From Bacteroidales bacterium (GTDB taxonomy: Bacteria; Bacteroidota; Bacteroidia; Bacteroidales; WCHB1-69): 47,519 nt of DNA. This document shows positions 1 through 47,519 of this stretch, in pieces (the stretch's first letter is position 1; every line of letters begins with the position of its first letter). The notes under the pieces were generated by a model. The model saw nothing but the letters and a program-made list of their open reading frames with translations, searched no databases and was not told where the DNA came from. The translations under genes and the position numbers were made by a program. Where the stretch lies: NCBI GenBank assembly GCA_017527945.1, contig JAFXPL010000077.1, forward strand, positions 1 to 47,519, in the 5' to 3' direction.

Positions 1-30
1 GAATCTTTCCATTTGAATTTAATTTGGCTG

Positions 31-38
31 CAAAGATA
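31..38 (-). promoter_or_regulatory. -7 element for a gene beyond the left edge
   Basis: On the minus strand this reads TATCTTTG, a match to the Bacteroidetes -7 consensus TAnnTTTG. It faces left, so it would serve a gene outside the window. No well-spaced TTTG (-33) partner is visible, so this rests on the -7 match alone. Confidence 0.35.
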
Positions 39-78
39 CAGTTTTTCCAATCATGGAGTGACAGGATTCCAAAACCGG

Positions 79-2715
79 TCACAATACCGTCACCGTCCCT
101 TTTTTCACAAATGATTTCCCAAAAAGATTGGAATAGCGTATAACGTATTGATACACATTGTTATAATATGTTTTTCCCTTGAAATTGCCATCCCACTGGA
201 AGTTTTTATCCGTGGAATAGAACACCATCTCGCCCCATCGGTTGAAGATCATAATCTCAAAATCCTTTATCTGGTTCTTCACCCTCTCGGGAAGTGAGAA
301 GACATCGTTCATACCGTCAGACTTGGACGGCGTGATGGCGTTGGGAAGATAGAGGACTATGTCCGTGACGGCGACCGCGACGGAAACGTGGATGACGCTG
401 TCGCAGCCATAGACACTCTGGTAGGTGATGGACGTATCTATATGGTCTCCGCCTTCCAACAGGCTCTCACTCAGGAAGATTCCATGGTTGTCGTAGGGAT
501 AGCCCTCGGGAATGGTCTCCGTGAAATGGAGGTCATACTCAGGGTGCACCTGCAACCGCAGAACAATCACACTGTCGCAATCCTCCACTTGGAATACGCG
601 GGTGAAATAGTGCGTGCCTGCCGTCTGCGTCTCCGCCGCTTGGATGTCGAAATTACTGTCAGCGTATGGCTCACGTACGCAGATGTCCGCCGTGACGGTG
701 TCCCGGATAATGGGGCACGAACTTGCGGGGAAGCGGAAGAAATTGTCGGTGGTATCACATTCCTCATGCTGCCCGCCGGTCTGCGCCACACCCTGCCCGT
801 TGTCATTCACTGCCACCACGATGGTGTCCAAACCCGGGAAATCCATCAAATCATCCTCCGTGAATTGAGCCGTAATGGTCATACAGTTGCCCACCGTCAG
901 TGAATTGTTGACGGTTTCCGTACGGATTATCGGACCTTGGTAATTACCGGCATAATAGGTGATGCGGAACGGAGCCGGCAAGGTTTGTCCACCGGTATTG
1001 CAGAATTTATACGAGACGGTGAGTGTCCCGTTCTCGAACGTCACGCTGGTGTCCGTGGTGGCGTGGACGTTCAACATCCGGGAGAACGGCCGCCCGTACT
1101 GGTCGAGCGTGGTGGCCTGCTGCAGGAAGTTGTTGAAGGGCCGCCGCACCACGCCGTCGGGATCGGTGAACACCGTGGCGTTGTTGAACAGCGAGGACGG
1201 AACTGTCAGGTCTTTGTTGATGTTGGTGACGTTGTAGAGATACTGGTTCCAAACCGGACGCGCTGGCGCCCAAGGCTGCCCCGACGACTTGAAGATGTTC
1301 AACTTCGTGCTGCCCACGGAGACGATTTCCGCCGCTCCGTCTGCATCCACATCGGCGATGACAGGATATTGCATGATGGTGATTTCCGAGAACGAAAACG
1401 TATTCAGCACATAAACCGGCACCGTATCCTGATGCGTGAGATGGCTCTTACCGCTGCCGTTGACTATCTTCAACGTGTTTTGGTCGCAGATAATCAGTTC
1501 CAAAAGCCCATCCTGGTTGAAGTCGAACGCCGTGAAACTGTTCGAGAAGGAGTCCTCGTCAGGATACATGCCCCATATCATCGAAAACGATCCGGAAGCA
1601 GCATCATATCGGTAGGCCTGTATCCTTTTGGACGAATTCACCCACCCGTTCTGAATCACCACCTCCATGGATCCGTCATTGTCAATATCCGCTATCAAGG
1701 GGATGCTCTTGCCCGAATGCGTGGTGATTACGGTCATCGGGGTGCTCACGGTGCCGTTATGGACATCCCACACATAGAAATACACCATTCCATTGACAAT
1801 ATCCGTATCCCGAATACTGATGAAGACATCCAGATAGCCGTCCAGGTTGAAGTCCGCCACCTGCGGATGCCCGTCTGAGGGCACGGAGCCAGGCGGGGAA
1901 GTCTGCTCCCACAAAGTAATCGCATTGCCCGAGGTGCCGTCCAGATTGGTGATGGAGACTTGATAGATTTCGTTGCCGAGTATGAGTTCCGGCTTGCCAT
2001 CCCCAGTGAAATCGGCGACCATCGGCGACGACAGCTTTCGATGTGTGACATGCGTCCAATGCGCATACGACAAAGCGGCATTCGTTGTGGAGGCTTCCGC
2101 CAGCAACTTCCCGTTCTCGGCATTATAGACCTTGTTCCGCACATACACCTCCGGATGCCCGTCCCCGTTGAAATCCGCAAAACTCACATTCGCCGCGTAG
2201 TCATTATTGCCTGACACATAGTCGACATCGGAGACCCAATGAGGGGAGCTCGGATTTGGAGAAGAAATGTCGTATGCACGCAGTTTGTTGTCGCAGCATG
2301 CGGTTACGATCAGCCCCACACCGTCCGAGGTGCGCACCAGACCGTAAGCTGCCGCATCGTAAGCCGAAACAGGGGATTCCATCGTGACAGTCGCCTTCAG
2401 TTGCTTGGTGACCCCGTCAAAAACCAACATCTGGTTGTCGATGTTGCCTTGCCCCGAATAGGAGGACTGCCCGGCGAGCGAGAAACACAGCACTTCCGGA
2501 TGCCCGTCCCCGTCCAAATCCCCCACCAGCGGGATGTTGAGATTGGAGACAATCGTGTTCGACGACCAAGCGTTCACAACTCCCCAAGTCATGGATTCGA
2601 CATCCGTCACACAGTCCGCCTCCATCATGTTGTCGGGCAAGACGGACTGAGCGGAAATGCGGAACAACGATGACACGCAAAGCATGATAACGATAATGAG
2701 AATTCCCCGATTCAT
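79..2715 (-). CDS. T9SS cargo protein with FG-GAP beta-propeller and type B sorting domain
   Basis: Secreted 878-residue protein. Residues 1-22 form a signal peptide ending in SAQ. Seven DxDxDG-type calcium-binding loops follow (DLDGDGHPE, DFNGDGHPE, DFTGDGKPE, DFNLDGYLD, DIDNDGSME, DFNQDGLLE, DVDADGAAE), which is the number expected for one seven-bladed FG-GAP/integrin-alpha-like propeller over roughly residues 60-475. A CARDB-like Ig segment follows around residues 555-660, then a stretch with two CDSVI motifs common in Bacteroidales adhesins. The last ~85 residues (LPNAITP...MNDVF, IFNRWGEMVF, WDGNFKGK, Y.YVIRY) are the gliding-motility-associated CHU_C domain, the type B signal for the type IX secretion system. 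It should be exported across the outer membrane and be surface-bound or released. No neighbour hints at its ligand. It stands alone, with its own -7 box about 70 bp upstream. Confidence 0.9.
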   Translation of the reverse strand: MNRGILIIVIMLCVSSLFRISAQSVLPDNMMEADCVTDVESMTWGVVNAWSSNTIVSNLNIPLVGDLDGDGHPEVLCFSLAGQSSYSGQGNIDNQMLVFDGVTKQLKATVTMESPVSAYDAAAYGLVRTSDGVGLIVTACCDNKLRAYDISSPNPSSPHWVSDVDYVSGNNDYAANVSFADFNGDGHPEVYVRNKVYNAENGKLLAEASTTNAALSYAHWTHVTHRKLSSPMVADFTGDGKPELILGNEIYQVSITNLDGTSGNAITLWEQTSPPGSVPSDGHPQVADFNLDGYLDVFISIRDTDIVNGMVYFYVWDVHNGTVSTPMTVITTHSGKSIPLIADIDNDGSMEVVIQNGWVNSSKRIQAYRYDAASGSFSMIWGMYPDEDSFSNSFTAFDFNQDGLLELIICDQNTLKIVNGSGKSHLTHQDTVPVYVLNTFSFSEITIMQYPVIADVDADGAAEIVSVGSTKLNIFKSSGQPWAPARPVWNQYLYNVTNINKDLTVPSSLFNNATVFTDPDGVVRRPFNNFLQQATTLDQYGRPFSRMLNVHATTDTSVTFENGTLTVSYKFCNTGGQTLPAPFRITYYAGNYQGPIIRTETVNNSLTVGNCMTITAQFTEDDLMDFPGLDTIVVAVNDNGQGVAQTGGQHEECDTTDNFFRFPASSCPIIRDTVTADICVREPYADSNFDIQAAETQTAGTHYFTRVFQVEDCDSVIVLRLQVHPEYDLHFTETIPEGYPYDNHGIFLSESLLEGGDHIDTSITYQSVYGCDSVIHVSVAVAVTDIVLYLPNAITPSKSDGMNDVFSLPERVKNQIKDFEIMIFNRWGEMVFYSTDKNFQWDGNFKGKTYYNNVYQYVIRYSNLFGKSFVKKGTVTVL

Positions 2716-2782
2716 ATCCGCAAGTTTGAATTACCCAATTTGAACCTTGTTATATTTTGCAGCAAACTTTAATTTGCCGCCG

Positions 2783-2790
2783 CAAAAATA
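2783..2790 (-). promoter_or_regulatory. -7 element for the T9SS cargo gene
   Basis: Minus-strand TATTTTTG, 68 bp before the start codon of the T9SS cargo gene. The match to TAnnTTTG is exact; a TTTG at the usual 19-21 bp upstream is not present. Confidence 0.4.
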
Positions 2791-2957
2791 CCATTTTTCC
2801 ACTTCCGACATCATGAATTTCGCAAAAGCCACAAATGGAAGAATTTGTCGAAAACCTGATATTGTCCCTTGCCAAACGCAAGAAACCCTTTGCGACAAAA
2901 AACCGATTATTCCCATACCCTGCTTTACTTGTTTCATAAAAGCCAAAAAAGAAAGAA

Positions 2958-2992
2958 TTTGGCGCGACTTTGAACCTTTTTGATTATTTTTG
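2958..2992 (+). promoter_or_regulatory. Possible promoter of the lytic transglycosylase gene
   Basis: TTTG at 2958-2961 and TATTTTTG at 2985-2992 fit the two Bacteroidetes boxes, but their 23-bp spacing is slightly longer than the usual 19-21. The leader to the start codon would be about 65-70 nt. Confidence 0.4.
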
Positions 2993-3066
2993 CACCGCAA
3001 ATGGAGACAACCCCTTATGACTGCCTCCGTTCTCGAAAAATTCTGATATAAACCATATTAACCATA

Positions 3067-4047
3067 ATGAAAAAAAATTTGATTATCATCGGAGCGTGCA
3101 TTTTGACCGCCATTCTGACCGCCACCGGTTGCTGGGCCATCACAAAAAAACACACAGAGGCCGACCCCACCCCTAACCAGTATGCGAACACCCTGACAGC
3201 GCCTCCACTGCCGCAAAGCATGACCTTTGCCGGCGAGGAAGTACCGATAGATGTCTATTGGGTACGGGAATCCCTCGACCGCGAGCTTATCATCAACTGC
3301 TACCAACACTCCAAAACCCTGCGCATACTCAAACTCTCGCCGCGCATCTTCCCGGCTATCGAGAAAATTCTCAAGGAAGAAGGCGTGCCCGACGATTTCA
3401 AATACCTCTGCGTGGCGGAAAGCGGACTTGAGAACGTCACCTCGCCTGCAAACGCCGGCGGATACTGGCAGTTCATCCCCTCCACCGCCAAAGTCTATGG
3501 CTTAGAGGTCTCCAACGACGTGGACGAACGTTGCCACTTGGAAAAAGCCACCCGCGCCGCGTGCCGCTACCTGAAGAAAATGAAGAACCAATTCGGCAGT
3601 TGGACTATGGCGGCGGCAGGCTACAACCGGGGCGACGGCGGACTGCAGGCAGCCGTCGATGACCAGCACGTACGCAACTACTGGGATCTATGGCTCAACA
3701 GCGAAACCTCCCGCTACCTCTATCGCATCCTCGCTTTCAAACTCATCTTCGAAAACCCGCAACAATACGGCGTTAAACTCTGCCCCGCGCAGATGTACCA
3801 CCCTATAGAGACCAAAACCGTGAGGGTGACTTCCTCCATCGCCAGCCTGCCACGCTTCGCCGAGGAACACCACATCACCTACCGCGAACTCCGCAACCTC
3901 AACCCCTGGATTCGCAATAACAAACTCACCGTCGCCGCAGGCAAAACCTACGACATAGTGATTCCGAAGTCTCCGAAATCAAACTACCGCGATCTGTACA
4001 AGCACCTCGACAACCCATATCTGAATTTGGGTGAAAAAGCACAATAA
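3067..4047 (+). CDS. Lytic transglycosylase lipoprotein (SLT/GH23, MltD-like)
   Basis: Cleaves the MurNAc-GlcNAc bond of peptidoglycan without water, giving anhydro-muropeptides. The N-terminus has a charged start, a hydrophobic stretch and a lipobox ending at Cys22 (TATGC), so it is probably a lipid-anchored periplasmic enzyme. The SLT domain shows the catalytic glutamate in AESG (E118), GYWQFIP (132-138) and AAGYNRG (183-189), the classical family 1 motifs. Residues ~262-302 resemble a LysM unit (ITYRELRNLNPWI...GKTYDIVIP), which would bind glycan. Length 326 is shorter than E. coli MltD, consistent with a single LysM. The downstream radical SAM gene starts 21 bp after the stop, so the two could be co-transcribed, though no functional link is obvious. 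Confidence 0.88.
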   Translation: MKKNLIIIGACILTAILTATGCWAITKKHTEADPTPNQYANTLTAPPLPQSMTFAGEEVPIDVYWVRESLDRELIINCYQHSKTLRILKLSPRIFPAIEKILKEEGVPDDFKYLCVAESGLENVTSPANAGGYWQFIPSTAKVYGLEVSNDVDERCHLEKATRAACRYLKKMKNQFGSWTMAAAGYNRGDGGLQAAVDDQHVRNYWDLWLNSETSRYLYRILAFKLIFENPQQYGVKLCPAQMYHPIETKTVRVTSSIASLPRFAEEHHITYRELRNLNPWIRNNKLTVAAGKTYDIVIPKSPKSNYRDLYKHLDNPYLNLGEKAQ

Positions 4048-4068
4048 CCTTACCCGCAAACATTTACA

Positions 4069-4965
4069 ATGATGATATTTTACTTAGGCAGCTGGTATTT
4101 CCAGACGAAATTCCTGAAACGGCGCAAACCGCTGCAGACGGTGCTGTTCATCACCAACCGCTGCAATCTGTCGTGCTCGCACTGCAGCGTCTATGACCAC
4201 GAACATCCGACCGACAAAAGCTACGAGCAGATCCGCGATGAACTGCAATATTCCTACGACTTGGGCTCCCGCTTCGTCGATTTCGAGGGCGGCGAACCGA
4301 CTCTCTGGCGCGACGGTGACCGTCGGCTCAACGACCTCATCGACCTCGCGCACGAAATCGGCTTCTTCACCTCCACCGTGACCACCAACGCCCAGCAGCC
4401 CTTCGCCGGCCTCAAGGCCAATTCGATATGGGTCAGCATGGACGGCATCCACGAGTTCCACGATGCCGTGCGCGGACAGGGCACCTTCGACAAATTGGTG
4501 AAGAACGTCGATAGCTGCGGCCACAAAGCCCTGAGTGCCAACATGGTCATCGATGCCAACAACTACGTCAACGTGATGGACACGCTGCAGTTCGTGAAAA
4601 ATCACCCCACGTTCAAGAGCATCGCCTTCAACTTCTATACCCCTGCCTTTTTCAAAGACCAAGACCCGCTGATTCTGGATTGGGACAAACGCATAGAGCT
4701 GATCGACAAACTGATAGAGCAGAAAAAGAAACGGATGCCCATCATGAACTCCGTCTCCGGACTGAAGCGGATGAAGGATCTCTCGTTCGAGAAGGCCTGC
4801 TGGATGTGCAACTATATCCTGCCCGACGGCACGCGCCTGCCCGAGTGCGTGGGCAAAAGCGCCGGCGTATGCGACCAATGCGGTTTCTGCATGGCCGGCG
4901 AGATGCGCTCCGTCATGGATTTCCGCCCCGACACCCTACTCGCCGGCCTCAACCTACGCGGATAG
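4069..4965 (+). CDS. Radical SAM protein with Cys-rich C-terminus
   Basis: The CxxxCxxC motif (C32, C36, C39, in NRCNLSCSHC) binds the SAM-reducing [4Fe-4S] cluster, and FEGGEP around residues 73-79 is the GGEP SAM-binding motif. The C-terminus carries six more cysteines (C244, C247, C260, C268, C271, C274) in a SPASM-like pattern, so an auxiliary Fe-S cluster is likely. Substrate unknown. It is not lipoyl synthase: the extra CxxxxCxxxxxC motif of LipA is absent. Even so, the next gene is lipoate-protein ligase, and the gap between the two is filled by a short tandem repeat. A paired ATG-ATG at 4069 and 4072 gives two equivalent starts. Confidence 0.85.
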   Translation: MMIFYLGSWYFQTKFLKRRKPLQTVLFITNRCNLSCSHCSVYDHEHPTDKSYEQIRDELQYSYDLGSRFVDFEGGEPTLWRDGDRRLNDLIDLAHEIGFFTSTVTTNAQQPFAGLKANSIWVSMDGIHEFHDAVRGQGTFDKLVKNVDSCGHKALSANMVIDANNYVNVMDTLQFVKNHPTFKSIAFNFYTPAFFKDQDPLILDWDKRIELIDKLIEQKKKRMPIMNSVSGLKRMKDLSFEKACWMCNYILPDGTRLPECVGKSAGVCDQCGFCMAGEMRSVMDFRPDTLLAGLNLRG

Positions 4966-5039
4966 TTATAGTCATAAGTCATAGTCATAGTTATAGTCAT
5001 AAGTTATAGTTATAAGTTATAGTTATAGTCATCGTCATC
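4963..5039 (+). repeat. Degenerate 6/7-bp tandem array filling the radical SAM-lplA gap
   Basis: Units YATAGT (6 bp) and YATAAGT (7 bp) alternate, ending in CATCGT units. The array starts in the stop codon of the radical SAM gene (TAG 4963-4965) and runs to the base before the lplA GTG at 5040. The 74 bp between the two genes are therefore wholly repeat, and no separate Shine-Dalgarno is visible. Confidence 0.85.
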
Positions 5040-6032
5040 GTGGAACAGATCCGATACATCACCCTCAGCACCACCTCCCCCTACCACAACCTGGCAGCGG
5101 AGGAGTACCTGCTGCAGCAAACGAAAGACAACGTCTTCATGCTGTGGCAGAACGACAACACCATCGTCATCGGCCGGCACCAGAACACGGCGGCGGAAGT
5201 CAACCAGGAATATGTGGACCGCCATCATGTGAACGTGGTCAGAAGGCTGACCGGCGGCGGCGCGGTCTTCCACGACACCGGCAACCTCAACTTCACCTTT
5301 ATCCAAAATGTGGAACCCGGCAAAAAGGAAATCGACTTCCAAAAGTATCTGCAACCCATTGTGGACGCGTTGCAGGCTTTGGGTGTCCCGGCTGCATTTT
5401 CCGGTCGCAACGACTTAGTAATCAACAATCAGAAGATTTCCGGCAACGCGATGACATTCTTCGGGAACCGCGTTTTGGAACACGGCACACTGTTGTTCTC
5501 CTCGCAGATGTCTGACCTCGCCAACGCCCTCAAGGTGGATCCCGACAAGTTCATCGACAAGGCGGTGAAATCCGTGCGCAGCCGCGTCACCAACATCTCT
5601 GAGCATCTCCCCCACCCCATGACCGTATTGGAGTTCAAGGATTACCTAATGAACTACATCATGCAGGGCAACCGGCTCTCAGAGCCCCAAAACCTTACCG
5701 AAGAAGAGGAAACCATAGTCCATCGGCTCATGAAGGAAAAATACTGTACCTGGGAGTGGAATTACGGCAAGTCGCCCGAGTATTCGGTGAACAAGAAGAT
5801 CCGGACGAAAGGCGGCACCGTGCAGGTGGTCGCCGACATCCGCAACGGCCTCATCCGCGATTTGCAATTCTTCGGGGACTTCTTCTCCGAAAAGGACCCA
5901 CAGGATATTGCCAACCAACTGGTAGGCGTTCGCCTCGACAAAACAGCCATCGCCGACGCCCTCGCCCAAATAAACATTAACGAATATTTCCACAATGTCA
6001 CCTACGATGATATTATAAACTTGTTATGCTGA
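5040..6032 (+). CDS. lplA: Lipoate--protein ligase A
   Basis: Activates free lipoate with ATP and transfers it to a lysine of lipoyl domains (2-oxo acid dehydrogenases, GcvH). Motifs: RRLTGGGAVFHD (68-79), the RRxxGGGxVxHD lipoate/adenylate loop, and the catalytic lysine K132 in NNQKISGNA. The C-terminal accessory domain (about 250-330) is present, so this is the full LplA form. The start is GTG at 5040: family alignment of the N-terminus (LSTTSPYHNLAAEEYLL) fits, and an in-frame TAA at 5013-5015 limits extension. The start lies directly at the end of a tandem array, so initiation or coupling could depend on repeat number. Confidence 0.92.
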   Translation: MEQIRYITLSTTSPYHNLAAEEYLLQQTKDNVFMLWQNDNTIVIGRHQNTAAEVNQEYVDRHHVNVVRRLTGGGAVFHDTGNLNFTFIQNVEPGKKEIDFQKYLQPIVDALQALGVPAAFSGRNDLVINNQKISGNAMTFFGNRVLEHGTLLFSSQMSDLANALKVDPDKFIDKAVKSVRSRVTNISEHLPHPMTVLEFKDYLMNYIMQGNRLSEPQNLTEEEETIVHRLMKEKYCTWEWNYGKSPEYSVNKKIRTKGGTVQVVADIRNGLIRDLQFFGDFFSEKDPQDIANQLVGVRLDKTAIADALAQININEYFHNVTYDDIINLLC

Positions 6033-6046
6033 TTCCACCCCTTGCC

Positions 6047-6079
6047 CTACCGAGCTCTTGCCCCTGCCGGAGCTGCTCA
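6047..6079 (+). repeat. Dispersed intergenic element, copy 1
   Basis: CTACCGAGCTCTTG followed by CCTGCCGG. A close relative (CTACCGAACTCTTG, CCTGCCGG) sits at 34209-34238. Both copies follow a stop codon and precede an AACCCACT-type array and a start codon on the same strand. No inverted arms are clear. Confidence 0.6.
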
Positions 6080-6082
6080 AAG

Positions 6083-6141
6083 AACCCACTAACCCATAAC
6101 CCACTAACCCATAACCCATTAACCCACTAACCCATAACCCA
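6083..6141 (+). repeat. AACCCAT/AACCCACT tandem array before gph
   Basis: Eight units of 7 or 8 bp (AACCCACT, AACCCAT, AACCCATT) end flush with the gph ATG at 6142. The array is purine/C-rich and without T-runs, so the leader of the mRNA would be unstructured. Confidence 0.85.
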
Positions 6142-6810
6142 ATGAACCTCATCGTATTCGACCTCGACGGCACGCTGCTCAATTCGTTAGAAGATCTGGC
6201 GGATTCGGCCAACTGGGTGCTGGAGCAGCACGGATTCCCGATGCACCCCGTGGATGCTTACCGCTACTTCGTGGGCGACGGCGTGCGCAAACTCATCGAA
6301 CGCATCCTGCCGGAGACGGAGCGCAGCACCGACCGCATCGAACAGTGCCGACAAGAGTTTGTGGCGTACTACGACATTCACAAGGAAGACAAAACCACTG
6401 CCTATCCAGGCATCGCGGAGCTACTTAAATCATTGAAATGCAAAGGTTTGAAAATCGCCGTAGCCACGAACAAAGTGCACTTGGCCGTGGAACCGCTGAT
6501 GCGCAAATACTTCCCCGAAATCCATTTCGACGCGGTTTTCGGACAGCGGGAGGGCATCCCGGTGAAACCCGCCCCACAAATCATGTACGACATACTGAAG
6601 GCGACCGGCTGTAAGCCTTCGGAGACCTTGCACGTGGGCGACACAGCCACGGACATGCAGCTCGCGCACAACGCGGGCGTAACCCCGGTGGGTGTCCTGT
6701 GGGGTTATCGGCCGTTGGAGGAGTTGCAGGAGGCCGGCGCGAATTTCATCATAGAGAAACCGGAGGAGTTACTGAAGCTGGTGAAGTCGTATATACTCAC
6801 GAGTAAATGA
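6142..6810 (+). CDS. gph: HAD hydrolase, phosphoglycolate phosphatase type
   Basis: HAD-superfamily phosphatase of 222 residues, matching the Gph family. Motif I is DLDGTLL (nucleophile D7, acid/base D9), motif II is in AVATNK, and motif IV is GDTATDMQLAHNAG. A helical cap lies between residues ~15 and 80. Gph removes phosphate from 2-phosphoglycolate, which arises in repair of oxidised DNA ends; other HAD substrates are possible because the family is promiscuous. The ATG follows a tandem array directly. The stop codon (6808-6810) forms part of the first palindrome of the next repeat. Confidence 0.85.
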   Translation: MNLIVFDLDGTLLNSLEDLADSANWVLEQHGFPMHPVDAYRYFVGDGVRKLIERILPETERSTDRIEQCRQEFVAYYDIHKEDKTTAYPGIAELLKSLKCKGLKIAVATNKVHLAVEPLMRKYFPEIHFDAVFGQREGIPVKPAPQIMYDILKATGCKPSETLHVGDTATDMQLAHNAGVTPVGVLWGYRPLEELQEAGANFIIEKPEELLKLVKSYILTSK

Positions 6811-6874
6811 GAATATTCTCATAAGCCAACGAGAATATTCTCATGTGCCAACGAGAATACACTCATGTGCCAAC
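6808..6874. repeat. Three 22-bp direct repeats, each with a 12-bp palindrome
   Basis: Units start at 6809, 6831 and 6853 with an exact 22-bp period. Each contains GAGAATATTCTC (perfect palindrome; GAGAATACACTC in the third) followed by CATnnGCCAAC. The first overlaps the gph stop codon. The layout could form hairpins in the gph 3' end or be an operator series. Confidence 0.85.
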
Positions 6875-6935
6875 GACACAATAACCCGCCTGACATTTGC
6901 GTCAACAACATCATTATTCACCAAAATATAACATT

Positions 6936-7070
6936 GTGACAGACAACCAACTCGAAAATCTGCAGTCGTTGCGGGAATACCTGCAGCAGGAGAGCTGCCG
7001 GCCGCAGGAGCCGCCCGTCCCCTTCGGCGAATGCTGCAGCTGCCCGCAAACGCAAATCATCAATGGATAA
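6936..7070 (+). CDS. Possible 44-residue cysteine-rich small protein
   Basis: A GTG-started frame of 44 codons. The product begins MTDNQLENLQSLREYLQQ, an amphipathic helix, then has a short Cys-rich tail (C21, C33, C34, C36) with a CCxC motif. Codon use resembles the neighbours (many CTG, CAG, GGC) rather than random intergenic DNA, which is why it is listed. No family was recognised. It lies in the 423-bp gap between gph and the convergent meaB. The alternative is a decayed fragment. Confidence 0.4.
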   Translation: MTDNQLENLQSLREYLQQESCRPQEPPVPFGECCSCPQTQIING

Positions 7071-7080
7071 CCGTCATTCG

Positions 7081-7108
7081 GTAGAGGCGCAATGCACTGC
7101 GCCTCTGC
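7081..7108. repeat. REP-like hairpin (GTAGAGGCGCA / TGCGCCTCTGC)
   Basis: Perfect 9-bp stem at 7083-7091 and 7098-7106 with loop ATGCAC; pairing extends to 11 with one G-U. It has the same design as the palindrome at 23669-23694 (TAGAGACGCA...TGCGTCTCTA), so both probably belong to one dispersed palindromic family. There is no T-run, so a simple terminator is less likely. Confidence 0.7.
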
Positions 7109-7134
7109 CCTTCTGAAACCTAAACAATAGAATC

Positions 7135-7221
7135 ATGAATAACATAATGGACTTCTGGCGCAACGACATGCACCAGCGCAAGGAACTGCGGAACGGTTTT
7201 GAAAAATATTTGTCCCAGTAG
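7135..7221 (+). CDS. Possible 28-residue peptide
   Basis: ATG frame of 28 codons (MNNIMDFWRNDMHQRKELRN and eight more residues), hydrophilic and helix-prone, with a coding-like composition. It lies downstream of the 44-codon frame and the REP-like hairpin, 13 bp before the end of meaB. No family was recognised, and chance is possible at this length. Confidence 0.3.
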   Translation: MNNIMDFWRNDMHQRKELRNGFEKYLSQ

Positions 7222-7233
7222 CGTTTTAGTGCA

Positions 7234-8292
7234 TCAGTCCGCCAGCTCTGCCGCTGCCATATAGGGCGAAATCTGCTTCGACTGGATCCGTGGCAGCATC
7301 TCCTCTATCCGCGCCTGCGTTGCCTCGCTATTGTAGAACCGATTGAGCAACGTGTATTCTATCCAATGGTAGAATATATTGATCAACTGTTCGTTACGAG
7401 TTTTTTCAAAGCTGCCGTTTCCTTTGGTCAGCGCGACGAAATCCTGGATAATCTGCCACACCTTGTCCAAGGCGAATCCTTCTAACGCCGAACAAACCTC
7501 CACCGGAACGTCCCAGCCGTTGTCATTTTTCGGGAACAGCTTCAGCGCGGCACGATACTGCGATGCCGCCATGCGGGCTTTGTGCTGGTTGTCGCCGTCG
7601 GCTTTGTTAATAACCAGTGCATCCGCCATTTCCATGATGCCGCGCTTGATGCCCTGCAACTCGTCGCCGGCACCGGCCAGCATCAGTAGCAGGAAGAAAT
7701 CGACCATCGCCTTGACCGCAGTTTCCGACTGCCCCACGCCAACAGTCTCGACGATGATGACATCGAAGCCGGCGGCCTCGCACAGGATGATGGATTCGCG
7801 GGTCTTGCGGGCCACGCCGCCCAACGCGGAACCCGACGGCGAAGGCCGGATGAAAGCGTTCGGATCCACGGAGAGCGTCTCCATACGGGTCTTGTCACCC
7901 AAGATACTGCCCTTGGTGCGCTCGCTCGACGGGTCGATGGCCAGCACCGCCAACTTATGCCCTTGCGATGTCAGCATCCCGCCGAACGACTCGATGAAGG
8001 TGCTCTTTCCCACCCCCGGCACGCCCGTGATACCGATGCGTAGTGAGTTGCCGGAATGCGGCAGACACCGTTCGATAATCGCCTGCGCCATTTCGATGTG
8101 TTCCGGCCGCTCGCTTTCGATCATAGTGATGGCTCGGCTGAGGACAGTGCGGTTACCGTCCAAGATTCCCTTGACATAGTCATCCACGGTGAGTTCCGCC
8201 TTCTTGTGCCGCTTGAAGTTCGGGTTCACCTGCATGGGCTGTTCCACGCCCGCACGCTCCGTCAGCGCCGATTCGTAATAGGGGTTCGCCAT
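7234..8292 (-). CDS. meaB: Methylmalonyl-CoA mutase-associated GTPase MeaB
   Basis: G3E-family GTPase that guards B12-dependent methylmalonyl-CoA mutase: it gates cofactor loading and prevents inactivation. Walker [10 protein letters not shown] (90-98), the [10 protein letters not shown] switch region and NKADGDN guanine-specificity motif are all seen. Length 352 is usual. Start: ATG at 8292 is preferred; a GTG at 8298 that overlaps the lon stop (GTGA) would add two residues. The gene follows lon with essentially no gap, so it is probably translated from the lon transcript. The mutase genes are not in the window. The MeaB/ArgK assignment is firm; the mutase partnership is from family knowledge. 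Confidence 0.92.
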
Positions 8293-8294
8293 GG

Positions 8295-10718
8295 TCACTT
8301 CCAGTTGAAATTGAACATCACCGCCTCTTTCATCGATTCAAAGTAGTGGAAAGTCATGCCTTCGATGAAGTTCTCCTTGATGTCGTCAATGTCCTTTTTG
8401 TTCTCTTTGGACATCACGATGTCGAAAATGCCGCAACGCTTGGCCGCAAGAATCTTCTCCTTGATGCCGCCCACGGGCAGAAGTTTTCCACGCAAAGTAA
8501 TCTCGCCGGTCATGGCAATCTTCTCACGCACAGGTGTTTGCGTAAACGCAGAAACCAAAGCGGTGAGGATGGTGATGCCAGCGGAAGGCCCATCCTTCGG
8601 GGTAGCACCTTCGGGCACGTGGATATGGACTTTCTTCTTGTTAAAATCCTTAGAATCAACATGATAGTCTTTCGCATGGGCTTTCAGGAACTCGTAGGCG
8701 ATGGTGGCCGACTCCTTCATCACGTCACCAAGATTGCCGGTGAGGGTCATCTCGCCCTTGCCCGCGCTGGTGAGGGCCTCCACAAAGAGAATCTCGCCGC
8801 CCACGGCCGTCCAAGCTAAGCCGGTGGCCACACCGAAGACATCCTTGTCGAGCGCTTTTTCCATCTGGAAGATAGGTGACCCGAGGATTTCCTTGAGGTC
8901 TTCAGGCTTCACCAACGGTTCCATGGTACCGTCCTGCACAAGCTGCGAAGCGCGCTTGCGGATAATCTTCGCAAGCGTGCGCTCCAGTCCGCGCACACCC
9001 GACTCGCGCGTATAGTCGCTGATAACCGCCTTGACGGTTTCCTCCGGAATGGTCAGCTGTTCGGGAGACAAACCATTGTCTTTCAGTTGTTTTGGAATAA
9101 GATGCTTCGTTGCGATAGCCAACTTTTCCTCCGCCAGGTAACCGGGGATGTCGATGATTTCCATGCGGTCCAACAAGGCCGGATGAATGCTGTTGAGGTT
9201 GTTGGCGGTGGCGATGAAGAGCACCTTGGAGAGGTCGAACGGAGTTTCAAGGTAGTTGTCGTTGAAGGTGCTGTTTTGTTCGGGATCCATGACCTCCAGC
9301 AGTGCCGCCGAAGGGTCGCCGTTGACGCTCATGCCAGAGACCTTGTCGATCTCATCGAGCACGAACACAGGATTGGCGTACCCGACCTTGCGCATGTTCT
9401 GGATAATGCGGCCGGGCATGGCACCGATGTAGGTTTTGCGGTGGCCGCGAATCTCCGCTTCGTCGTGCACGCCGCCGAGCGAGATGCGGACGTATTTCCG
9501 TCCGATGGACTCGGCGATGGAACGCCCAAGGGAAGTTTTGCCGACACCGGGAGGGCCTGCCAGACAGAGGATCGGAGATTTCATGTCGCCCTTCAGCTTC
9601 AGCACAGCCAAGTATTCGAGGATGCGCTCCTTCACCTTCTCCAGTCCATAGTGGTCCTTGTCAAGGATTTCGCGGGTCTTTTTCAGGTCGAAATTGTCCT
9701 CGCTGTACTCGTTCCACGGCAGGTCGAGGAGCAGTTCCAAGTAGTTGAGCTGCACCGAATAGTCGGGGGACATATAATTGGTGCGCTGCAGTTTCTTGAA
9801 CTCTTTCTCGAAGAGGTCTGCCGTCTCCTGGTTCCATTTCTTTTTCGCGGCGCGTTCTCGAAGCTCGTCGAAGTCCTTTTCCGTGGAAGGGCCACCCAGT
9901 TCCTCTTGGATGGTCTTCATCTGCTGGTTGAGAATATATTCGCGCTGCTGCTTTTCCAGCTCTTTGCTCGATTTGGTGTGGATTTGGTGCTTGATTTCCA
10001 CCACCTGCAGCTCATGCGTGAGGTGGGAGAGCACCTTGTCGGCGCGGAGCATAATGTCCTGGGTCTCTAATACATCCTGTTTCTCCTTCACATCCAAGGA
10101 GAGGTTGGAGACGATAAAGTTGAGCAGGAATGTGTTGCTTTCGATGTTGTTGATGGCGGCAACGGCATCGCGCGGGGTACCTGGGGTGAGCTGCATGATG
10201 TTGGCCATGGTTTCGCGGACCATGATCATCTTAGCCTTGAACTCCTCGGAGCCGATGATCCCGGCATCGAGATCGTTGTTCGGGAAGGGCTGGGTGGTGC
10301 AGCGGTAATAGGGCCGAGTGTGGGTGACGCGCCCGATTTCGAAAGTCTTGACGCCCTGCACGACCATCATGACGTTACCGTCGGGAATATTGAGGGTCTT
10401 GAGGATGCGGGCGATGGTACCCACACGGTACATGTCCTTGATGGTGGGGTCCTCCACGCTGTTGTCGCGCTGGGCCACCACGCCGATGGGGTCGTCGGAG
10501 TTGGCGCAGTCGCGGGCAAGTCGCAACGATTTCTCGCGCCCCACGGTGATGGGAATGACCATTCCGGGAAAGAGCACAGTGTTGCGAAGCGGAAGCAGCG
10601 ACACCTCTTCAGGCAACGCCTCCTCGCTCAGGTTGACCTCATCCTCTGTCGAAAGGATGGGAATAACATTTGACTCTCCGTTCAGAAAGCCTCCTGCAGC
10701 TATGATTTCTTTTATCAT
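8295..10718 (-). CDS. lon: ATP-dependent protease Lon
   Basis: Cytoplasmic AAA+ protease of 807 residues that degrades misfolded and regulatory proteins. Domains: N-terminal LON substrate-binding domain ([16 protein letters not shown], residues ~35-240), coiled linker ([19 protein letters not shown]), AAA+ module with Walker [10 protein letters not shown] (~388) and protease domain with the Ser-Lys dyad in PKDGPSAG (~S712) and GGIKEK (~K754). The start is ATG at 10718. A TTG-started extension to 10739 adds seven unlikely residues. The stop overlaps a possible GTG start of meaB. A -7 box at 10775-10782 suits this start. Confidence 0.96.
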
Positions 10719-10774
10719 CTTCAATAGGTTACAATACAAAAACTGACCTTTTTCGGGTTAGCAAAAAAGGTCAG

Positions 10775-10782
10775 CAAAAGTA
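10775..10782 (-). promoter_or_regulatory. -7 element for lon
   Basis: Minus-strand TACTTTTG lies 57 bp before the lon ATG, in the short gap after rpmE2. The match to TAnnTTTG is exact, but no TTTG box is correctly spaced. Confidence 0.4.
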
Positions 10783-10795
10783 CAAAATATATGGA

Positions 10796-11065
10796 TTATT
10801 TGGATTTGCCAGCTTCAAAATGGCGGGCATATTTGTTGCGGAACTTATCCACGCGTCCAGCGGTGTCCACCAACTTCATCTTACCGGTGAAGAAGGGGTG
10901 CGAAGTGCTGGAAATCTCTAATTTCACGAGCGGATATTCATTTCCGTCTTCCCATACAATCGTATCTTTCGTATTGACCGTTGACTTGGTCAGGAACGCG
11001 TAATCGTTGGACATGTCCTTGAAAACCACGGTTCTGTACTCCTTAGGATGGATGTCTTTTTTCAT
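10796..11065 (-). CDS. rpmE2: 50S ribosomal protein L31 type B
   Basis: 89-residue bL31 of the type B (zinc-free) class: it begins [18 protein letters not shown] and has [11 protein letters not shown] and the KFRNKYA end, but none of the CxxC zinc ligands of type A. It joins the 50S central protuberance and bridges to the 30S head. In many bacteria the zinc-free form replaces the zinc form under zinc shortage, but in Bacteroidota it is often the only L31, so no zinc control is inferred. It has its own -7 box upstream. Confidence 0.95.
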
Positions 11066-11103
11066 AATATCTTATAATTTTTTCAGTCGTTAAAATTGGA
11101 CGG

Positions 11104-11111
11104 CAAAAATA
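11104..11111 (-). promoter_or_regulatory. -7 element for rpmE2
   Basis: Minus-strand TATTTTTG, 39 bp before the rpmE2 ATG. Only a weak -33 candidate (CTTG) is seen upstream. Confidence 0.4.
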
Positions 11112-11173
11112 CACTTTTTTTTGATATTAACAAGTTGGGGTTGAGATTTTTTTTTAACATGAGGAGATGGGGG

Positions 11174-11234
11174 CAAGGTTCAAGGTTCAAGGTTCAAAGT
11201 TCAAAGTTCAAAGTTTAAGGTTTAAGGTTTAAGG
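11174..11234 (-). repeat. CTTGAAC/CTTAAAC heptad array at the 3' end of the four-helix-bundle gene
   Basis: In gene sense the array runs CTTAAAC, CTTAAAC, TTTGAAC (x3), CTTGAAC (x3) with a strict 7-bp period. It begins within the last codons of the gene and supplies its TAA stop. The same heptads, inverted, precede the start codon at 11618-11648. Confidence 0.88.
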
Positions 11235-11617
11235 AATTTGGAGCCGTAATAGCAACTTGACTTGATACTTTTAATAAAAGAAGAAATCGCTTTGCACAGA
11301 TTTATACAATCGAAATAAAGTCGTTTGGCCGTATCATTATCGATGTAACCTACATCTGATGCACGAATTATCTGACTTCGAACCTCGCCACAAGATCCCT
11401 TTGCTATATAAAGGAAATTAACAAATTCCCTATTCCCTTCTCGTTCAAAACCTTCTGCGATGTTGTCCATAACAGACCCTGCCGAAGCACGAATTTGCTG
11501 AACAAAACGGAAGTCCTTACAAAATTCACCATCCTTTGTAACAATATAAATCTCTTTGCAAAGATTTCTTGCCAACTGGAAGATCACAAGGTCTTCAAAG
11601 GTCTTAGCCGTGCCCAT
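11222..11617 (-). CDS. Four-helix-bundle protein, 23S rRNA intervening-sequence type
   Basis: 131-residue helical protein of the TIGR02436/PF05635 family. Typical motifs: FEDLVIFQLARNLCKEIY, IRASAGSVMDNIAEGFER, REFVNFLYIAKGSCGEVRSQI. Members were first met inside 23S rRNA intervening sequences, but most are free-standing and of unknown role; relatives serve as RNA/RT-binding accessory proteins in diversity-generating retroelements (Avd). Here no rRNA and no reverse transcriptase is near. It stands between rpmE2 and ruvB. What is odd is its framing: 7-bp repeat arrays lie against the ATG and run through the stop, inverted with respect to each other, and its A/T-rich codon use differs from ruvB and lon. 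Both suggest it was acquired as a unit. Confidence 0.85.
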   Translation of the reverse strand: MGTAKTFEDLVIFQLARNLCKEIYIVTKDGEFCKDFRFVQQIRASAGSVMDNIAEGFEREGNREFVNFLYIAKGSCGEVRSQIIRASDVGYIDNDTAKRLYFDCINLCKAISSFIKSIKSSCYYGSKFLKP

Positions 11618-11648
11618 ACTTTGAACTTTAAACCTTGAACTTTGAACT
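11618..11648 (-). repeat. GTTCAAA-type heptad array before the four-helix-bundle gene
   Basis: In gene sense: AGTTCAA, AGTTCAA, GGTTTAA, AGTTCAA, then AGT and the ATG. It is the inverse complement of the array at the other end of the gene (11174-11234). Confidence 0.85.
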
Positions 11649-11683
11649 GACTTATTTCCAATGAACTCCCATTCTCTGCTCCA

Positions 11684-12715
11684 CTAAAACAGCTCCCCCT
11701 GCCCGGACACATACCGAGACTTGCCTAAGTGGGTGAACGCCAGGTCGGTGGCCTCGCGCCCGCGCGGCGTGCGCATCAGGTAGCCCTCTTGGATCAGGAA
11801 CGGCTCATAGACCTCCTCGATGGTGCCGGGATCCTCGCCCACCGCCGTGGCGATGGTGCTCAGCCCCACCGGGCCGCCCTTGAACTTCTCGATGATGGTA
11901 CTCAGAATCCGGTTGTCCATCTCATCCAAACCGTGCTTATCGACATTCAGTGCCGCCAACGCTATCTGCGTGATAGGCAGCGTGATGGTACCGTCACCCT
12001 TGATCTGCGCGAAATCACGGACACGGCGAAGCAACAGGTTCGCGATACGGGGCGTGCCACGGCTGCGCGAAGCAATCTCGTAGGCTGCATCCTCGTCGAT
12101 CGGGATGCCCAGGATGCCGGCCGACCGCTTGATGATGTTACCAAGGGTCTGTGCGTCATAGTATTGCAGACGCAGGTTGATGCCGAAGCGCGAGCGCAAC
12201 GGCGCGGTCAGCAGACCCGAACGCGTGGTGGCACCCACCAAGGTGAACGGGTTGATGGAAATCTGGACGCTCCGCGCACTCGGGCCGCTGTCGATCATAA
12301 TGTCAATCTTGTAGTCCTCCATGGCGGAATAGAGGTATTCCTCCACCACTGGCGACAGCCGATGGATTTCGTCGATGAAGAGGACATCGTGAGGCTCCAA
12401 ATTCGTGAGCAGGCCGGCCAGGTCGCCGGGCTTGTCGATGACCGGCCCGGAGGTAACCCGCACGTTCACGCCCATCTCGTTGCCGATGATGTGCGACAGG
12501 GTGGTCTTGCCCAATCCGGGAGGGCCGTGCAGCAAGACATGGTCCAAAGCCTCGCCACGCCCCTTCGCGGCGTGCACAAAGACCATCAGATTCTCCAAAA
12601 CCTGCTGCTGCCCCTGGAAATCCGTGAACTGCGCAGGACGAATCGCACGTTCGAACTCCTTGTCCGATGCCGAAAGATGCTGTTTGGTGGGGTCAAGGTT
12701 CTCGTTCATACGCAT
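11684..12715 (-). CDS. ruvB: Holliday junction DNA helicase RuvB
   Basis: AAA+ motor that with RuvA drives branch migration at Holliday junctions. Walker [10 protein letters not shown] (64-72), Walker B FIDEIHRL (~113-120), sensor 1 GATTRSG, the arginine finger region PLRSRFG and a C-terminal winged-helix domain ending in [17 protein letters not shown] are all present. Length 343 is normal. Start at ATG 12715; ATG 12709 is an alternative. It lies three bases after the TPR lipoprotein gene, which itself overlaps recA, so the three form an apparent recombination operon. Confidence 0.96.
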
Positions 12716-12718
12716 TAC

Positions 12719-13726
12719 TTAGTGTTGATGTTTGTCCAAACGGTTCAGTCCCAAGATGGCCGGCTCAAAGTTCGTGGAGAGTTTCAACGCCTCCTCATAG
12801 TCCTTCCGCGCAGCCACATAGTTGCCCAAATACTCGTAAGCCACCCCCCTGTTGCAGACAGCATACACAAACTGCGGGTTGATTTGCAGCACCTGCGTGA
12901 AGAGTGTCACGGCCTCGTCATACTTTTTGATATTATCATCCAAGTACAAGTAACCCAGATTGTTAAGCGACGGAATATGTGTGGAGTCGATGGAAATGGC
13001 CGTCTTGTACTCCTGTTCCGCCTCCTCCAACTTATTCATATCCTGGAACATTTTGCCTAAATTATAGTGGAGCTCCACATTGTTGGGATCAACCTTCAAA
13101 CCGTTCTGGTAGTAACTAATGGCTATCGGGTCATTCTTCTGCTGGTAGAAGTAACCCAATTCGCTGTAAGCCTTGACCTCGCGCGGATCCTGGTCGATAA
13201 CCAACTGCAACATACGTAGATAGCCAACCGTATCCTGCATCTCTTTGAGCATAAAGGCTTTCGTGAGGTAGGCCTTCGGATTATGAGGCTGGCGCTGCAC
13301 CGCCTCGTCTATCGTTTTGCCACAATCTTCATATTGCCGTGTAAGAAACTGTAATTCAGCTAGTTTCAAACGTGCTTCATTGTTATCCTCATCCACAGAA
13401 ATCGCCTTCAACAACATCTCCTCGGTCAAATCAGTTTCGTGCTTGCCGAAGTAGAGGTCGGAGAGCATGACATAGTACTTGCTGCTGTCGGGCTGCAACT
13501 TGATGGCCGTCTGCATGTCGGCGATGCCTTTGTCCATATCCTTGTTCAGGTAATAGTAGTTCGCCCGTTTGTAGTAGTTTTCGGCCCGTTTGGGATGCTT
13601 GTCGATGTTCAGGCACAGCTCGGCCAATTCCTCAGGCAGGTCGGCATACTGGTTCTTGTTCCTGCAACCGTAACCGCACAGCAACAAGACCGACAACAGG
13701 ATCAGAATGGTTTTCTTCGTCTTCAT
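12719..13726 (-). CDS. TPR-repeat lipoprotein
   Basis: 335 residues. Signal peptide with lipobox LLLCGYGC (Cys21) predicts a lipid anchor. The rest is at least seven consecutive tetratricopeptide repeats (for example AENYYKRANYYYLNKDMDKGI, EAEQEYKTAISIDSTHIPSL), a scaffold for protein contacts. Partner unknown. Its ATG overlaps the recA stop by one base (TAATG) and ruvB begins three bases after its stop. An envelope lipoprotein placed between two DNA-recombination genes is unexpected; it may simply share a transcript. Known cell-envelope TPR lipoproteins such as BamD or NlpI are possible analogues, but no signature ties it to either. Confidence 0.85.
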   Translation of the reverse strand: MKTKKTILILLSVLLLCGYGCRNKNQYADLPEELAELCLNIDKHPKRAENYYKRANYYYLNKDMDKGIADMQTAIKLQPDSSKYYVMLSDLYFGKHETDLTEEMLLKAISVDEDNNEARLKLAELQFLTRQYEDCGKTIDEAVQRQPHNPKAYLTKAFMLKEMQDTVGYLRMLQLVIDQDPREVKAYSELGYFYQQKNDPIAISYYQNGLKVDPNNVELHYNLGKMFQDMNKLEEAEQEYKTAISIDSTHIPSLNNLGYLYLDDNIKKYDEAVTLFTQVLQINPQFVYAVCNRGVAYEYLGNYVAARKDYEEALKLSTNFEPAILGLNRLDKHQH

Positions 13727-14748
13727 TATTTCATGTTTTCCTTGATGGCCTCGCGAATCTTGGCCTCGATCTCATCGGAGAGTTCGGGGTTGTCGTTGAG
13801 CAGCTGCTTCACGCTGTCGCGGCCCTGGGCGAGTTTGGAATCGCCGTAGGAGAACCACGAGCCGGACTTCTTTATAATATTGTATTCGACACCTAAATCG
13901 ACGATTTCACCGGCTTTGGAGATGCCCTCGCCGAACATGATGTCGAACTCGGCGGTGCGGAACGGAGGCGCGACCTTGTTCTTCACCACTTTGACCTTCA
14001 CGTGGTTACCGATGGCCGTGTCGCCGTCCTTAATCTGGGTCTGGCGACGGATGTCGAGACGGACGGAAGCGTAGAACTTCAGGGCGTTGCCGCCGGTGGT
14101 CGTCTCGGGATTGCCGAACATGATGCCGATCTTCTCACGCAGTTGGTTGATGAAGATGCAGCAGCAGCCGGTCTTGTTGATGGTTGCGGTCAATTTGCGC
14201 AGGGCCTGCGACATCAGGCGCGCCTGCAAACCGACCTTCGACTCGCCCATGTCGCCTTCAATCTCGCTTTTCGGGGTGAGGGCGGCCACAGAGTCGATGA
14301 CGATGATGTCGATGGCGCCGGAGCGGATCAGGTTGTCGGCGATTTCAAGCGCCTGCTCGCCGTTATCGGGTTGGGAGATGAGTAATTCGGCGGTGTTCAC
14401 GCCCAGCTTCTCCGCGTAGAAGCGGTCGAAAGCGTGCTCCGCATCGATGAAGGCCGCGATGCCGCCTTGCTTCTGCGCCTCCGCAATGGCATGGATGGCC
14501 AACGTGGTCTTACCAGAGGACTCGGGACCGTAAATCTCCACGATTCTGCCCTTCGGGAAACCGCCCACGCCCAATGCCGTGTCCAAACCAATGGAACCGG
14601 TGGAGATGACGTCCATCGGCTCGATGTGCGTCTCGCCCATGCGCATGATGGAGCCTTTTCCGAAGGTCTTCTCAAGTTTTTCGAGTGTGGAATTGAGCAC
14701 TTTCAGTTTCTCAGCATTCACATTGTTTTTCATTTCTTCTTTTTCCAT
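13726..14748 (-). CDS. recA: Recombinase RecA
   Basis: Strand-exchange protein and co-protease of the SOS response, 340 residues. Walker [10 protein letters not shown] (74-82), the MAW-type motif, the L1/L2 region with [37 protein letters not shown] and the C-terminal domain are all intact. ATG at 14748; a second ATG at 14733 is possible. It heads the recA-TPR-ruvB operon. Its promoter (14776-14806) matches the Bacteroidetes consensus perfectly and lies in a 120-bp segment repeated beyond the adjacent restriction-modification gene. Confidence 0.97.
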
Positions 14749-14774
14749 TTCTTACATGATTAATTAAACTGGGG

Positions 14775-14894
14775 GCAAAGGTACGCTTTTTTTCAATCGA
14801 TCCAAAGGCAATTTCAAGAAAATATTTACCTGGAAACTAACTGTTTACCACAATTTTAAGTATTATTTGTTAAGACAAAATGACGGATTTCGGA
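14775..14894. repeat. 120-bp direct repeat, copy next to recA
   Basis: Identical to 17270-17389 in 119 of 120 positions (A at 14800 versus T at 17295), in the same orientation. It contains the recA promoter and, further upstream, an imperfect inverted repeat TGGAAAC-taact-GTTTACCA at 14831-14850. The two copies bracket the restriction-modification gene. Confidence 0.95.
14776..14806 (-). promoter_or_regulatory. recA promoter
   Basis: Minus strand: TTTG (14803-14806), 19 bp, TACCTTTG (14776-14783), an exact fit to TTTG-N19-21-TAnnTTTG. The start codon is 28 bp beyond the -7 box. The same promoter recurs at 17271-17301. Confidence 0.85.
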
Positions 14895-14985
14895 AGAATC
14901 TAAATTTGCACCCAAAATCTTCGAAATGCCTTTTTATGTTTTTGCTTTCTTTTATGTCAACAACAGAAAAGAAAGGTTTTCATAT

Positions 14986-17244
14986 TCAGAAAAGCCTTGA
15001 ATAGGGTAAAGATCGGATATAACGCTCCATGTAATCAAAGTCCGGAGTTCCGTCAGCTGTTGTCGGCAGGAGTATCTCAGATTTTTCCATAAGATCTTTT
15101 GTCCATTTGTTATTGAAAGCATACTTCACGCTTTCGTTCTTGATGACTGTGGCGATGAAGATGGCAATGTGCGGAGTGAGTTGAAATTTTGGGGTCAGCA
15201 CGTTCACATCGTCAGTGGCCCAATAGGGCTCGTCCTGATAGAAAGCCTCGCCGATGGAACCATTGTAACAAACCGAGATGGTGCCTCCTTGACTGAGCTG
15301 ATTGTCATTGCCGATATGGTTGGTGATGCCATTGTTGAAAGCTGATGCACCTACAAAATTGATGCGTCCGTCATGTTGGTCAGCTTTAGTCAGACGACTG
15401 CCTTTGGCAATGGTAAAGAGGCCGTCCTTGCCTCCTAATCGGAAACTTTTCCATTTTTCAGTGTCAAGTGGCAACTCGTTTCCCTCAACAGGTGCGAAAA
15501 AAATTTCATATTCCGTGGCCAAAGGGGCACCATACAACAGATGGTCTCGTGCACTTTCAAAAAAATCCTGTTCGTCTATCTTTTGTTTGAACAATGCGTA
15601 GGCCAATGTGCGCTTCATGAAATCGGCACGTGTGAGCACCGGCACCTTAATATCCTCTTGGTAGCTTAAATGCTCGTCAGGACTTATCCATTTAATGGTG
15701 TCGCTTCCTGTTTGCTTGCGGACAATGTCAACCCACTGTTGCTCTATGGTCTCCCAACGGCCACGAATATCGTGCCGCCCTTGATTCTTGATCGTCTCCA
15801 AACCATCGTCAGCCATATAACAGGTGAAAATTTCATGCTTGCTTTGGGGGGTGCCAACCGTAAACATGAAAATACTTGTGGTAACACCTGAAAAAATCTC
15901 TTTTGGCAACTTGATAATCTTTGTCAGCCTATGAGCCTGCAACCATCGGCGCACACGTCCGCGGGATTTTTCAAGTTTGTTGTCTGGCAGAATGAAAGCA
16001 CACACAGTTCCATGAGGCACATTGTAAAGCACATTTTCCACAATATCCAGACATCCATATTTATTTTCAAACGGCGGATTCATCAATACCCGCGTGATAG
16101 GTTTGTCGCGCATCCACCATCCTGCATCTGCCGAACGGCTGTCCAAATGTTCCAAATTGGTCTTTCCATCCTTGTGAATCAGCATATTGGCACAAGCAAG
16201 CGCGAATATCTCCCTGTCGAACTCAATGCCGTAAAGCTGAGTTTGAGCAATCTCACGTGCCTCTTGGGTACGTACCCCACCAGCCTCCTTAATCATGTTA
16301 CACATGGCTTTTACAAGGAAAGCGCCACTGCCGCAAGCCGCATCAAGTACGGTATCCTGCTTTGTGGTATCCGTAATCTGATACATGAAAGAGGTGATGT
16401 GGTCGGGTGTAAACACTTGCCCAGACTCCGATTTGGCTTTATATCGGTTGAACTCATTAAAGAATATGGCCATCACATCCTCGCCGTTCCAAAAATCGGA
16501 GTTGATATTGTCGGAGATTTTGGAGATGTCTTCGATAAACTGGTTGATGGCATCCTGCTTGCACTGTGTGTTCAATTTGATTTCCGAGAAAACGTCTATC
16601 AATATTTGGAGTTTTTGGTTTTTGGCCAAATCCTCCGACAAAGAGCTTTCGAGCGTTTCACGAATAGCGGTAGTGAACAATCTGAAAGACATACCTTTCG
16701 CCAACGCAGCCCCATAACGTTTGGCCACCAGTGCACATGCCGTGAATATCATTCGATGGTAAAGGTTCTTGATGAGAAAATCGAAATGCAGGGTGTCGTT
16801 GATGCTATGCGTCAGCGAATAGATGAGCATCTTGTTGATACGGTTGGAGGAGAACAGACCTAAATAGTGTTCTTTATCCATCAAATCGCATTCCCCAACA
16901 ACCAACTCGTTATCTTTATAAACCTCCAATTCATACCCATTATAGAGCAGCCCGACAACATGTTTATACCGAGTGTGTACAATGCGGATGTTTTTCCGAA
17001 GCTCTTCACGTTCCTTGTCGCCAATCTTGACGTTACTGCCTTTTACTTCAAGGACAAGGGCGGGGTAATGCGTCTCATTAGGCAAATACCATCCATCCGG
17101 ACGGTCTTTCACTCCCCGGAAACCCAACTGATTGAATGAAGTGAGCTGACCGACACCTGCCTGGGCGGATTCCGTTTCTTCCAAATGGAGTTTCGTCCGA
17201 GCCAAATCGCGAACCTGATCTTCCGTGTAAATGGTGCTTGCCAT
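14986..17244 (-). CDS. Single-chain restriction-modification enzyme (type IIG/type I-like R-M-S fusion)
   Basis: 752 residues with three parts. The N-terminus has a PD-(D/E)xK nuclease signature: PD at 49-50 and LEVK at 65-68 (E66, K68). The middle is an N6-adenine methyltransferase with motif I DAACGSGAF (D301) and motif IV NPPF (~388), preceded by the HsdM-like GQVFTPDHITSFM. The C-terminal ~180 residues (from WKSFRLG) resemble an HsdS target-recognition domain. One chain could thus cut, methylate and recognise DNA, as in type IIG enzymes. It has no separate hsdR/hsdS. The recognition site cannot be read from sequence. It is flanked by 120-bp direct repeats and driven by a duplicated recA promoter, both signs of recent insertion. 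It is somewhat more A/T-rich than its neighbours. Confidence 0.88.
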   Translation of the reverse strand: MASTIYTEDQVRDLARTKLHLEETESAQAGVGQLTSFNQLGFRGVKDRPDGWYLPNETHYPALVLEVKGSNVKIGDKEREELRKNIRIVHTRYKHVVGLLYNGYELEVYKDNELVVGECDLMDKEHYLGLFSSNRINKMLIYSLTHSINDTLHFDFLIKNLYHRMIFTACALVAKRYGAALAKGMSFRLFTTAIRETLESSLSEDLAKNQKLQILIDVFSEIKLNTQCKQDAINQFIEDISKISDNINSDFWNGEDVMAIFFNEFNRYKAKSESGQVFTPDHITSFMYQITDTTKQDTVLDAACGSGAFLVKAMCNMIKEAGGVRTQEAREIAQTQLYGIEFDREIFALACANMLIHKDGKTNLEHLDSRSADAGWWMRDKPITRVLMNPPFENKYGCLDIVENVLYNVPHGTVCAFILPDNKLEKSRGRVRRWLQAHRLTKIIKLPKEIFSGVTTSIFMFTVGTPQSKHEIFTCYMADDGLETIKNQGRHDIRGRWETIEQQWVDIVRKQTGSDTIKWISPDEHLSYQEDIKVPVLTRADFMKRTLAYALFKQKIDEQDFFESARDHLLYGAPLATEYEIFFAPVEGNELPLDTEKWKSFRLGGKDGLFTIAKGSRLTKADQHDGRINFVGASAFNNGITNHIGNDNQLSQGGTISVCYNGSIGEAFYQDEPYWATDDVNVLTPKFQLTPHIAIFIATVIKNESVKYAFNNKWTKDLMEKSEILLPTTADGTPDFDYMERYIRSLPYSRLF

Positions 17245-17269
17245 ACTTGAATATGTCTTTTTTTACACC

Positions 17270-17389
17270 GCAAAGGTACGCTTTTTTTCAATCGTTCCAA
17301 AGGCAATTTCAAGAAAATATTTACCTGGAAACTAACTGTTTACCACAATTTTAAGTATTATTTGTTAAGACAAAATGACGGATTTCGGA
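17270..17389. repeat. 120-bp direct repeat, copy upstream of the R-M gene
   Basis: Second copy of the repeat at 14775-14894, one mismatch. Beyond 17389 the two flanks diverge at once, giving sharp ends. The distance between copies makes the repeated-plus-inserted unit 2,495 bp. Confidence 0.95.
17271..17301 (-). promoter_or_regulatory. Duplicated recA-type promoter driving the R-M gene
   Basis: Minus strand: TTTG (17298-17301), 19 bp, TACCTTTG (17271-17278), base-for-base the recA promoter. The R-M ATG is 27 bp beyond the -7 box, nearly the same leader length as for recA. Confidence 0.85.
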
Positions 17390-17432
17390 GGAAAGGGGCT
17401 TGAATCCAAAATCTATGATGTGGGGATTTTTT

Positions 17433-17440
17433 TATTTTTG
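17433..17440 (+). promoter_or_regulatory. -7 element for the TlpA-type thioredoxin gene
   Basis: TATTTTTG, 26 bp before the ATG at 17467 and outside the 120-bp repeat. A well-spaced TTTG is lacking. Confidence 0.4.
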
Positions 17441-17466
17441 CAGTTTACTTCACAAGTTCAATCAAG

Positions 17467-18615
17467 ATGGTTATGAGAACACTTCATAAAACAATTTGCG
17501 TTTCCCTTGTCCTACTGACGCTCTCCTTCCCCATCATGGCGCAAAGCCCCAACTTCACCGTAACGGGGACAGTCAAGGACATGGACGGTGTCCTCGTCAC
17601 CCTGGCGGCGGAACAGCAGTTGGTGGATTCCGCAGCGGTGGCCGGCAACAGTTTCCTGCTTCAAGGGCACGCCGACTCCGCCATGATGGTCACCCTCTAC
17701 TCCAATGACTACAACCTATTTGCCGAGCTGTTGGTGATGCCGGGCAGCCAAATGACGATTGACATGCCCGCCGGCGAGGTGAAAGGGAACAAGCCCACCG
17801 AACAGCTCAACCAGCTTATGCAGGGGAACAGGGCGCTGATGAAAAAGCGGACCGAGACCGCCTACCAGATGATGGCCGCGGGCGAAGGACCGGCCTTCGA
17901 CTCCCTGCAGGCCATCTACTACAGCTGCAACGAACGCCGGAAGCAGCTGGTGGACTCCATCGGATGGTGCTACTACGAGGAGAACCTCGACAATCCCGCT
18001 GCCGCCCGCATCCTCTTTGAAATCGCCACCACGGTGACGGAGGACACCTACTTAGACAGAGGGGATGAGCCGACCCCTGCCATCATCCGCCTCTTCTCCC
18101 TCTATGATTCCGCACCAACTACAGTGAAAGGATTCCCGCCGCTGAACCGCTACATGACCAAACTCCAGGCACAAATGCTGGTGACGCCGGGCAACCGGTT
18201 CCGCGACTTCGAGGCCATCGACTACGCCACAGGGATGAAAACGACCCTTGGGGAGAAAATCGCAGGCCATGTCGCCATCGTGGACTTCTGGGCGTCGTGG
18301 TGCGGACCGTGCCGCAAGGAAATCCTCGAAACGCTGATCCCACTGCACAAACAATACGCTGACAGCGGATTGGTGGTGATCGGCATTGACATTTGGGACA
18401 AGATGGAAGACCACGACAAGGCCGTCAAGGAGCTGGGCATCAGCTACCCGCAATTAGTAGACACCCTTCACGACAACTCCTCGCTGCTGTATGGCATCCG
18501 CGGCGTGCCCTACGTGGTCGTCATCGACAGCAACGGGGTCATCCTCGGCACATTCCGCGGCGAGAAGCTGGTGGAAGAGGTGGAAAAAGCACTGGGGACA
18601 AAAAAAGAGGACTAA
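17467..18615 (+). CDS. TlpA-family thioredoxin-like protein with DUF4369-type N-terminus
   Basis: 382-residue exported protein. A signal peptide (ends IMAQS) is followed by a DUF4369-like beta domain (FTVTGTVKDMDGVLVTL), a helical linker and a C-terminal thioredoxin fold with WCGPC at 278-282 and the cis-proline in RGVPYVV. Such proteins act in the periplasm as thiol-disulfide reductants, for example in cytochrome c maturation or rescue of oxidised surface proteins. Bacteroidota carry many paralogues, so the partner cannot be named. It is read away from the recA/R-M region. A run of seven A, GC, seven T just after the stop may end the transcript. Confidence 0.88.
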   Translation: MVMRTLHKTICVSLVLLTLSFPIMAQSPNFTVTGTVKDMDGVLVTLAAEQQLVDSAAVAGNSFLLQGHADSAMMVTLYSNDYNLFAELLVMPGSQMTIDMPAGEVKGNKPTEQLNQLMQGNRALMKKRTETAYQMMAAGEGPAFDSLQAIYYSCNERRKQLVDSIGWCYYEENLDNPAAARILFEIATTVTEDTYLDRGDEPTPAIIRLFSLYDSAPTTVKGFPPLNRYMTKLQAQMLVTPGNRFRDFEAIDYATGMKTTLGEKIAGHVAIVDFWASWCGPCRKEILETLIPLHKQYADSGLVVIGIDIWDKMEDHDKAVKELGISYPQLVDTLHDNSSLLYGIRGVPYVVVIDSNGVILGTFRGEKLVEEVEKALGTKKED

Positions 18616-18620
18616 ATCGA

Positions 18621-18636
18621 AAAAAAAGCTTTTTTT
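18621..18636 (+). terminator. Possible weak terminator, A7-GC-T7 palindrome
   Basis: Perfect 16-bp palindrome AAAAAAAGCTTTTTTT six bases after the TlpA-type stop. A pure A-U stem is weak, so activity is uncertain. Confidence 0.3.
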
Positions 18637-18677
18637 CCAAAAAAATTAAACCAGGGCTGTAGATTATGAAATTTATG

Positions 18678-18685
18678 TACCTTTG
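18678..18685 (+). promoter_or_regulatory. -7 element for the CAP-domain gene
   Basis: TACCTTTG, 35 bp before the ATG at 18720. This placement argues against the longer frame starting at 18666, whose first codons would be upstream of the RNA start. Confidence 0.5.
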
Positions 18686-18719
18686 CTACATTAAATTTGA
18701 AATGTTAAAATTGTCGCTT

Positions 18720-21182
18720 ATGAATAGAAAATCTACGCTCTCGATTCTTTCTATAGTATTGTTTTTCAATACGTTGCTGTTCGCGCAGACCGAAAACCAG
18801 TACAGCGGTTTCAATCCGGCATCCCTGAAGGAAAATGCCAAATATGTGCGGAATTTTGCACCAAACAATTACGACGAGAAAATCCTGTACCAATGTTTTA
18901 CCGACATGGTGGATTTGGCACGCGCCGAATTCCGCTATGTGCCGAAGATGAAACACGACGTGTCTTTGGACTCCACGGCGCAATTTCAAGCTGATTATCA
19001 AGCCTCTAAGGATGAGAAGACCTTGGAAAACAATGCACCGTACAAGACCACCTACTACCGGCTGCGCAAGTACGGGCTGGCCGGCAACGGCGACGAGTTA
19101 GTGGCCAAAGCGAAGGCCTATATGGGCGAGGCGGAATACACCTACTACGACCTCTGCCTTGCACTTGTGCAGTCGATTCTCAAAAACGTGAAAACCGCCG
19201 ACGTGATGCTGAACGGGCAATACACCTACATGGGCTTCGGCTTCAACACCGACATGGCCATGAAAAGCATGTACATCTCCCTTGTGCTCGGCAACGACCG
19301 CACTTTCAACCACTACAAGGCGGGCTACGGCGAAAAAGACCTGCCCTACACCAAAGGACAGGCAGGACTGAAGGGCTATGACGAAAAAGTGTGCAAGAAA
19401 TGCGCTTCCGAACCCGCACTGGAGACCCTATCCGAATACGTCTCCATCAACAAAAACGGCGAGATTTACCTCAACTGCGACAATTACAAAGAGCTGAAGC
19501 GTCTCATCGGCAAGGAGGGCGATGCCATCGCCATCGACATCGTGCAGGAAGGGCAGTATGAATGCGACAACCATCAGGTGGACTACGACCTCTACCACCG
19601 CGGCGTGGTCACCAAGCCCGTCACGTTCGAGAAACTGATGGCCGCCAACGAGAATACCAACCTCAAATCTGGCAAGCTCATCGCCAAAATCGGCGATCTC
19701 CCCGCCGAAGTTGACGATAGCAAAAATCTGGAAATCATCGTGTTAGTCTTGAAAGAGAGCAATCGGGTCTGTCGCTCCGTCATGGCCAAACGCATCGAAA
19801 GCAAAGGTGCCGACTATACCGAAAAAATCAACTTCGTGAAAGACGAGACCGGCATCAAGAGCACCGGCGAATGGACAATTTCGCCCGAAGACGGCGAGGT
19901 ATCCCTCTCCTTCCCCTACGAAGCCAAAAAGACCGACTATACGGCCGCCGGCTTCAATCTCGACAAAAAAGACCCTAACCTTCCTCCTTACAAAGTGAAA
20001 AGTGTGGAACTCATCTCGCACATCTCTCCCGACTACTACCAAGACCCCGCCTACAAGACCATCCAAGAGAAGCGCGCCAACGCCGTCAAAAAGGATTTGC
20101 AGCGCTACTTCCCCGGCATAGACATCAAGTTGGTATATGACTATTGCTGGGACGAATTCAAGGAGAAAGTGACCCAACACGAGGAATATTACGACTTGAG
20201 TTTCAAAACGCTGGAAGAGGCAGCCAAAGAGCTTCGCTTATACAACCGATATGCAGCCAAAGTGTTGGACACAAACTATTTGGCACCGCTCCGCACCATG
20301 GAGTTGCGCCAAACAGTGACTTACTACGCCGAATCCCCGTCTGACGAGGAAGCCTTTGCCCTTTGGAAATTCAACAACGCGATCAAAAACCCAAAGCAAC
20401 TCGGTTTCGCCATGTCGGTGGAGAATTTCATCCTCAAGCAGGTGGAAAACGGCAAATTTTCCTCCTCTTCTTTGGAAAAAATGGAAATCCCGTTTAAGAA
20501 AGAGTACCAAACACTGTTGAACAACAAACTTTACGCCCAGTACTACAAGAGTTCAAAATTGACCCCGTCCATGGCAGAACAGATGACGAAAATCTATAAC
20601 CTCAACACTGCCAACCAGTTGTTGCTCTACAACACTACGGTGAGCGATGTGCTGGCCGCCAAAATCACCACCACGGCCGACATTGCCAAGACGCAGGCCG
20701 CCATCGACAAGCTCTACACCATCCCCGCCATCCCAAAAGACCGCGTGAACAGCCTGAACCTGGAATATCAGTTCAAAATCATCAACTATTTGGACACACT
20801 GCCTGCAAATGCCGAAACCACTGCGTTGGTCAATGCCACTTACCAGAAAATCAAGGAGATACGTAACGAAAAAATGGATAGTTGGAAAAACGCCTTCAAA
20901 CTGGCCTCCTACTTTAACAAGCGTTACGACTATATGTACTCCCTTTCGCTGATGACCCCGTTCCTTGACGACCCGACCATCTCCGAGGATTTCATCTTCT
21001 CCTATGTGTCGCTCGCCGCACACCGCGAGGAGGCCTACCTGAGCGGACTCTTCACCAAAGCCGTGAAATTAGCGTCCGAGAAGAACCCGACCCGCTTGTG
21101 TGGCCTGATCGACAAGCTGCCGACCTGCATCTTGGAGAATGAGGAGGCGAAGAAAATCATCTGCAAGGCGTGCAACAGATAA
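18720..21182 (+). CDS. Secreted CAP (SCP/PR-1-like) domain protein of unknown role
   Basis: 820 residues from the preferred ATG at 18720 (MNRKSTLSILSIVLFFNTLL, signal peptide ending FAQT). The first ~180 residues after it resemble a CAP domain: MVDLARAEFRYVPKMKHDVSLDSTAQFQADY, and the closing YTYMGFGFNTD strand. The motif is weak and several of the classical His/Glu residues are not obvious. After it come a short zinc-ribbon-like VCKKCAS, a beta-rich middle (~250-460) and a long helical C-terminus with Cys at the very end (TCILENEEAKKIICKACNR). The C-terminal ~350 residues match nothing I recognise. It has its own -7 box and no operon partner; T-rich repeats follow its stop. Confidence 0.7.
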   Translation: MNRKSTLSILSIVLFFNTLLFAQTENQYSGFNPASLKENAKYVRNFAPNNYDEKILYQCFTDMVDLARAEFRYVPKMKHDVSLDSTAQFQADYQASKDEKTLENNAPYKTTYYRLRKYGLAGNGDELVAKAKAYMGEAEYTYYDLCLALVQSILKNVKTADVMLNGQYTYMGFGFNTDMAMKSMYISLVLGNDRTFNHYKAGYGEKDLPYTKGQAGLKGYDEKVCKKCASEPALETLSEYVSINKNGEIYLNCDNYKELKRLIGKEGDAIAIDIVQEGQYECDNHQVDYDLYHRGVVTKPVTFEKLMAANENTNLKSGKLIAKIGDLPAEVDDSKNLEIIVLVLKESNRVCRSVMAKRIESKGADYTEKINFVKDETGIKSTGEWTISPEDGEVSLSFPYEAKKTDYTAAGFNLDKKDPNLPPYKVKSVELISHISPDYYQDPAYKTIQEKRANAVKKDLQRYFPGIDIKLVYDYCWDEFKEKVTQHEEYYDLSFKTLEEAAKELRLYNRYAAKVLDTNYLAPLRTMELRQTVTYYAESPSDEEAFALWKFNNAIKNPKQLGFAMSVENFILKQVENGKFSSSSLEKMEIPFKKEYQTLLNNKLYAQYYKSSKLTPSMAEQMTKIYNLNTANQLLLYNTTVSDVLAAKITTTADIAKTQAAIDKLYTIPAIPKDRVNSLNLEYQFKIINYLDTLPANAETTALVNATYQKIKEIRNEKMDSWKNAFKLASYFNKRYDYMYSLSLMTPFLDDPTISEDFIFSYVSLAAHREEAYLSGLFTKAVKLASEKNPTRLCGLIDKLPTCILENEEAKKIICKACNR

Positions 21183-21224
21183 TTCAGGCTATTCGCTTTT
21201 GGCTTTTAGCTATTAGTTTTTTTA
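21183..21224 (+). repeat. T-rich degenerate array after the CAP gene
   Basis: Units GGCTATTC, GCTTTT, GGCTTTTA, GCTATTAG in loose ~7-bp period directly after the stop. These are the reverse complement of the AGCCAAA units before aroK (22782-22817). Confidence 0.55.
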
Positions 21225-21273
21225 GGAAGATAATAATTTAGAAACGGAATACTTTTATATAGTTAAGGGGATG

Positions 21274-21301
21274 AACAACCAACAGCCAACAACCGACAGA
21301 C
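21274..21301 (+). repeat. AACAGCC heptad array across the rluD start
   Basis: Four units: AACAACC, AACAGCC, AACAACC, GACAGAC. They lie between an ATG at 21271 and the conserved rluD reading frame, and set the two one base out of frame. See the rluD entry. Confidence 0.75.
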
Positions 21302-21328
21302 GAACTATACGAACATTTTCGATTTGAG

Positions 21329-22300
21329 GTGACGGCGGGCACGGAAATGCTCCGCATCGACAAATACCTGTTCAACCTGATTGCCAACACCTCGCGCAAC
21401 AAGGTGCAGCAGGCAGCGAAGGCGGACTGCATTCTGGTGAACGGCAAGCCGGTGAAACAAAACTACAAAGTGCGCCCCGGCGACACCATTTCGGTACTGA
21501 TGCCCAACCCGCCGAATGACACCGAAATCCTGCCCGAGGACATCCCGCTGAACATCGTCTATGAGGACAACGACCTGCTGATTGTCAACAAGGAGGCGGG
21601 CATGGTGGTGCATCCGGCCTACGGCAACTACACCGGCACATTGGTCAACGCGCTTTACTATTACCTTCGGGACCAGAAACTGGAAGACGGCTCACCGATG
21701 AAACCGCTGTTAGTGCACCGCATCGACAAAAACACCTCCGGGCTGCTGGCTGTCACCAAGAATGAGCTGGCGCAGATGCGCTTGGCGAAAACCTTTTTCG
21801 ACCACGACCTGGAACGCAGGTATTGGGCGTTAGTGTGGGGCGACATGGAGGAAGACGCTGGCACGATTGTAGGAAATGTGGGACGCAACCCGAAAGACCG
21901 CATGGTGATGACGGTGTTCCCGGAAGGCAGCGACCAAGGCAAGCATGCCGTCACGCATTGGCGCGTAGTGGAACGATTCGGCTATGTCACACTGATTGAA
22001 TGCCAGTTGGAGACCGGAAGAACCCACCAGATTCGTGTCCATCTGCAGCATATCAGCCACCCGCTCTTCAACGACGAAGCCTACGGTGGAAACCGCATCC
22101 TCAAAGGCACAACATTCACCAAATACCAGCAATTTGTCCGCAACTGCTTCGCTTTGATGCCTCGTCAGGCACTGCACGCAAAGTCATTGGGCTTCAAACA
22201 TCCCATCACCGGCAAGGACATTCTGTTCGAGTCGGAACTGCCAGAGGATTTCGCTGCCGTACTGGAAAAATGGCGGGGATATGGAAAGGCTAACAATTAG
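21329..22300 (+). CDS. RluD/RluA-family rRNA pseudouridine synthase, start disputed
   Basis: Isomerises uridine to pseudouridine in 23S rRNA (RluD type). S4 RNA-binding domain at the N-terminus (LRIDKYLFNLIANTSRNKV...VNGKPVK), catalytic HRIDKNTSG (D133 counted from 21329), GRTHQIRVHL and a typical end. Length 323 from the GTG at 21329. However, the frame is open upstream to 21275 and encodes ELYEHFRFEV, a conserved part of Bacteroidota RluD-like proteins. That stretch has no in-frame ATG, GTG or TTG. An ATG at 21271 lies one base out of frame across four 7-bp units; removing one unit or one base would give MNNQQPTDELYEHFRFEV. So the annotated start is only the best available in this copy. It converges on aroK, with an 11-bp overlap of the ends. 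Confidence 0.85.
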   Translation: MTAGTEMLRIDKYLFNLIANTSRNKVQQAAKADCILVNGKPVKQNYKVRPGDTISVLMPNPPNDTEILPEDIPLNIVYEDNDLLIVNKEAGMVVHPAYGNYTGTLVNALYYYLRDQKLEDGSPMKPLLVHRIDKNTSGLLAVTKNELAQMRLAKTFFDHDLERRYWALVWGDMEEDAGTIVGNVGRNPKDRMVMTVFPEGSDQGKHAVTHWRVVERFGYVTLIECQLETGRTHQIRVHLQHISHPLFNDEAYGGNRILKGTTFTKYQQFVRNCFALMPRQALHAKSLGFKHPITGKDILFESELPEDFAAVLEKWRGYGKANN

Positions 22301-22781
22301 CCGTTGATGCAGGGAAATCTTCAAGAACAAGGGTCTTTTGGGCCTGCAGATAAAAGGGTTCTCGCTCGGCGAGTTTTTTCCGAACATATTCACGCAACTC
22401 ACTTTTATTCAAGTGATTCGTCAACGGACGTTTCTTCTTGGAATGCAATAGGTGGTTCACCAACTGATCTTCCGTCAGTTTCAAGTATATGCTCTTGGCA
22501 TGGGCATTGATGAGCGCCATGGCATCGCCATGACAGGGGGTGCCCCCACCGGTGGCAATGACGGCGTTGTCACAACCCAGCACCTCGCGCAGAGCGGCCT
22601 GCTCCAACGTGCGAAACGCCGGTTCCCCGTACCGCTGGAACAGCAAGGGAATCGACGTCCGATACTTTTCTTCAATGTACAAATCCAGGTCAATGAAGGT
22701 CATGCCCAGCTTGTCGGCGAGCCGTTTCCCGATGGTGCTCTTGCCCGCTCCCGAAAACCCCACAATGACAATGTTGTTCAT
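22290..22781 (-). CDS. aroK: Shikimate kinase
   Basis: Phosphorylates shikimate at the 3-hydroxyl, step five of chorismate synthesis. 163 residues. P-loop GFSGAGKST (8-16), DLDLYIEEK with the shikimate-binding DxD (LDLD), ATGGGTP (GGG motif) and the lid arginines in KKRPLTNH. A longer frame from 22895 runs through repeat DNA and is not expected to be real; the ATG at 22781 abuts an A-rich array instead. It converges with rluD and follows elbB on the same strand. Confidence 0.95.
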   Translation of the reverse strand: MNNIVIVGFSGAGKSTIGKRLADKLGMTFIDLDLYIEEKYRTSIPLLFQRYGEPAFRTLEQAALREVLGCDNAVIATGGGTPCHGDAMALINAHAKSIYLKLTEDQLVNHLLHSKKKRPLTNHLNKSELREYVRKKLAEREPFYLQAQKTLVLEDFPASTANC

Positions 22782-22817
22782 TTGGCTTTTGGCTCTTTGC
22801 TTTTTCGCTTTTAGCAA
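22782..22817 (-). repeat. AGCCAAA-type array before aroK
   Basis: In gene sense: GCTAAAA, GCGAAAAA, GCAAAG, AGCCAAA, AGCCAA then the ATG. Units of 6-8 bp, A-rich, flush with the start codon. Confidence 0.7.
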
Positions 22818-22890
22818 AGAAAAATCAGGTTGTTTACTATACTTTCTGCACAATAATTGTTGGCTATTATCATTGGTTTTACCACCATTA

Positions 22891-22956
22891 GCCAACAGCC
22901 AACAGCCAACAGCTAACAGCTAACAGCTAACAGCCAACAGCCAACAGCTAACAGCC
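22891..22956 (-). repeat. GTTAGCT/GTTGGCT heptad array at the end of elbB
   Basis: About nine exact 7-bp units, AACAGCC or AACAGCT on the plus strand. On the minus strand the first unit forms the last codons and TAG stop of elbB. The same repeat family occurs at the nadK stop (42282-42341). Confidence 0.9.
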
Positions 22957-23601
22957 CATAGCCACTATCATCTCTTTGATGAGGTTGTCTGCACAATCAG
23001 CGATGTCGCTGATGCGGGCAGGCAGCATGTAGCAGGGCGTGGTGAAGATCTTGTTGACCGTGTCGCAGCAAACTTGCTTCTGGACGGTGATCTCGTGTTT
23101 GGTGCCAAAGGATTCCACGTTGCGGACCGTACCGGGGTCGCTACCCACGGTGACAGTAACATCGCCCAGCACCCTGGCAATCATCACGGGGGCGATGCAA
23201 AGAGCACCCACCGGCTTTCCGGCATCATGGAAAGCGCGTATCACTTTCGCCACATCCTCGCGCACCGAGCAGTTCGCCCCTTCGTAGGCGTAGGTGAAGA
23301 GATTCTTGGCGGAACCGTTGCCGCCAGGGAACACCACTGCATCAAAGTCCGCCACACGGCATTCCTCGATGGGCTTCACGTTGCCGCGGGCGATGCGGGC
23401 CGCCTCTATCAGCATGTTGCGACGATCCTCCATCGGCTGGCCCGTCACATGATTCACCACATGGTACTGCCAATCATCAGGGGCAAAAATCTGGTATTCG
23501 CCGCCATTCCGGTCGATGGCCAAAAGGGTCATCACCGACTCATGGATCTCGCTGCCGTCCAATGTGCCGCAGCCGCACAATATCACTGCAAATTTCTTCA
23601 T
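22948..23601 (-). CDS. elbB: ElbB-type glyoxalase (DJ-1/PfpI superfamily)
   Basis: 217 residues, the usual ElbB length. FAVILCGCGTLDGSEIHESV and FPGGNGSAKNLFTYA are family hallmarks; the nucleophile cysteine is C135 in GALCIAPVM. ElbB was linked to early isoprenoid synthesis and has weak glyoxalase activity toward glyoxal; its physiological substrate is unsettled. The last codons and stop are formed by a 7-bp tandem array, so array slippage would change the C-terminal few residues. A -7 box lies upstream at 23624-23631. Confidence 0.92.
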   Translation of the reverse strand: MKKFAVILCGCGTLDGSEIHESVMTLLAIDRNGGEYQIFAPDDWQYHVVNHVTGQPMEDRRNMLIEAARIARGNVKPIEECRVADFDAVVFPGGNGSAKNLFTYAYEGANCSVREDVAKVIRAFHDAGKPVGALCIAPVMIARVLGDVTVTVGSDPGTVRNVESFGTKHEITVQKQVCCDTVNKIFTTPCYMLPARISDIADCADNLIKEMIVAMGC

Positions 23602-23623
23602 TTTGGTTTGATTTTACAACGTG

Positions 23624-23652
23624 CAAAAATACGTTTTTTTCTCACTTCCGAC
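23624..23652 (-). promoter_or_regulatory. elbB promoter candidate
   Basis: Minus-strand -7 TATTTTTG (23624-23631), 22 bp before the ATG. A CTTG, one base off TTTG, sits about 20 bp further upstream near 23652-23655. Confidence 0.45.
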
Positions 23653-23668
23653 AAGCTTTTAAAACATA

Positions 23669-23694
23669 TAGAGACGCAAAATTTTGCGTCTCTA
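23669..23694. repeat. Perfect 26-bp REP-like palindrome
   Basis: TAGAGACGCAAAA followed by its exact reverse complement, with partly matching flanks (ACATA, TATGT). It lies 30 bp after the GT117 stop and may act as its terminator. It shares design and the AGAGRCGCA core with the hairpin at 7081-7108. Confidence 0.8.
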
Positions 23695-23723
23695 CATATT
23701 TATGTTGTCGATTAAAAGAATGA

Positions 23724-26700
23724 CTATTCCCCTTCGGGTTCGTTTTCATCAGCGGGAATCTCCTCGCCCAAAGTCTGTGGCTGGCCCATCTCGCTGTAGA
23801 AGCGGCGGAAGGCGGCGGACAGTTCCGGGGAGAGGCTGCCCAGCATGTCGATTTGGGAAGCAGCGATGCCCTGAACCTTTTGGGCGGTCTGGCTGTCGCC
23901 AATCATCTCGGCAATCTCCTGGATCTGATGCAGTTCCTGGAGGGCACCGGCGATGGCCTGCTGGTCAAGCTCCGCCTTGCGCAGCTGCGCGGAGATAGTC
24001 CCTTGCAGCGACTTGGCATAATTTTCAGCCACATTGTTGATTTTCAACTCTTTATAGCGACTCTTGAGACTATTATCCGGATACCTGACATTGTTCATCA
24101 TGTAGTGGAGGAACAGGAAGTCGTAGTGGATATCGCCGCTGCGGAAGTCAAGGGTGCGCTCGTCGCGGTTGTTGTACCAATTGAAGAGTTCGACCTGCTC
24201 GTCCCAAATCCGGTTGGCCATCTTCATGCCTTCCTGGTTGGCCGCCGGCGTACCCACGCGGAAGAAATCTTCCATGTAGGTCATGCAGCCGTGCGTGTAA
24301 CCGTAGATGTTGGACATCACGGAGACATACGGGAAGTTGACATCGGGCAGCACCTCGTTGCCATGCACGAGCACCTTGAGAGCCTTCTCCTTGTCGCCTT
24401 CCGCCATCAGCTGTTCGGCCAGGCGGGCATAGAGGCGGCGCATGAGCGGCACCAAGCGGGTGTTATCCTCGCTGTGATAGAGCTTCGGGTCGTTGAAGCC
24501 GCCCCAGGCATACGGGTAGGCCTCATGCTGCGCACCAGGATTCTTCACAGCATCCAAGCGGCTGTGGTCGTCGAACACCTCCATCAAATTGTGATAGAGA
24601 CGCTCGGAGTTGATGCGACCAGTCTCGCCGAAGGAGCGGGACTCGTTGCGGATAGGCACCAAACGGTAGGCGAAACCTTCCAGCTGGAAGTAGTTCTCCA
24701 AGCCGAGATAGGCTTCAGAACCGGCAGTGGATGCATAATAGACGGGACGCTCCCAATTGTTGTTGGCTAAAATGTCCATCATCACGATGTAAGCCTTGGT
24801 AAGCGGGTTGATGCCGTTGGTCTTCATGTTCCACATCAACTTATCCACCACGAGAGCGGAGTCTTTGGCAGCCACCGTCCCGTTGGCCAGCACCTTGGCC
24901 TTGTCAACCGGCAGGGAGAAGCTGGCAGGAATCGGGCGACCATTGGTCGGATAACCACTGTTCTGCTTCAACAGGAAGAGACTCCGAGTATTGTCGAAAT
25001 TGGAGGATTTCACATAGTCCATCACCATCTTCAGATCAAGGAACTGATTGTTGCCCGCTTCTAAATAGAGGACATCGCGCGTGCCGTCCTTATACTGATC
25101 CCACGTCATGGAGATGGGCAGCGGTTCGGATTCGTAGGCTTTGCGCTTCATCTGATCGACATACCAGCTGGTGCTCAGCAGCATGAGGTTGCAGACGCGC
25201 ACATCGGTACGGTAGCCTTCCACCTCTTGAGCGTACCAAAGCGGGAAAGTGTCGTTGTCACCGAGGGTGAAGAGGATGGCGTTGGGCTCGCAGGAATCGA
25301 GGTAGTTCTTAGCCACGGCGAGCGCGGTATAGCGGTCGGAGCGGTCGTGGTCGTGCCAGTTCTCTTTGGCCATCACGCAAGGCACCAGGCCGATGCAGAC
25401 CAGCGTGGTGAGCACCGCACCGCATGTCTGCACGCTCTTGCTCTGCAGCTTCTCGAAGAGGCGGTAAATACCCAAAACACCAAAACCCACCCACATCGCA
25501 AAAGCGTAGAAGGAAGCAGCGAAAGCGTAGTCACGTTCACGCGGCTGGAAAGCATACATGTTCAAGAATACGGCAATGGCAATACCGGTCATCACGAAAA
25601 GCATGAAGACCACGAAAGAATGCTTGGTATCGTTTTTGGTCTGGAAGACCAACCCCACCAGTCCCAACAACAGCGGAAGCAAGTAGTATTTGTTGTGTCC
25701 CGGGCGCTCCATGGAGGCGGGCATGTCCTTCAGATCCCCGACCATCGGCTTGTCGATGGCCCCGATGCCAGAAATCCAATTGCCGTTCTGGTAGTCGCCA
25801 TGGCCCTGCAGGTCGTTCTGGCGACCGGCGAAATTCCACATAAAGTAACGCCAATACATATAGCCTAACTGGTAGGTGTGGAAGAATTTGATGTTCTGCT
25901 GCCAAGTGGGCGCGCCACCGCGAGCCAGCAGCCTGCGGTTCTCCTTGTCGGACGGACTGTCAGTGTTGTAGCGGTTGTTCAGCCAGTCAATGTACTGCGA
26001 CCGTTTCTCGGAGGACCACATGCGCGGGAAGAACATGGAGCCCTTGGGGTCGTATTCGGGAATGCTGCCCTTGCGCGGATCTGAGACCTTGTAGCGTTTG
26101 GTATCCTCATCACGGTAGTAGATGGGGCTGCCGTCCTTCATACGGATGACCCGGGTGTTGTAACTCTGGCCGTAAAGCAGCGGGTTGGAGCCGTACTGCT
26201 CGCGGTTGAGGTAGGAGAGCAACGAGACGGCATCCTCAGGACTGTTCTCATCAATGGTAGGGTTGGCATTGGAGCGGATCACGAGGGTCATGAAGGTGGA
26301 GTAGCCGATGATGAGCATCATCAGTGAGAAGGCACTGATGGAGAAAATCGGCTTGTTGCGCTTATAGCCGTACCAAATGCCCCAGCCGATGATAGCGAAC
26401 ACCAGGAGGAAAAAGAAAATCACACCGGAGTTGAAAGGCATGTGCAGAGTATTCACGAAGAAGAGGTCGAACTTGCCAGAGAGATTCACCACTTGGGGCA
26501 CGATGCCCCAAAGGATAAAGCCCAGCAAGGCAACGGAGACGATCAGCGAGAGAGTGACACCCCACTCTGCTTTCGAGGTCAGCGCACCTTTCTTGGCACA
26601 GAGGATGAGCAGCGGAGTGGTCACGAAAAGCCAGATCAGAATCATCCACATCGGGGAGCAGAAGATACCGAACGCGAACGACATCAGCGCGAACGCCAGC

Positions 26701-27371
26701 ACGGCGCCCATGCCGGTGGCTTTCGGGGAGAGGCGGTAGTAGATGATAAGGCCGATGGCGGGCAGCGTCAACAGATTCAGCAGATGGACACCGATGGAAA
26801 GACCCACCAAGTAAGCAATCAGCACAATCCAGCGATTAGGGTTGACGTTCGCCTTCGGATGCTCATACTCCTCGTCCCACTTCAGGATGCACCAAAACAC
26901 CAAGGCGGTGAAGAACGACGACATGGCATACACCTCGCCCTCCACGGCGGAGAACCAGAAGGTATCTGAAAAGGTGTACGTTAACGCACCAACGAGGGCG
27001 GTACCCAGCACTGCAATGAAGCGCGGGGTGTTCATCTCGCCCCACCTGGCCACGAGCTTGCGGGCAAGCCGCACCAAGCTGAAGTAGAGCAGCATGATGG
27101 TCATGCCGCTGCAAATCGCCGACATGCAGTTCACACAGAAGGCCATCTTGGTGACATCACCGCCGGCGAAGAGCGTGGCGATGCGCCCCAGAATTTGGAA
27201 TGTGGGTGCTCCGGGCGGGTGTCCGATGAGCAGTTTCGAGGTCGTCGCGATGTATTCACCGCAGTCCCACCACGACACGGTGGGTTCGGCGGTCATGATA
27301 TAGACGGCCGAGGCCACTATACCGATGATAATGCCGATCAGGTTATTGATCCTTTTTTGCGTTTTTGTCAT
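23724..27371 (-). CDS. GT117 (DUF2723) membrane glycosyltransferase-like protein
   Basis: 1,215 residues. The N-terminal DUF2723 region (SWWDCGEYIATTSKLLIGHPPGAPTF) has the acidic D/E near the first loop typical of C-type membrane glycosyltransferases related to O-mannosyltransferases. About a dozen hydrophobic segments run to residue ~680, followed by a large, probably periplasmic, C-terminal region with TPR-like helices (EQLMAEGDKEKALKVLVHG) and a disordered acidic end. It likely moves a sugar from a lipid carrier to an extracytoplasmic acceptor, but donor and acceptor are unknown. It follows pheS on the same strand with a repeat array between them. Confidence 0.85.
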   Translation of the reverse strand: MTKTQKRINNLIGIIIGIVASAVYIMTAEPTVSWWDCGEYIATTSKLLIGHPPGAPTFQILGRIATLFAGGDVTKMAFCVNCMSAICSGMTIMLLYFSLVRLARKLVARWGEMNTPRFIAVLGTALVGALTYTFSDTFWFSAVEGEVYAMSSFFTALVFWCILKWDEEYEHPKANVNPNRWIVLIAYLVGLSIGVHLLNLLTLPAIGLIIYYRLSPKATGMGAVLAFALMSFAFGIFCSPMWMILIWLFVTTPLLILCAKKGALTSKAEWGVTLSLIVSVALLGFILWGIVPQVVNLSGKFDLFFVNTLHMPFNSGVIFFFLLVFAIIGWGIWYGYKRNKPIFSISAFSLMMLIIGYSTFMTLVIRSNANPTIDENSPEDAVSLLSYLNREQYGSNPLLYGQSYNTRVIRMKDGSPIYYRDEDTKRYKVSDPRKGSIPEYDPKGSMFFPRMWSSEKRSQYIDWLNNRYNTDSPSDKENRRLLARGGAPTWQQNIKFFHTYQLGYMYWRYFMWNFAGRQNDLQGHGDYQNGNWISGIGAIDKPMVGDLKDMPASMERPGHNKYYLLPLLLGLVGLVFQTKNDTKHSFVVFMLFVMTGIAIAVFLNMYAFQPRERDYAFAASFYAFAMWVGFGVLGIYRLFEKLQSKSVQTCGAVLTTLVCIGLVPCVMAKENWHDHDRSDRYTALAVAKNYLDSCEPNAILFTLGDNDTFPLWYAQEVEGYRTDVRVCNLMLLSTSWYVDQMKRKAYESEPLPISMTWDQYKDGTRDVLYLEAGNNQFLDLKMVMDYVKSSNFDNTRSLFLLKQNSGYPTNGRPIPASFSLPVDKAKVLANGTVAAKDSALVVDKLMWNMKTNGINPLTKAYIVMMDILANNNWERPVYYASTAGSEAYLGLENYFQLEGFAYRLVPIRNESRSFGETGRINSERLYHNLMEVFDDHSRLDAVKNPGAQHEAYPYAWGGFNDPKLYHSEDNTRLVPLMRRLYARLAEQLMAEGDKEKALKVLVHGNEVLPDVNFPYVSVMSNIYGYTHGCMTYMEDFFRVGTPAANQEGMKMANRIWDEQVELFNWYNNRDERTLDFRSGDIHYDFLFLHYMMNNVRYPDNSLKSRYKELKINNVAENYAKSLQGTISAQLRKAELDQQAIAGALQELHQIQEIAEMIGDSQTAQKVQGIAASQIDMLGSLSPELSAAFRRFYSEMGQPQTLGEEIPADENEPEGE

Positions 27372-27375
27372 ATTA

Positions 27376-27408
27376 GTTTACGGTTTACGGTTTACAGTTT
27401 ACGGTTTA
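27376..27408 (-). repeat. AAACCGT heptad array before the GT117 gene
   Basis: In gene sense: AAACCGT, AAACTGT, AAACCGT, AAACCGT, AAACTAAT, ATG. It occupies most of the 44 bp between the pheS stop and the GT117 start. Confidence 0.85.
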
Positions 27409-27415
27409 GAGCTAA

Positions 27416-28441
27416 CTAACGTGTGGCGGCCTTGAACTGTGAGAGGAAGCGAACGTCGTTCTCGAAGTAGAGGCGGATATCGTTGGTGCGGTACTTGAGC
27501 ATGGTCATACGCTCGATACCGAGGCCGAAGGCGAATCCACTGTACTTGGTACTGTCGATGCCGCAGTTCTCGAGGACGTTGGGATCGACCATGCCGCAGC
27601 CGAGAATCTCGACCCAGCCAGTGTGCTTGCAGAGGTTGCAGCCCTTGCCGCCGCAGATGTTGCAGGAGACGTCCATCTCGGCGGACGGCTCCGTGAACGG
27701 GAAGTAGGACGGGCGCAGGCGGATGCGCACCTCGTCGCCGAACATGCGCTGGGCGAAATAGAGCAGGGTCTGCTTCATGTCGGCAAACGACATATTCTCC
27801 GCCACATACAAGCCTTCCACTTGGTGGAAAATGCAGTGGGCGCGGGAGGTGATAGCCTCGTTGCGGAAAACACGGCCCGGACAAATCACCCGGATGGGCG
27901 GCTGCTGTTTCTCCATGGTGCGCACCTGCAGCGAGGAGGTGTGCGTGCGGAGCAAGACGTCGGGGTGCAGCTCGATGAAGAAGGTGTCCTGCATGTCGCG
28001 GGCAGGGTGCTCCTCGGCGAAGTTGAGAGCGGTGAACACGTGCCAGTCGTCTTCAATGTCAGGACCCTCCACGGCAGAGAAGCCGATGTCCTCGAAGATG
28101 CGGCGCACCTCGTTCATCATCAAGGAGATGGGGTGCATCGCACCGACACTCTGCCGCGCGGCGGGGCGGGTGATGTCGGGGATGAGGTTAGCCTTTTTGT
28201 CGGTGACCGCCTCCAATCGGGTCTTGAATTCGTTGTAGTGGTTCTGGGCCATGTCGCGCAGGTCGTTCACCAGCTGGCCGAACTCCTTGCGGTTCTCCTG
28301 CGCCATGTTCCGAATCTCGCCGAACAGGGCCTGAATCTCGCTCTTCTTGCTCAGGAACTGCAGGCGGAACTGCTCCAGGTTTTCCGCGTTCTCGATTTGG
28401 TAATTTTCAATTTCCGCTCTTATTTCGTCTATATTTTTCAT
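27416..28441 (-). CDS. pheS: Phenylalanine--tRNA ligase alpha subunit
   Basis: 341 residues, full length. N-terminal coiled coil that binds tRNA (residues ~1-90), then the class II catalytic core with motif 2 (FRNEAITSRAHCIFHQVEGLYV), the Phe-pocket region and motif 3 (FGLGIERMTML). Forms the alpha2-beta2 enzyme with PheT. Unlike in many bacteria, pheT does not follow; the next gene on this strand is the GT117 protein. A repeat array abuts the ATG. Confidence 0.96.
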   Translation of the reverse strand: MKNIDEIRAEIENYQIENAENLEQFRLQFLSKKSEIQALFGEIRNMAQENRKEFGQLVNDLRDMAQNHYNEFKTRLEAVTDKKANLIPDITRPAARQSVGAMHPISLMMNEVRRIFEDIGFSAVEGPDIEDDWHVFTALNFAEEHPARDMQDTFFIELHPDVLLRTHTSSLQVRTMEKQQPPIRVICPGRVFRNEAITSRAHCIFHQVEGLYVAENMSFADMKQTLLYFAQRMFGDEVRIRLRPSYFPFTEPSAEMDVSCNICGGKGCNLCKHTGWVEILGCGMVDPNVLENCGIDSTKYSGFAFGLGIERMTMLKYRTNDIRLYFENDVRFLSQFKAATR

Positions 28442-28524
28442 ATTGCATTCATTTCATTCGTTGCGTTTATTGCATTCATCGCATTCATTCGTCGAATTCA
28501 TTCATTTCATTCATTCATTCGTCG
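28442..28524 (-). repeat. AATGAAT-type array before pheS
   Basis: In gene sense a run of AATGAATG, AATTCG, ACGAATG, AATGCG, ATGAATGC, AATAAACGC, AACGAATG, AAATGAATGC units ending at the pheS ATG. The period drifts between 4 and 8 bp. Many in-run ATGs occur, in different frames. Confidence 0.75.
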
Positions 28525-28525
28525 G

Positions 28526-28580
28526 AGCCCCAGGGCTCACTGCGTTCACCCTGGGCTGACATAGGACGGGCTTTCAGCCC
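28526..28580. repeat. Two-hairpin REP-like element between cyclophilin and pheS
   Basis: First hairpin: AGCCCCAGGG (28526-28535) with CCCTGGGCT (28549-28557), one-base bulge. Second: GGGCT (28568-28572) with AGCCC (28576-28580). It sits between the T-rich array after the cyclophilin stop and the A-rich array before pheS, and may end the cyclophilin transcript. Confidence 0.7.
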
Positions 28581-28621
28581 TTTCAAGGAAGGTGTTTTGA
28601 TGATGGTAGGGGTTCGTTATT

Positions 28622-28650
28622 TCCAATCACCAATCACCAATCACTAATCC
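28622..28650 (-). repeat. GATTGGT heptad array at the cyclophilin stop
   Basis: In gene sense GATTAGT, GATTGGT, GATTGGT, GATTGGA. The first unit contains the TAG stop codon of the cyclophilin gene. Confidence 0.85.
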
Positions 28651-29378
28651 ACCATTTTCGCGCTGATGATCTTGACATCCTCCAACGGGCGGTCGGCGGC
28701 GTCTTTCTGCTGGGCAGCGATTTTGTCAACCACGTCCATGCCTTTGACCACTTCACCGAAGACGGTGTAGTCGCCATCGAGGAAAGGGGCGCCACCCACG
28801 GTAGTGTAGGCCTGGGTCTGCTCGGGGGTGAAGGTCTTGCCAGTGCGTTGGCCGATCATGTTGAGCTTGGCCTGGTCATAGACAGTGCCATCAACGATGT
28901 AGAACTGGCAGCCGGAGGAGGCCTTCTGGGGGTTGACGTTGTCGCCCATGCGGGCAGCGCAGACGGCACCGCGCTTGTGAAAGTGCGTCGGCACAAACTC
29001 GGCAGGGATGGTGTAGCCCACATCGCCGCTGCCTAAACGCTGGCCGGCCTTCGCGGTCTTCGAGTCGGGGTCACCGCCCTGGATCATGAAGCCCTTGATG
29101 ATGCGGTGGAAGAGCACTCCATCATAGAACTTCTCGCTCACCAGCTTCTCGAAATTGGCTTTGTGGGCAGGAGTGTCGTTGTACAGAGCGATGGTAATGT
29201 CGCCAAACGTGGTCTTAAGCAAAACTTGTGTCATCTTATCTTTATTCTGGGTTTTGGATGTCAGTTCCATGGTGCCTGTAGAGGAAGAGGCTTCGTCCGT
29301 CTTTACTTTCTTGGGCGATGAGCACGAAAACAACGCAATGATACTCAGCGCGATACAAGCAATCAGTCTTTTTTTCAT
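28644..29378 (-). CDS. Cyclophilin-type peptidyl-prolyl isomerase lipoprotein
   Basis: 244 residues from the ATG at 29378; a longer frame to 29441 starts upstream of the -7 box and is rejected. Signal peptide with lipobox LFSC (Cys19), a Ser/Thr-rich linker, then a cyclophilin domain with FHRIIKGFMIQGGDP and the loop GxxASSGCQFYI. It catalyses cis-trans isomerisation of prolyl bonds and probably helps folding in the periplasm, anchored to a membrane. The stop codon belongs to a 7-bp repeat array. Confidence 0.92.
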   Translation of the reverse strand: MKKRLIACIALSIIALFSCSSPKKVKTDEASSSTGTMELTSKTQNKDKMTQVLLKTTFGDITIALYNDTPAHKANFEKLVSEKFYDGVLFHRIIKGFMIQGGDPDSKTAKAGQRLGSGDVGYTIPAEFVPTHFHKRGAVCAARMGDNVNPQKASSGCQFYIVDGTVYDQAKLNMIGQRTGKTFTPEQTQAYTTVGGAPFLDGDYTVFGEVVKGMDVVDKIAAQQKDAADRPLEDVKIISAKMVD

Positions 29379-29406
29379 AAATTTTTCCGTTATCTTACAA
29401 ACAAAC

Positions 29407-29414
29407 GGCAAAGA
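29407..29414 (-). promoter_or_regulatory. -7 element for the cyclophilin gene
   Basis: Minus-strand TATCTTTG, 28 bp before the ATG at 29378. No -33 TTTG at normal spacing. Confidence 0.45.
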
Positions 29415-29496
29415 TACATTTTTTTTCGGGATATGAGCCATCCCATGAAACTACAAACAACAAGACCTCCTTTTAATGAAGAATCGTTTTTTTTTG

Positions 29497-29504
29497 TACT
29501 TTTG
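29497..29504 (+). promoter_or_regulatory. -7 element for the S9 peptidase gene
   Basis: TACTTTTG, 43 bp before the ATG at 29548. The upstream box is not clear. Confidence 0.45.
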
Positions 29505-29547
29505 CCTTTTGTTTCAACGATACGAGAAATAACGTCAAATCCACAAA

Positions 29548-31632
29548 ATGAAAAAAACAATCTTCTGTTTATCACTGATTATGATTATGATAAGTGGTTG
29601 CAAGCAAAACAAGAGCGAGAAAAGTTCTGCGACAATTGACAAGGAAAACCGCGAAACGCCCGATTTTTCCAAGGGAGTGATGGATGAGAAAATCCTCTGG
29701 TACCTCGGCCGCTTGGGCGACGTGCAGGTGTCACCCGACGGCCAGACACTGCTCTACGCGGTGACCTACTACGACTATCGCGCCAACAAAGGCAACACGG
29801 AGCTCTACACGATGCCCGCCTCCGGCGGCGAACCCACGCGCATCACTGTTTCCGATGAAAATGAGCTGCAACCGGTGTGGCGTCCCGACGGAAAGAAAAT
29901 CGCATACCTTTGCCCGACGGAAAAGGGCATGCAGATCTGGGAGGCCGACCCCGACGGCAAGAACGCCAAGGCCCTCTCGGATGTCGATGGCGACATCAAC
30001 GGCTTTGGCTACGCGCCCGACATGGAGCACATCTGCTACTTCCGGAACGTGCGGATAGATCCCACCGTCGCCGACCGCTACAAAGACCTGCCCGAAGCCG
30101 ACGCCATGATCTACGACGACCTCATGTACCGCCATTGGAATTACTGGGCTGACGGTACCTACAGCCACCTCTTCGTGGCCGACTACCCATCGATGGACAA
30201 TGCCGTCGATTTGCTTGAGGGTCAGAAATTCCACTGCCCGAACCCGCCGTTTGGCGGCATGGAGGCAGTGTCCTGGCATCCCGATGGCGACAAACTCGTC
30301 TATTGCTGCAAAAAACTTACCGGCAAGGCATTCGCGGAAAGCACCAATACCGACATCTACCTTTACGACCTCAACTCAAAGAACACCATCAACTTGACGG
30401 AAGCCAACAAAGGCTATGACATGGACCCCGTTATCTCACCTGATGGCAAGAAAATGGCATGGTGGAATATGAAGACCGACGGCTTCGAGTCGGAAAAACA
30501 CAGCCTGATGATCTTCGACTTCACCACAGGCACCACCGAAGACTACAGCACTGACTTCGACCAAGATGCCACGAACCTCGTCTGGAGCGAAGACAGCCGC
30601 ACCGTCTATTTCATCAGCTGCAAAGAAGCCACCCATCAAATCTATAAGATAGATGTGGAATCCCGCATCATTGAACAACTTACGGACGGCGACTACGACT
30701 ATAACACCGTGCAGGTGGATGGCAACCGGCTGATTGTGACCCGCACCACGCACGCCTGTCCGTCTGAGATCTACGCCGTGCAACTGAAAGACAAGTCCGT
30801 ACAGCAGCTCAGTTTTATTAACCAAGATGTTTTGGACAAAATCACGCCGGCCAAGTCGGTGAAGCGCTGGGTGAAGACCACCGACGGCAAACAGATGCTC
30901 GTGTGGGTGATTCTGCCCCCGAACTTCGACTCCACCAAGAAATATCCCGCCTTACTTTACTGTCAAGGCGGACCGCAATCAGCTGTCAGCCAATTCTTTT
31001 CCTACCGTTGGAATTTCCAGATGATGGCTGCCCACGACTACATCGTCGTCGCGCCGAACCGCAGGGGCTTACCCGGTTTCGGCCACGAATGGAACGACCA
31101 AATCAGCGGCGACTACGGCGGACAGAACATGAAAGACTACCTCGCCGCTATCGACGATGTGGCGAAAGAGCCCTACGTGGATGAAAACCGCTTGGGCTGC
31201 GTGGGCGCCAGCTACGGCGGATTCAGTGTCTATTGGCTCGCCGGCCACCACCAAAAACGTTTCAAGGCATTCATCGCGCACTGCGGCATGTTCAACTTCG
31301 AGAGTTGGTATGGCACCACCGAAGAACTCTTTTTCGCCAATCACGACATCGAGGGACCTTATTGGAAAACGCCGACACCGAAGAGCTACAGCTTCTCGCC
31401 GCACAAGTTCGTGGGCAATTGGGACACCCCGATTCTGGTCATCCACGGCGGCAAGGACTTCCGCATCCCTTACACCGAAGGCATGCAGGCTTTCGACGCC
31501 GCACAAATACAAGGCATCCCGAGCCGATTCCTCTATTTCCCCGAAGAGTGCCACTTCGTGTCGAAACCGCAGAATTCCATGCTGTGGCAACGGGAATTCT
31601 TCCGCTGGCTCGACCAATGGCTGAAGGAATAG
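29548..31632 (+). CDS. S9 family prolyl oligopeptidase-type lipoprotein
   Basis: 694 residues. Lipobox ISGC (Cys18) marks an envelope lipoprotein. Residues ~50-420 form the beta-propeller that limits access to small peptides (repeats of the type VSPDGQTLLYAV, WRPDGKKIAYL, ISPDGKKMAWW). The alpha/beta-hydrolase domain carries the catalytic triad S555 (GASYGG), D637 (GGKDFR) and H669 (EECHF). Likely an acylaminoacyl- or dipeptidyl-peptidase that trims peptides in the periplasm, useful for an amino-acid fermenter; exact specificity cannot be read. A POT peptide transporter occurs later in the window but not in the same operon. Confidence 0.92.
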   Translation: MKKTIFCLSLIMIMISGCKQNKSEKSSATIDKENRETPDFSKGVMDEKILWYLGRLGDVQVSPDGQTLLYAVTYYDYRANKGNTELYTMPASGGEPTRITVSDENELQPVWRPDGKKIAYLCPTEKGMQIWEADPDGKNAKALSDVDGDINGFGYAPDMEHICYFRNVRIDPTVADRYKDLPEADAMIYDDLMYRHWNYWADGTYSHLFVADYPSMDNAVDLLEGQKFHCPNPPFGGMEAVSWHPDGDKLVYCCKKLTGKAFAESTNTDIYLYDLNSKNTINLTEANKGYDMDPVISPDGKKMAWWNMKTDGFESEKHSLMIFDFTTGTTEDYSTDFDQDATNLVWSEDSRTVYFISCKEATHQIYKIDVESRIIEQLTDGDYDYNTVQVDGNRLIVTRTTHACPSEIYAVQLKDKSVQQLSFINQDVLDKITPAKSVKRWVKTTDGKQMLVWVILPPNFDSTKKYPALLYCQGGPQSAVSQFFSYRWNFQMMAAHDYIVVAPNRRGLPGFGHEWNDQISGDYGGQNMKDYLAAIDDVAKEPYVDENRLGCVGASYGGFSVYWLAGHHQKRFKAFIAHCGMFNFESWYGTTEELFFANHDIEGPYWKTPTPKSYSFSPHKFVGNWDTPILVIHGGKDFRIPYTEGMQAFDAAQIQGIPSRFLYFPEECHFVSKPQNSMLWQREFFRWLDQWLKE

Positions 31633-31658
31633 TTTAGCAGTTAATTGAGTTGCAAAAA

Positions 31659-32792
31659 ATGAAAGTGATTGAAAGAATCAGAGAGTTCAACGAGCGTGTC
31701 CGGGAGAAAATCGGCTGGAAAATCATCGACAGCTACCTGCTCAAAAAGATGCTGGGCACAGTGGTGTTCGCCATCACCTTGCTGATGACGGTCGTCATTG
31801 TGTTCGACATGTCGGAAAACATCCAGCGCTTTCTGAACCACAACGTGCCGTGGAAAGAGGTGGTTACGGGATATTACTTCAACTTCATCCCCTACTTCAT
31901 CAACCTCTTCATCCCGCTGTTCACTTTCATCAGCGTGATCTGGTTCACCTCGAAGCTCTCCACACGCAACGAAATCATCTCCATCTTCGACAACGGCATC
32001 AGCTTTAATCGCATGCTGGTCCCATACGTGACGGGAGCGGCCATCATCATGGTCTTGTCATTGATTTTGGCCAACTTCATCGTGCCTTCGACAAACAAGA
32101 AACTGAATGAATTCAAGTACCAGTATTTTGGACGACGGGGCGGATCTTCTGTCTATCTGCATGTCAAAAATTCAAAGAACAGTTATGTTTTTGTAGAAAG
32201 GTGGGACAAAATGGAGAACATCGGCTACAATTTCACATACGAAGAGTTCGACAGTGCCCGCATACGGAAAAAAATCTCCGCCCAGACCATCAATTATGAC
32301 GAAGAAACCCGACAATGGCAGCTGCACCGGTATCTGAAACGGGAAATCACGCCTGACAACGAGGAGAGGATCTACAGAGGGGAGGAGTTTGACACCGTGC
32401 TGAACATCCTGCCACGAAACCTTTACCAGGACGCCTACGTGACAGAGACGATGTCATACAGGGAGTTGCGGCAGTTCATCCGGGAAGAGAAGATGCGAGG
32501 GTCCTCGCTGTTAGCCAACTACCAGATCGAGCAACACAAGCGAATTGCCAATTCATTAGGCATCCTGATCATGACCTTGTTAGCGGTGAGTGTCTCATGC
32601 CGGAAGACCACTCGCGGTGTCGGAGTGCACATCTTTATCGGAATCGGTCTGGTTTTCACCTTCATCTTCCTACAACAGATTTCCACCGTGTTTTCCGTCT
32701 CCGGCGGCCTCCCGCCCGTGCTCGGCACGTGGATTCCAAACATAATCTTCCTGCTAATCACCATTGTGATGCTGAAAATGACACCGAAATAG
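31659..32792 (+). CDS. LptF/LptG family LPS-export permease
   Basis: 377 residues from ATG 31659 (a TTG nine bases earlier is less likely). YjgP/YjgQ family: six membrane segments, three on each side of a periplasmic beta-jellyroll domain (~145-270), with the conserved PSTNKKLNEF stretch after the third. LptF and LptG pull lipopolysaccharide out of the inner membrane with the ATPase LptB. Whether this is LptF or LptG cannot be decided; only one is here. It follows the S9 peptidase by 26 bp. Confidence 0.9.
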   Translation: MKVIERIREFNERVREKIGWKIIDSYLLKKMLGTVVFAITLLMTVVIVFDMSENIQRFLNHNVPWKEVVTGYYFNFIPYFINLFIPLFTFISVIWFTSKLSTRNEIISIFDNGISFNRMLVPYVTGAAIIMVLSLILANFIVPSTNKKLNEFKYQYFGRRGGSSVYLHVKNSKNSYVFVERWDKMENIGYNFTYEEFDSARIRKKISAQTINYDEETRQWQLHRYLKREITPDNEERIYRGEEFDTVLNILPRNLYQDAYVTETMSYRELRQFIREEKMRGSSLLANYQIEQHKRIANSLGILIMTLLAVSVSCRKTTRGVGVHIFIGIGLVFTFIFLQQISTVFSVSGGLPPVLGTWIPNIIFLLITIVMLKMTPK

Positions 32793-32833
32793 CAAACAGA
32801 AAACAATAGGCAATTCAAAAAAATAATAGAGAT

Positions 32834-33190
32834 ATGAAAAAATGTACGATATCTTTGCAGAAAATGAGTTTCTACGCGTACCACGGATGCTTTGAAGAGG
32901 AGCAGCAAATCGGAACGCATTTCACTGTGGACGTGACGCTTACGTATGACGCAGAAGAGGCCGTATCAAGTGATGACGTAGAGAAATCCGTGAATTATCA
33001 AAAAGTCTATAAGACCATACAACGGGTGATGAATGTGCCTCGGCACCTCATCGAAACCGTGGCCGACCACATCATCCTAAATATCAAGCGGGAATTTCCG
33101 AGCGTTCTGTTCGTGACAGCGAAAGTCTGCAAGCTGAATCCACCATTAGACGGGAAAACAGAATATGTGGCCGTGCAAATGGAGGGATAA
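32834..33190 (+). CDS. folB: Dihydroneopterin aldolase
   Basis: Converts 7,8-dihydroneopterin to 6-hydroxymethyl-dihydropterin and glycolaldehyde in folate synthesis. 118 residues with FYAYHGCFEEEQQIG (the YHG...E substrate-binding motif), SVNYQKVY and the C-terminal lysine region KLNPPLDG. Its TAA overlaps the aroB ATG by one base (TAATG), so the two are translationally coupled. Folate and chorismate synthesis meet at p-aminobenzoate, which makes the pairing sensible. Confidence 0.93.
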   Translation: MKKCTISLQKMSFYAYHGCFEEEQQIGTHFTVDVTLTYDAEEAVSSDDVEKSVNYQKVYKTIQRVMNVPRHLIETVADHIILNIKREFPSVLFVTAKVCKLNPPLDGKTEYVAVQMEG

Positions 33191-34203
33191 TGGGCAAACA
33201 AGACATCATACAACAGCTGACAGACCACTTCCGTCGTGAGAACATCCAAAAAACGATAGTTCTGACCGACCGGAATGTGGACCGACTCTATGCCGACTAT
33301 TTTAACGGCCTTTCGTCAGTCGTTTGTATGGACAAACTGGTGGTGGAAGCCGGCGAGAAGAACAAAAACATAGATTCTGCTAATCTGGTTTGGAATTTTT
33401 TGGCTGAAAAACAGTATGACCGCGAAGTTTTCCTCTTGAATTTCGGCGGCGGCATGATTACGGATCTCGGCGGCTTCGTGGCATCCACCTATAAGCGCGG
33501 CATCCGCTATGCCAATTGTCCCACCACCCTGCTCGCCATGATTGACGCTGCTGTCGGCGGCAAAACCGGCGTAAATCTGCCCAATTTGAAAAATGGAATA
33601 GGAACATTCTATTTTCCTGATATTCAACTCCATTCAGACACTCTCTTTCTATCCACGCTTCCCAAGGAAGAATTAGACAGCGGATTTGGGGAATTGGTCA
33701 AATACGCCCTTATAGGTTCGCATACGATGTTCATGGAATTGCTCGATTTGGCTTCTCCGTCAAATATTAAACAGGAACATGTCGAGTTCTGCATTTCCTT
33801 CAAAAGGAAAATTGTGCAGGAGGACCCATTTGACAAAGGAATCCGGCATATTCTGAACTTCGGCCACACCATCGGGCATGCAATGGAGAAGTGGAGCGCA
33901 AAGCAAAACACACCCGTGCCACACGGAATCGCCGTGGCGCAAGGCCTTTACTATGAAAGCCTGCTCTCCGCGCAACTCGGTCGTCTGCCCCAACAAGAAT
34001 GGATTCTTATCCAAAAATTCCTGTCCGACCATTTCAATATCGTGAAACTGACACCGACAATTCTGGAAGCATGGATGCCTTATATGAAAAATGACAAGAA
34101 AAACCGAAATGGAGCAATCAACTTCACCCTGCTCGACCATATCGGCCATGCCATCCCTGATTTCCAAATTGCAGAATCGGATGTCTTTGATCTTGTCACA
34201 TAA
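33190..34203 (+). CDS. aroB: 3-dehydroquinate synthase
   Basis: Second step of the shikimate pathway, DAHP to 3-dehydroquinate, NAD and metal dependent. 337 residues. NAD-binding GGGMITDLGGFVAS, the RGI..NCPTTLLAMIDAAVGGKTGVN core, and metal ligands in GFGELVKYALI (Glu), LNFGHTIGHA (His) and VPHGIAVAQG (His). Slightly shorter than the ~350-360 typical of enterics. Overlaps folB by one base. Confidence 0.96.
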   Translation: MGKQDIIQQLTDHFRRENIQKTIVLTDRNVDRLYADYFNGLSSVVCMDKLVVEAGEKNKNIDSANLVWNFLAEKQYDREVFLLNFGGGMITDLGGFVASTYKRGIRYANCPTTLLAMIDAAVGGKTGVNLPNLKNGIGTFYFPDIQLHSDTLFLSTLPKEELDSGFGELVKYALIGSHTMFMELLDLASPSNIKQEHVEFCISFKRKIVQEDPFDKGIRHILNFGHTIGHAMEKWSAKQNTPVPHGIAVAQGLYYESLLSAQLGRLPQQEWILIQKFLSDHFNIVKLTPTILEAWMPYMKNDKKNRNGAINFTLLDHIGHAIPDFQIAESDVFDLVT

Positions 34204-34208
34204 TAAAT

Positions 34209-34238
34209 CTACCGAACTCTTGACCTGCCGGGACTCAT
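34209..34238 (+). repeat. Dispersed intergenic element, copy 2
   Basis: CTACCGAACTCTTG then CCTGCCGGGACTC, matching the element at 6047-6079 with a few changes. It lies six bases after the aroB stop. Confidence 0.6.
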
Positions 34239-34257
34239 AAAAAAAGTATCTTATTAT

Positions 34258-34281
34258 TAACCCACTAAACCACTAAACCAA
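34258..34281 (+). repeat. AACCCACT/AAACCACT array before the AMP nucleosidase gene
   Basis: Three units (TTAACCCAC, TAAACCAC, TAAACCAA) of 8 bp ending at the ATG. Same family as the array before gph (6083-6141). Confidence 0.75.
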
Positions 34282-35067
34282 ATGCTAAAAACCAAAGACG
34301 ACATCGTTAAAAACTGGCTTCCGCGTTATACCGGAATGCCCCTGGAAGAATTCGGGCAGTATATTCTGCTGACCAATTTCCAGGACTATGTGAATAATTT
34401 CGCCGCGCTGACGGGATCCAAAGTTTATGGCATGGAAAAATCCATGCAGTGCGCCACAAGCGACAACATTACCATCATCAACTTCATGATGGGAAGCCCG
34501 AATGCCGCCACCATCATGGACCTCCTGACGGCAGTGAAGCCCAAAGCGGTTCTTTTTCTCGGGAAATGCGGCAGCCTGAAGTCCTATATCGGACTGGGGG
34601 CGATGCTACTGCCCATCGCGGGCATTCGAGGGGAGGGTACTTCTTTGGACTATTTTCCGGAAGAAGTTCCCGCGCTGCCTGCTTTCAACTTAGAGAAGGC
34701 CATTTCCGCTACTGTGAGCAGTTACGGCTTGGAGTACTGGACCGGGACCGTCTATACGACCAACCGCCGCGTTTGGGAGCATGACGAAAAATTTAAGGAG
34801 TATCTCCGCAAAATCCGCGCGACTGCCGTCGATATGGAAACCGCCACGCTCTTCACCGTCGGCTTTTACAACCGCATCCCAACGGGAGCCCTGCTAATGG
34901 TTTCCGACCAGCCCATGCAACCCGATGGGGTCAAAACCGCGCAGTCTGACAAAAGCGTGACCGAAAATTTTTCGCTGAACCATTTGAAAATCGGCATCCA
35001 ATCGCTGCAGGAATTACAAAACAAAGGCATTTCAGTGAAACACCTGCGGTTCGACTATTACGAATAG
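34282..35067 (+). CDS. amn: AMP nucleosidase
   Basis: Hydrolyses AMP to adenine and ribose 5-phosphate, controlling the AMP pool. Purine nucleoside phosphorylase fold: FLGKCGSLKSYIGLGAMLLP, the VDMETATLF motif (purine/ribose binding glutamate) and VSDQPMQPDG. At 261 residues it is the short form common in Bacteroidota, lacking the extra N-terminal domain of E. coli Amn. A nucleoside phosphorylase specificity cannot be fully excluded. A bidirectional terminator follows the stop. Confidence 0.88.
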   Translation: MLKTKDDIVKNWLPRYTGMPLEEFGQYILLTNFQDYVNNFAALTGSKVYGMEKSMQCATSDNITIINFMMGSPNAATIMDLLTAVKPKAVLFLGKCGSLKSYIGLGAMLLPIAGIRGEGTSLDYFPEEVPALPAFNLEKAISATVSSYGLEYWTGTVYTTNRRVWEHDEKFKEYLRKIRATAVDMETATLFTVGFYNRIPTGALLMVSDQPMQPDGVKTAQSDKSVTENFSLNHLKIGIQSLQELQNKGISVKHLRFDYYE

Positions 35068-35099
35068 AGAGCGACGATCGCCGCTCTCTATTGTGTTTT
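35064..35099. terminator. Bidirectional terminator between amn and lysS
   Basis: Perfect 10-bp stem ATAGAGAGCG (35064-35073) with CGCTCTCTAT (35082-35091), 8-base loop, followed by TGTGTTTTC on the plus side. It overlaps the amn stop and serves the convergent lysS as well. Confidence 0.8.
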
Positions 35100-35105
35100 C
35101 GGTAA

Positions 35106-36830
35106 CTATACGATTTTATCTATCCATTCCTGAATGGCCTCTTTCGTGGCCGCAGGGACTTCTAATTTCAACTTCTTTCTCAAACCGCCCAAGTCGTTGA
35201 GCAACTTATTCGGGTTTGCACTCTTCAGTTGCTCCAATGTCAAAATGTTGAGTTTTTTGAGGGCGGGCAGCCAGGCGGCATCGATGCCTAAGTTGGTGAA
35301 ATCTTCGTCCTTAGTCACAGGGGCCTTCTTCTCCGGGCGCATCTGCGGGAAGAAGAGCACGTCCTGGATGGAGGGCGAATTAGTCATAATCATTGCCAAA
35401 CGGTCGATACCGATGCCCAAACCGGCAGTCGGGGGCATACCGATTTCCAGGGAACGCAGGAAGTCTTCGTCCAAGACCATCGACTCGGTGTCGCCGCGCT
35501 TGCCGAGTTCCAGCTGGTCCTCGAAACGCTTGCGCTGGTCGAGCGGATCGTTGAGTTCGGAATAGGCATTACAGATTTCCTTGCCGTTGCACATCGCCTC
35601 GAAACGCTCAGTGAGGCCCGGCTTGCTACGGTGTTTCTTGGTGAGCGGAGACATCTCAATCGGATAGTCATAGATGAAGGTCGGCTGGATGAGCTTCGAC
35701 TCGCAGGTCTCGCCGAAAATCTCGTCGATAAGCTTGCCCTTGCCCATGGTGCTGTCAACCTCCACGCCCTGCGTTTTGGCGAAAGCGGCGAGCTGCTCCT
35801 CGGTCATCTCCGAAATGTCGGTGCCAGTGAAGTGCTCGATAGCCTCGAACATGGTGTAGCGTTTCCACGGGCGCTTGAAGTCGATGATATTGTCGCCAAC
35901 CTGCACCTTGGTGTCACCATGAAGTGCGAGGGCGATGCGCTCGACCATCTCCTCCACGGTGTCCATCATCCAGTTGTAGTCTTTGTAAGGCACATACAGC
36001 TCCATTTGGGTAAACTCAGGGTTGTGGAAGCGGTCCATGCCCTCGTTGCGAAAGTCCTTGGAGAACTCATAGACACCGTTGAAACCACCCACGATAAGCT
36101 TCTTCAGATACAATTCGTCGGCGATACGCAAGTAGAGCGTCATGTCGAGGGTGTTGTGGTGGGTCTTGAAGGGACGGGCCGCCGCACCGCCGTACAACGG
36201 TTGCAGAATCGGGGTTTCCACTTCCAAGTATCCTTTTTCGTTCAGATAGTTACGCATCGTATTGACCAACAGCGTGCGCTTGATGAACGTGTCTTTGATA
36301 TGCGGATTCACGATAAGGTCGATATAGCGCTGACGGTAGCGCTGCTCCGGATTCTGGAAAGCGTCATACACTACGCCGTCTTTCTCCTTGACGATGGGCA
36401 GCGGGCACACCGACTTGCAGAGGATAGTGAACTCCTTCACGTGGATGCTGGTCTCGCCGGTCTGCGTAGTAAACACGAAACCCTTCACGCCGATGATGTC
36501 GCCGATGTCCAGTTTCTTGAACACGCTGTTGTACATCGTTTTGTCCTCGCCGGGACAGATGTCGTCACGTTTGGCGTAAATCTGGATTTTGCCGACGGCA
36601 TCTTGAAGCACATAGAAAGAGACAGCACCCATAATGCGCTGGCTCATAATGCGTCCCGCGATGCTAACCTCCTGAAAGAGGCTATTGTCCTGCGGAAATT
36701 TCTCCAAAATCTCAGCCGTGGTGGCATTCACCTCGTAAGTAGCGGCGGGATAAGGATCGATGCCCAAATCGAGCAGATCCTGCAATTTCTTTCTGCGGAT
36801 GATTTCCTGTTCTGATAATTCAACGCTCAT
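35106..36830 (-). CDS. lysS: Lysine--tRNA ligase (class II)
   Basis: 574 residues. N-terminal OB fold that reads the anticodon ([19 protein letters not shown]), class II motif 1 region, motif 2 ([18 protein letters not shown]) and motif 3 ([12 protein letters not shown]). The last ~75 residues, after [10 protein letters not shown], are an extra C-terminal domain with helix-hairpin-helix look ([23 protein letters not shown]), longer than E. coli LysS (505) and common in Bacteroidota. Has its own -7 box; its 3' end shares a terminator with amn. Confidence 0.96.
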
Positions 36831-36855
36831 CGTAAATGCTTTTTCAAATGAGCGG

Positions 36856-36863
36856 CAAAGATA
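36856..36863 (-). promoter_or_regulatory. -7 element for lysS
   Basis: Minus-strand TATCTTTG, 25 bp before the lysS ATG. The place of the -33 box falls inside the adjacent heptad array, so array length could alter promoter strength. Confidence 0.45.
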
Positions 36864-36875
36864 CGATTTTTTTGG

Positions 36876-36909
36876 TTCAAATCTTAAAGTTCAAAGTTCA
36901 AGGTTTAAC
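36876..36909 (-). repeat. CTTGAAC/TTTGAAC heptad array after the beta-helix lipoprotein gene
   Basis: In gene sense TTAAACC, TTGAACT, TTGAACT, TTAAGAT, TTGAACC, beginning about 10 bases after the stop. Same unit family and orientation as the array at the end of the four-helix-bundle gene. Confidence 0.75.
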
Positions 36910-36920
36910 CCTTTACCCTT

Positions 36921-38390
36921 CTATTTCTTCTCTTCCGGAATCGGGTAGTATTCATACGCTCCAATGTCAGGCAGTCCATTGCGGGGGCGGCCCAAAATGT
37001 CGGTAGCAATGCCCAAGCCTTCCATACCTGCATCCACAGCCGGCGATGTTTCCTCAATGTTGTAGTTTTGCTTGTAGGTGGCGATGAATTTGGGATTTGC
37101 ATTCACACATTGGATAAAATGCTCATTATGGATGGAATCCCGTTTCACGATACAATTCCGGAATGTGTAATTCAGTTCGGCGCCGTTTTCCTTGCCGAAG
37201 CCGACCTCATTGCTTAGAGAACCGTAGAAAATACAATTGTTGAAGGTGGCATTGGCATCGCCCACGTAGGTCACATTGTGAGCCTCTCCGCCCATCACTT
37301 CCGTTTTGACGAAGTTATTGGTCAGGGCCAAGGCCGGAGTTTTCCGTGACGACTGCGTGAAATAGTTGGTCACCGTCACGTGGTTAAGCGTGAAGTCGCC
37401 CACCATGAGCGCGAGACTGTATTTGCCGTTGTTGCTGACCTGGCAGTTGTTCATCTCCAAGTTGGCGCCTTCCGCCCGGATGCCCATTTCCTGATTATTG
37501 TGAATCACCGAGTTGTTAATGACGGTCTTGTTGCCCGTATATTCCTCAAGCGCCTCCAAATGGATGCCGTACGAGGCATTGGAGATAATGGTGTTCTCGA
37601 TGAGATTGTCCTCATTGCCTTCGTTAATCCAAAGAGCGTTCCACATAGCATAATCGTTGGCAAAAAACGACTCCAGCCGGTCGCCAGTGATGGTCACGGG
37701 CTCGTCCAAGGTGCCGTTGATGTGGATGTTACCGTAGCGATAGACCCAGATGCCCCCACCTTTGTGCACATACACTTTCGTGCCTGGGTCGATGGTGAGC
37801 TTTCCGAGAGAATCCACCACTGCCCAGCCGTAAATCACCCACGGTTTGTCGTTGGTCCAGTGCATGTGCTCGTGTTCATGCGCGACGATACGATACGGCA
37901 TCGAAGCGGAGCCGGCGTTCGGGACGATGAAGTGCGCATCCTGCCCGAAGGCCACCAACTGCACCGACTGCGTGCGTTCCTTCTGGTAGAACATCACCGA
38001 ATCGGTCACTAAGTAAGGGGTGTTCTGGTTCGTGGGGTCGATGTTTACTTTCACGAAGATGAAGAGGCTGTCGTGCGCCGGTATTTCCACATTTCGGAAC
38101 TCCGTGCCTGCCACACCATCGACATTGATGCTGTAGTACGACTGTTTGCCGCCGGCCAGTGCAATATCGACCTCCACAGGGGAGCCGGTCGTGTTGTGCA
38201 CGGTAAACGTGCGGGTGCTCGATGAGACCGTGGTGAACACCGTATCAAACAGCACTGTGTCGGCGGAGAATTCGAGTTTAGTGCCTTCATCGCTGTTTCG
38301 GCGACACGAAGGCATCGTAAACACAACCACCAAGAGCAGCAGGGCATAAACGACAGGGATGACGTGCTTTATCTTCATTTCACATTTCAT
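36921..38390 (-). CDS. Beta-helix lipoprotein of unknown role
   Basis: 489 residues; ATG 38378 is an alternative start. Lipobox TMPSC marks a lipoprotein. Residues ~40-160 look like an Ig/ASH-type beta domain (TFTVHNTTGSPVEVDIALAG), and ~200-460 form a right-handed parallel beta-helix of the type seen in 'choice-of-anchor Q' proteins, with Asn-rich turns (NTIISNASYGIHLEAL, NNSVIHNNQEMGIRAEGAN). It ends GLPDIGAYEYYP, a frequent closing motif of these helices. The fold suits polysaccharide binding or cleavage, but no lyase catalytic residues are recognisable. Confidence 0.82.
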   Translation of the reverse strand: MKCEMKIKHVIPVVYALLLLVVVFTMPSCRRNSDEGTKLEFSADTVLFDTVFTTVSSSTRTFTVHNTTGSPVEVDIALAGGKQSYYSINVDGVAGTEFRNVEIPAHDSLFIFVKVNIDPTNQNTPYLVTDSVMFYQKERTQSVQLVAFGQDAHFIVPNAGSASMPYRIVAHEHEHMHWTNDKPWVIYGWAVVDSLGKLTIDPGTKVYVHKGGGIWVYRYGNIHINGTLDEPVTITGDRLESFFANDYAMWNALWINEGNEDNLIENTIISNASYGIHLEALEEYTGNKTVINNSVIHNNQEMGIRAEGANLEMNNCQVSNNGKYSLALMVGDFTLNHVTVTNYFTQSSRKTPALALTNNFVKTEVMGGEAHNVTYVGDANATFNNCIFYGSLSNEVGFGKENGAELNYTFRNCIVKRDSIHNEHFIQCVNANPKFIATYKQNYNIEETSPAVDAGMEGLGIATDILGRPRNGLPDIGAYEYYPIPEEKK

Positions 38391-38414
38391 TTCGAAACTC
38401 TGGATTTATCGCGG

Positions 38415-38422
38415 CAAAAATA
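38415..38422 (-). promoter_or_regulatory. -7 element for the beta-helix lipoprotein gene
   Basis: Minus-strand TATTTTTG, 24 bp before the ATG at 38390. The -33 position (CAAC on the plus strand) is one base off. Confidence 0.4.
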
Positions 38423-38448
38423 ACAAAATAATGGTTTCTAAACCAACA

Positions 38449-38474
38449 ACGGCGGCACTCTCTGTTGCCGCCGT
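38449..38474 (-). terminator. Probable terminator of the ftsQ-ftsA-ftsZ run
   Basis: Perfect 9-bp G/C-rich stem ACGGCGGCA / TGCCGCCGT with an 8-base loop, 47 bp beyond the ftsZ stop, followed on the minus strand by TGTTGGTTTAG. Confidence 0.6.
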
Positions 38475-38521
38475 CGCCAATTGGATATCAGTGTCCGCAT
38501 TTCTGCGGCAAATCTTCGAAT

Positions 38522-39931
38522 TTAGTCCGCGAATCCGTGAAATACGTCATTCACATCATCTTTCAGTTCATAATAAACGGCACTGACCGGCTCCTCCTCG
38601 ACCATCACCCGAGACTGACTTTGAACGGTATTCATGCGATCGCGCACTATAGTGGGCGTGTTGACCATGTTGTTGAAGTCTTCGTCGTTATTATAGTTGC
38701 CTGCGAGATGAGGTTGCGGATCGGGGGCGAAAGTAAAGGTTGTGGAGGGAGTGTTTTGCCATACTGGTTCCTGCGGTTCGAAAATGCTGTTAGTCTCTTC
38801 GTCAACGGGAAAGGTTTCGGTTTCAACGGCTTTTTCCGTTTCGGTCTGCATCTTTCCGAGCTGCTCCTCCGTCACATTGGTGGTCATTGTGCCGTCCTCA
38901 GTGGTCACAATTGTCTGATCCGTATCATTAATCACGATTTCAGTCTCTTTCTCACCCTGTTGCGCGGAGTTGAAATTGGTGACCACGAGGGAAAGCTTGA
39001 TGCTTTCGCCCAGGCTCTCGTCGAGGCCGTGGCCCCAGATGAGGTTCACGTTGTCGGACTGCAATTCGTCGAACCGGTCTTGGAGGACTTCCAGCTCGCC
39101 CATGGTGATTTTCTTGGACGGGCCGTATGTGACGAAGAAGAGAAGGTTCTTGGCGTCACTGATGTCGGCGTTGTCGAGCAGCGGACAGTTGAGTACATCG
39201 TCAAGCACTTTCTGCACACGGTCATCGCCTTCGGCGGTGGCGATGCCGAGCATGGCCTTGCCGCTATTCTGCATGATGGTCTTCACATCGTTGAAATCCA
39301 CATTCTGCCCATAGGTGACGGTGATGATCTCGGCAATGCACTTCACAGCGTTTTTGAGAACATCATCGACTTGGGCGTATGCCTCGTCGATTTCCATCGC
39401 GCTATAGTACTTCATCAGGTTCTGATTGTTGACCACGATGAGGGAATCGACATACTTGCTCATTTCATCAATTCCTTGTTCCGCGGCCTCTCTTCTGCGT
39501 TTGCCTTCGATGCGGAAAGGCTCGGTGACGACACCTACGGTGAGGATGCCCATATCTTTGGCAACCTTGGCGACTACCGGGGAGGCTCCCGTGCCAGTAC
39601 CCTTACCCATTCCGGCGGCGATGAAGAGCATCTTGGTATTCTCCCCGATGAACTCTTTGATCTTGTCCTCGCTCTTAGCAGCCAGCTCGCGGGCCACGTC
39701 AGGAATGGATCCGGCACCAAGACCGTTGCCTAACAGCAGTTTATCCTGAATCTTGCAGGCATTCAGATGGCATTTGTCGGTATTGCAAACCAGATAATCG
39801 ACCCCTTGGATGCCTTCAGCGTACATGTGTTGGACGGCGTTGCTACCAGCGCCACCCACGCCAATCACTTTGATTTCGGAGGAGTTTTCTTTCGCTCCAT
39901 AATCGGCAGGCATAAATTCTATCTTATCCAT
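38522..39931 (-). CDS. ftsZ: Cell division protein FtsZ
   Basis: Tubulin-like GTPase that builds the division ring. 469 residues: GTPase core (~20-330) with IGVGGAGSNAV, NTD, T7 loop GQNVDFNDVKTIMQNSGKAMLG, then a ~120-residue acidic, Thr/Glu-rich linker and a short C-terminal tail. The tubulin signature, normally GGGTGTG, reads GKGTGTG here (K110 in place of the second glycine), and the next motif GAGSIPDVA differs from the usual GAGxNPE. The gene is otherwise intact and in its normal place after ftsA, so it should be functional. A terminator-like hairpin follows. Confidence 0.95.
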   Translation of the reverse strand: MDKIEFMPADYGAKENSSEIKVIGVGGAGSNAVQHMYAEGIQGVDYLVCNTDKCHLNACKIQDKLLLGNGLGAGSIPDVARELAAKSEDKIKEFIGENTKMLFIAAGMGKGTGTGASPVVAKVAKDMGILTVGVVTEPFRIEGKRRREAAEQGIDEMSKYVDSLIVVNNQNLMKYYSAMEIDEAYAQVDDVLKNAVKCIAEIITVTYGQNVDFNDVKTIMQNSGKAMLGIATAEGDDRVQKVLDDVLNCPLLDNADISDAKNLLFFVTYGPSKKITMGELEVLQDRFDELQSDNVNLIWGHGLDESLGESIKLSLVVTNFNSAQQGEKETEIVINDTDQTIVTTEDGTMTTNVTEEQLGKMQTETEKAVETETFPVDEETNSIFEPQEPVWQNTPSTTFTFAPDPQPHLAGNYNNDEDFNNMVNTPTIVRDRMNTVQSQSRVMVEEEPVSAVYYELKDDVNDVFHGFAD

Positions 39932-39968
39932 ATTTATATTATATTACTTTCGGTTAATGGTTGGTTTT

Positions 39969-41354
39969 TTACGAAATTTGGTCAAAGATGCGTCCCATAG
40001 TCTCTTTCAGCGACTCGATCAGCTGCCCTGTCCTCTTCCTTTTTCTTGGGCCTGTCCCTGGTTGAGGTTCCGGGGCAGGTGGAGCTGGCGGTTCTTCCAT
40101 TCCTCCATCTATCGGGAAGGCAGGTGCATCTTTGGTTTGTTCCTCGATACCATATTTAAGCAGACCAAGCGCAGTGGAGTAGAGAGGCTGTTTGAGTTCA
40201 TTGGACAGCGAGTCGGCAAAACCGATGCCTGGGTTGCCGATGCGGGTGGAGAGGCCGAGGTCGTACTGGCACAGTTCGACAAGATGGCGCAGTCTGGCGC
40301 CGCCGCCAGTGAGCACAAGGCCCGCTCCGTTCTGGAGCATTTTCATGCAACCGGAATTCTCCAGCTCCTGCTTCACAAAGCCCAGAATATCGGTGTGAAC
40401 ACGGCTATAGATGATTTTCGCAAGTTGCTCGTCGTTGATTTTCAGCGGTGCCTGTCCGTGGGGGCGCAGGATCGTACTAACGCGATTGGGGTTACTTTTC
40501 TCCGGGATACAGCTGCCGTGGTTGATTTTGAGTTCCTCGGCGGTGTCTTCGGGAATATTGCACACATTGGCGATGTCGCGGGTGATGACGGAACCTGCAA
40601 ATGGTATCACCTTGCTGAATTTCGGGTGCCCGTTTTGGAAAATGACCATGTCGGTGGTGCCGCCGCCAATGTCAATCAGTGCCACGCCGCGTTGTTTCTC
40701 ATCTTCGGTGAGACAGGCGAGGCCGGAGGCGATGGGTTCCAGAATCAGTTCCTCGGTCTTAATGTTCGCGTTGGAAATACAAGTGTGTATCTTGTTGATT
40801 TCGTGATAATTTCCAGTAATAATCTGATAATAACCCGTTATTTTGGTACCCAATTCACCCACCGGGTCGAGAGATTCGTGGCTGGAACCGTCAGCAGAAT
40901 CCTCGATCACGTACTTCTGCGGAATGATCGTGATGATTTCCTGGTCGGGCGGAAGGGCGATATTCGACACGTCCTCTTTCATCCCGTCGAGTTCTTCCTG
41001 GGTGATGAGCGCGTTGTGGTTGGAGCGGAAGATGTAGTGCTTACAGTTGGCGGTGCGGATGTGGCGGGCGGCGATGCCGGCATACACGCTGCTGATCCCG
41101 TCCATCCGTGCGTGGCTTGCGGCGAGTTGCACAGAGGTCTTGATGCTGTCCTGCGCCTTCAGCAGGTTCTGGATAAGTCCGAACTCCACCCCTTTCGAGG
41201 CGGATTTCCCGTGGCCGAGAATCTCGATTTTACCTCTGTTGTTGAGGTATCCGATGATGGTGGCCACCTTGGTGGTGCCGATGTCGAGGCCGACCACGAT
41301 GTCGCTCGCCATGTTATTGCTTCCGAAGTTGTTGCTTGAGTAGTTTTTCTCCAT
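39969..41354 (-). CDS. ftsA: Cell division protein FtsA
   Basis: Actin-like membrane tether for FtsZ, 461 residues. ATPase motifs VGLDIGTTKVA (phosphate 1), VALIDIGGGTTDMVIF (phosphate 2) and GLVLTGGGARLRHL (adenosine). The 1C domain lies around residues 90-165. The C-terminus has a proline-rich linker then an amphipathic helix (GQLIESLKETMGRIFDQI) for membrane binding. ATG at 41354; ATG 41312 is an alternative. It starts nine bases after ftsQ and ends 37 before ftsZ. Confidence 0.95.
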   Translation of the reverse strand: MEKNYSSNNFGSNNMASDIVVGLDIGTTKVATIIGYLNNRGKIEILGHGKSASKGVEFGLIQNLLKAQDSIKTSVQLAASHARMDGISSVYAGIAARHIRTANCKHYIFRSNHNALITQEELDGMKEDVSNIALPPDQEIITIIPQKYVIEDSADGSSHESLDPVGELGTKITGYYQIITGNYHEINKIHTCISNANIKTEELILEPIASGLACLTEDEKQRGVALIDIGGGTTDMVIFQNGHPKFSKVIPFAGSVITRDIANVCNIPEDTAEELKINHGSCIPEKSNPNRVSTILRPHGQAPLKINDEQLAKIIYSRVHTDILGFVKQELENSGCMKMLQNGAGLVLTGGGARLRHLVELCQYDLGLSTRIGNPGIGFADSLSNELKQPLYSTALGLLKYGIEEQTKDAPAFPIDGGMEEPPAPPAPEPQPGTGPRKRKRTGQLIESLKETMGRIFDQIS

Positions 41355-41363
41355 ACGCGCGGG

Positions 41364-42113
41364 TTATTTTTTGGTTGCTATAATTCTGTTTCTGTACCGG
41401 GCATCTAACTGGGCATAGGTGTTGTAGCCCTTATGAGACAGACCGTTCTCATAGACGGTCTTGAGGTTCCTGAGCTTTTGGTCAGCGTTCTCCATCGAAC
41501 CGAAGAGGATATTCTGGCTGCCGACCGAACTGGTGAGCTCCAGCCCCCGGCCTCCTACGTATATTTGACGGAACATGGCCTGATAGAAGTCGTTCTCGTT
41601 GATTTTCTCCGCCAAAGCCAACGCCTCCTGGACTTTCCGGGGAGCTTTCCTACAGGACGTGTAGTTGTCGGGGATGTTCCCGTTGACAATCATCAGGTAG
41701 TCTTTCATTTTGGAAGTGAACGGCACCACAGTTCCGTTGTCATCCACAAAATAGTGCTCCCCATTCGGGGTAAACACGTGAAGCACAATGTTTTTCAGCG
41801 TATAGTCGATCACCAATTTCTTGCCGGCGAAATGCACGAAATTCACAGAGGCGATGTAGGGGTTCCGTTTCAACAGGTTGGTGATTTCACCTGGGTCAAC
41901 CTCTTTCACGGCTTTGCCGACCACCTCGATTTTCGCGTCCGCGATAAGGCGCTCGACATCCTTCGGCGTGAGGGTGACGCTTTCGTTTTGCGTATGAACC
42001 ACTGCGGAAATACGCTCACAGCGCTGCTTCGGCATATAGACACATGCCAAAACAAATACCACTATTAAAGTGATACTCAATAGAATACGGACTATTGGCT
42101 TGACGTATTTCAT
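41364..42113 (-). CDS. ftsQ: Cell division protein FtsQ
   Basis: Bitopic divisome protein, 249 residues from ATG 42113; an upstream TTG (42137) is unlikely. One membrane segment (~9-30), then a periplasmic part with a POTRA-like start (LTPKDVERLIADAKIEVVGKAVKEVDPGEITNLLKRNPYIASVNF) and a beta domain. Identification rests on position before ftsA-ftsZ and on the topology, since FtsQ is poorly conserved. In most Bacteroidota murC directly precedes ftsQ; here there is a 200-bp gap and then nadK. Confidence 0.88.
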   Translation of the reverse strand: MKYVKPIVRILLSITLIVVFVLACVYMPKQRCERISAVVHTQNESVTLTPKDVERLIADAKIEVVGKAVKEVDPGEITNLLKRNPYIASVNFVHFAGKKLVIDYTLKNIVLHVFTPNGEHYFVDDNGTVVPFTSKMKDYLMIVNGNIPDNYTSCRKAPRKVQEALALAEKINENDFYQAMFRQIYVGGRGLELTSSVGSQNILFGSMENADQKLRNLKTVYENGLSHKGYNTYAQLDARYRNRIIATKK

Positions 42114-42281
42114 ACAAGTTCGCACAATTACTTTCAATCTGACAAAATTAAAATTAATAATCTTTTATTAAGATTACCGTCTGACAAAAAAATAAACACA
42201 AAATTGTTGAAATATCGGCAATCCCCTCGGGCGGCTTTTAACGGGTGCCATCCATTCTGGTTCCTTGGCTTTTCTACTTGA

Positions 42282-42341
42282 CTAACAGCCAACAGCTAAC
42301 AGCTAACAGCTAACAGCCAACAGCCAACAGCCAACAGCTAA
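42282..42341 (-). repeat. GTTGGCT/GTTAGCT heptad array at the nadK stop
   Basis: Eight exact 7-bp units. The first unit in gene sense contains the nadK TAG (42338-42340). Same family as the array at the end of elbB, 19 kb away. Confidence 0.9.
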
Positions 42342-43204
42342 TCGTTCCTTTTATCCAACCCCCACAGCAATTTTTCACGAATAGTGTCGTAGAAGTTGGT
42401 ATTGTCGAAAAGGACAGTCTGGATGGTGAAATTTTCTTTAGTGATGCGCAATCTCACATCATCATTCAATATAACTCGCTGTGTATCAACACATAGTGAA
42501 TATTTTCCACCGCGTCCTTTCACGGTGATTTCCAAGGTTTGCGATGCCGGGATGACCAACGGGCGGACACTGAGCGAGTGCGACGCGATGGGGGTGAGCA
42601 CCACCACGTCGGTCTGCGGATGCAGGATGGGACCGCCGCAGCTCATGGAATAGGCCGTGGAACCCGTCGGGGTCGCCACAATCAGCCCGTCGGCCCAATA
42701 GGTGTTGATGTGCTGACCGCCGGTGTTGACCGAAATGGCGTTGATGGAGTCGCTGTCGGTGGCGCGGATGGTCACATCATTCACCACGAAATGTGTGCCA
42801 AGGGACAAAGGCTCACTGCCCTCGATGTGGAGCAGTGAGCGCGATTCCAATGTGTATTGTCTGTTTATCAGCATGTTGACACATGCCTCAAAGTTGTCTT
42901 TCTTGATGGCGGACAGGAAGCCGATGCGCCCGGTATTGATGCCGACCAAAGGGATGCCCAGGTCTCCGACAAGGTTGGCGGCATCGATGAAGGAACCGTC
43001 ACCGCCAATGGAAACCATAAAATCCACGTTTTCAATATTTTGAAGATCCTTATAGGACTCAAAACGTTGTAAACCAATCCTTTCACATTCAATATTTCGG
43101 TGCAGAACCACTTCCCCACCCTGGGAAAGAATGTGTGCGACGACCGAATCAATGAGCGGTTGCGATCCGGCGGCAGGACGGCTGTAGAGCGCGAACGTGA
43201 CCAT
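42338..43204 (-). CDS. nadK: NAD kinase
   Basis: Phosphorylates NAD to NADP; cytoplasmic. 288 residues with VSIGGDGSFID (GGDG nucleotide motif), NTGRIGFLSA, the NE/D-type VVNDVTIRA, and the glycine-rich TPTGSTAYSMSCGGPI. The start overlaps the butyrate kinase stop by one base (TAATG), so the two are coupled. The TAG stop is part of a heptad array. Confidence 0.95.
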   Translation of the reverse strand: MVTFALYSRPAAGSQPLIDSVVAHILSQGGEVVLHRNIECERIGLQRFESYKDLQNIENVDFMVSIGGDGSFIDAANLVGDLGIPLVGINTGRIGFLSAIKKDNFEACVNMLINRQYTLESRSLLHIEGSEPLSLGTHFVVNDVTIRATDSDSINAISVNTGGQHINTYWADGLIVATPTGSTAYSMSCGGPILHPQTDVVVLTPIASHSLSVRPLVIPASQTLEITVKGRGGKYSLCVDTQRVILNDDVRLRITKENFTIQTVLFDNTNFYDTIREKLLWGLDKRND

Positions 43205-44274
43205 TACACGTACTCCTGAATTTCGATTTCCTTGTTTAGTATCATATTGGCGTTCAAGGCCATGGCTGCCATTTCGTCCTCACCAGGATAAACGGCCACG
43301 GGGGCAATCCATTCCACGTATTTCTTGATGCGGTTCACAACAGGCTTGCCGTATGCGATGCCTCCGGTAAGGACAATGGCATCCACTTTGCCCTTGAGCA
43401 CGCAGGCGTTTTCGCCAATCTGCTTGGCCACCTGGTAGGCAAAAGCTTCTTCAAGGAGTTCTGCTTTCGGGTCGCCGGCGATGGCCGCCTTCTCCACGGC
43501 GTAAGCGTCGTTGCTGCCGAAATAGCCGACATAGCCGCCCTTGCCGACGAGCATCTTTTGCATGTCCTGTTGAGTGTATTTACCGCTGAAGCAGGCTTTC
43601 AGGAACTGGTTCATCGGCAGGGAGCCGGAGCGTTCGGGAGAGAACGGGCCCTCGCCGTCCAAGGCCTGGTTCACGTCGATAACCTTGCCCTTCTCGTGCG
43701 CACCGACGCTTACGCCGCCGCCCATGTGGGTGATGATCAAGTTGAGATCCTCATAGCGCGTGCCGTGGTCTTTCGCATACATGCGCCCGATGGCCTTGTG
43801 GTTGAGTGCGTGGAAAATGGACTGCCGCTCGAACATGGGATGACCGGAGATGCGGGCGATGTCGTTCATTTCATCAACCATCACGGGATCGGCGATATAC
43901 GCGCATTCCAGTCCGATGTATTTGGCGATGCTGTCGGCGATGAGGCCGCCGAGGTTGCAAGCGTGCTGCCCGCTGTAGCCCATCTTCAGATGCTCAAGCA
44001 TCAAATCATTGACTCTGTAAACACCTGATTTAAGCGGTTTTACAAGTCCTCCGCGACCCATCACGATGGAAATGTCATGCAGGTTGATGCCTTCCGCCTC
44101 CAACGTGGAGGTGATGATGTTCTTGCGGAATTCATACTGGTCGGCGATGGTGGCGAACTGCGACAACTCCTCAGTGGAGTGCTTGATGTTCTTCAGGAAT
44201 ATCTGTTCGTTGCCGTCGAAAATGGCAACTTTCGTGGAGGTGGCTCCAGGATTGATGGCGAGAATTTTCTTCAT
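43204..44274 (-). CDS. buk: Butyrate kinase
   Basis: Acetokinase/ASKHA enzyme converting butyryl phosphate and ADP to butyrate and ATP. 356 residues from ATG 44274; a frame extending to 44397 overlaps the upstream gene and is rejected. NPGATSTKVAIFD (phosphate 1), ITHMGGGVSVGAH and VLTGGIAYGKP are family motifs. Phosphotransbutyrylase, its usual partner upstream, is absent from this window. Branched-chain acyl phosphates are possible substrates. Coupled to nadK by a one-base overlap. Confidence 0.93.
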   Translation of the reverse strand: MKKILAINPGATSTKVAIFDGNEQIFLKNIKHSTEELSQFATIADQYEFRKNIITSTLEAEGINLHDISIVMGRGGLVKPLKSGVYRVNDLMLEHLKMGYSGQHACNLGGLIADSIAKYIGLECAYIADPVMVDEMNDIARISGHPMFERQSIFHALNHKAIGRMYAKDHGTRYEDLNLIITHMGGGVSVGAHEKGKVIDVNQALDGEGPFSPERSGSLPMNQFLKACFSGKYTQQDMQKMLVGKGGYVGYFGSNDAYAVEKAAIAGDPKAELLEEAFAYQVAKQIGENACVLKGKVDAIVLTGGIAYGKPVVNRIKKYVEWIAPVAVYPGEDEMAAMALNANMILNKEIEIQEYV

Positions 44275-44294
44275 ATTTATATTATTGGATTTTA

Positions 44295-44711
44295 TTATTG
44301 ATTGTTGACATATTTTGTACTGTCGGACACATTGCCGGTGGGGACTTTCACCACTGGGCTGTAAGAGAGACCCGCGCTGTTTTTCACGTAGGCGCAAACA
44401 TAGTATGCGGTATCGACCAACGGCAAGGTGAAGGTGGCCGAGAAGGTATCGACTTCGGAGTGGGTGGCGACTTTCACCTGCGTCGTGTAGATGTCGGTGA
44501 GTGACGGAGGAAGAAAGAGGCTATAGCAGAAACCCTGTTCCACGTAGTAGTCACAGCCACCATTGTCGGAAACTAACGCCGTGACAGTCAGCTGTTTGTT
44601 TTCGTAATCAGTACTAATAATAGAGGAGACCGCTGTACCGAACTTGGTGCATCCGGCGAGCAAAATCACTGCGCAGAGGCTGAGAGCCGTAAACCATTTC
44701 AGATGTTTCAT
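44295..44711 (-). CDS. Small lipoprotein with Ig-like fold
   Basis: 138 residues from ATG 44711 (MKHLKWFTALSLCAVILLAGC, lipobox LAGC). The rest is one beta-sandwich of about 110 residues with the FNIII/Ig-like pattern FSATFTLPLVDTAYYVCAYVKNSAGLSYSPVVKV, frequent in Bacteroidota surface proteins. Function unknown. It ends 20 bp before buk and may be on the same transcript. Confidence 0.8.
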   Translation of the reverse strand: MKHLKWFTALSLCAVILLAGCTKFGTAVSSIISTDYENKQLTVTALVSDNGGCDYYVEQGFCYSLFLPPSLTDIYTTQVKVATHSEVDTFSATFTLPLVDTAYYVCAYVKNSAGLSYSPVVKVPTGNVSDSTKYVNNQ

Positions 44712-44733
44712 TGTCTTATAAATTTCTCGGTGG

Positions 44734-44741
44734 CAAATATA
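44734..44741 (-). promoter_or_regulatory. -7 element for the small lipoprotein gene
   Basis: Minus-strand TATATTTG, 22 bp before the ATG. An ATTG 19 bp upstream (in the adjacent repeat) is one base off the -33 box. Confidence 0.45.
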
Positions 44742-44745
44742 CAAA

Positions 44746-44780
44746 ATAATTGAAAATGAACAATTGAAAATTGAAAACCA
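44746..44780 (-). repeat. AATTGAAA-type degenerate repeat
   Basis: Units AATTGAAA, ATGAAC, AATTGAAA, ATTGAAAACC on the plus strand, in the divergent region between the lipoprotein and trxA. Period 6-8 bp. Confidence 0.5.
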
Positions 44781-44820
44781 ATATGCATTTTCGATTGTGG
44801 GCAATGAATAAAAAAAATCG

Positions 44821-44828
44821 TATCTTTG
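44821..44828 (+). promoter_or_regulatory. -7 element for trxA
   Basis: TATCTTTG, 29 bp before the trxA ATG. An ATTG lies 23 bp upstream; the -33 box is weak. Confidence 0.5.
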
Positions 44829-44857
44829 CGGCTTAATAATTTTAAAACCTAAATACT

Positions 44858-45172
44858 ATGGCATTAGCAATTAACAATGAGAATTTTGAAACCCTGATCA
44901 AGGGTGACAAGCTGGTCGTCATCGACTTTTGGGCGACATGGTGTGGTCCGTGCAGAAGCATTGCCCCCATCGTGGAAGAGGTCGCCGCCGAGTTTGAAGG
45001 CAAGGCCGTGGTCGGCAAATGCGACACCGACGAGAACGGCGACATCGCCATGCAGTTCGGCATCATGAACATTCCCACGCTGGTCTTCATCAAGAACGGC
45101 GAGCTCGTTGACCGTCACGTCGGCGTCATCAAGAAAGAGGAATTAGTGGCGAAAATCAACCAACATCTGTAA
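44858..45172 (+). CDS. trxA: Thioredoxin
   Basis: 104-residue cytoplasmic thioredoxin, full length with no signal peptide. Active site WCGPC in FWATWCGPCRSIAP, buried Asp in VVIDFWA, cis-Pro in NIPTLVF. Reduces disulfides in ribonucleotide reductase, peroxiredoxins and others using thioredoxin reductase. The POT transporter gene starts 20 bp after its stop. Confidence 0.95.
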   Translation: MALAINNENFETLIKGDKLVVIDFWATWCGPCRSIAPIVEEVAAEFEGKAVVGKCDTDENGDIAMQFGIMNIPTLVFIKNGELVDRHVGVIKKEELVAKINQHL

Positions 45173-45192
45173 ACAATTAAAAATCAATAATT

Positions 45193-46839
45193 ATGAGTAT
45201 AGCTGCTATCATTTGCCTTGTCGGCGCATTGATTATTGTGCCGTTTATCATCTATTATGTGAAAGAAGCGAAAAACCACCCGAAAGGCCTCATTGCCGCA
45301 GCATTGAGCAACATGGGCGAGCGTTTCGGCTACTACATCATGAACGCCGTGCTGCTTCTCTTCCTGGTGTCTAAATTCGGTCTTCCGGACGGCACCGCCG
45401 GCATCATCTATTCCGTCTTCTATTTCGGCATCTACGTGTTGAGTTTGGTGGGCGGTATCATCGCCGACAGAACGCAAAACTACAACAAGACCATCCAATG
45501 GGGTCTGATTATCATGGCTATCGGCTATGTGGCAATGGCCATCCCGTTGTTCAGCAAAACGGCTGACGGTGCCATCTTGGACAGCGGTGCGGGTTGGGCC
45601 ACCATCCTGACCATCACCTGCATGGCCTTGCTGTTCATCGCCTTCGGCAACGGCCTGTTCAAGGGCAACTTGCAGGCTATCGTCGGCAAGCTGTACGACG
45701 AATTCGAGGCTGAAGCCGCGAAAAAAGGACCCGAGGCATTGGAAGACGCCAAGAAACGCCGCGACTCCGGCTTCCAGATTTTCTACGTCTTCATCAACAT
45801 CGGCGGTTTCTTCGCCCCGTTTATTGCCCCGTTCCTTCGCGAATGGTGGCTGAAGGCGCACAACTTCGTCTATAATGCCGACATGTCCGGACTGTGCCAC
45901 CAGTATCTCGCCAACGGTCAAGAGACTCAGAAATTCACGGAGACCATGGCCGCCGTGCTGCAACCCGGCTACAATTTCACCGACACGGCCGCATTCTGCT
46001 CCGACTACATCACGGTCTTCAACCAGGGTGTCCATTTCTCCTTCATCGCTTCTGTGATTGCCATGGCTATCTCCCTGACCATCTTCCTGGTCAACAAGTA
46101 CAAGTTCCCGCAACCCGCCAAGAAGGAGCAAGCTCAAGTGGTGGAATACACCGCTGAGGAGAAAATGGCTATGGCCAAGGAAATCAAACAACGCCTGTAT
46201 GCCCTCTTCGCAGTGTTAGGCATCGCCATCTTCTTCTGGTTCTCTTTCCACCAGAACGGCCAGTCCCTGTCTGTGTTCGCCCGTGACTTCGTCAAGACGG
46301 ATGCCATCGCCCCTGAAATCTGGCAGGCTTTGAACCCCTTCTTCGTCATCGTCCTCACCCCGCTGATGATTATCTTCAACAAGAGCGTCACCATGTCCAC
46401 CCCGCGCAAGATTGCCTTGGGCATGGCCATCGCCGGCAGCGCATACCTGTTCCTGATGATTTTCTCCATCGCCAAAAACTATCCTTCCGGCGATGAGTTC
46501 CGTCTGTTGGATGCCGCACAAATGGCCGCCGCAGGTCTCAGCAAAGCTGCTCCATGGGTGCTGCTCGTCACCTATTTCCTGCTGACCGTCGCCGAACTGT
46601 TCATCTCCCCGCTGGGTCTCTCGTTCGTCTCCAAAGTGGCTCCGCGCCACATGGTGGGCTTGTGCCAAGGCTTGTGGCTCGGTGCCACCGCCATCGGCAA
46701 CCTGATGATTTGGCTCGGGCCGGTGATGTATAACGCTTGGCCAATCAAGTACTGCTGGGCCGTCTTCGCCGTGGTCTGCTTCGTCTCCATGGCCATTATG
46801 CTCGGCATGGTGAAGTGGCTCGAAAGAGTGACGCAATAA
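45193..46839 (+). CDS. POT-family proton-coupled oligopeptide transporter
   Basis: 548 residues, about 14 membrane segments, MFS fold. The POT signature is ERFGYYIMNAVLLLF at TM1 (the ExxERFxYY proton/peptide motif, here NMGERFGYY), and FYVFINIGGFFAPFI fits the PTR2 signature of TM5. A long loop between TM3-4 and 5 carries charged residues (EFEAEAAKKGPEALEDAKKRR), and a ~50-residue insert follows TM5. Imports di- and tripeptides with protons. Context with trxA suggests shared transcription rather than shared function. A strong terminator follows. Confidence 0.92.
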   Translation: MSIAAIICLVGALIIVPFIIYYVKEAKNHPKGLIAAALSNMGERFGYYIMNAVLLLFLVSKFGLPDGTAGIIYSVFYFGIYVLSLVGGIIADRTQNYNKTIQWGLIIMAIGYVAMAIPLFSKTADGAILDSGAGWATILTITCMALLFIAFGNGLFKGNLQAIVGKLYDEFEAEAAKKGPEALEDAKKRRDSGFQIFYVFINIGGFFAPFIAPFLREWWLKAHNFVYNADMSGLCHQYLANGQETQKFTETMAAVLQPGYNFTDTAAFCSDYITVFNQGVHFSFIASVIAMAISLTIFLVNKYKFPQPAKKEQAQVVEYTAEEKMAMAKEIKQRLYALFAVLGIAIFFWFSFHQNGQSLSVFARDFVKTDAIAPEIWQALNPFFVIVLTPLMIIFNKSVTMSTPRKIALGMAIAGSAYLFLMIFSIAKNYPSGDEFRLLDAAQMAAAGLSKAAPWVLLVTYFLLTVAELFISPLGLSFVSKVAPRHMVGLCQGLWLGATAIGNLMIWLGPVMYNAWPIKYCWAVFAVVCFVSMAIMLGMVKWLERVTQ

Positions 46840-46871
46840 TCACGCGTACTTTACGGTCTTAACCGATAGAA

Positions 46872-46914
46872 AAGGGTGTGTCAAACGTGACGTTTTGGCA
46901 CACCCTTATTTTTC
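46872..46914 (+). terminator. Intrinsic terminator after the POT transporter
   Basis: Long stem: AAGGGTGTG (46872-46880) with CACACCCTT (46899-46907), extended inward by TCAAACGT with ACGTTTTGG (one wobble, one bulge), then ATTTTTC. A classical rho-independent terminator. Confidence 0.88.
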
Positions 46915-47052
46915 GCGTAACGAGGTGCTGTGGTTTGTATAGACTACAAGTGCGGCCAGGGCATCTTCTCCCGCAAAAGTACCAGCAGGGGATCCATACC
47001 GAATTTCACGCCTGATGGGTCAATCCACATCATCGCGGCAGTGAAGATAAAA

Positions 47053-47514
47053 TCAACAACACAGCCACGCATAGATTCCCGCCCCGATCAAGCACGGAAT
47101 CAGCCCGATGAGCATTCCCCACAGCGACTGCACGAAGTGGTACTTTTTCTGGTGGTAGGCCGCGTCCATGTGTTCGGTGCCAGGCAGGCGCACGGACTTC
47201 ATGTTGGCGAAGAGCACCCAGTCGAGGAAAAGACAGTCGTACCAGTCGATGACGAGCCAGATGCCGTAGCTCAGCGCGAACGCCGACCAGAAGTTATAGG
47301 CACCGGCCAGCTTCATCAGACCGAGCATAACGGCAAGGGTGAAGAGTAACGCAAAACCCTTCTTGAGCAGCACGGTCTTGGTAAAAAACTTCGACGGCAC
47401 ACGCTCGTGCGTCTTGAAATATTCCTCCTGGATGTCCTCCGGATAGTCGTGAATCCACCACACGGGGTTCTTCACGAGCGGAATCAGAATCATGGCCGTG
47501 AACGCGGCGGTCAT
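47053..47514 (-). CDS. Integral membrane protein of unknown family, possibly cut by the window edge
   Basis: 153 codons are visible from an ATG five bases inside the right edge, so the true start may lie outside. Four hydrophobic segments: around residues 1-13, 52-70, 74-98 (with DWYDCLFLDW) and 129-152. The loop after the first holds WWIHDYPEDIQEEYFKTHERVP. I recognise no family or catalytic motif. The gene converges on the POT transporter, and the terminator at 46872-46914 lies between them. Confidence 0.65.
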   Translation of the reverse strand: MTAAFTAMILIPLVKNPVWWIHDYPEDIQEEYFKTHERVPSKFFTKTVLLKKGFALLFTLAVMLGLMKLAGAYNFWSAFALSYGIWLVIDWYDCLFLDWVLFANMKSVRLPGTEHMDAAYHQKKYHFVQSLWGMLIGLIPCLIGAGIYAWLCC

Positions 47515-47519
47515 GACGA

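Follow-up and report, generated by a model that had tools for sequence, protein, structure and literature searches.

The stretch of DNA analysed here (47,519 nucleotides of a Bacteroidales contig, called the window below) carries on its minus strand a gene for a restriction-modification (R-M) enzyme, recA, a TPR gene and ruvB, in that order, with a tlpA-like gene diverging from them on the other side of the R-M gene (Table 1). The earlier note described the locus as one R-M gene enclosed by two direct repeats, and indeed the long ORF between the copies encodes N6_Mtase and Methylase_S domains. No transposase or integrase domain was found in the 16 window proteins scanned (6142-29441), as that note had also stated, and of the four inverted-repeat pairs listed for 14000-18200, none is placed at both ends of the insert. 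A gene for a 23S_rRNA_IVP-family protein (11222-11617) stands alone between rpmE (L31) and ruvB.

Table 1. Features at the recA locus of the window.
Feature	Position	Strand	Basis or remark
recA, 340 aa	13726..14748	-	Pfam RecA, 6.6e-140; NCBIfam TIGR02012 above cut-off
Block U, copy 1	14775..14898	-	upstream region of recA at its original location beside that gene; single-copy homologues in relatives
Promoter box TACCTTTGC of recA, -7 type	14775..14783	-	sequence
Imperfect dyad in block U	14856..14873		sequence and alignment with relatives
3' flank of R-M gene, 87 bp	14899..14985	-	residual similarity to native intergenic sequence outside block U
Fused, predicted type IIG-like R-M gene, 752 aa	14986..17244	-	Pfam, PADLOC, alignment, predicted model
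Leader of R-M gene, 25 bp	17245..17269	-	resembles leader of same gene in G039
Block U, copy 2	17270..17393	-	immediately upstream of R-M gene
Promoter box TACCTTTGC before R-M gene, -7 type	17270..17278	-	block U stops exactly at box; sequence
Native intergenic stretch, block U to tlpA-like gene	17394..17466		aligned with L117 and L122
tlpA-like thioredoxin-fold gene	17467..18615	+	Pfam Redoxin, AhpC-TSA, DUF4369; divergent from recA

The repeat, which we call block U, is 124 bp long and occurs twice as a direct repeat with a spacing of 2495 bp; the copies are identical at 122/124 positions and mismatched at two. The 119/120 repeat reported previously is the same block, trimmed, its end coordinate of 17389 falling 4 bp short of the edge of block U. 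The ends had been called sharp, and the edges are abrupt: alignment of the copies gives 13/24 identical positions over the 26 bp just within the edges of the block and 35/58 over the 60 bp beyond them. Outside the recA-side copy, however, the sequence partly resembles its counterpart, and to that extent the description has to be qualified. Among the direct repeats of at least 32 nt listed for the 47.5-kb window (seed 14), there is no other non-tandem one, and the remaining families are short-unit tandem arrays. Four arrays of 7-bp units (11174-11234, 22890-22964, 27376-27408 and 42282-42341; units CAAGGTT, AGCCAAC, GTTTACG and AACAGCC) were noted in the window, and similar units lie upstream of recA in one relative, L116.

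Both copies of block U stop at the TACCTTTGC box and have the sequence TTTG 19 nt upstream of it, a box which we take to be the -7 box type of the host phylum (consensus TAnnTTTG). TAnnTTTGC is present upstream of recA in 18/18 aligned relatives. The R-M gene is therefore preceded by an intact copy of the recA promoter region, with only the 25-bp leader before its start codon. The dyad within block U is a degenerate form of TTAAC-TAT-N2-ATA-GTTAA, which occupies the equivalent spot in the alignment of closer relatives. The LexA/SOS operators of Bacteroidetes are given as GGA-N5-TCC or CTAA-N5-TTAG (PMC8565304); judged by eye, the block U dyad matches neither. It also recurs at other loci, and we make no claim that this dyad puts the R-M gene under SOS control. 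The 18-bp dyad TTWACWATNNATAGTWAA was found in 6/7 genus genomes searched (e.g., at L165-L190) and the pattern read backwards in 0/7; at several of the sites a TAnnTTTGC-like box follows about 50-110 bp further on. The TTWACWATNNATAGTWAA dyad is a possible operator of a new kind.

The R-M protein combines an N6_Mtase domain with a Methylase_S domain (type I-style specificity) by Pfam. The N6-adenine methylase motif NPPF is at residues 389-392, and the target-recognition domain spans approximately residues 596-744. In an alignment of 29 sequences, P49-D50, E66 and K68 are invariant, as are NPP 389-391, and F392 is nearly so. In the predicted model (mean pLDDT 87, pTM 0.74), P49-D50, E66 and K68 sit on or beside strands 51-55 and 62-67 of an N-terminal alpha/beta domain; by our own reading of the motif, D50, E66 and K68 would thus mark a PD-(D/E)XK-like nuclease of presumed fold. 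Nuclease, methylase and target recognition would then be found in one chain, as in the type IIG enzymes, judging by motifs and model. The best PADLOC match is REase_MTase_IIG, covering residues 138-508 only. Fold matches are to type I methylase subunits and to the type IIG/IIB enzymes BpuSI, DrdV and BsaXI; these are partial (TM-score by query 0.26-0.40 among the 50 matches listed), and it is chiefly the methylase that resembles solved enzymes in sequence. Within these limits, the product looks like a type IIG-like single-chain R-M enzyme, with the arrangement of a PD-(D/E)XK-like N-terminus, an N6-adenine methylase and a target-recognition domain that is seen in BpuSI, DrdV and BsaXI. Relatives of the protein are common (5122 proteins at E<=0.001 of 7998 scored), and they occur at 12 loci of viral contigs, with 47-58% identity, and on plasmids (four records at E<=1e-30, each below 60% identity). 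No flanking direct repeats were found at 15 other loci of the family, two of which have less than 70 bp on one side, so the block U repeat does not seem to be the R-M family's own end.

To place block U, we turned to 40 genomes of the genus of L001 (uncultured Bacteroidales), of which 19 have a RecA 97-99% identical to that of the window. A search at E<=1e-3, in which scoring took in, for some genomes, the best 21 of a first-look list of up to 31 candidates, gave a match in 15/40. In 13 the match lies directly upstream of recA, with 24 to 124 bp matched; in the other two there are only 28-bp pieces, away from recA. A separate blastn found block U in L118 (genome G040) as well, outside this match list. 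The reading that block U is not recA's own, which came from a blastn match of only 24 bp in L001, is overruled by congeners that show 67-87% identity over at least 99 bp. The duplicated sequence is thus the recA upstream region, as first proposed, with a homologous block before recA in relatives. Two full copies were found in 0/40 genus genomes. Moreover, wherever the full block was found in the 40-genome sample, it was a single copy and stood upstream of recA, which answers the concern raised earlier that it might be a common genomic repeat. The same distribution makes it extremely improbable that block U is a mobile or common promoter-bearing element that landed twice, a notion that could draw on the shorter dyad like that of U at other loci and on G034, where the recA-side block is accompanied by a 40-bp piece elsewhere that resembles the outer part of U.

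Beyond the outer edge of block U, the aligned sequence differs between species groups, and the recA upstream neighbors in relatives include genes for adenylosuccinate synthetase, LptF/G and fucosidase. This suggests, on the strength of the alignments, that the upstream side of recA is a recurrent rearrangement breakpoint, at which the neighboring gene varies among congeners while the block is kept. The upstream side of recA looks less like a defence hot spot, which was also considered: among nine upstream proteins from nine relative loci, Pfam gives a match at E<=1e-10 for six, in each case to an ordinary kind of protein, and none for the other three.

The relatives also supply both empty and occupied versions of the site. 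We compared 33 recA loci (32 plus L001, with 445 bp to 12 kb of upstream DNA each), from 33 of the 38 genomes in which recA was matched. Of these loci, 32 have no R-M gene of this kind at recA. Two, L117 and L122 (genomes G013 and G034), are the empty sites that the earlier note had predicted, with the tlpA-like gene, one block U and recA; in L121, tlpA lies 3 kb away. At species level, then, it is not the case that all relatives carry the R-M gene and both repeats, the outcome that the note had named as contrary to its proposal. The one occupied locus, L119 in genome G039, has an R-M protein 97% identical in amino acids over residues 37-746 and the same R-M/recA junction as the window, with a single block U. 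Upstream of its R-M gene the sequence is different, and tlpA is matched over only 48 residues. By eye, some 400 bp of palindromic REP-like sequence lies between this tlpA remnant and the R-M gene in G039, flanked on either side by a similar stretch, ATAGAGCCTTTA.... Compared with the window, the G039 R-M frame seems to be interrupted close to its start (tblastn gave two overlapping pieces in different frames). A wider search of 104 family genomes and 393 sampled order genomes (cut-offs 1e-60 and 1e-150) gave other R-M matches at 34%, 61% and 55% identity, and the 123-genome family of the 61% match contains that same match only.

These loci bear directly on whether the contig is correctly assembled. 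The four closest records (L001-L004) are MAG or uncultured-isolate contigs, and a repeat of 124 bp is, as a matter of general knowledge, close to usual k-mer and read lengths, so that a short-read metagenome assembly might have repeated the 124 bp wrongly or joined the contigs of two strains. But the block U copies differ at two positions, the R-M/recA junction is seen again in G039, and the tlpA/U junction is the native one in L117 and L122; there is thus independent support for every junction except that of block U with the R-M start. We consider an artefact very unlikely.

By composition, the R-M gene looks foreign: its GC3 is 0.525, vs 0.788 for recA, 0.796 for ruvB, 0.781 for tlpA and 0.699 for the TPR gene. 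Identity at fourfold sites between the window and G039 is 0.89 for the R-M gene (n=287) vs 0.64 for recA (152), 0.60 for the TPR gene (96) and 0.57 for ruvB (65, part of the gene), with a Fisher p of 4e-15 for the R-M gene against its neighbors, calculated from rounded values. From this contrast, the lineages of the window and G039 had the R-M gene in common more recently than they did the neighboring genes. On these comparisons, there is good support for acquisition of the R-M gene and for duplication of the recA upstream region at this locus.

The route by which the duplication arose can be approached through the 3' flank of the R-M gene. Against five native-type flanks, three beside tlpA (the window, L117 and L122) and two beside the fucosidase gene (L123 and L125), this flank gave z of 2.5-4.7 for the window and 2.9-5.0 for L119, vs -0.6 to 2.1 against nine other relatives except L118 (1.7 and 4.65, the latter for the G039 flank), the native-type and other-type groups having been chosen after the alignment was seen. 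Because the 3' flank resembles the native one, the R-M gene probably had an intergenic region of recA type beside it already when it moved. A switch that we propose at the outer edge of block U has weak numerical support: the window and G039 are identical at 79/86 positions in the 3' flank vs 104/124 in block U (p = 0.10). As to age, the copies agree at 122/124 vs 107/124 with the closest of the 14 block U copies in relatives, so the copies were probably duplicated, or last homogenised, after the window's lineage had split from those species. Some species, however, conserve block U strongly (L119, L116 and L127 agree pairwise at 120/124), and its high identity is therefore a rough clock. Where the window copies disagree, the base of the outer, tlpA-joined copy is that of 9/14 relatives at both positions, and the base of the recA-side copy is that of 4/14 at one and 2/14 at the other.

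A duplication produced in one step by the insertion itself is less secure on this sequence evidence, because G039 is occupied with one block and the R-M 3' flank resembles native tlpA/recA intergenic sequence. It might still be defended if the insertion occurred in a common ancestor and duplicated the tlpA/recA intergenic region in full (about 180-200 bp), G039 later losing or scrambling its outer copy and gene conversion homogenising 124 bp in the window. The 3' flanks of window and G039, both resembling native intergenic sequence, and the R-M/recA junction common to the two would fit this history. So would the weak resemblance between block U and the promoter region of the G039 R-M gene, with a local score of 49 against its own U and up to 53 against those of other relatives, where 3/132 AT-rich promoter controls scored at least 49. 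The fourfold identity of the R-M gene, on the other hand, indicates more than plain inheritance at this site from the time of the species split, and gene conversion would be required to halt at both edges of block U. We regard this one-step history as unlikely.

The account that we favor, and hold to be probable though well short of certain, is that a horizontally acquired type IIG-like R-M gene entered between recA and the divergent tlpA-like gene by a two-step route that left block U there twice. In the first step, the R-M gene would have become linked to recA in one of the species of the genus, beside a tlpA/recA intergenic region, which is the state of G039. Second, the recA-linked R-M segment would have entered the lineage of the window and left the resident block U on both sides, the duplication being made or refreshed in that lineage. 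How the R-M segment and block U were joined is something we infer. The occupied site is known from one other genome only, G039, and there without the second block. In its present form, the outer block U, joined to tlpA, would drive transcription of the R-M gene, while recA would still rely on the inner copy. The R-M leader of the window does not contain the promoter sequence found in G039. The R-M gene may thus use the promoter copy and be controlled in common with recA. RecA-dependent gain and loss occurs between long direct repeats. By analogy, the near-identical 124-bp copies would permit loop-out of the insert with recA left intact, and the R-M gene could be deleted by recombination between them. 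A further proposal, speculative and distinctly unlikely, is that block U is a docking site usable by RecA and that U plus the R-M gene forms an integrase-free unit: it would loop out as a circle, re-enter any related recA locus through ordinary recombination and spread between species at one address, always keeping the recA promoter and placing the R-M gene under recA control.

Insertion of R-M genes with a long target duplication was reportedly described by Nobusato et al. (2000, Gene) and by Furuta et al. (2010, NAR). The earlier note called this a described mode of R-M insertion, in agreement with three sources: R-M systems can insert with long, variable target duplications of the order of 100 bp (PMC3874152), the comparison of Helicobacter pylori 26695 and J99 provides a case of R-M insertion with target duplication (PMC1643837), and duplications of this order at R-M genes are also given in PMC3031569. 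As in such inserts, the window gene has direct repeats of the order of 100 bp and a single-copy empty site (at species level), with no mobile-element genes among the 16 window proteins scanned and no terminal repeats that would explain the move. It differs from those described in that the target that was duplicated lies upstream of recA, a housekeeping gene of DNA repair; the same R-M gene is at the same site in another species, G039, without a second copy; and the 3' flank in the window resembles an older, diverged copy of the neighboring sequence. A literature search gave no paper that combines R-M, the recA promoter, direct repeats and insertion. We place this case with the known R-M target duplications of the order of 100 bp, and what is unusual about it is the promoter target and the same-site relative without the duplication. 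In the literature cited above, transposase-free movement of R-M genes is still argued mainly from genome comparisons. Here, one genus presents a single site in occupied, occupied-without-duplication and empty versions, and these allow a concrete test of the origin of target duplications of about 100 bp and of a defence gene borrowing the promoter of a repair gene.
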